Below are positions 1-32,630 of a DNA stretch of 32,630 nucleotides, in pieces. A model generated the notes under the pieces. It did no database searches. It was not told where the DNA came from and saw only the letters and a program-made list of their open reading frames with translations. The translations under genes were made by a program, and so were the position numbers. Source of the DNA: Chloroflexota bacterium (GTDB lineage Bacteria; Chloroflexota; UBA11872; VXOZ01); contig JAPOQA010000023.1 in the NCBI GenBank assembly GCA_026710945.1, positions 1 through 32,630 of the forward strand, in the 5' to 3' direction. Position 1 is the stretch's first letter. The number at the start of each line of letters is the position of its first letter.

Positions 1-398
1 CATACCGATATTTGCTCGGCTACATCTTGACACTGCACCAGCGCAAGGGGCCACTGCAACATAAAGATCCCCTCTCCCCGGGGAGAGGGAGGTTTTCTCA
101 CCTACAGGTGAGTTACGCAGAGGTCTCTGTCGAGGGAGAGGGAACACTCTCGCTTCCGCTTAGGTTTCGCAAGGGTCTCCACCGGGAGAGGGTTAGAGCC
201 TGCCCCGTACTCGATACAGCGTACCGACACGATACGGGGTCTCCGTGATGAAAGAAAGGACGGCCTCACTGCGGCGAGGGCTATGCAAAGGTCTCCCTGG
301 GAAGAGAATTGGAGTGAGGAGGCGACGCAAAGCCGACCTAATTCAAACTGATTGGTAGGGTTTTACAGTAGTCTCCTATCGGCCTGCGCGCCTGCAAG
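1..398. repeat. Gene-free spacer of composite palindromic repeats
   Basis: No coding region is convincing here. From about 69 to 247 the sequence is built from modules that recur elsewhere in the window: CCCTCTCC/GGAGAGGG stems (near 69-90, 132-142 and 180-190), a GCAAGGGTCTCC-type motif (about 170-180, again near 285-296), and a block containing GCCTGCCCCGTACTCGATAC (from about 200) that ends in GATACGGGG. The order and orientation of the modules differ between sites, as expected of dispersed, recombining intergenic repeats. Similar blocks lie at 10684-10985 and 15640-15735. Confidence 0.7.
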
Positions 399-1226
399 CT
401 ATGATTCATCCAGCCGTTGCCGCACTGCCTCGAAAAGCAGAATGCCCGCGGCCATGCCGACGTTGAGGGATTCCACCTCATTGGCAAGCGGGATCGACAC
501 CGCGGCGGTCTGTAGACTGCTGCCCAATTCGCTGGTGCCGTGGGCCTCCGCGCTCACAATTAGCAGGGTCGGTTCGGTCCAGTCAACCGTATCGTAGCGC
601 TCGCCGCCCCGCGCCGTAGCCGCAAGACGCTGCGTAAACCCTCCGCCGACCTTACGCACGTCGTCCTCGCTGCGAAGACCCAGCAGCACAGTGCGAAAGT
701 GGGCGCCCATCGCCCCGCGCAGCACCTTGGGGTTAAATGGGTCTACGCTACCGGGGCCAAATAGCACACCGTCGGCATTGGCGGCAGCGGCGGCGCGCAG
801 AATCATGCCCGCGTTTCCCGGATCCTGCACGCCATCGAGTAGCACCGCCAGGGTAGGCCGGGGCGGCAATGCCGGCTCATCCGGTAACGAGCAGACCGCC
901 ACCACGCCCTGCGGCGTAGTCGTGTCCGCCAGAGTCGCGAAGACGTCCGGCGCAACGTGTATGAGGGCATAGGCGGCATCTTCGTGGAGACTTTCGAGGA
1001 AGGCGCGGCTGCGTTCGTGGGCGGTAAGCAATTCGGCGCAGACGTAGAGCGAGGAAACTCGATCGGCGGCGAGCGCCTCTTCCACCAGGCGCACGCCTTC
1101 TACGACAAACGCACGCTCTTTCCGTCGCTGCCGCGACGATTGCAACAACGACCGCACGCGCTTGATCTGCGGGTTGTCCTTGCTCATGATGTAGTGCGGA
1201 ATTGTACTCATGTTGTGTATGTTCAC
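399..1226 (-). CDS. SpoU/TrmH-family RNA 2'-O-methyltransferase
   Basis: This is probably an S-adenosylmethionine-dependent methyltransferase acting on a ribose 2'-OH of rRNA or tRNA (SPOUT class, RlmB/TrmH/TsnR-like). Residues 18-115 look like the L30e-like substrate-binding domain common in this family. The C-terminal catalytic domain shows motif 1 at 131-145 (DGVQDPGNAGMILRA), a motif 2 region at 221-230 (LLIVSAEAHG, less canonical than the usual GSEGxG) and motif 3 at 245-266 (IPLANEVESLNVGMAAG and on), which form the trefoil-knot SAM pocket. The length of 275 residues is normal. The first codon is GTG; ATG codons at 1211 or 1187 are also possible, and no good ribosome site decides between them. 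The exact RNA target cannot be told from sequence. It stands alone, with repeat-rich spacers on both sides. Confidence 0.93.
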   Translation of the reverse strand: MNIHNMSTIPHYIMSKDNPQIKRVRSLLQSSRQRRKERAFVVEGVRLVEEALAADRVSSLYVCAELLTAHERSRAFLESLHEDAAYALIHVAPDVFATLADTTTPQGVVAVCSLPDEPALPPRPTLAVLLDGVQDPGNAGMILRAAAAANADGVLFGPGSVDPFNPKVLRGAMGAHFRTVLLGLRSEDDVRKVGGGFTQRLAATARGGERYDTVDWTEPTLLIVSAEAHGTSELGSSLQTAAVSIPLANEVESLNVGMAAGILLFEAVRQRLDES

Positions 1227-1650
1227 TCTGGGGGTATGTGGCTCGTCATGGTTTTCTAATCATTCGACCGGCAGTATCGCACCACTGGTCTCCTTGGAGC
1301 AACTATCCTGTTGTAGCGCGGGGGCTTGTCCCCCGCTCTTGGGACGGAGTGCGCTCGGTAACTCTGACCGGAACAGGGGTCGAGGTAGGAATCCACTACC
1401 ACTGCTCTCCTGGACTCCGGCTTGCGCCGGAGTGACGGCGCGCGACTCATTGGAACCTGCCGTGTTCTAGCTAGTTTTGGACCCGCAAACGGAGGGCGGG
1501 GGCTTTCCCCAAATGAAAGAATGTTCGCCCCGGAGCAGAGCAGACGGCTTTCCGTCCCAATTCGAGTACGGGGTAAGTCTTGGGGGGAGTAATGAAAAAT
1601 CCCACTCCGTCTAGTATACCGTGCACGCGTACGGGCGGTCTGTGCGCGGT
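1227..1650. repeat. Gene-free spacer with two perfect hairpins
   Basis: No gene is supported. Two stable hairpins are visible. One is GCGGGGG-CTTGT-CCCCCGC at 1318-1336, repeated exactly at 15118-15136 and in shorter form at 15840-15852. The other is ACTCCGGC-TTGC-GCCGGAGT at 1414-1433, followed by GACGG. Both resemble dispersed palindromes rather than terminators, since no T-run follows. The remainder (about 1440-1650) shows nothing I can name. Confidence 0.6.
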
Positions 1651-2466
1651 CTATGCGCCCAATCCGGCCAGCAAGGCGCGGAGCGCAGTGCATTGGGCCA
1701 GAAACTCTGGTGAGGAGCGGTAATTGTGGGAATCCTCGTGGCCGTTCTCGAAGACCGTTCCAGCGGCGGTGGGTGGCTGGTCCAAGACGAGCACGCGTTG
1801 GCCGAGAAAGACCGCCTCCTCGATATTGTGGGTCACGAGCACCGTGGTGAGCCCGTGTTCCTGGATTAACTCCAGCACAACGTTCTGCAGGCGTTCGCGG
1901 GTGAGGGCATCCAGCGAGTTGAACGGCTCGTCCATCAGCAGCAAGTTGGGCTGGAAGACAAGGGTGCGGGCGATAGCTGCGCGCTGGCGCTGGCCGCCGG
2001 AGATTTGAGCCGGATAGTGATCGCGCAGCGCGGCGATGTCGAGACGTTCCAGCCAGTATGCCACCTGCTCTTCCTGCTGCGCGCGCGGCGCGCCGCGCAA
2101 TTGCAGGCCGAGCCGCACATTGTCCCACACCGTCGCCCACGGCAGCAGGCCGTAGTCTTGCAAAATCAGCCCTGTCGTGCTGCTGGGGCGCGGCTTTCCC
2201 ACCGCGCTGCCGTCCACCTGCACCGCGCCCGCTTGCGGCTGGCGCAAGCCCGTAAGCAGGTAGAGCAGGGTGGACTTGCCGCAGCCGGAAGGGCCGATCA
2301 CGGCCCAGGCATCGCCTGGTGTGACTTGCCAAGAAAAGGCATCGAAGATTGGTTGGTCTTCTCGGTAAGCGAACGTCACGTCTTGAAGTTCCGCGCGAGG
2401 CGGGGGGTCTGCGGTGTCGGCAATGCTAGTCTCCGCAGGCGGAACGGCTTGACGGGGTACACTCAT
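1651..2466 (-). CDS. ABC transporter ATP-binding protein, NitT/TauT/SsuB type
   Basis: Cytoplasmic ATPase subunit of an importer of the nitrate/sulfonate/taurine class. All nucleotide-binding motifs are intact: Walker A GPSGCGKST at 58-66, Q-loop Q103 in ILQDYGLLPW (the 'LPW' is characteristic of this subfamily), signature ISGGQRQR from 155, Walker B LLLMDEP from 175 and the switch histidine H213 in VTHN. The 271-residue length is usual. GGAG at 2474-2477 lies seven bases before the ATG, supporting the start. The matching substrate-binding lipoprotein is encoded just upstream (2768-3766), but the 301 bases between them hold no permease, and none is present elsewhere in the window. The family is clear; the transported substrate is not. 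Confidence 0.95.
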   Translation of the reverse strand: MSVPRQAVPPAETSIADTADPPPRAELQDVTFAYREDQPIFDAFSWQVTPGDAWAVIGPSGCGKSTLLYLLTGLRQPQAGAVQVDGSAVGKPRPSSTTGLILQDYGLLPWATVWDNVRLGLQLRGAPRAQQEEQVAYWLERLDIAALRDHYPAQISGGQRQRAAIARTLVFQPNLLLMDEPFNSLDALTRERLQNVVLELIQEHGLTTVLVTHNIEEAVFLGQRVLVLDQPPTAAGTVFENGHEDSHNYRSSPEFLAQCTALRALLAGLGA

Positions 2467-2767
2467 CCATTTGCTCCAAACACCATAGCGATGCGGCGCT
2501 TACGGGTTGATGCCCTGCAGTGATTCTCACCAACAGGTGGAGTTCGTCCAGGCCGGCCTACTCTCAGCAGGGAAAGGAACGGCCCACTTTAGAATATGGT
2601 TTGGCGAGATACTTTGGGAGGAACCCGGTACGCGACTGCGAAGAGCCGTACTACACTGCGCCCACTGGCCCATTCACAAGTTTAAGGCTTGTAGCCACCG
2701 CATGCGGCGACAGCACATCAAGCAGCCACAGTCAGAATCCCGTCTTCTAGATTCGTGTCAGCGAGAC
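2467..2767. other. 301-base spacer where a permease gene would be expected
   Basis: This is the position between the substrate-binding protein and the ATPase genes where NitT/TauT operons usually carry a permease. I see no reading frame with hydrophobic segments on either strand, and no repeat or RNA gene. GGAG at 2474-2477 is the ribosome site for the ATPase gene. Confidence 0.6.
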
Positions 2768-3766
2768 CTAGCCGGGCAAGAAGCGGTCATCAATCAGGTT
2801 TTCGTACGGGATTGCTTCTTGCAGCAGGCCGCGACCGACTGCCCACTCGCCTACCGCCTCATACTCTTCCCGGGTCACAACTGAAGCAGCGGGAAATTGG
2901 GGTACGGAAAACGTGCCAAACAGAGGAGGAGGAATACGGCCGCGCGCTTCCATGAGGTCCTGGTAATTTCCCGGATTGCTGTTGATGCGGTTGACGCCGG
3001 CCTCGAAACCATCCATGAAGCCGCGCACCGTGTCTTCCTGGCTCGCAATCACGTCGCTGCGAAACGAGAGCAGTGAGGCGCCGAACTGGGTCTCGGCATC
3101 ATCCCTGATGAGGCGCGTGCCAGCCGTTGCTATGCTCAGGCTGACGAGGGGCTCCGGCAGCACGGCAGCGGTCACGTTGCCCTGATTGATCATCTCCAGG
3201 CGCAGTGGAATGCTGGGCACGGCCACCTTCTCAACGTCGTCGTGGCCGAGACCTACGGTACCGAGCATCCTGTCCAGTACATACTCGATAATGGTGTTGG
3301 GCGAAATCGCGATCTGCTGGCCCTTCACGTCCTCGATCTTCTCGATGTTGGAACCCTTGCTCGCAATGAGCGCAAAGAGCGAGAGTTGCTCGGTGGAGCG
3401 TAAAATCACCCGCACGTTTCGGGTGAAATCCTGCTCGCGATTCAGAGCCGTCGACGAAACAAAGTCGTTCAACACGCCGTCAACCTGCTTTGAGGTATAG
3501 GCGGTGTCGCGCTCCAATGCGCTGGAAAACGGCACCAATTCAACTTCCAGGTTTTCCGGGAACAAGCCTTCCTGTTCCGCCACGTAGACCGGCAACATGT
3601 CAATGAGCGGAAGATCGCCAATGCGAAGCTTGGTCGGTTCCGCCGCGGCCTCTTGCCCTGCGGTGTCGCTTGTCGTTACCGTCACCTGACCGCAAGCGGC
3701 AAGCATGGGGAGCGCCAGCGCGCCGGCGACCGCTCCACGGAGTAGTGTTCGTCGTGTGAGAGCCAA
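2768..3766 (-). CDS. NitT/TauT-family substrate-binding lipoprotein (NMT1/SsuA-like)
   Basis: Extracytoplasmic, membrane-anchored binding protein that would deliver a small solute to an ABC importer. I place the start at a TTG codon (3764-3766) because a near-perfect AAGGAGG (3776-3782) lies ahead of it and the resulting N-terminus is a clean signal: TRRTLLRG (Tat-like twin arginine, residues 4-11), a hydrophobic stretch, then a lipobox LAAC with Cys25. The mature part (PTKLRIGDLPLIDMLPVYVA, then GQQIAISPNTIIEYVLDRML and AAVLPEPLVS) matches the two-lobe NMT1/SsuA fold. It is 332 residues long. The ABC ATPase (1651-2466) follows on the same strand without a permease. The ligand could be a sulfonate, a pyrimidine-type thiamine precursor or another solute; sequence alone does not decide. 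Confidence 0.92.
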   Translation of the reverse strand: MALTRRTLLRGAVAGALALPMLAACGQVTVTTSDTAGQEAAAEPTKLRIGDLPLIDMLPVYVAEQEGLFPENLEVELVPFSSALERDTAYTSKQVDGVLNDFVSSTALNREQDFTRNVRVILRSTEQLSLFALIASKGSNIEKIEDVKGQQIAISPNTIIEYVLDRMLGTVGLGHDDVEKVAVPSIPLRLEMINQGNVTAAVLPEPLVSLSIATAGTRLIRDDAETQFGASLLSFRSDVIASQEDTVRGFMDGFEAGVNRINSNPGNYQDLMEARGRIPPPLFGTFSVPQFPAASVVTREEYEAVGEWAVGRGLLQEAIPYENLIDDRFLPG

Positions 3767-3802
3767 GTTCTCTTTCCTCCTTAACTGCGTTGATATGCGT
3801 GC

Positions 3803-3832
3803 AGCATACCGTACTTGTGAACATAAGTACAA
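3803..3832 (-). promoter_or_regulatory. Possible promoter/operator of the binding-protein gene
   Basis: Read on the minus strand, TTGTAC (3827-3832) and TATGCT (3803-3808) are 18 bases apart and would fire toward the lipoprotein gene starting at 3766. They overlap an inverted repeat with arms GTACTT (3811-3816) and AAGTAC (3825-3830), a plausible regulator site. The match to consensus is only moderate. Confidence 0.3.
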
Positions 3833-3933
3833 ATGCCCTATGTGGGTTAGGCAAACGCCTGGTACAGCCTCGTGGCGATAGGCTTCCGAATAATTGATTC
3901 ACACTTCGCCCTGATCGAAAAGAGAGGAAATGC

Positions 3934-4530
3934 CTACAGATGGTAGCGCAAGCGATCGGGAAGGGCATCCGGGAAGCCAAGCAGCGTGAGAGCGCGGCCC
4001 ACACTGAAATCCACCATGTCCTGGATGTCCTTGGGGTGGTTGTAGAAGGTAAGCATGGGCGGCACGATGGTGACCCCCAGCCGCGCGAGCTTCAGCCAGG
4101 ACTCGAGGTGGATAGCGGAGAGCGGCGTTTCACGGGGCACGAGTACCAGCGGCCGCCTTTCTTTGATGGTGACTTCCGCCGCGCGGTGGAGCACGTTCGT
4201 GCAGATGCCGTTGGCGATGGCTGCCGCCGATCCCGTGCTGCACGGGACGATGATCATCCCCGCAGTGAGCAGACTGCCGCTGGCAATCAAGGCGGCCTCG
4301 TCGCCCACGTCAATCAGCGTCACGTCGCCCGCGTGCGACCAGCGAACAGCAGCCTCCTCAAGCGACTCATCCAGCTCTTGCTGCCACACCAGCCGGCCGT
4401 TATTGCTGCACGTCACGTACAAGGGCACACCGTGCGCCGCCAGCCACGTGACGCAACGCTCCGTCAACGCCGCGCCGCTGGCCGCCGTGATGCCGACGAC
4501 TACGGGCAACTGCCGATTCTGAATCTTCAC
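3934..4530 (-). CDS. ubiX: UbiX-family flavin prenyltransferase
   Basis: UbiX enzymes attach a dimethylallyl group to FMN to make the prenylated flavin cofactor used by UbiD decarboxylases. The 198-residue length and motifs fit: GITAASGAAL at 13-22 (FMN binding; most relatives have GASGA), PCSTGSAAAIANG at 96-108, and KERRPLVLVPRETPL at 123-137, followed by IHLESWLKLARLGVTIVPP. The start is a GTG at 4528-4530 with an in-frame TGA directly before it, so translation cannot begin further upstream. No UbiD partner is present in the window. The gene precedes the transporter genes on the same strand, about 170 bases away, so cotranscription is possible but unproven. A flavoprotein cysteine decarboxylase is less likely given the prenyl-transferase-type C-terminal motif. 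Confidence 0.92.
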   Translation of the reverse strand: MKIQNRQLPVVVGITAASGAALTERCVTWLAAHGVPLYVTCSNNGRLVWQQELDESLEEAAVRWSHAGDVTLIDVGDEAALIASGSLLTAGMIIVPCSTGSAAAIANGICTNVLHRAAEVTIKERRPLVLVPRETPLSAIHLESWLKLARLGVTIVPPMLTFYNHPKDIQDMVDFSVGRALTLLGFPDALPDRLRYHL

Positions 4531-4657
4531 TCACATACGCTTTCACACTATCATTGCACAGATGCTATGCAACGATCTTGAATTGCAGGCCTGCGACATT
4601 CTCGCGAACCTTACTTCATGGAGCAGAGGCTAAGCGGATTCCCGCCACTTTCCTAGC

Positions 4658-5698
4658 CTATGCAACCCACTCCAGCACCCGATTGGAAAGAGCATTTGCT
4701 CCTTGTCCAGTCTGAACCGAGACGCTCTTTAGTTCCCGCCAAGCCCTCTCAGGAATTTCCTTCGATTGATACCAAGCTGTCAATACTGGCTCAAGTCCCA
4801 CTCTCTGCTTCCATTCCATGCTCAAACTATAGAATCGATACCCCAACATAACGAAGCTCGCTACGGCCATCGGTATCGCCAAAGCGCCTAGTATCGGAGT
4901 CAACTCAGGGAAGACAATTGCCAACCCCACGACAAGCCCCGATATGACTACAGCGAGCGCAACTCGCTTGCGCAGCCGCTTCCAAACCCTTGAGTACAAT
5001 TCAGCCTTGCTTATCTCCCCATCGTAGTACCGCAGACCTTCCTCCATTACGGCGAACACGCCCTCCACCACAGCCGTAACGAGAGCCGCAGTCACCGTGG
5101 CTTGAGCCGTCAACGTTATGGTATGACGTAGCTCCACCGTTTGCAGCGCCTGCTTCGCAGCCGCAAGATCCGCCTCCGTCATGGTCACTGCGCCTCTGTC
5201 CTGGTTGATGCTCCTTTCCTCGAAGATGCCATTGCTGGCGCCATCACTGCCACCCAAGCTTCGTGGCACTATGTGGCTCCAGTCCCGTCCACTGCGAAAC
5301 TCCTGCAACGCTTCCGGCCCTGCCATGCGAATAGCGTCTGGTATCGTCTCCCATACCGCCTCCGCTCCCGCCAAGTCCCGTAACTCGCCGCGCGTGCCCG
5401 CTCGCTGGTAATACTCGCTGAGATTAGTTGGCAGCGAATTGAAGTCAAGATTGCTTAGCCAACTGTTCGCAAACGTGCCCGCTACCCAGAACTGCAAAGC
5501 GCCGGTTCGTATGTACTGCTGCACGTCGGGAGTCTCAGCCGCTGGAGTCAGTCCTTCGATCTTGACGATAGCCGTGTCACCGTTTTGGCTCGGGACAGGC
5601 TTGCGCAAACGCCGCTCCAGCGCGTTATGGACGGCATCGGCAGAAAGAATGGCGACAGTCACTGGTTGACGAAGGACAGACTGTACGTTTGGTATCAC
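4658..5698 (-). CDS. Uncharacterised protein: HNH-like motif plus C-terminal membrane hairpin
   Basis: I do not recognise this 346-residue protein as a named family. GGAGG at 5706-5710 with a 7-base gap supports the GTG start at 5696-5698; an in-frame GTG at 5720-5722 has no ribosome site. Residues 139-175 read DWSHIVPRSLGG, then SNGIFEE, then NQDRGAVTMT. The ordered His142, Asn156 and Asn165 resemble an HNH nuclease core (inference). A hydrophobic stretch at about 195-218 is followed by a basic segment (WKRLRKR) and two strong membrane spans at about 246-263 and 267-289, then a soluble tail. A membrane-tethered nuclease or toxin is plausible but not shown. It has its own promoter, and the 79-residue gene at 5912-6151 lies upstream on the same strand. 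Flanking DNA is more AT-rich than the window, hinting at transfer. Confidence 0.75.
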   Translation of the reverse strand: MIPNVQSVLRQPVTVAILSADAVHNALERRLRKPVPSQNGDTAIVKIEGLTPAAETPDVQQYIRTGALQFWVAGTFANSWLSNLDFNSLPTNLSEYYQRAGTRGELRDLAGAEAVWETIPDAIRMAGPEALQEFRSGRDWSHIVPRSLGGSDGASNGIFEERSINQDRGAVTMTEADLAAAKQALQTVELRHTITLTAQATVTAALVTAVVEGVFAVMEEGLRYYDGEISKAELYSRVWKRLRKRVALAVVISGLVVGLAIVFPELTPILGALAIPMAVASFVMLGYRFYSLSMEWKQRVGLEPVLTAWYQSKEIPERAWRELKSVSVQTGQGANALSNRVLEWVA

Positions 5699-5764
5699 TA
5701 AACCGCCTCCCTGCAACGGCACTATATTGGAAATTGCTACTCTCGACTTATACTTTTGCGCAGT

Positions 5765-5793
5765 ATTATGCCACGATTTGTGCGATTTTTCAA
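5765..5793 (-). promoter_or_regulatory. Sigma-70-type promoter for the HNH-like gene
   Basis: On the minus strand TTGAAA (5788-5793) and CATAAT (5765-5770) are separated by exactly 17 bases, with five of six matches in each box to the housekeeping consensus. It lies in AT-rich DNA and would start transcription about 60 bases before the GTG at 5698. Confidence 0.6.
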
Positions 5794-5911
5794 GTTAAAG
5801 TATAATGTTTTCCTATATGTTCCCTCTCAGTTTCCTAGTCCTCTGCTTTGAGTCTGAGCAGCAATTCCTTCGAGTGCTAACAGTGTCGCCACGGTTTGAA
5901 CACCGTACATG

Positions 5912-6151
5912 CTACTGACTGTCGACTCCCAACCTGAGCCGAGAGGTAATACAACGTCTGATCGCATCAAAGTAGCGCGGTGGGCATCTCAAAGTGTCTC
6001 GGTCTGGACTAGAATTCCAAGATATTCGCCCGATAAGGCCCAACTCACGCTTAACCTTCGCAATGCAGCATGTCTTTACCGAGGATGGTTGGACACCGAG
6101 CTCTTGAGCAGCGCAGTCCTGGATTTCTTTGTATGTCGGCATTGAACTCAC
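5912..6151 (-). CDS. Small conserved protein (YKEIQ...KTCxIAxVK type, DUF7669-like)
   Basis: This 79-residue protein begins at GTG 6149-6151, six bases after a strong GGGAGG (6158-6163); an ATG three codons later would also give MPTYKEIQ. The order YKEIQ (7-11), KTCCIAKVKRELGL (26-39), then RCPPRYFDAIRRCI (55-68) matches a widespread small-protein pattern (YKEIQxxV...PKTCWIAHVKE...CPPEK...I), catalogued as I recall near DUF7669. The usual tryptophan in KTCW is replaced by Cys. The fold looks like a small helix-turn-helix domain, possibly nucleic-acid binding; its role is unknown. It lies upstream of the HNH-like gene on the same strand with a 213-base gap that carries a separate promoter. Confidence 0.65.
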   Translation of the reverse strand: MSSMPTYKEIQDCAAQELGVQPSSVKTCCIAKVKRELGLIGRISWNSSPDRDTLRCPPRYFDAIRRCITSRLRLGVDSQ

Positions 6152-6315
6152 GATGTGCCTCCCACTTCGTAGTTCTCTTTACCGTTCATCGCCAGATTAG
6201 CACAAGCGGTTGATAGGCTAGAGGTAGTGTACAAACGAGAGGACGCTTGAGGCTGCAAAGAGATCAAACTAATCGTCGGCAGGAATCACACTGCCCAGAC
6301 GGTTTCCGAATGATC

Positions 6316-7389
6316 TCACAGAAACTTCCCCCGCCCTTGGATTGGCAGCGTCATCACCACCTCTTCGCCGTGGCAGAGGTGGTACTCATCATGTACGGCA
6401 ATGGTCGTATCGCCGTGCATGGGCAGCAGTTCCACCTGATCGCCGGGGCGAATGGGATGGCTGGTATCGTCCAGGCGGATGCAGGCGTTCTCCTCGCCCT
6501 CGCGGTAGAATTCGCAATCGGGGACGTTGAGCACCTGCGGCATGCCGAACTCGTTGGTTAGCGACTTCATGCCCACGTCGACAACGACCCGCTCCGGCGT
6601 GGGACGGCTGATCACCGTAACGATTACGGTGAGCGCGCAGCGAAACTCCGGCTTCAGCGGCCGGTAACGTCCGTCCATGAAGACGTACGAGCCCGGCTGC
6701 AGCTCGGTAATGCCCGGATAGTTGCCGGTCAGGTCATAAGTGCCGGTGCCCGCGGCGGAGACCGTCTGCACAGGAATGCCGTGGGCGCGGATGAGATCGG
6801 CGGTGCCCACCAGTCTCTCTTGGTCCGCATGCACCATCCGCTGGCGTTCGTCCGCGTCCTCGATGAACATGCAGTGGCCCTCGTAGCCCATGATTCCCGC
6901 GAATACCACGCATTCCAGCTCCATGATGCCCCGCGCCAGTTCAAGCGTCGGCTCACCGGGAGCGGTGCCGCAGCGCAGCGACCCGCTATCCACCTCGATG
7001 AGCAAATTGAGCGTACTCCCCATGTCCATGGCCGCCCGCGCCGCCGCCGCGGCGCACGGCAGACTATCCACGGCCAATGTGATCTTGGCGTAGTGCGCGA
7101 GGCCCGCCAGTTGGCGCAACTTGCGCGGATCGGCGATCTCATTGGTGACGAGGATGTCCTTCACGCCCCCTTGCACCATGACCTCGGCTTCACTGAGCTT
7201 TGCCACGCAGACTCCCACCGCTCCCTGTGCCATCTGCATGTGCGCAAAGAACGGGTTCTTATGGGTCTTGGCGTGGGGGCGCAGGTCCACGCCGGCCCCA
7301 TCGGCAAAGTCCTGCATGAGGCGCAGATTGTGGCGGACCGACTCCATATCAATGCAGAGCGCCGGGGTTGGGAGATCGAATTTGTTCAC
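6316..7389 (-). CDS. D-threonine aldolase/D-serine dehydratase-like PLP enzyme
   Basis: Alanine-racemase-fold PLP enzyme of the metal-dependent DSD1/D-threonine aldolase family, acting on beta-hydroxy D-amino acids. From the chosen GTG (7387-7389; GGAG at 7400-7403) the protein has 357 residues. It opens with FDLPTPALCIDMESV, and LRPHAKTHK at 36-44 carries the Schiff-base lysine K41. SAAGTGTYD (211-219) and DVGMKSLTNEFGMP (271-284) follow. Near the end, LLPMHGDTTIAVHDEYH has His325-x-Asp327, the metal-site spacing of D-threonine aldolase; D-serine dehydratases usually have His-x-Cys. That favours an aldolase-type retro-aldol cleavage, but the substrate remains inferred. It is monocistronic, with repeat-bearing DNA upstream. 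Confidence 0.9.
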   Translation of the reverse strand: MNKFDLPTPALCIDMESVRHNLRLMQDFADGAGVDLRPHAKTHKNPFFAHMQMAQGAVGVCVAKLSEAEVMVQGGVKDILVTNEIADPRKLRQLAGLAHYAKITLAVDSLPCAAAAARAAMDMGSTLNLLIEVDSGSLRCGTAPGEPTLELARGIMELECVVFAGIMGYEGHCMFIEDADERQRMVHADQERLVGTADLIRAHGIPVQTVSAAGTGTYDLTGNYPGITELQPGSYVFMDGRYRPLKPEFRCALTVIVTVISRPTPERVVVDVGMKSLTNEFGMPQVLNVPDCEFYREGEENACIRLDDTSHPIRPGDQVELLPMHGDTTIAVHDEYHLCHGEEVVMTLPIQGRGKFL

Positions 7390-7834
7390 AGTTTGCTTAC
7401 TCCATGGGGATTGTCTGGCTTCTTGATGCGAGCCCTTTCCGCAATGCGCCTGCAAGTGCAGGGAGACCTTTTGGGTAGTCGCGGGAGTCCCACCGTGCCT
7501 TGACAGCCGTTACCCTTCGACAGGCTCAGGGCGAACGGCTGCGCTTCGCGTAAACCAATTGCCGCTCACGCTTTGAGCCTACAGCAATCTTAGTACAGGC
7601 TGGCCTAGGGCGAACGGGCAATTGCCAAGTTGATTTGGCTCTAAGTATATCGCCGTCCGCGCACGAGTGTAACTAAGGCGCTCCCGGAGGTGTCTGAACA
7701 AGATTGCGCGCGAAGGTCTCCCTCATTGCCTCCTCGCCAAAGTCAATCGTCCGAATACGGTATACTCCTATCAACACGAGCAACGGCAAACGCAGAAAAC
7801 CCAGCCAGAATCTTCTCGGAAGGAAAGACGCACT
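7390..7834. repeat. Spacer with a CTTCGACAGGCTCAGGGCGAACG repeat unit
   Basis: No gene is seen. Positions 7515-7537 carry a 23-base unit (starts CTTCGACAGGC, ends AGGGCGAACG) that is identical to the reverse complement of 15474-15496, an arm of the element at 15397-15536. A degenerate copy lies near 7592-7610. The rest of the spacer is unique. The last part serves as the leader of the amidohydrolase gene, with GGAAGGAAAG at 7818-7827. Confidence 0.6.
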
Positions 7835-8689
7835 ATGGTTATCGATGTCCACACGCACACCTGCCGTGGGCGATGGAGTATGGGCAACGCCATCACCATG
7901 TCGGCGGACCAGATGGTGAACCGCATGGACAAGATGGGCGTGGATATGTCTGTGCTCCTGCCCTTGGAGAGTCCGGAGTCCTTTCCGGAATACTTCCTCA
8001 CGGCGGAGGCACTGGAAGATTGGAAGAGGTACCCGGAGCGGTTCATCCCGTTTGGCGTCATCGATCCGCGCAACTCCGTGAACAAACGCATGCTGCTGGA
8101 AAGAATGGTCGCCAAGGGCATCATGGGTTTTGGCGAGCATAAGAACGGTTTGGCGATCGACGATCCCCGCGCCATTGAGCTTTTTTCCCTGGCCGGTGAA
8201 TTCGACCTGCCGGTGATGCTGCACCTGGACCTGAATCTCTGCACCGATGAGGACGGCCAGCCGGGAATGGAGCGCGTGCTCAAGGAGTGTCCCAATACGG
8301 TCTTCATGGGTCACGGACCAGCGTGGTGGGCGGAGATTTCCGCAGACTTCAAGCGGGCCAGCAGGGTCGGCTATCCCCCGGGTAAGGTCACGCCCGGCGG
8401 CAGCACCGAGCGCCTCTTGCAGGAATACCCCAACATGTACGGCGACCTGTCGGCGGGTTCCGGCTACAATGCCATCTCCCGCGATCTCGACTTTACCGAG
8501 GGCTTCATCCAACGCAACTGGCAGAAACTCATGCTCGGCACCGACTATCTCCATCCCTGGCAGCCGCTGCCGCAGGTAGAGTTCTTACGCAACTTCCCCA
8601 TGAGCGACGAGCAACGTGAAGCCATCATGGGCGGCACGGCGGAGAAGGTCATCTTGAAGGACAAGCATCTGCATACCAAGAAGCGGTAG
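7835..8689 (+). CDS. Metal-dependent amidohydrolase (amidohydrolase 2 family)
   Basis: A TIM-barrel hydrolase or decarboxylase of the amidohydrolase-related (ACMSD-like) family. The 284-residue sequence begins MVIDVHTHT, with metal ligands H6 and H8; H130 in VMLHLDLN, H160 in FMGHGPAWW and D237 in LMLGTDYLHP complete the usual set, so it appears catalytically competent. AAGGA at 7820-7824 lies ten bases before the ATG. Many enzymes of this family decarboxylate or hydrolyse small cyclic or carboxylated compounds; nothing here fixes the substrate. It is flanked by long repeat-bearing spacers and is probably transcribed alone. Confidence 0.9.
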   Translation: MVIDVHTHTCRGRWSMGNAITMSADQMVNRMDKMGVDMSVLLPLESPESFPEYFLTAEALEDWKRYPERFIPFGVIDPRNSVNKRMLLERMVAKGIMGFGEHKNGLAIDDPRAIELFSLAGEFDLPVMLHLDLNLCTDEDGQPGMERVLKECPNTVFMGHGPAWWAEISADFKRASRVGYPPGKVTPGGSTERLLQEYPNMYGDLSAGSGYNAISRDLDFTEGFIQRNWQKLMLGTDYLHPWQPLPQVEFLRNFPMSDEQREAIMGGTAEKVILKDKHLHTKKR

Positions 8690-8727
8690 CTCGTGCTCTT
8701 TCTCCACCGCATTAGTGGGTAAGTCCG

Positions 8728-8805
8728 TCACTCCGGCGGAAAGCCTGCTCTGAGCTTGCCGAAGAGCCTGCCCCGTGGGCGATACGGCGAATCGACACGA
8801 TACGT
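8728..8805. repeat. Composite intergenic repeat, inverted relative to the copy at 15890-15958
   Basis: The run from TCACTCCGGCG through AAGCCTGCTCTGAGCTTGCC to GAGCCTGCCCCGT recurs almost unchanged on the other strand at 15890-15958. It joins a CACTCCGG hairpin arm, an AGCTTGCCGAAGAGC unit and the GCCTGCCCCGT block seen elsewhere in the window. No coding potential. Confidence 0.7.
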
Positions 8806-8895
8806 GGCCCAAGTCGGGGATAGTTTGGACCTTGCGGTCATGCATTTAGACGGCTGAGGCCGGAAGAGAAGATGGATTCCCGCGCACGCGGGAAT

Positions 8896-9137
8896 TGTAA
8901 ATGTCAGGTAATTCGTTGACAGATTTGAGATCAAAAGCAACCTTTCGCAGTGTTAGACATGACTAGTACACATGTCATTCCGAACGAAGCGCAGCGAAGA
9001 GAGGGAGCTAAGATGTTGAGCCTATTGGGCAACACGTTCCATGGGCCCTAGATTCCTCGCTCCGCTCGGAATGACATGCACCGTCAACTCCTCAGAATGG
9101 AAAGCGGATTCTGTCAACGAATTACTCAACACTTACA
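8896..9137. mobile_element. MITE-like element with 28-bp terminal inverted repeats
   Basis: Bases 8896-8923 and 9110-9137 are inverted repeats matching at 24 of 28 positions, with the inner 16 (GTAATTCGTTGACAGA) perfect. The 242-bp element encodes nothing. It is bounded by GGAAT (8891-8895) and GGAGT (9138-9142), probably a slightly diverged 5-bp target duplication. The host is a GATGGATTCCC...GGGAAT hairpin repeat (8871-8895); an unoccupied relative lies at 11070-11100. Inside is a second inverted repeat, CATGTCATTCCGA (8971-8983) and TCGGAATGACATG (9066-9078), so one palindromic element may have landed in another. No transposase is nearby. Confidence 0.65.
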
Positions 9138-9248
9138 GGAGTGACGGATCAGAAGGGCTCTCTTGACGCGCGAACGCCTGTCGAAACCATAGTTCGGTAA
9201 GCGCGGCCGGTCGGGGCCGTCCGAGAGCAGTTTTGGAAAAGCGTAGGG

Positions 9249-9264
9249 GCACGACATGTCGTGC
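9249..9264. repeat. 16-bp perfect palindrome
   Basis: GCACGACATGTCGTGC is a perfect palindrome preceded by TAGGGG. It belongs to the same family as the longer palindromes at 11020-11047 and 24779-24802. It lies 55 bases upstream of the aminotransferase start, so a regulatory role is possible but not shown. Confidence 0.6.
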
Positions 9265-9318
9265 ATCTCCAGTGAATGCGTCGTGACACCGGTAGCCGAC
9301 ATCAAGGAGAAACAGAAC

Positions 9319-10602
9319 ATGGCAACGAAAATTGAACGCTTGGCCGTAGACGGCGGCGAGCCGGTCCGCACTGCCCCTTTGGAGACCGGCTATCCCGGCG
9401 CGCGTCTGATTGGCGATGAAGAGAGAGAACTGGTCCTCGAGGTGCTGGAGCGCCGTGCGCCCTTCCGCTTCTACGGCGTGAATGAGCCGGACAAAGTTGC
9501 CGCATTGGAGCGTGAAGCGGCCCGCATGATGGGCACGGCGTATGCGCTGGGCGTCACGTCAGGCACAGCCGCCCTCAAAGTCGGCTTGAAAGCCCTCGAT
9601 ATTGCCCCCGGCGACGAGGTCATCGTGCCCGCGCTCACATTCATCGCTTCGCCCGGCACCGTTGCCGCGCATCAGGCCATACCGGTATTTGCCGACGTCA
9701 ACGAGTCGTTCACCCTTGCTCCCGACGACATCGAGAACCGCATCACGTCCCGCACGCGCGCCATCATGCCGGTGCATACCAGCGGCGTGGCCGCCGAGAT
9801 GGACACGATCATGGACATCGCGCGGCGGCACGATCTCCCCGTAATCGAGGACTGTGCCCAGTCGGCCGGCGCGGCCTACAAAGACAAGCCCATCGGCGCG
9901 TGGGGCGACGTGGGCGCATTTAGCCTGCAGGTCAACAAGATCATCACCGCTGGCGAGGGTGGGTTTGTCACCACCAGCGAGCCGGCGATGTTCGAACGGG
10001 CGGTGCGCTATCACGATCACGGCAATTACCGTTTCGGGCGCATGACTATCGAGACGAGCGCGCCGGACGACACCATGGGCGATTTGACCGCTTACCCGCC
10101 CGGGCAGCTCGACGCATTTCCGGGTGAGGTCTACCGCATGGGCGAACTCGCCGGCGCCCTGGCGCTGGCGCAACTTCGCAAGCTGCCGGGCATCATCGAC
10201 CACATGCGGCATGCCCACGACACGATCAAGCGCGAAGTCGCGGGACTGCCCGGCGTGACGTTGCGTCACCTGCCCGATCCCGACGGCGTGGCGGGCGTGG
10301 CGTTTGGCCTGCTGCTGGACGATCCCGAGAACACCGGACCATTCGTGAAGGCGCTCCGCGCGGAAGGCATTCCGGCGCGGCACGTCTACGGCGGCAAACC
10401 GGTCTACACCATCGAGGCGCTGCAGAACTACCGTCCGGCGGTCGGCGCACTCACGCAGGAATTCGCCTCCGGCCTCTGCCCGCGCACGGAAGCGATTATG
10501 GCCCGCGCCGTCCTCATCGGCATTGGGCCGGGCTACACCGACGCCGACTGCGCCGACGTGGTCCAAGGTCTGTGGAAGGTCGCCACTCAGGTGCTGGTCT
10601 GA
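9319..10602 (+). CDS. DegT/DnrJ/EryC1-family PLP aminotransferase
   Basis: Fold-type I PLP enzyme that transaminates keto-sugars or inososes using glutamate or glutamine as donor. AAGGAG at 9304-9309 supports the ATG at 9319, giving 427 residues; the opening KIERLAVDGGEPVR is typical of the StsC-like branch. Key residues are visible: SGTAAL (81-86, cofactor phosphate), EDCAQ with D178 (pyridine nitrogen), and FSLQVNKIITAGEGG with the Schiff-base lysine K207. The substrate is unknown. Upstream ATG/GTG codons back to 9256 lack ribosome sites and give an unconserved extension. A Gfo/Idh/MocA dehydrogenase follows 579 bases away on the opposite strand; such enzymes can work in sequence on sugars or inositols, but this is inference. 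Confidence 0.93.
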   Translation: MATKIERLAVDGGEPVRTAPLETGYPGARLIGDEERELVLEVLERRAPFRFYGVNEPDKVAALEREAARMMGTAYALGVTSGTAALKVGLKALDIAPGDEVIVPALTFIASPGTVAAHQAIPVFADVNESFTLAPDDIENRITSRTRAIMPVHTSGVAAEMDTIMDIARRHDLPVIEDCAQSAGAAYKDKPIGAWGDVGAFSLQVNKIITAGEGGFVTTSEPAMFERAVRYHDHGNYRFGRMTIETSAPDDTMGDLTAYPPGQLDAFPGEVYRMGELAGALALAQLRKLPGIIDHMRHAHDTIKREVAGLPGVTLRHLPDPDGVAGVAFGLLLDDPENTGPFVKALRAEGIPARHVYGGKPVYTIEALQNYRPAVGALTQEFASGLCPRTEAIMARAVLIGIGPGYTDADCADVVQGLWKVATQVLV

Positions 10603-11181
10603 GTTTTTGGGGCAACATTGGTCTGCGCGTTCCCTTGTTTTTGGCGTAGGGACTGTCCGTGACGAACGTCAGGACTCCGCGCGATTACACCCTCTCCCGC
10701 TGGAGGCCTTTGCGAAACTCAAGCGGTAGCGAAATAGTTCCCTCTCCCTCGACGGGAGAGGGCTAGAGCCTGCCCCGTACTCGATACGGGGGTGAGGGTG
10801 AATCTCCTGAAATCTCTCCATATGCACACCAAATCTGCCCTGATACATCTTGACACTGCCCAGCGTAAAGGGCCATCGTAGCAAAAAGTCCCCCTCACCC
10901 CAACCCTCTCCCCCAGGAGAGGGAGTGCCCCTGCTTGAAAGTGGTGATATGCGAGGGTCTCCGCTGGGAGAGGGCCGGGGTGAGGGCAAGAAACTCAATC
11001 CTTGCTGGCACAGAAAGGTGTAGGGGCACGATATATCGTGCCCCTACGTTGGTAACGCCGGAAGCTTAAGATGGATTCCCGTTTTCACGGAAATGACGGA
11101 ACAGAGCCCCCACCGCCTAAACGCGCAACATACCCAAGCCTTATCTCTCTGCGTTAGCGCTATCTGCTGACCGCTGCCTGC
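10603..11181. repeat. Gene-free, repeat-rich spacer
   Basis: From 10684 to about 10985 the DNA is built of CCCTCTCC/GGAGAGGG hairpins, a GGAGGCCTTTGCGAAACTC unit (10701 on) and the GCCTGCCCCGTACTCGATAC block (10767 on), which interrupts an otherwise canonical GGGAGAGGGC...GGGGTGAGGG repeat (compare 10968-10986, where it is absent). A 28-bp palindrome lies at 11020-11047 and a GATGGATTCCC...GAAATGACGG hairpin at 11070-11100. No coding region is supported on either strand. Confidence 0.7.
11020..11047. repeat. 28-bp perfect palindrome
   Basis: The sequence reads GTAGGGGCACGATA and then its exact reverse complement, with no loop. Related palindromes with different but still self-complementary centres lie at 9249-9264 and 24779-24802. 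The perfect symmetry and absence of a T-run argue against a terminator; a dispersed palindromic element is more likely. Confidence 0.75.
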
Positions 11182-12222
11182 TCACGGCCAGGAGTTCACC
11201 TGCTCCGGCTTGCTGCTCTCCAGCGAGCGCATACCCGCAGCGAGGGTGGCCACGGTCTTTGCGCCTTCCAGGGCATCCACTAGCGGCGTCTCGCCGGTGC
11301 GAATGCAGTCCACCAAGTGCGTGAGTTCGTCCAGCACCGGGTGGCCAATGGTGCGGCGGAATGGCAGCGTCTGCGCGCCCGCTTGGCCTTCCACGCCCCA
11401 ATTCAGCCAGAGTTTTGCTTCCATCTCCAGCGTATTCGTGAGCATGGTGCCTTCCGCGCCGTAGGCGTTGAAGTTCACCACGTGCCCCGGCACACGGCGA
11501 ATGGCCGACGTCTCCCACACTTTGCCGAGACAGCCGTTGGCAAACTTGAGGATGCTGATGTACGTATCCGGCAGGGGGAACTCCGGTGTGCTGGCGCACT
11601 TGTTCGCGTACAAGGTGATTTCCGTCACGTCGCCCGCAACCCAACGCACCAAGTCCATGGGATGCACACCGCCGCCGAACCACGCGTTTTGGGGGTTCAC
11701 CGGATCGGCCCGCCAGGGGGTACGTTGGTAGACGTTGCGCATGTCGTGGATGTAATCGCTTTCCACGAAGAAGAGCTCGCCCAGCCGCCCTTCCTCCACA
11801 AATTGGTGGATGGCCGCGAACTGCGGCACGAAGCGGTTGACGTTGCCCACGGCAAAGCGCACGTCAGCCTCTCTGACCCGTCGTACGAGGTCCCACGCGT
11901 GCGGCTCGCTGGTGGTCATGGGTTTCTCGCAAAGGATGTGCTTGCCGTGGGCGAGGGCGGCGAGACAATGCTCGTAGTGCAGGTGGTCGGGTGTGCAGAC
12001 CGATACCACGTGAACGTCGTCGCGGCTCACGGCTGCTTCGACGTCGCTCGTCGTGGCGATGCCGTCAAACTCCTGCCGCGCCTGCGCCAGCCGCTCCTCG
12101 TCGGTATCGCAGAGCACAACCAGCCGCACACCGGGGATCTCCCGATACGCGCGCATGTGACTGCGCCCCACGCCAAAGCCGATCACTGCTACGCCAAGGC
12201 CTGCTAGGCCATTTTCATCCAT
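11182..12222 (-). CDS. Gfo/Idh/MocA-family NAD(P)-dependent oxidoreductase
   Basis: A two-domain dehydrogenase that oxidises or reduces a hydroxyl of a sugar, inositol or derivative with NAD(P). The N-terminal Rossmann motif is VAVIGFGVGRSH (11-22); CTPDHLHYEHCLAAL precedes EKP at 99-101, whose lysine is the conserved proton relay; GGGVHPMDLVRWV (183-195) holds the catalytic-region histidine. The start chosen is ATG 12220-12222, which puts the Rossmann strand at the usual position and gives 346 residues. Reading back to 12291 adds a Cys-rich leader not expected in the family. It appears to be transcribed alone. The true substrate cannot be named. Confidence 0.93.
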   Translation of the reverse strand: MDENGLAGLGVAVIGFGVGRSHMRAYREIPGVRLVVLCDTDEERLAQARQEFDGIATTSDVEAAVSRDDVHVVSVCTPDHLHYEHCLAALAHGKHILCEKPMTTSEPHAWDLVRRVREADVRFAVGNVNRFVPQFAAIHQFVEEGRLGELFFVESDYIHDMRNVYQRTPWRADPVNPQNAWFGGGVHPMDLVRWVAGDVTEITLYANKCASTPEFPLPDTYISILKFANGCLGKVWETSAIRRVPGHVVNFNAYGAEGTMLTNTLEMEAKLWLNWGVEGQAGAQTLPFRRTIGHPVLDELTHLVDCIRTGETPLVDALEGAKTVATLAAGMRSLESSKPEQVNSWP

Positions 12223-12464
12223 GTTTACGCTCTCTATACATGCACTACACGTTCTTTCGGTGATCTTGCACACCGGACTACACATACTCACCGTGGGTGG
12301 CTACGGCGCTCCAAGGATAGGTCCCACTAATCTTTGCGTCCGGATGAGACTAGCGACCGTAACCTCCGCTCTTGGTGCAATCTGCACCAGAGCACTCGAT
12401 TCCATACACCGGCGGGGGAAGAGCACACGTGAAACGAGGGACGCGGGAGCCGCAAGCTGCGCCG

Positions 12465-14911
<2,447 letters not shown>

Positions 14912-15270
14912 GCCAATCTGCACTCCGGAACTAGTGGGGAAAGAGCAAGCGGAAAGTCGCCTCAATGATTACGGGCATTCTACCACACCGCCCTGCGGTG
15001 GGAAAGCAGAGAGCCGATACTCCACGCGGAGACTCATCACTCTCATCACTAGGAGCGAGGGCAGGTGTCGTGAATTCTGCGCCGTTTCGCACCTGTGCAT
15101 TCACGGCAACGTGTCGCGCGGGGGCTTGTCCCCCGCCAGCGTACACGGCAGTGCGACCATGTCAACTGCACAAGGCGTGATTCTAACATCTCCTCTGACA
15201 GAAACGAGTGCGCAGGAGTTGGACCCTGCAACAGACGTGGAGCCTGCCCCGTACTCGATACGGGGTTGCA

Positions 15271-15334
15271 AGCCTGTGCTGAGCACTTCGCGGCAGAACC
15301 TGTGCTGAGCTTGTCGAAGTGCTCTGCACAGGCT
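15271..15334. repeat. Long hairpin with 20-bp arms
   Basis: AGCCTGTGCTGAGCACTTCG (15271-15290) pairs with 15315-15334 at 19 of 20 positions around a 24-base loop that itself contains an AGCTTGTCGAAG-type unit. It would form a strong cruciform or RNA stem. No T-run follows, so a simple terminator is unlikely. Confidence 0.7.
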
Positions 15335-15396
15335 CTGCCTAAGGAGACCTTTGCGTAAACCCGGCCGGAGGCGCACGAGCTACTCCCTCTCCTTGG

Positions 15397-15536
15397 GAGG
15401 CTGTCTCATAAGTCGACTCGAAAAGCCATATCGTGCTTCGACAAGCTCAGCATGAACGGATTGTTGCCTGTTACGTTCGCCCTGAGCCTGTCGAAGGGCA
15501 AGTCTACACCGAGCGATGCATTTATGAGACGTCCTC
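15397..15536. mobile_element. 140-bp MITE-like element inserted in a hairpin loop
   Basis: Terminal inverted repeats GAGGCTGTCTCATAA (15397-15411) and TTATGAGACGTCCTC (15522-15536) match at 13 of 15 positions. The element is flanked by a perfect 4-bp duplication TTGG (15393-15396 and 15537-15540). Removing it with one TTGG restores CCCTCTCC-TTGG-GGAGAGGG, an intact hairpin repeat of the kind found throughout the window. Internally, 15436-15458 and 15474-15496 form an imperfect 23-bp hairpin. No transposase is encoded. The 4-bp duplication and hairpin-loop target suggest mobilisation by an IS1182- or IS4-like enzyme (inference). Confidence 0.75.
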
Positions 15537-15639
15537 TTGGGGAGAGGGCCGAGGTGAGGGGATTTCCGTTTACCCCATCCTCTTTACCAGTAAGACTGAT
15601 ACGCAAAAATGCAATAATGGCAAAATAGCTCCCAGATTG

Positions 15640-15735
15640 TGGGAGTTTCCCCCTCACCCCCGTATCGTGTCGATACGCTGTATCGAGTACGGGGCAGGCT
15701 CTAACCCTCTCCCCAGGGAGAGGGGACTTTCCCGC
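15640..15735. repeat. Inverted composite repeat (GAGAGGG hairpin with inserted block)
   Basis: On the minus strand this is the canonical CCCTCTCC...GGAGAGGG...GGGTGAGGG repeat interrupted by a GCCTGCCCCGTACTCGATAC block extended by GTGTCGATACG. The same interruption is at about 197-240 in the opposite orientation and, shorter, at 10764-10795. Confidence 0.65.
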
Positions 15736-15889
15736 CCCGGCAAGGGTTATGCCAAGGTCTCCGAAGGGCCTGCGCTACCGGAAGTGTAAGGTATTGAGAA
15801 CGCCATGTTCTATGCCAAGAAAGTCAGAGCGACAGCATTGGGGCTCGTCCCCCGCTCGTCACTCTTGACTGCAAATTGATAAAGATGGG

Positions 15890-15958
15890 TTCCGGCCCCG
15901 TATCGCGTACAGGGCAGGCTCTTCGGCAAGCTCAGAGCAGGCTTTTCGCCGGAGTGGC
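15890..15958. repeat. Inverted copy of the composite repeat at 8728-8805
   Basis: The reverse complement closely follows 8728-8785: CACTCCGGCG, then AAGCCTGCTCTGAGCTTGCC, then GAGCCTGCCC and CGATACGG. The two copies lie about 7 kb apart in opposite orientation. Confidence 0.7.
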
Positions 15959-16071
15959 GGATGATGTTGCCGCCCAAATTCACAGCAATTGCGAGCGAAT
16001 TGCCAGATTCTCAATGCGCCTTATGCGACGTACTGTGCCGGGTTAATAAAGGATGGTTGCGTCGTTCACGC

Positions 16072-16950
16072 CTACTCCCCAACCTTCAACAGTTGCACGA
16101 GCGCACGTTTTCGCAAACGTTGCGCATACTGCAACGGTGTCTCCCCGTCGCGGGATTCCAACGCAAGATTCGGTGAGAACGCCAGCACCAATTCCACAAG
16201 CTTTCGATTCTTCGCCACCGCGTGATGGAGCGGCGTCTTGCCCGACCAATCCTGGCGGTTCGGATCGGCGCCGTGCTCCAACAACAAGCGAGCCAAGGCA
16301 ATGTTGCCATGGATGACGGCACGGTGAAGCACAGTGCCGCCGTGGTGTCCGGCAGCGGCGTTTGCGTCCGCGCCGTGGGCGAGCAGTAGCTCGGCGATGG
16401 GTGCGCGGCCCTCCTTCGGCGGATGCTCCGCGCTCAGTGCCAGTGCGGTGTGGCCGTTGTGGTTCAGTGCGTCCACAGGCACGTCTTGCCCAAGCAGAAA
16501 CTCTACGGTTTCGCGGTTACCTGCGATCACGGCAGCGTGCAACGGCGTGATGCGCCAACGGCCACCCGCTACCGTAGGTTCCCTCAAGGCTGGATTTTCC
16601 GTCAACATCTGTCCCAAGAGGCGGAATTCACCAAGTGCAGCGGCGTGATGGACGCTTGGCTGCATGCCGAACGAGACGAGATAGCGAAAGATGTCCGCGT
16701 GTCCGCTAAACGCCGCCGCATCCAGCAAGGTGCGACCGTGGTAGGCATGGCTTGGATCGGCGCCCAGCGCAACTAACTGCTTGATGCGTTCGAGACAGCC
16801 GGTGCCAATGGCAGCGCCGAGTGGGACGTGCCCGTGCGAGTTGGCCGCGTTGACGATGCTGGGGTCCGCAGCGGCAATCTCGGCGACCCGGTTCTCATCC
16901 CCCGCTTCGATTGCCGCGATAAACTGCTTGCGCAACACTCGTCGACTCAT
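16072..16950 (-). CDS. Ankyrin-repeat protein
   Basis: About eight ankyrin repeats make up nearly all of this 292-residue protein. Clear examples include GHADIFRYLVSFG, WRITPLHAAVIAGNRETVEF, GGTVLHRAVIHGNIALARLL with LEHGADPN, and GKTPLHHAVAKNRKLVELVL. Ankyrin stacks bind other proteins; no catalytic domain, signal peptide or membrane span is seen, so it probably acts in the cytoplasm as an interaction scaffold. The start at ATG 16948-16950 gives MSRRVLRKQFIAAIEAGD, which begins directly with the first repeat; a GTG at 16998 would add 16 residues, and neither has a strong ribosome site. The partner is unknown. Ankyrin proteins are common in host-associated bacteria, which fits but does not prove a symbiotic life. 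Confidence 0.88.
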   Translation of the reverse strand: MSRRVLRKQFIAAIEAGDENRVAEIAAADPSIVNAANSHGHVPLGAAIGTGCLERIKQLVALGADPSHAYHGRTLLDAAAFSGHADIFRYLVSFGMQPSVHHAAALGEFRLLGQMLTENPALREPTVAGGRWRITPLHAAVIAGNRETVEFLLGQDVPVDALNHNGHTALALSAEHPPKEGRAPIAELLLAHGADANAAAGHHGGTVLHRAVIHGNIALARLLLEHGADPNRQDWSGKTPLHHAVAKNRKLVELVLAFSPNLALESRDGETPLQYAQRLRKRALVQLLKVGE

Positions 16951-17074
16951 ATCGTGTGCTTTCGTTACCTTATCTTGCGTTGACTTGACGCTCCTCACCG
17001 CACCCGCGGTTACCTTGGCGGATTTTCGCGAACGAGCGGCCCGTCGCTTGTATTGCTAAGACGCGCCCAGCAAA

Positions 17075-17102
17075 CTGAAATCGGTGTAGCCATCACTATA
17101 AT
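17075..17102 (+). promoter_or_regulatory. Candidate promoter of the channel gene
   Basis: CTGAAA (17075-17080) and a perfect TATAAT (17097-17102) are 16 bases apart, 55 bases upstream of the channel's ATG. The -10 is consensus, the -35 has four of six matches. Confidence 0.5.
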
Positions 17103-17157
17103 GGTGACAAACGACTAGCCCGATAGTGTATTTCTTGCCGCGAGGAGGAGCGAAGGC

Positions 17158-17976
17158 ATGCGAAGCTTAGCGCACCGTATCGTACACGCACGGATGTTCG
17201 AATACATCCTCGTCTTGCTCATTGTCGGCACGTCGATTCTGCACGGGCTGGCTACTTCTGACGTCTTGTTTGAACGGTACCAAGTCTGGATGGGGTTGTT
17301 CATCATTCTTATGCTGCTCGTGCTCGTCCTGGAAGTCTTCCTCAAGATACTAGCAGTCGCGCCAAGAGTAGACCGGTATTTCAGAGACCCTTGGAACGTC
17401 TTTGACTTCCTCGTAATCACTTCCATCATAGGTGGAATCGCCGTCTTTGAGTTTGCCGCCGATTTCGCGCTACTCGTCGTTGTCGTGCGCCTGCTGCGGC
17501 TGCTTCAGGACTTAACGACCATCAAGGCAATGCGCTTAATCCTTACAACGATGTTTCGCTCCATACCGGACATGGCGCACATCCTGATGCTGCTGTGCAT
17601 CGTTATCTATCTGTACGCCGTTTACGGAAATAGTCTTCTTGGGGATCACGACCCGGAGCACTGGGGAACGCTGGGCGATTCCGTACTATCGCTCTTTCAG
17701 GTGGTAACACTGGACGGCTGGTCAGACATCATGCAAACTGCGCTCAATGCAGTGCCGTTCGCCTGGGTCTACTTTGTCAGTTTCGTAATAATCACCACGT
17801 TCATCGGGGCCAACCTGTTCATTGCCGTCGTTGTGAGCACTATGGACGAAGCCAAGGAAGAGCGTCTGCGCATGTTGGAAGTGCCCGCGTCCCGGGAAGA
17901 ACTGCTCCAGGAACTGCGCACGACCCAAGACTCCCTGCGGCGCGTTGAAGAAGCCCTGCAGCGCACGCCGGAGTAG
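17158..17976 (+). CDS. Bacterial voltage-gated cation channel, calcium-type filter
   Basis: Single-domain six-helix channel subunit of the NaChBac/NavAb class, expected to form a homotetramer in the inner membrane. Visible parts: S1 (about 13-33), S2 (44-66), S3 with DPWNVFDFLVI (77-87), S4 (103-119), S4-S5 linker MFRSIPDM (132-139), S5 (140-160), pore loop, S6 (202-228) and a coiled-coil tail (245-268). The selectivity filter TLDGWSD (184-190) differs from the sodium-type TLESWSM/TLESWAS and resembles the engineered calcium channel CavAb (TLDDWSD) and the native calcium channel CavMr, which also has glycine at the fourth place. S4 has only R111 and R114 in register, with Q117 next, where relatives have four arginines. 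The length of 272 is typical. GAGGAGGAG (17142-17150) gives a strong ribosome site. Confidence 0.93.
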   Translation: MRSLAHRIVHARMFEYILVLLIVGTSILHGLATSDVLFERYQVWMGLFIILMLLVLVLEVFLKILAVAPRVDRYFRDPWNVFDFLVITSIIGGIAVFEFAADFALLVVVVRLLRLLQDLTTIKAMRLILTTMFRSIPDMAHILMLLCIVIYLYAVYGNSLLGDHDPEHWGTLGDSVLSLFQVVTLDGWSDIMQTALNAVPFAWVYFVSFVIITTFIGANLFIAVVVSTMDEAKEERLRMLEVPASREELLQELRTTQDSLRRVEEALQRTPE

Positions 17977-18213
17977 AGCATTGGGCCTGTCGGGAGGTTC
18001 AGTTGCTAGTCCACGCTTCCTCTGGAGATCTTTGCGAAACTCCTTCCTACCTTGACGGGGGAAGGTTAGGATGGGGGTGAAGGAGCATGACGGCAAGCTG
18101 CCGCGATCTAATCACGCACCAATGGTTCTGGCCCATATCACGAACTGTGTCGGCTCTTTGCCAGAATGACCGGGTTATTCATGTGCAACGCTGCCGGCCC
18201 AATCACGCACTCT

Positions 18214-19281
18214 TTAGGACTCAATTGCACCCGAAGGTTGGTTTTCTTCAAGCCAGCCTTGCTCTTTGAGAATTCCGAGCGCTAGGCGAATTTGGCGCTC
18301 CGAGAATTGTCGCTTGCGTCTGCCCCAGTCATACGTGTGGTCGATGATCTCTGCCTCTGATGCGTTCGGATGCTCACGGGCCACCCAGTGCACCGTCGTC
18401 AGCAATTCGAGACCGAAAGGCGATTCAAAACCGTCGACTAGCATTGAAACCCTGTCAAAGCGCGCGCCGGTTTCCAGATGGTTTTCGAGGAAAGCGCGGG
18501 CGTCATCTATAGCGCCGGGAACCAGTTCGAGCTCTTTGTTAGGCGAGTCACCGCCATCGGCATAGCCTGCAATGAGATGACCCTCAACGGCCCTTAAGAC
18601 GTGCCGTAGGTTTTCGGCATACGGGCCAAGTGGTTTCCTCTGATATTTGAGTCTTAAGGGCTCGCCCGCTTCCTGCAGAAAGTACATGAGCTTATGGACT
18701 TCCAAGAGCGTCACCGACGTATCAAGCAAACTGCGGACGTATTGATCCATCAAGCCGACCAAGGCCGCCCTTCCGGGGGTCATCCGTGGTACGTCGGTCG
18801 ACTGATTTACCTTCCCATCTGCTGGCCCGCCACCCGGTTCGAAGACGATTACTCTGACATCAGTGAGTTCCTGCAGCCCTACCTCAATACGTTGGCGCAC
18901 TGCTTGCCAGTCCAGCTTACCCAATCCGCTACCCAGGGGAGGGATTGCAATTGAGCGTATGTCTCGCTCTCTGATTTCTTGCGCTAGAGCTACAAGACCA
19001 GCATCAATATCCTCTATTCGGCTCTTACCACGCCAGTGGCGTTTGGTAGGGAAATTGATTATGTAGCGCGGACTGGCTAGGTAGCCAGTCTCAAACACGA
19101 ACATGTGACCCGGTTTCACTTCGTTACGCTTACATGCAGCAGAATATGCCTTGAAATTCTCAGGATAAGCGTTCTTAAATTGCAGCGCAATTCCACGCCC
19201 CATGACGCCGACGCAATTGACACTGTTGACAAGGGCGTCGACATTTTCGGCAAGAATGTCGCCAGTCTTGTACTCTATCAT
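18214..19281 (-). CDS. darG: DarG antitoxin: macrodomain DNA ADP-ribosylglycohydrolase
   Basis: Antitoxin of the DarTG system: the N-terminal macrodomain strips ADP-ribose from thymidine in DNA, and the C-terminal domain binds the toxin. Motifs: VDALVNSVNCVGVMGRGIAL (14-33, ADP-ribose loop), INFPTKRHW with K80 (the residue reported as catalytic in characterised DarG), and PPLGSGLGKLDW. The C-terminal part with HKLMYFLQEAGEPLRL and KPLGPYAENLRHVL is the usual DarT-binding region. The chosen ATG (19279-19281) has GGAG seven bases upstream and gives 355 residues, normal for the family. It follows the toxin gene by 19 bases, so the pair is an operon. All expected domains are intact, so the antitoxin should work. 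Confidence 0.96.
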   Translation of the reverse strand: MIEYKTGDILAENVDALVNSVNCVGVMGRGIALQFKNAYPENFKAYSAACKRNEVKPGHMFVFETGYLASPRYIINFPTKRHWRGKSRIEDIDAGLVALAQEIRERDIRSIAIPPLGSGLGKLDWQAVRQRIEVGLQELTDVRVIVFEPGGGPADGKVNQSTDVPRMTPGRAALVGLMDQYVRSLLDTSVTLLEVHKLMYFLQEAGEPLRLKYQRKPLGPYAENLRHVLRAVEGHLIAGYADGGDSPNKELELVPGAIDDARAFLENHLETGARFDRVSMLVDGFESPFGLELLTTVHWVAREHPNASEAEIIDHTYDWGRRKRQFSERQIRLALGILKEQGWLEENQPSGAIES

Positions 19282-19300
19282 GTCGGCACTCCATTCCCTG

Positions 19301-19948
19301 TCAATAATACCAGTGCGGCATAATCTCGACACTTGGGTGGTGGCGAGGTTTTCCTATGGCTTTCTGGACTAGATTTTGAATGTGCTGGGAACGCACGCCA
19401 ATGCGTGACACGAGTTCCCAAGGGAATAAGCGTTCGATCAAGAATTCTGCCTGCTTGCTTTCCCTGCATTCGCTCCAATAGTGAGCTTTCACCGCATTCC
19501 AGTCCACCCTATCTAAATCCGCCAGATCCGAATAGTCATCAAAAAACCGTGAACCAGCATTTGAAGTTGTGAAAGCCCAGCGTTGACTATTCTGTTCCGC
19601 CCAGGCGACCACCTCGTGCACATCTGCCTCCAAGTGAATAATGGGAGCTTGGCCGTCTCTATACTCCAGTTCAGGATGGTCGGCCATGTGGATTACGTAG
19701 AGCATGACGGATCGCGGGCAGAAATAAAACGGTACGCAATTGCCCACATACAAGCCTGGATGGCTATTGAGAGTCAATACATGCAGCCTCCGGTACTTGA
19801 TGTTATTCATGCCAATAGTGGTTCCCGAAACCCGATGCCGCGAAATCTCCAAGTCTGACCACAAGCATTCATTCGCGACAATAGATGGCAATCGATCAAC
19901 GTGGACAATATGGTATATCTTCGGTCTGGCGGGTACCGGCTTAGTCAA
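19301..19948 (-). CDS. darT: DarT toxin: ssDNA thymidine ADP-ribosyltransferase
   Basis: DarT transfers ADP-ribose from NAD+ to thymidine in a short motif of single-stranded DNA, blocking replication; such pairs act in phage defence and growth control. The 215 residues show IYHIVHVDRLPSI (11-23, NAD-binding H13), the KYRRL arginines (51-55), VPFYFCPRSVMLY (72-84), FFDDYSDLADLDRVDW (135-150) and ESKQAEFL with the likely catalytic E168. The start is TTG at 19946-19948; an in-frame TAG two codons earlier excludes any longer form. AAGGA nine bases ahead could serve it, but a 10-codon open frame with a strong ribosome site ends in a TGA overlapping this TTG, suggesting coupled translation. DarG follows after 19 bases. 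Confidence 0.95.
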   Translation of the reverse strand: MTKPVPARPKIYHIVHVDRLPSIVANECLWSDLEISRHRVSGTTIGMNNIKYRRLHVLTLNSHPGLYVGNCVPFYFCPRSVMLYVIHMADHPELEYRDGQAPIIHLEADVHEVVAWAEQNSQRWAFTTSNAGSRFFDDYSDLADLDRVDWNAVKAHYWSECRESKQAEFLIERLFPWELVSRIGVRSQHIQNLVQKAIGKPRHHPSVEIMPHWYY

Positions 19949-19977
19949 TTCCTAACATCCTTATCAAACGCGAACAT
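19945..19977 (-). CDS. Ten-codon leader reading frame ahead of darT
   Basis: An ATG (19975-19977) placed eight bases after AGGAGGAG (19986-19993) opens MFAFDKDVRN and stops at TGA 19945-19947. The stop overlaps the TTG start of darT (shared TTGA). The ribosome site lies in the last codons of the preceding DUF3604 gene. The leader may feed ribosomes to the weak TTG start and so link toxin level to upstream transcription or translation. This is read directly from the sequence; function is inference. Confidence 0.5.
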   Translation of the reverse strand: MFAFDKDVRN

Positions 19978-19982
19978 AACTT

Positions 19983-22004
19983 TCACTCCTCCTGAGTGAA
20001 CCAGATCGGGCTGCTCCACGCGCGTTGGCGGTTGGCTTGGAAGACGCGCAGGTAGTAGTAGACGAACGGGTGGTCGTCCGGAAACGTGGGTGAAAAGGCG
20101 GCGGCGGCGAGGTCGGCGGTGTCGGTCCATTCATCTTCCCACACGTCGCTGTGTGGGTCGGCGCTGAAGACCACCTGGTTGTTGCGGATGACCTCGACGC
20201 GGGTGAACGGCGCGGTGCCTGCTGCGCGCATGCGCAGGCGGCGCGGCCCTACACTGTTTAGGTCGGCGGCGTTGTCGCTGCCCATCGGCTTGTCGTCAAT
20301 GGTGAAGTCCAGCAGGATGCGGTCGCCGGTGGTAGCGTAGCAGCGGCGGTCGTAGAGCGCCTGCCAAATCGCCTCTCTAGTTAATTCCGGCGCCACGACG
20401 CACGCCAGGCCGTTGCCGTCGTTCACGTGAAAGCTGCCCTGATTGGCCAGACCGTAGTGGCTGTCCGTGCCGCCGACAAAGCCGAGGCGGTGTCCCATCG
20501 CCAAGGCGGCCTGCACGCTGAGCGGCCCGGCCTCTTCCGCAATGTCCCACATGGAACAGATTTCGACCAGTCGTTGATAGCGGTCGTTGCGGAAGCGCCA
20601 GTCGGCGCCGCCCATGGACTTGGGGTGGTGGGGCACGGTGAGCGCCTCCAAGCCGCGTGCCGCCATATCCTCCCAAAGCGCGTTGGGATCGCGGTGCTCG
20701 CCCTGGTACCAATAGTGGAACGGCCCGCTATCCCCCCGGTAGTAGATGTTCTTGTGTCCGCTGCCACCGATGCCGCCCCATTCAAAGCTGACCAGCGTGA
20801 CGAACCGGCCGGGGTCGTTGTGACGATTGCAGTCGTGGACGAGTCCCTGCCAGATATCGTCTGTGACTTCAAAGCGCCAGTTGTAGTGATTGGCAGGCGC
20901 GCAGAAGTCGAGTCCGGCCACGTTCCGGCCCCACGCAAAGAACTCCTCCGTCGTGCCTGTACCCATGCTGTGCCACATCTGGCTGTGCATCTCGCCAAAG
21001 AAAACCCCCCGGTCCGGCAAGAAACCTGCACCGATGGGATTGCTCCGGCCGGAGATGCCCGCTACGGGGTCGAAAACGCTGAGCGTGTGTACGCCGGTAG
21101 TCTTGGCGGTAACGGCAATGGTCTGCCCTAAGGGCTGCCCTGTTGTGTCTACTGCCACGCGGTCTTCTGTCTCCACGCCCTCCGGCGCGAACACCTGTGC
21201 CGCGCCGGCATAGCTCGTCGCGGGATTGAAACTATAGATATCCACCGGCAGCACCCGCACGTCGAATAATTCACCCGGCTGCACCACGGCAGGCGCGAAG
21301 ACGCGAAAGCGGTCGGCCGTGTGCGCGCCCACCACCTTCACCGTGGGGAAGTTGGCGATTTGCCGGTACTCTCCGCTGCCGTCCACGTCAACGCCGATGC
21401 TGAAAATGGCGGTTTGGGCGAACTTCTGGGCCTGCAGCAGATTGCCGTCAGGTGCGCCAAGCGTTATCTGCACCTCGTCTCCCGCCTGCAGCGTGCCGGC
21501 TTGCACCACGACGTCGAGCAGATCGAGATGGCGTCCATAGGAGACAGCAAGCGCGAGCTGCACGTCAGCATTCGTGCACGCCACGTCGGCAAACGCGCCA
21601 TAGCCCGCGCGGATTTGGTCGCGGCTGCCGAGCGTTTGCACACCCCGGCGATAGCAGTTGCCTAAATGGCAATCCCAGCAATCCGGGATTTCCACCGTGA
21701 TATGGGCGCCAGCGGCTAGGATGAGACCCGGCCCCGCCGTCAGCGTGATGACAAACGTGTGTCCGCTGGCCGCCTCGACCTCGTGCGGTGTGATGACAGC
21801 CCGCATGTCGACCGGCGGCAGGAACTGCCATGTGCGGGTGATACCCCGCATCCAGTCGCTGGAGTCGTCGAATTTTCTTGGCTCAGGACTTGGGGAAATC
21901 CCGGTAGATTGCATCGGCATTTGCACTACGCTTTCTTCTGATCGCGCGACATGCGGGTCCGAACTCTTACTTACTACTGTGCCTGCGTGCAGTATACTGT
22001 TCAC
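19983..22004 (-). CDS. DUF3604-family protein (PHP-like metal-dependent hydrolase fold)
   Basis: A 673-residue protein in two halves. Residues 60-320 are beta-rich and immunoglobulin-like; residues 330-673 form the DUF3604 region with FFGEMHSQ (H340), FCAPANHYNW, PHHP at 458-461 and GTDSHYG at 512-518, histidine clusters that recall the PHP phosphoesterase metal site. No signal peptide or membrane span is evident. The biochemical activity of DUF3604 proteins is not established to my knowledge. The start is uncertain: GTG at 22004 gives the full length, while ATG at 21920 (MPMQSTG) is possible; neither has a ribosome site. Only 34 bases separate its stop from darT, so readthrough into the toxin operon is likely. 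Confidence 0.85.
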   Translation of the reverse strand: MNSILHAGTVVSKSSDPHVARSEESVVQMPMQSTGISPSPEPRKFDDSSDWMRGITRTWQFLPPVDMRAVITPHEVEAASGHTFVITLTAGPGLILAAGAHITVEIPDCWDCHLGNCYRRGVQTLGSRDQIRAGYGAFADVACTNADVQLALAVSYGRHLDLLDVVVQAGTLQAGDEVQITLGAPDGNLLQAQKFAQTAIFSIGVDVDGSGEYRQIANFPTVKVVGAHTADRFRVFAPAVVQPGELFDVRVLPVDIYSFNPATSYAGAAQVFAPEGVETEDRVAVDTTGQPLGQTIAVTAKTTGVHTLSVFDPVAGISGRSNPIGAGFLPDRGVFFGEMHSQMWHSMGTGTTEEFFAWGRNVAGLDFCAPANHYNWRFEVTDDIWQGLVHDCNRHNDPGRFVTLVSFEWGGIGGSGHKNIYYRGDSGPFHYWYQGEHRDPNALWEDMAARGLEALTVPHHPKSMGGADWRFRNDRYQRLVEICSMWDIAEEAGPLSVQAALAMGHRLGFVGGTDSHYGLANQGSFHVNDGNGLACVVAPELTREAIWQALYDRRCYATTGDRILLDFTIDDKPMGSDNAADLNSVGPRRLRMRAAGTAPFTRVEVIRNNQVVFSADPHSDVWEDEWTDTADLAAAAFSPTFPDDHPFVYYYLRVFQANRQRAWSSPIWFTQEE

Positions 22005-22374
22005 AGCTATAACTGTGTTTCAGTATGCCCGCGTGACAAGCTCTGGCGAAGCCAAGAGCATGCGTTCTCGCAAGGCGCGCGGTACCGGGTACGCTAGGCG
22101 ACATTCGTGCTTGAGCTCGTAGAAGCTCTCGCATGGGAACTCTTGGGTAACTCTGCCAAACTGTCAATATGGGCCGGACCGGCATCTCTTTCCCCTCACC
22201 CCGAGCAACTATTCCCTATTGCCCCGGTCTGTACACTCCCCAGGGAGAAGAGGGTCTCCCCGGCCGCAGGTTCGGGTAGTGCAAATGCTTTCAAAAGGAA
22301 CATCTCTCGTGAGCTACCGGAATGCCCACGTGGGCCTAGGTTGAGCATGTAGACGTCTTTTCGGAGGTGCTAAT
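22005..22374. other. Divergent intergenic region with a degenerate repeat
   Basis: It separates the DUF3604 gene (minus) from the DUF3574 gene (plus) and must hold both promoters, none of which I can place firmly. CACAGCTATAACTGTG at 22003-22018 is an imperfect palindrome at the DUF3604 start. About 22195-22262 holds a degraded CCCCTCACCCC...CCCCAGGGAGA repeat of the window's main family. GGAGG near 22363 serves the next gene. Confidence 0.45.
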
Positions 22375-22794
22375 GTGCGCAGATTACTGTGCGTCTTCTC
22401 GATTTCCATTGCCGTTCTTATCCTGGTAGGTTGCAGCGCCTACGCCGTATCCTCCTGCCCGGAGGGCACGGACGCTTTTGCCGAATACCAGCTCTTCTTC
22501 GGTCGCAGCAGCGCCGGCGTTGAGGTGGTAAGCGATGAAGCCTGGGCTGCCTTTCTAGCGGATACGGTTACGCCTCGCTTTCCTGACGGGCTGACGGTCG
22601 TAGACGGCGCTGGACAATGGCGCGGCTCCAACGGTGCTATAGAGCGTGAGCGCTCCAAGGTGCTTATCATCCTGACGTGGCCGGGCGCGGAGGGCATGCG
22701 TCTCACGGACGAAATCTCGCAGGAGTACGAGACGCGCTTCGACCAAGAAACGGTGTTGCGGGTCGTGCGCACGGCCTGCGTGTCGTTCTCATAG
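22375..22794 (+). CDS. DUF3574-family lipoprotein
   Basis: A small secreted protein of 139 residues. The N-terminus is a lipoprotein signal: MRRLL, a hydrophobic core and LVGC with Cys20 as the lipid-modified residue, so it should sit on the outer face of the cytoplasmic membrane. The mature part carries the DUF3574 pattern: YQLFFGRSSAG, VSDEAWAAFLADTVTPRFPD, GLTVVDGAGQWRGSNG and RERSKVLIIL. The function of this family is unknown. The start codon is GTG at 22375 with GGAGG seven bases ahead; an ATG overlapping it is out of frame. It converges with the next gene, with eight bases between the two stops. Confidence 0.88.
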   Translation: MRRLLCVFSISIAVLILVGCSAYAVSSCPEGTDAFAEYQLFFGRSSAGVEVVSDEAWAAFLADTVTPRFPDGLTVVDGAGQWRGSNGAIERERSKVLIILTWPGAEGMRLTDEISQEYETRFDQETVLRVVRTACVSFS

Positions 22795-22802
22795 AAACCG
22801 TG

Positions 22803-24584
22803 TCAGGAGCGGCGGTTCCTCTGGTGAACACCGACGTAGCCGACGACCACCCGGCCGCGTTCATCATCCCAGGCGAACGCGATTCGGATCGTCTTTTGCG
22901 GGTCGGCGCTGGTACCCTTGCCCAGGTGCTCGCCTAGCTCATAGCGTCGGCCCTCCACCACGGTTTCGTACCACTCTACGAACTGCTTTTTGGTTGCGTT
23001 GGACTGATGCGGCTTGTACGACCAGCCGGGACAGGATTTCTTCAGGCGCTCTTCGAAGCGCGGATCCTCACCGGGTTTCGTCCACCGCAGGTGATGGTAG
23101 TCCGTGGCAAGCCACACCAGCGCGGCGAACGCCTCGGCCGGTCTTTGGAACGGACTCTCCTTATCGGACTTCGAGTTGAGGGCAAAAACCAGTTGCTCGG
23201 GAAACAGCTCCTGTGCGCGCGAGATTGCTTCGTTGACGTTTTTCACCTGCTCGAACGGGGACGCCCCGTAGAAGCGCCGCCAGTACTCCTCCAAGTCGGG
23301 CCCCTGCTTCAGCTTGGCTCTCAACTCGATATTCTCGCTGTCCAACGACCGTCTTTCCGCTTCCACAGAGGTGTTGGCTTGGGCGAGCCGGTCGTGCTCA
23401 GATTGCAACCGGTCGATCTCATCTCTGAACCACCCGCGCTCTCGTTCGAGCTGCTCGCAATCGGAGAGCAGCGACTGGTAGTCCTCCCGAGACGGCGTTT
23501 CTTGCGTCTCCGCGTCTGCGACGGAGTCGGCCCGCTCGGCTGCGGCGGGCGGCGTCCGGTCTTGATCGGTCTCCTCACCCGCCGCGGCGGCACCGGGTAC
23601 GTCGGCCGCATCACCGGGCGTCTCGCCGCCGTTCACACTATCCATTGCTGGAAACGTGTCTGACCATCTGGTGACGATTTCCAAGATAGCGGCCTCCCGC
23701 TCCGCTCGTACGGGCGCCCGTTCTTCCTCCTCCTGCCTGGAAGGCGCTTGAGGGCGAACCCCCTGGTACTCCGCAAGGTTGCGCCTCAAGTCCTCCGCCA
23801 AATCCAGCGCGTCGGTGAGGCCGGCCGGTCTTGCAATGGCCGTTTCCGCCCATGCGCCAATGTCCAGCGCAAGATAGGCCAATTCCGTCGCGAATTCGTC
23901 TTGCATCTCCCGGAAAGTCTTGCGGCAATGCCTGACAATGACCCCGATTCGCTCGATGGCGATATCGTCGGCCATCTCGCTGACAACTGTCACGAATGCG
24001 CCGATTTCATCCCATTCAGGGGTGTCGAGGGGAAGCTCACTCAGTTCGTGGATCCACGAGGTGAGTAGGGGAGAGGTTACCGCGGGCCCCACCGCCATGC
24101 CAGAGAGGTAACACACCATCATGCCAACGTCGTCCGCATTGAAATCGGGATTCTGCTGGACGATCATGTCAACCGTATCATTCCACTCGACCCGCAGCCA
24201 AAACCCGTTGAAGATTCCCTGCCGACGGTTTGGACCTTCCACCGGCAGGTCTTGGCTGCGGAGATGGCGCTCGACGAGAGTGTGAAGCTCTTGCTGCGAT
24301 TCCGCCCACGCCCGGAGCGCCTCGCCGAAGAGCCGGTCGTTGCCGTACTTCACCACCTCCCCCAGCACGGGCCGCTTGAGCTGGGAAGGGTGCGCCTTAC
24401 TCGCAGAGCGAAAGCCGGGCACCCGGATGCTCTCGTCTATTGCCGAGTCGAGTCCTTTGCGTACGCTGCCGGACGCCTGGCCGCGACTCTGCAAGACGCG
24501 CTCGATGAGAGCATCGAGGAAGTCGAGCGGGAACGCGCCTGCGATGCTGGTTAAGGGGATGCCCTCTTCGGGTACGGTCATCAT
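22803..24584 (-). CDS. Coiled-coil protein with distinctive C-terminal domain, function unknown
   Basis: I cannot name this 593-residue protein. It has a helical N-terminal part (1-275), an acidic, Ala/Pro-rich linker (about 276-365), a coiled coil at 366-426 (SLLSDCEQLERERGWF and on) and a compact C-terminal domain at 434-593: RRFYGASPFEQVKNVNEAI, FALNSKSDKESPFQRP, KSCPGWSYKPHQS and finally KTIRIAFAWDDERGRVVVGY with VGVHQRNR. That ending resembles the last strands of RelE/HigB-type RNases (inference only). No membrane span is seen. Translation starts at ATG 24582-24584 or the next codon; the ribosome site is poor. Its neighbours (DUF3574 convergent, binding lipoprotein upstream) do not suggest a role. 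Confidence 0.8.
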   Translation of the reverse strand: MMTVPEEGIPLTSIAGAFPLDFLDALIERVLQSRGQASGSVRKGLDSAIDESIRVPGFRSASKAHPSQLKRPVLGEVVKYGNDRLFGEALRAWAESQQELHTLVERHLRSQDLPVEGPNRRQGIFNGFWLRVEWNDTVDMIVQQNPDFNADDVGMMVCYLSGMAVGPAVTSPLLTSWIHELSELPLDTPEWDEIGAFVTVVSEMADDIAIERIGVIVRHCRKTFREMQDEFATELAYLALDIGAWAETAIARPAGLTDALDLAEDLRRNLAEYQGVRPQAPSRQEEEERAPVRAEREAAILEIVTRWSDTFPAMDSVNGGETPGDAADVPGAAAAGEETDQDRTPPAAAERADSVADAETQETPSREDYQSLLSDCEQLERERGWFRDEIDRLQSEHDRLAQANTSVEAERRSLDSENIELRAKLKQGPDLEEYWRRFYGASPFEQVKNVNEAISRAQELFPEQLVFALNSKSDKESPFQRPAEAFAALVWLATDYHHLRWTKPGEDPRFEERLKKSCPGWSYKPHQSNATKKQFVEWYETVVEGRRYELGEHLGKGTSADPQKTIRIAFAWDDERGRVVVGYVGVHQRNRRS

Positions 24585-24887
24585 CCTCAGTTCTTCTCAG
24601 GTGGAATCACTATCCGGCCGGCAATGCCGCCAGGCATTCTACCGAACCATAACGCCCCGGCGGGTGCTATGGTTCACCACTATCGCGCCTATGCAACTGC
24701 CGTCAGCGGTACAAACGCTGCCCGCACCCTTGCTATGGAGGTAGGCAGCAACTCACGGTCTCCAGCTTCCCATCGCGTAGGGGCGCGGCATGCCGCGCCC
24801 CTCCTGGCATGACGCCCGAGAGACCGACCGTCGTTCTCATCGTCTCGGTTTGCCTATGCAAGGGTATAGCGATTCCGGCGAAATGGG
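24585..24887. other. Spacer with two palindromic structures
   Basis: No gene. GAACCATA (24644-24651) pairs with TATGGTTC (24668-24675) around a GC-rich centre, and a 24-bp perfect palindrome lies at 24779-24802. On the minus strand these fall between the end of the binding-protein gene and the start of the coiled-coil gene and could shape an RNA terminator or leader, though no T-run is present. Confidence 0.55.
24779..24802. repeat. 24-bp perfect palindrome
   Basis: AGGGGCGCGGCA followed by its exact reverse complement. It shares the GGGGC...GCCCC frame of the palindrome at 11020-11047 but has GC-richer, still self-complementary inner bases, so symmetry is kept while the sequence changes. 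Confidence 0.7.
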
Positions 24888-26261
24888 CTACCGTCCCAGG
24901 CGCTCGTTCCAGCCGGCCAGCAGTTCCGTGATTCCTTGCTCGGCGGCTTCAAGCGCCTCCGGAGCGGTGATGGTTCCCGCCATTACGTCGGGCACGAAGT
25001 TCCGCGCGTGGTCGCGCGCTTCGGTAGCGCCGGGCCCGGAGTAGTAGAAATGGCGGAACGGCATCTGTTGCGCGATCAGTTCGCGGAACGGGTCGTTCTC
25101 CGTGTACTCCGGCGATGAGGTTGAGGCCTCGCGCACCGGCACGCGGTCGTACTGCTTGGCAAAGCGCAGGTTCGTATCGGGACTTAAGAAGTACTCAAAC
25201 CAACTGAACATCGCGTCCGGGTTTGGCGCGTTGACAGCAAACGTGGCGGTGTGGTTGCCGCCGAGGTTGGCGTCCTTGCCGCCCTCCGGTTTGGGCCACG
25301 GTGTAAAGCCGAAATTCAAGTCCGGCGCGTTTTCTTTGAACCACTGGCCGCGCTCGGCAAAGGTCGCGTAGTAGTGCACCGCGCGGGCCTCAGCCAGGTG
25401 GCTGTTGCGATGGAGGCCGTCGCCGCGCAATTGAGCAATCGCGTCCCAACCGCCCTGCACCTCGTGGATGTTCTTCAGCCAGTCCAAGGCGCGCACAGCT
25501 TCTTGGCTATTGATTGTGACCTCCGACCAGTCGTCGGCCATCACGTCGCCGCCTAATTGCCAGAGCAGCAGCAGCCACAGCCCGGTACCGCCGCTACCCC
25601 AGAAAGGCGGGCATCCGGCGCGCACCAACGTGTCACCATCAAACTTCGTGGTTTGGATGATGGCAGTGTCGAAGTCGGACCAGCTCGACGGCGGATTCTC
25701 GGGGTCCAGGCCGACTTCAAGATAGGTATCCCCGTGGATGTACATCACGCGCAGGTCCGGCGCATACGGCGCACCGTACAAGTTACCCGTGGGCGCGTCC
25801 GTGAGGTAGCTCAACACGCTGGGCCAGAACTCGGCGAGGTTTAGCACACCCGAGGCTTTGTAGTAGTTATTCAGCGGTTGCGAAATGTCCGTGACGCCAA
25901 GCTCAACGGTCTGCCAGTCGCCCACGTCCACGGCATCGGGCGGGCTGCCCGCCGCCACGGCCGCGACGAATTTGTTCAGGCGGTCGGCTTCACCCACGGC
26001 ATTGAACGTCAGACCGGGATTCTGCTCTGCAAATTCCTTGGCCCATGGCTCGAAGTCAAAGAAACCGCGGTGCCAGTAGAGCGCCTCGCCCTGGGGGCCG
26101 CTGGGCGCTTCGGCTTCAGCCTTGGCCTCTTCCTTCTGTTCCGGCGCCATCTCCTGCTCTTCCATCGCCGGCGCGGGTTGTCCGCACGCCGCAGCGAGTG
26201 CGCCTGCTCCGACCAATGTCGTGCCGGCTAAGAAAGTACGTCGCGTAAACAACTCATTCAT
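24888..26261 (-). CDS. Tat-type extracellular solute-binding lipoprotein, family 1
   Basis: Binding protein of the carbohydrate-uptake (CUT1) ABC transporter class, anchored outside the membrane. AGGAGG seven bases before ATG 26259-26261 fixes the start, giving 457 residues. The signal is TRRTFLAG (6-13, twin-arginine) and a lipobox LAAACG with Cys26, followed by an acidic linker rich in Glu/Ala/Pro. The mature part (EQNPGLTFNAVGEADRLNKF, AAGSPPDAVDVGDWQTVELG, PLNNYY, GAPYAPDLRVMYIHGDTY, AVNAPNPDAMFSWFEYFLSP) is typical of sugar-binding proteins. No permease or ATPase gene is adjacent, so it must share a transporter encoded elsewhere or act otherwise. Confidence 0.93.
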   Translation of the reverse strand: MNELFTRRTFLAGTTLVGAGALAAACGQPAPAMEEQEMAPEQKEEAKAEAEAPSGPQGEALYWHRGFFDFEPWAKEFAEQNPGLTFNAVGEADRLNKFVAAVAAGSPPDAVDVGDWQTVELGVTDISQPLNNYYKASGVLNLAEFWPSVLSYLTDAPTGNLYGAPYAPDLRVMYIHGDTYLEVGLDPENPPSSWSDFDTAIIQTTKFDGDTLVRAGCPPFWGSGGTGLWLLLLWQLGGDVMADDWSEVTINSQEAVRALDWLKNIHEVQGGWDAIAQLRGDGLHRNSHLAEARAVHYYATFAERGQWFKENAPDLNFGFTPWPKPEGGKDANLGGNHTATFAVNAPNPDAMFSWFEYFLSPDTNLRFAKQYDRVPVREASTSSPEYTENDPFRELIAQQMPFRHFYYSGPGATEARDHARNFVPDVMAGTITAPEALEAAEQGITELLAGWNERLGR

Positions 26262-26619
26262 CGCTCGTCCTCCTTGTCCGCAAAGAAGCATACGTTCTGC
26301 TCTAGTTATAACGAGCATGGATCAGTAGTGTCAACTGCCTGACCAAGCAAAATCCTCTCAATAGTCGTGGGCACGAACCGTTGCCGCAAGACAGACTGAT
26401 TTATCCGTACGAGCTGAAATTGGCTGACCGAAGCGAAACGCAGGGCCGCCGCATGAACGCGGAGTGGGTGTCAATACTTCCTATCGCTTTTCTTCCGATT
26501 CTCCCTGCGAGGACGTACAAGTTGGGCGATAGCTGAGTCTTGCACGGAAACTGCGGCACCTTCTGCAACGACGACTTTGGATTTGCATCACGTCCGCCAT
26601 CACGCAAGCCGAGTTCTAT
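26262..26619. other. Divergent intergenic region without recognised features
   Basis: This separates the minus-strand binding-protein gene from the plus-strand small-protein gene. I see no gene, tRNA or repeat. A long reading frame on the minus strand across 26401-27021 is antisense to the small-protein and protease genes and is not credible. Confidence 0.5.
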
Positions 26620-26661
26620 CTGGTAGCATTTAGGTGATACCGTTGGGGAGGCAACTGTGAC

Positions 26662-26898
26662 ATGAAGACGCAAGCGGAAATAATGACCTATGCAGAGATT
26701 GAGGCGGCATTCGACGGGGAATGGGTGCTGATTGACGAACCAGAACTGACTCCCATGAATGAGGTAGTTCGCGGTGCCGTGCTCTTCCATTGCGAGAGCC
26801 GCGATGAGGTGTATCGCGAAGCTAGGCAGCGGCGCCTGAATCGCGTAGCCATTCTGTACATTGGTGCTCGCCCTACAGACGTCGACTTTCTCTTGTAG
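26662..26898 (+). CDS. Small acidic protein of the retropepsin module, copy 1
   Basis: A 78-residue protein of a conserved but uncharacterised kind that is regularly found just before a retropepsin-like protease gene in cyanobacteria and Chloroflexota (recalled pattern). Features are YAEIEAAFDGEWVLIDEPEL (10-29), RGAVLFHCESRDEVYREAR and VAILYIGARPTDVDFLL at the end. It is acidic with no membrane span or signal, so cytoplasmic. GGGGAGG about ten bases ahead of the ATG supports the start. The protease ATG follows its TAG after one base, so the two are coupled. Its role, perhaps as protease partner or substrate, is inference. A paralogue lies at 27413-27664. Confidence 0.8.
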   Translation: MKTQAEIMTYAEIEAAFDGEWVLIDEPELTPMNEVVRGAVLFHCESRDEVYREARQRRLNRVAILYIGARPTDVDFLL

Positions 26899-26899
26899 A

Positions 26900-27283
26900 A
26901 TGCCTTTTTCTTTCAACCCCCGTGGCGGACTAATCATCGTGCCTGCCACGCTGGGCGGCCCGCAACGAGAAGTGATAGTTGAGCTTGCACTTGACACCGG
27001 CGCAACCACCACAGTGATCAATCAAGATGCCCTTCAATACGCTGGACTCAAACTTGAAGAGGATGGCCGGCCAGCAGAGATTACGACCGGAAGCGGTATA
27101 GAATCCGTGCTTGAGGTACGGCTAGCTAGCATTCATGCATTGGGTAAAATGGAAACCGACTTTCCAATTCTCTGCCATACACTACCGCCTAGCGCTAGCA
27201 TAGACGGTGTGTTGGGCTTGGATTTCTTGCGCGGCGAGCGGCTGACCATCGACTTTCGAGCAGGTCAGCTAGCGCTGGAGTAA
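26900..27283 (+). CDS. Retropepsin-like aspartic protease, copy 1
   Basis: A 127-residue single-lobe aspartic protease-like protein. The catalytic motif LDTGATTTVI has Asp32; DGVLGLDFLRGERLTIDFRA near the end contains the hydrophobic-Gly segment of the retropepsin fold. One lobe means it should work as a homodimer, like viral proteases. No signal peptide, so it should be cytoplasmic, unlike secreted pepsins. It starts at ATG 26900 directly after the small-protein stop; an earlier in-frame TTG at 26861 lies inside that gene and is unlikely. Its end, LALE and stop, is followed by the remains of a purD start. Physiological substrates of this bacterial family are unknown. Confidence 0.85.
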   Translation: MPFSFNPRGGLIIVPATLGGPQREVIVELALDTGATTTVINQDALQYAGLKLEEDGRPAEITTGSGIESVLEVRLASIHALGKMETDFPILCHTLPPSASIDGVLGLDFLRGERLTIDFRAGQLALE

Positions 27284-27290
27284 ACGGTTC

Positions 27291-27330
27291 ATACGCATTC
27301 TGATTATCGGCGGCGGAGGGAGTGCGCGAC
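27291..27330 (+). pseudogene. Relic of the purD 5' end
   Basis: Eight bases after the first protease stop, ATACGCATTCTGATTATCGG and the following bases align with the start of purD at 28052 (ATGCGCATTCTGATCGTCGG). It would read IRILIIGGGG against MRILIVGGGG; the ATG has become ATA, and similarity fades after about 13 codons. The spacing from the protease stop to the start position is seven bases in both copies. Confidence 0.85.
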
Positions 27331-27412
27331 TGCTTGGACGTGGCCGCGACAGGTGCCTAGGAGAGTGGACTGTCTGCTACCATTTAGGCTAGGACGCAGG
27401 AGCAAAAATGCT

Positions 27413-27664
27413 ATGAAGACGCAAGCGGAAATCATGACCTACGCGGAGATGGAGTCTGCCTTCGACGGGGAATGGGTACTGATCGGCGAGCCCGAACTCA
27501 CCTCCATGAATGAGGTCATTCGCGGTGTTGTGCTCGGGCACGACGAGGATCGGGTCGCCGTCTATGAGGTGCTGTGGCGACTGCGAGAGGAGGGCCGCGC
27601 GCCCAGTGAAATCGCCGTGCATTACTTTGGCGCATTTCCCAATGATGTCGAATTCCTCATATGA
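27413..27664 (+). CDS. Small acidic protein of the retropepsin module, copy 2
   Basis: An 83-residue paralogue of the protein at 26662-26898. The first 40 residues are nearly the same (MKTQAEIMTYAE, then FDGEWVLIGEPELTSMNEV), while the middle (VAVYEVLWRLREEGRAPSEI) has diverged and is five residues longer; the end (AVHYFGAFPNDVEFLI) keeps the pattern. AGGAG ten bases before ATG 27413 supports the start. Its TGA overlaps the next ATG (shared ATGA), tighter coupling than in copy 1. Divergence limited to the middle suggests a change in binding partner, or gene conversion at the edges. Confidence 0.82.
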   Translation: MKTQAEIMTYAEMESAFDGEWVLIGEPELTSMNEVIRGVVLGHDEDRVAVYEVLWRLREEGRAPSEIAVHYFGAFPNDVEFLI

Positions 27665-28044
27665 GTTTTCCATTCGATCCGCACGGTCATCTGATTGTCG
27701 TTCCGGCCCGGATACATGGTCGTGACAGTCGTGAGATCGTCGATCTCGTACTCGATACCGGCGCCACGAGAACGATCGTGAGCAGAGAAGTAGCGCAATC
27801 CCTGGGATACGATCCTGCGACGCTGGGACAATGGGCGCGCATCACGACCGGTAGTGGCGCTCTGTCCGTTCCCTTGCTGAGAGTGGCAAAGATCGAGGCG
27901 CTAGGAAAAACAGCGACCAACCTGCGCATACTCTGCCATTCGCTGCCATCGCGCGCCGCCATAGATGGCGTGTTGGGCTTGGATTTCTTGCGCGGCGAGC
28001 GCTTGGTAATTGACTTTCGTGCAGGACTGCTAGCGTTGGAGTAA
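27661..28044 (+). CDS. Retropepsin-like aspartic protease, copy 2
   Basis: A 127-residue paralogue of the protease at 26900-27283, same length and same catalytic position: Asp32 in LVLDTGATRTIVS. TTGSGALSVPLLRVAKIEALG and AIDGVLGLDFLRGERLVIDF match copy 1, so both look active. Start ATG 27661 overlaps the stop of the small-protein gene. The last codons (TTG GAG TAA) also carry the GGAG ribosome site for purD, whose ATG is seven bases beyond the stop; the module and purD are thus translated as one unit, although no biochemical link between them is known. Confidence 0.87.
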   Translation: MSFPFDPHGHLIVVPARIHGRDSREIVDLVLDTGATRTIVSREVAQSLGYDPATLGQWARITTGSGALSVPLLRVAKIEALGKTATNLRILCHSLPSRAAIDGVLGLDFLRGERLVIDFRAGLLALE

Positions 28045-28051
28045 ACAACCT

Positions 28052-29311
28052 ATGCGCATTCTGATCGTCGGCGGAGGCGGACGCGAGCACGCCATCGCGT
28101 GGAAGTGCGCGCAGAGTCCGCTCAAGCCGGCCCTTTTTGTCGCCCCGGGCAATGCCGGCACCGCCACCCTTGCTGAGAACGTCCCAATCGAAGCCACTGA
28201 TATAGATGCCCTGGTCGCTTGGGTAGCGGCCAATGCCATTGACCTCACCGTAGTCGCGCAGGATGATCCCCTGGCGTTGGGTGCAGTTGATGCCTTGCAA
28301 GCCGCGGGCCAGACCGCTTTTGGCCCTACGCAGGCGGCGGCAAGACTGGAGTGGAGCAAGGTCTGGTCCAAGGACTTCATGCAACGGCATGGTCTGCCCA
28401 CCGCCGACTTTGCCACCTTTACTGAGCGGGACGCCGCGGCGGCCTATCTAGAGCAAGCGCCCGTACCGGTCGTGCTCAAACCCGACGGCTTGACCGCCGG
28501 TAAGGGCGTATTCGTGTGCGCAACGCGTGACGAGGCACTGGCAGCCCTAGACACCATAATGGAAGCGCACGCCTTTGGCGCATCCGGCGACAGCATCGTG
28601 ATCGAAGAGTGTCTGCGCGGCACGGAGATTTCAGTCTTCGCCTTCGCAGACGGCACCCACATTACGCCGCTCGTCACCGCCTGCGACTACAAGCGCGCCT
28701 TCGACGGCGATGAGGGCCCCAACACCGGCGGCATGGGTGGCTATTCTCCCGCGCCGTTCGTGGACCCCGAGACTCTGGACTACATTCATCACGAGATCAT
28801 GGAGCGCACCGTTATGCTCATGGCGCAGGAAGGGCATCCGTACGTGGGCGTGCTCTATGGGCAGCTCATGCTGACCAACGACGGCCCGCGCATTGTCGAG
28901 TTTAACGTGCGGTTTGGCGATCCTGAAGCGCAGCTCATCCTGCCGCGCCTGCAGGCCGATCTGGTGGCGGTGTTTCAGGCCGCGGTGGAGGGACGGCTCG
29001 CGGAGGTGGATGTCACGTGGGACCCCGCCGCCACGTGCGGCGTGGTGGTCGCCTCCGGCGGCTATCCCGGCTCATACACCACCGGCCACTCCATTGCGGG
29101 ACTTGATACGCTTGACGACGACGTCTTGCTCTTCCATGCCGGCACCGATCTGGCAGACGATGCGGTTGTCACTGCGGGAGGCCGCGTGCTTCTAACATTA
29201 GGGCAAGCCGCAAACGTGCCCACAGCGCGGGCGCGCGCCTATGACAACATCGAGCGCATCACGTTTGAGAATGGCTATTATCGCAAAGACATTGCCGCCC
29301 GCGAGGTCTAG
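28052..29311 (+). CDS. purD: Phosphoribosylamine-glycine ligase (GAR synthetase)
   Basis: Second step of purine synthesis: joins 5-phosphoribosylamine and glycine using ATP. The ATP-grasp enzyme starts MRILIVGGGGREHAIAW (phosphoribosylamine-binding N domain), then PTADFATF, the ATP-grasp lid VVLKPDGLTAGKGVFVC, GPNTGGMGGYSPAPF, and FNVRFGDPEAQLILPRL with the metal-binding Glu and Asn. 419 residues is the normal length. The N-terminal VVGPE motif common in the family reads VVAQDDPLALGAVD, and LEGSK reads LEWSK, so some substitutions occur in usually conserved loops, but the core is intact. GGAG at 28038-28041 serves the ATG. No other purine gene is nearby. Confidence 0.96.
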   Translation: MRILIVGGGGREHAIAWKCAQSPLKPALFVAPGNAGTATLAENVPIEATDIDALVAWVAANAIDLTVVAQDDPLALGAVDALQAAGQTAFGPTQAAARLEWSKVWSKDFMQRHGLPTADFATFTERDAAAAYLEQAPVPVVLKPDGLTAGKGVFVCATRDEALAALDTIMEAHAFGASGDSIVIEECLRGTEISVFAFADGTHITPLVTACDYKRAFDGDEGPNTGGMGGYSPAPFVDPETLDYIHHEIMERTVMLMAQEGHPYVGVLYGQLMLTNDGPRIVEFNVRFGDPEAQLILPRLQADLVAVFQAAVEGRLAEVDVTWDPAATCGVVVASGGYPGSYTTGHSIAGLDTLDDDVLLFHAGTDLADDAVVTAGGRVLLTLGQAANVPTARARAYDNIERITFENGYYRKDIAAREV

Positions 29312-29680
29312 CCGTGGTCGTCCGCCTATATACAGCTTCGCCTGCGTGATAGGATTAATGACACGGAATGGCTTCCTTTGTGCCGCATACACGGGTTGGC
29401 GGTGGCGACGAATTGCCTCATTGTGCAACTTGAGCCGACATATGCACTGTAATGTGCAAGAATCTCAGGTTATTCCCAGCTTTGTCTAGCATTCTATAAG
29501 GTAGCATTACACCCATAGGGCGGCAGGTTGTTCGGAGTAGACGAGAACAAGATGAGAGCGTAGCACAACGATGAGTATGAGCGGTGGCCGGTGGCGTACT
29601 TTCCTCGAATGCATCCCGCAGGCTGAGAAGAAACCGGACTTACGCAAAGAAGCCTGCGGCCGCTCGAAGGGAAAATCGCA
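29312..29680. other. Spacer after purD
   Basis: No gene or known RNA. GCAGGCT (about 29619-29625) and AGCCTGC (about 29651-29657) can pair shortly before the next gene, making a possible leader stem. GAAGG at about 29666 is the likely ribosome site for the following GTG. Confidence 0.4.
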
Positions 29681-31030
29681 GTGACGCGACGAAATCTACT
29701 GTTGTTAGCACCCTTCGTTCCTGTTGCCGTTGCCGCGTGTGGGTCACTGTTGCCGGGGAGATCAAAATCTGAAGAGGAATCAGAGGAATCTGCGGCGGTC
29801 AGCCCTCCGACGACGCTGACCATCATTTTGCCCGATGCCTCAGGCAGCCAGACCCGCGAGTTAGGGGCGGTACTTGAGGAAGCGACCTTTGCCGATCAAT
29901 ATACGGTTGACACGGTAGCGCTGCGGCCTACCGGCGGTCAGACGTACTCTGAAGCCGTCACCGCGCTGACAGCTGCCGGAATCCGTCCCGATCTCGTTTG
30001 GATGGACCAGTTCGCATTGCCAACTCTGGCACAGCAAGGCGTGACGCGCCCGCTTGGCGAGTTTACGCGTCGTGACATTGATTTCTCTACTGATACATAT
30101 TGGCCGCACATCCTGAGTAGCGGCGCCAACCGTGGCGCGCTGCACGCTCTCCCTCTCGCGGCGTCGGTTTGTACGCTCCTGTACAACCCGACGCTCTTTT
30201 CACAGACAAGCACCCCGTTACCGGAAGAGAACTGGGATTGGCAGGACTTCTTGACCTTGGCGCAGGCGCTCAACGACCCGACAGCCACCCCGCGGGTCTG
30301 GGGCACTTTGCAGGCGCCGCTAATCCCGCCGTTCTTTGCCATGGCGTGGCAGGAAGGGAGCACCCTCTTTCAAGACCGCAACTGGGATGTAACGCACCCC
30401 GGGGTCATTGAAGCGCTGCAATTCCAGGCGAATCTGATACTGCACCATGGGGTAGCTCCGCCCCTCGACATCGTCGACTACCGCACGGACAACCTGACAA
30501 TCAGCCTAACTGACAAGGCCGAAGACATGATACTCTCCGGCCAAATTGCCATGGCGGGCGGCATGGTGAACGCGGAAGTCTTTTGGCGGGGGCCGGGACG
30601 CGCCTCGCTCGAGCTAGTCGAAATGCCTCGCGGCAACGGTGCGGCGACCTGGGGCATGGCGGCGCACATGGTTGGCGTGGCGCAGGAAAGCAACCAGCCG
30701 GACGCCGCCTACGAGGTGTTGGATCCACTCTTGCAGGCAGCTTCCCTGATTCTCAGTATGCCGGCTTTTCGCGTAGACGCGGAGACATTGCGTACCGTGC
30801 ACCAGACGCTTACGGTCAATGACTCGGTCGTGCTGGTAGATAGTATGGAGCAGAGTCAGTACATTGACGCAGACGCTCCGGAATGGCTCGCCTTTGTCAT
30901 CCTCGCATCGCTCGTCTTCCCCGTTCTTACCGGTCAGTCCTCCGCCCGACAAGCCGCCGCCGATACCCACGACGCCATTCGCATGCAACTCCAGTCCGTG
31001 CAAGCGACACCGACTCCCCAGTCCTCGTAG
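29681..31030 (+). CDS. Extracellular solute-binding lipoprotein, family 1-like
   Basis: A 449-residue binding protein of the sugar-transport class, more diverged than the one at 24888-26261. From the GTG start the signal reads MTRRNLLLL, hydrophobic residues, then VAACG with Cys20, so it should be lipid-anchored and possibly Tat-exported. An acidic Ser/Glu linker follows, then TLTIILPDASGS, AAGIRPDLVWMDQFALPTL, ALPLAASVCTLLYNPTLFSQ, SGQIAMAGGMVNAEVFWRG. The C-terminus (YIDADAPEWLAFVILASLVF) contains a hydrophobic stretch unusual for such proteins. There is no permease or ATPase gene nearby. It could equally be a sensor-type binding protein. Confidence 0.85.
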   Translation: MTRRNLLLLAPFVPVAVAACGSLLPGRSKSEEESEESAAVSPPTTLTIILPDASGSQTRELGAVLEEATFADQYTVDTVALRPTGGQTYSEAVTALTAAGIRPDLVWMDQFALPTLAQQGVTRPLGEFTRRDIDFSTDTYWPHILSSGANRGALHALPLAASVCTLLYNPTLFSQTSTPLPEENWDWQDFLTLAQALNDPTATPRVWGTLQAPLIPPFFAMAWQEGSTLFQDRNWDVTHPGVIEALQFQANLILHHGVAPPLDIVDYRTDNLTISLTDKAEDMILSGQIAMAGGMVNAEVFWRGPGRASLELVEMPRGNGAATWGMAAHMVGVAQESNQPDAAYEVLDPLLQAASLILSMPAFRVDAETLRTVHQTLTVNDSVVLVDSMEQSQYIDADAPEWLAFVILASLVFPVLTGQSSARQAAADTHDAIRMQLQSVQATPTPQSS

Positions 31031-31401
31031 TTCCGCCGAACTCTCTTGTCACGCTTGATGCGGTCAGCCTTCTTCGGGGAAACTCTATAGCCCAGTCCAG
31101 AACCCACTCTCTGGCGTAACTCTATTGGATTAGTTTGCCAGAATTGTCCCTAGACGCTCCCGTGCACATAGCGTTGGACATCTCAAACTCGAAAGAAGAG
31201 AATCTGTGACTGCCTTGGATAGGCGGTGATTGGAGAAAGCTACCACGTGTAACTCAATTTCGCTCGCTCCACCGGCCATTTCTGGCTCAGCACATAGCAT
31301 TTGTACTGCAAAGCAATTCACACTAGTATAGTTGACCTATAGCCTGAATTACTTAAATGACAATCCGTAGAGGAATTTGGGAAGCGAATAGCGGCTAGGA
31401 A
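31031..31401. other. AT-richer spacer without recognised gene
   Basis: No gene is supported. Toward the end (31290-31370) the DNA becomes AT-rich and must carry the promoter of the next pair of genes. TTGTAC followed 17 bases later by TAGTAT (about 31301-31329) is a weak candidate. I see no repeat of the families found elsewhere in the window. Confidence 0.4.
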
Positions 31402-32079
31402 ATGGCTGTAGACCTTGTCAGGACAACAGTCCGGTTGGGATTTGCAGAAGCGTTGCGGCCTTGGCAGGAGTTTCGTCGGCTACTTCGCGTAGCAAGCGGC
31501 GATGAGAACGTCGAACTTCAAGGCGACTCTAGTTATGTAGAGCGTGAGCAGGAAAAACTACGATTCAGACTTCAGATGCGCGCACTTTCGTTCGAGCAAG
31601 AAGGAGACTTAACAGGCGAAACAGTAATACAAAATGCACTGGGTGAGTTTACAGTTTTGAACTCCGTATCTCCCTTGCCGACCTTGGAGCGAGTACGAAT
31701 TGATTCTCTTTTCATTGAACCGTTTGAACTACCCTTCCAAGAATTGCGCTCGCTCATTGGGAAGACGTATCTCCAACCGAATTCACTGGCTGAGCAGGCG
31801 ACAGATATCGCCGTGACTCTTGAACAAGAACATGGCCATGTTGCAAAGTTCATTGAGATTGGTCCTATGCAGCCAAAACAGTTACAGGAAACGTACCTAC
31901 ACTGGCAGAAAGACTCTATTCCTGAGCAGTTTGTCTTCATAGGTCTAGGCTATCAGTGGAATGTCGAGATAGAGTTTAATATCCAGGAGCTACACGATGT
32001 GCTCGTGGAAGCACAAGCGTGGCAAGAATCTACGGTTCAACTCGTATTATCAGACATTAGAAGGGTTGAAGGTGGATGA
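31402..32079 (+). CDS. Uncharacterised protein, first gene of a coupled pair
   Basis: I do not recognise this 225-residue protein. It is soluble, with no signal or membrane span; the C-terminal half reads EHGHVAKFIEIGPMQPKQLQ, then FVFIGLGYQWNVEIEFNI. Predicted alternation of polar and hydrophobic residues suggests a mostly beta N-terminal half. Codon use (many AGT, TTA, ATA and AAA-type codons) is visibly less GC-rich than in its neighbours, pointing to transfer. The ATG is preceded by TAGGAA, a weak ribosome site. Its TGA overlaps the ATG of the next gene (ATGATG/TGA), so the two proteins are probably made together and may interact. Confidence 0.7.
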   Translation: MAVDLVRTTVRLGFAEALRPWQEFRRLLRVASGDENVELQGDSSYVEREQEKLRFRLQMRALSFEQEGDLTGETVIQNALGEFTVLNSVSPLPTLERVRIDSLFIEPFELPFQELRSLIGKTYLQPNSLAEQATDIAVTLEQEHGHVAKFIEIGPMQPKQLQETYLHWQKDSIPEQFVFIGLGYQWNVEIEFNIQELHDVLVEAQAWQESTVQLVLSDIRRVEGG

Positions 32080-32438
32080 TGTCTACAGATTTCAGCATAG
32101 CACTTGATAGAGAAGCTACCGATCAAAGCGGCGCAATAGTAAATGTCTTTTCTCCCAAGAATCCAGACAATGAGAAATTCCAGTGGTTAAGTGGGGCCCC
32201 GTATAGAAGAGATGTACAAGAGAAGCCATCGGCCCATGAAGAGCCATGGATCAAGGTTGCACCAGACTTCTATGTAAAGAAATCTGAATTCCAGCGGCGG
32301 TTTGCCGAGGTCGACCTCGATTACTACCGTCAGCGAATGACGCCGAAACTGTTCACGGCATTTGTACGGCACATGGGTGTTGTTCCCGGCTCACCTGGAC
32401 TCGATGTTGTAGAACTCACCACGCTTCCGGATTTCTAG
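32076..32438 (+). CDS. Uncharacterised protein, second gene of a coupled pair
   Basis: A 120-residue protein without recognised domain. It starts with MMSTDFSIALDREATDQSG (either of two consecutive ATGs) inside the last codons of the preceding gene. It contains WIKVAPDFYVKKSEFQRRFA and LFTAFVRHMGVVPGSPGLDV. No signal or membrane span. The same AT-richer composition as its partner suggests the pair moved together. A small two-protein system is possible; nothing in the sequence shows its activity. Confidence 0.65.
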   Translation: MMSTDFSIALDREATDQSGAIVNVFSPKNPDNEKFQWLSGAPYRRDVQEKPSAHEEPWIKVAPDFYVKKSEFQRRFAEVDLDYYRQRMTPKLFTAFVRHMGVVPGSPGLDVVELTTLPDF

Positions 32439-32630
32439 GAAAGGTCTGAACAACTCGGCGTAAGCTAGGGTTATTGGTGTGTGCGGGATTGCGGGGTGGT
32501 TTGGGGTGTGTGTTTGGCATTTAGGTGGGATTGTTTTGCCCATGTTTTGGCGCTGTGAGGAGTGTTTCCGCTCCCAGCCGTGTTTTGGACGCACTACTGC
32601 CGTGTCACGTCGTCACGTAGCGTGCGGCCG
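32439..32630. other. Gene-free end of window, G/T-rich
   Basis: The plus strand is strongly G/T-rich from about 32465 to 32545 (GGTGTGTGCGGG, GGTTTGGGGTGTGTG), with several G-runs that could form a quadruplex. No gene is seen before the window ends. Confidence 0.4.

Follow-up and report, generated by a model that had tools for sequence, protein, structure and literature searches.

A candidate calcium-preferring channel with a remodelled voltage sensor in a small clade of Chloroflexota

Measurements exist for only a handful of native prokaryotic calcium channels, of which CavMr, described in 2020, was reportedly the first. The window analysed here (32,630 nucleotides of contig JAPOQA010000023.1 from a Chloroflexota bacterium) encodes a channel subunit with the pore motif TLDGWSD, and the question it raises is whether this is a further native calcium channel and, if so, what opens it. 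The original prediction was of a voltage-gated channel in which a calcium-type selectivity filter sits in an otherwise standard NaChBac-class subunit. The reading we favour, and consider reasonably probable, is a homotetrameric one-domain channel of the ancestor-like BacNav type with a calcium-favouring pore and a remodelled sensor, belonging to a small Chloroflexota clade; the analysis shows its open reading frame, fold, filter, clade membership, selection and sensor changes, whereas its tetramer, ion preference and gating are what we infer. The host genome (G000; 3.5 Mb, 98.4% complete) is that of a marine, probably sponge-associated bacterium, the sponge link being suggested by the names of related MAGs.

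The channel gene and its relatives

The features of the locus to which the text refers are as follows.

17158..17976 (+), six-helix cation channel subunit of 272 amino acids with an ATG start (open reading frame and translation, Pfam, orthologues, AF2/Foldseek)
17143..17148 (+), AGGAGG ribosome-binding site, 9 bp upstream of the channel ATG (read from the sequence)
17323..17325 (+), S2 charge-transfer site, Leu56, replacing NavAb F56 (alignment)
17464..17535 (+), S4 and start of the S4-S5 linker, with Val108, Arg111, Arg114 and Gln117 in the columns of NavAb R99/R102/R105/R108
17707..17727 (+), selectivity filter TLDGWSD, residues 184-190 (sequence and column alignment)
17758..17862 (+), S6 pore-lining helix, WVYFVSF...ANLFIAVVV (Pfam Ion_trans to residue 235; AF2 helix 202-240)
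17893..17964 (+), C-terminal helix, probable tetramerising coiled coil (AF2 helix 246-269; spacing from the sequence)

Translation of the forward-strand frame puts TLDGWSD exactly at residues 184-190, as first read, and the motif shares an alignment column with TLESWSM of NavAb and TLESWAS of NaChBac, which confirms it as the true pore filter. The product belongs to the Ion_trans family (Pfam E 8.5e-37 over residues 12-235) with S1-S6 and a P loop in the bacterial one-domain architecture. An AlphaFold2 model built with 44 related rows has a mean pLDDT of 77.5 (about 90 in the pore), and the solved structures that match it best in Foldseek are NavAb and CavAb (E about 5e-11). The C-terminal helix carries Leu249, Leu253, Thr256, Leu260, Val263 and Leu267 at heptad-like positions and, judging from these residues and the modelled helix, is probably the coiled coil expected of a BacNav.

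For the phylogeny, NavAb, NavMs and NaChBac (checked against PDB entries) and NavCt (from a PDB chain alignment) served as references, with CavMr, NavPp and CatSper left out. The window channel groups with ancestor-like types at 97/99, apart from all four reference sodium channels; it is split from the canonical sodium BacNav clades at 97/99 and 99/93 and is without a TLESW filter. Its separate branch includes members with TLEDWTD, TLEGWVD and TLEGWT[DE], and by branch and by the filter types of these members the channel is assigned to the ancestor-like BacNav (AnclNav) type, the CavMr/NavPp group. Membership of a sodium-channel clade is rejected for the references used, and the phylogeny that the original prediction had named as fatal to it, with TLDGWSD among proven sodium channels, was not obtained with them. 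Within the ancestor-like branch, the window orthologues form a small clade with L040 (Caldilineaceae) and L038 (Dehalococcoidia), supported at 100/99 and, when the filter and S4 columns are removed, at 100/100.

Any match to the channel is found in only 18 of 400 genomes of the phylum, and a scan of genome contigs returned 80 loci, from Chloroflexota, Nitrospirota, Nitrospinota and Pseudomonadota. Besides the window channel, the host genome holds a paralogue on contig C7 (filter TFDGWTD, S4 complete) and a channel of the potassium type, marked by TVGYGD. Of five congeners, two have an orthologue of the window channel (81% and 78% identity, filters TLDGWSD and TLDGWSE); the paralogue type is present in all five and across much of the class, its filter there being mostly TLEGWT[DEV]. 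Orthologue dN/dS (NG86) is 0.12-0.24 overall, 0.14-0.24 in the sensor and 0.10-0.19 in the pore, indicating purifying selection in both parts; orthologues with such values rule out a pseudogene or a chance motif. Two damaged copies of the same type were also seen: a broken one in G406 (contig C1, 325142-325620; L121, L123) with the filter TLDGWSN, some 5 kb away from the L038 channel, which is intact, and an internally shortened one in the Caldilineaceae genome G433 (L124, L128) with TMDDWGN and most of the voltage sensor missing.

The voltage sensor

The more unusual part of the subunit is the sensor rather than the filter. Its S4 reads V108-R111-R114-Q117, as against R-R-R-R in NavAb, NaChBac, NavMs and 84 relatives. 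The first of these positions, R1 (NavAb R99), is Val, Leu, Met or Ile in all six clade rows and Arg in 84/84 other relatives, and Leu replaces the charge-transfer Phe (NavAb F56) in 6/6 clade rows, the residue being Phe in each of the 84 relatives as well as in NavAb, NaChBac and NavMs. Two asparagines are also lost: the NavAb N25 column holds Thr or Ser in the clade (Thr in the window channel) and Asn in 74 of 84 relatives, and the N49 column holds Ile, Val or Trp (Ile in the window channel) and Asn in 63 of 84. The change of R4 (NavAb R108) to Gln is found in the window genus alone. Kept throughout are R2 (R102), R3 (R105) and the countercharges E59 and D83 (NavAb E59 and D80). The channel therefore lacks the classical sensor set of R1-R4 plus an S2 charge-transfer aromatic and retains the acidic countercharges of S2 and S3; with a V-R-R-Q S4, Leu for Phe and two Asn gone, it cannot be called an otherwise standard NaChBac-class subunit. 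Clade-specific changes fall in 13 of 39 columns of the voltage-sensing domain versus 11 of 63 pore columns, an excess that is not significant (p 0.09), and the case for remodelling lies in which positions changed, not in their number.

How far these changes affect gating is the point on which one alternative turns. The hydrophobic constriction that the S4 arginines (R1-R4) cross in NavAb includes F56 (PMC13095418). With R1 and F56 lost from all six clade rows, and R4 also from the window genus, the domain could have ceased to sense voltage at all, leaving a constitutive, ligand-gated or tension-gated calcium leak, or else a leaky sensor; any of these would be compatible with a calcium pore. 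However, R2, R3, E59 and D83 are invariant, a Leu can still plug the constriction hydrophobically, and purifying selection on the sensor (0.14-0.24) implies that it is maintained and not decaying, so that we consider this alternative possible but on balance doubtful. An S4 with only R2 and R3, acting past Leu in place of the charge-transfer Phe, would open the pore with weak voltage dependence, at a shifted range, or in response to another stimulus. Voltage gating is thus probably weak, shifted or absent, weak or shifted dependence being the most likely reading and a non-voltage stimulus a possible one. The predicted label 'voltage-gated' is accordingly the less certain half of the original title, given the loss of R1, R4 and F56. 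As a clade that is both remodelled and under selection, these channels offer a natural test of the minimum number of S4 charges and of which charge-transfer residue suffices.

Ion preference of the pore

Relatives outside Chloroflexota, including those from Nitrospirota and Pseudomonadota, carry TLEDWTD, the filter of NavPp, and those within it carry mainly TLEGWT[DE], with one TLEGWVD, the filter of CavMr. Asp at position 3 appears within Chloroflexota in TLDGWTE, TLDGWTN, TFDGWTD (the paralogue of the host genome), TMDGWSN, TLDNWTQ and TLDDWIS. The pairing of Asp3 with Gly4 is therefore not rare among kin, being found also in the relatives with TFDGWTD, TLDGWTE, TLDGWTN and TMDGWSN. Since the Asp3+Gly4 rows are rejected as a single clade (AU p 8e-80, tree without filter columns) and position 3 changed at least four times on the tree without filter and S4 columns, the combination arose repeatedly in Chloroflexota. 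The same TxDGWxD pattern is seen in the solved CatSper structures (CatSper3 TVDGWTD, CatSper4 TQDGWLD), and the domain III filter of Cav3.1 is SKDGWVD. A combination first taken to be rare among native bacterial channels thus recurs in several Chloroflexota lineages and in eukaryotic CatSper3/4, and the calcium-type filter is less rare than first claimed. Literature searches on Chloroflexi voltage-gated NaChBac relatives and on TLDGWS found nothing.

Taken together, the Chloroflexota provide a natural series of filters in single-residue steps on similar backbones (TLEDWTD, TLEGWVD, TLEGWTD, TLDGWTE, TLDGWSD, TLDDWIS), which makes the roles of Gly4 and of Glu or Asp at position 3 in calcium selectivity directly testable. 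The second channel of the window genus went from TLEGWT to TFDGWTD separately in L024 (G000 C7:67465-68247) and L025 (G001), with Glu kept in G002-G005; and the sister channels L042 and L059 (98/96 support) carry TLEDWTD and TLEGWVD, a position-4 difference that makes them a natural pair for the Gly4 rule.

Measured channels calibrate these filters. CavMr (TLEGWVD) has a PCa/PNa of 218, which falls to 7.7 in G4D, 11.9 in G4S and 40.1 in V6T (TLEGWTD), whereas NavPp (TLEDWTD) passes Na+ better than Ca2+ (0.31) and reaches 41.4 in D4G (TLEGWTD), so that the calcium determinant measured in both is Gly4 (PMC7041947). TLEGWTD has thus been measured at about 40 in two backbones, and the class-wide filter can be taken as calibrated to be calcium-selective. 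The window filter departs from TLEGWTD at two places, Asp3 and Ser6, and has the Gly at position 4 (Gly187) characteristic of CavMr-type filters. Because the TLEGWTD of its close relatives is calcium-selective when measured, and Asp3 gives the CatSper3/4 pattern, a calcium-preferring pore is likely. Four copies of TLDGWSD would form two acidic rings, Asp186 and Asp190, giving each tetramer 8 negative charges, the number in CavMr; Gly187 would open the filter entrance so that calcium is favoured over sodium, and K+ and other monovalents would be imperfectly excluded.

Among the nearest known channels is CavMr (Meiothermus ruber): it too is a one-domain Ion_trans protein with Gly4, Asp7 and 8 filter charges per tetramer, lying outside the canonical sodium clades. 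It differs in having Glu3 and Val6 for Asp3 and Ser6, and a long loop with Cys following the filter (PMC10120453), where the window channel has a short filter-S6 loop of about a dozen residues with no Cys, as well as its remodelled sensor. Engineered CavAb (TLDDWSD, from NavAb) is identical to the window filter at six of seven positions and is among the top fold matches; it has Asp4, whose replacement by Gly in the window channel removes four charges, and a NavAb-clade backbone. The idea that the window filter combines the calcium features of CavAb and CavMr does not survive as a simple sum, since the two mechanisms differ and Asp4 in the CavMr background reduces selectivity (PMC7041947).

A non-selective but calcium-permeable pore of the NsvBa type is the main rival to a calcium-preferring one. 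NsvBa (Bacillus alcalophilus, TLDSWGS) is a native bacterial channel of the NaChBac group, with 61% identity to NaChBac and NaChBac-like voltage gating, that shares Asp3 with the window channel, is non-selective owing to that residue and admits Ca2+ and Ba2+; the single change D186E makes it sodium-selective again and ends its conduction of Ca2+ and Ba2+, and NaChBac E192D is less sodium-selective and admits Ca2+ (PMC4225499). In addition, CavMr needs Val6 for full selectivity, and CavMr-V6T, polar at position 6 like the Ser6 of the window channel, already passes K+ and Cs+ (PMC7041947). The pore may thus be calcium-permeable but poorly selective, by analogy with the relaxation that Asp3 brings in NsvBa. 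On the other hand, NsvBa has Ser4 rather than Gly4 and no acid at position 7; and the rule that a Gly next to the acidic site confers calcium selectivity whether that site is Glu or Asp (PMC10120453, where two examples are inconsistently named in the text) predicts a selective pore here, with CatSper3/4 sharing TxDGWxD. We hold the non-selective pore to be possible but less likely. The predicted calcium-selective or calcium-permeable pore stands as far as Gly4 (PMC7041947) and the value of about 40 for TLEGWTD carry it, and is weakened by the Asp3 that makes NsvBa non-selective (PMC4225499).

Although speculative, the calcium-preferring reading can be taken a step further: the channel could be a native calcium channel with a CatSper3/4-type filter whose sensor was re-purposed under selection, so that voltage opens it weakly or some other stimulus does, making it a prokaryotic, homotetrameric analogue of calcium entry with weak voltage dependence that evolved within the ancestor-like BacNavs. 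We offer this tentatively; the likeness to CatSper is one of filter pattern alone, CatSper being a eukaryotic sperm hetero-complex with accessory subunits.

An obligate heteromer of the window subunit and the full-sensor paralogue (contig C7, TFDGWTD) is improbable. The paralogue type does accompany the window orthologue in 3/3 genomes that have it, but many genomes have the paralogue type without the window type, and in the Caldilineaceae genomes G407 and G408 the window type is the sole match. Obligate partnership is thus unlikely and a homotetramer plausible, no second subunit being needed. Least credible of all is a NaChBac/NavAb-like sodium channel with an inconsequential filter difference: the fold is that of NavAb, and NavPp (Plesiocystis pacifica), of the same ancestor-like group by filter type and with more filter acid, prefers Na+ to Ca2+ (PMC7041947), but NavPp differs in its Glu3 and Asp4, its D4G mutant is calcium-selective, and the tree sets the window channel apart from the sodium channels tested.

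Genomic surroundings

A divergent ankyrin-repeat gene adjoins the channel in all three orthologous loci, and the same site in G002 has the ankyrin gene and no channel. There is no conserved operon, the ankyrin gene staying where the channel is absent, and the neighbour genes in the window were not found beside the other members of the clade. Flagellin, a Na_Ca_ex exchanger and a Cation_ATPase_C pump were all looked for in the host genome without a hit; it does have three E1-E2 ATPases, of which one looks copper-type from its metal-binding N-terminus. With neither Na_Ca_ex nor Cation_ATPase_C found, these searches point to no evident path for calcium export, which we count against the calcium-channel reading.

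A DarG-DarT toxin-antitoxin pair (18214-19948, -; PADLOC DarG 5.5e-134, DarT 4.7e-66) lies between the channel and a DUF3604 gene; at the congener locus L027 these neighbours are present but the pair is not, and the G002 site has a shortened DarG and no DarT. The intergenic frames at 15406-15657, with LRQAQHERI and PEPVEG-like peptides, look like an interspersed repeat and not genes. A 593-residue protein (22803-24584, -), with no Pfam family above the cut-off, occupies the same place in congeners at 66% (L027) and 54% (G002).
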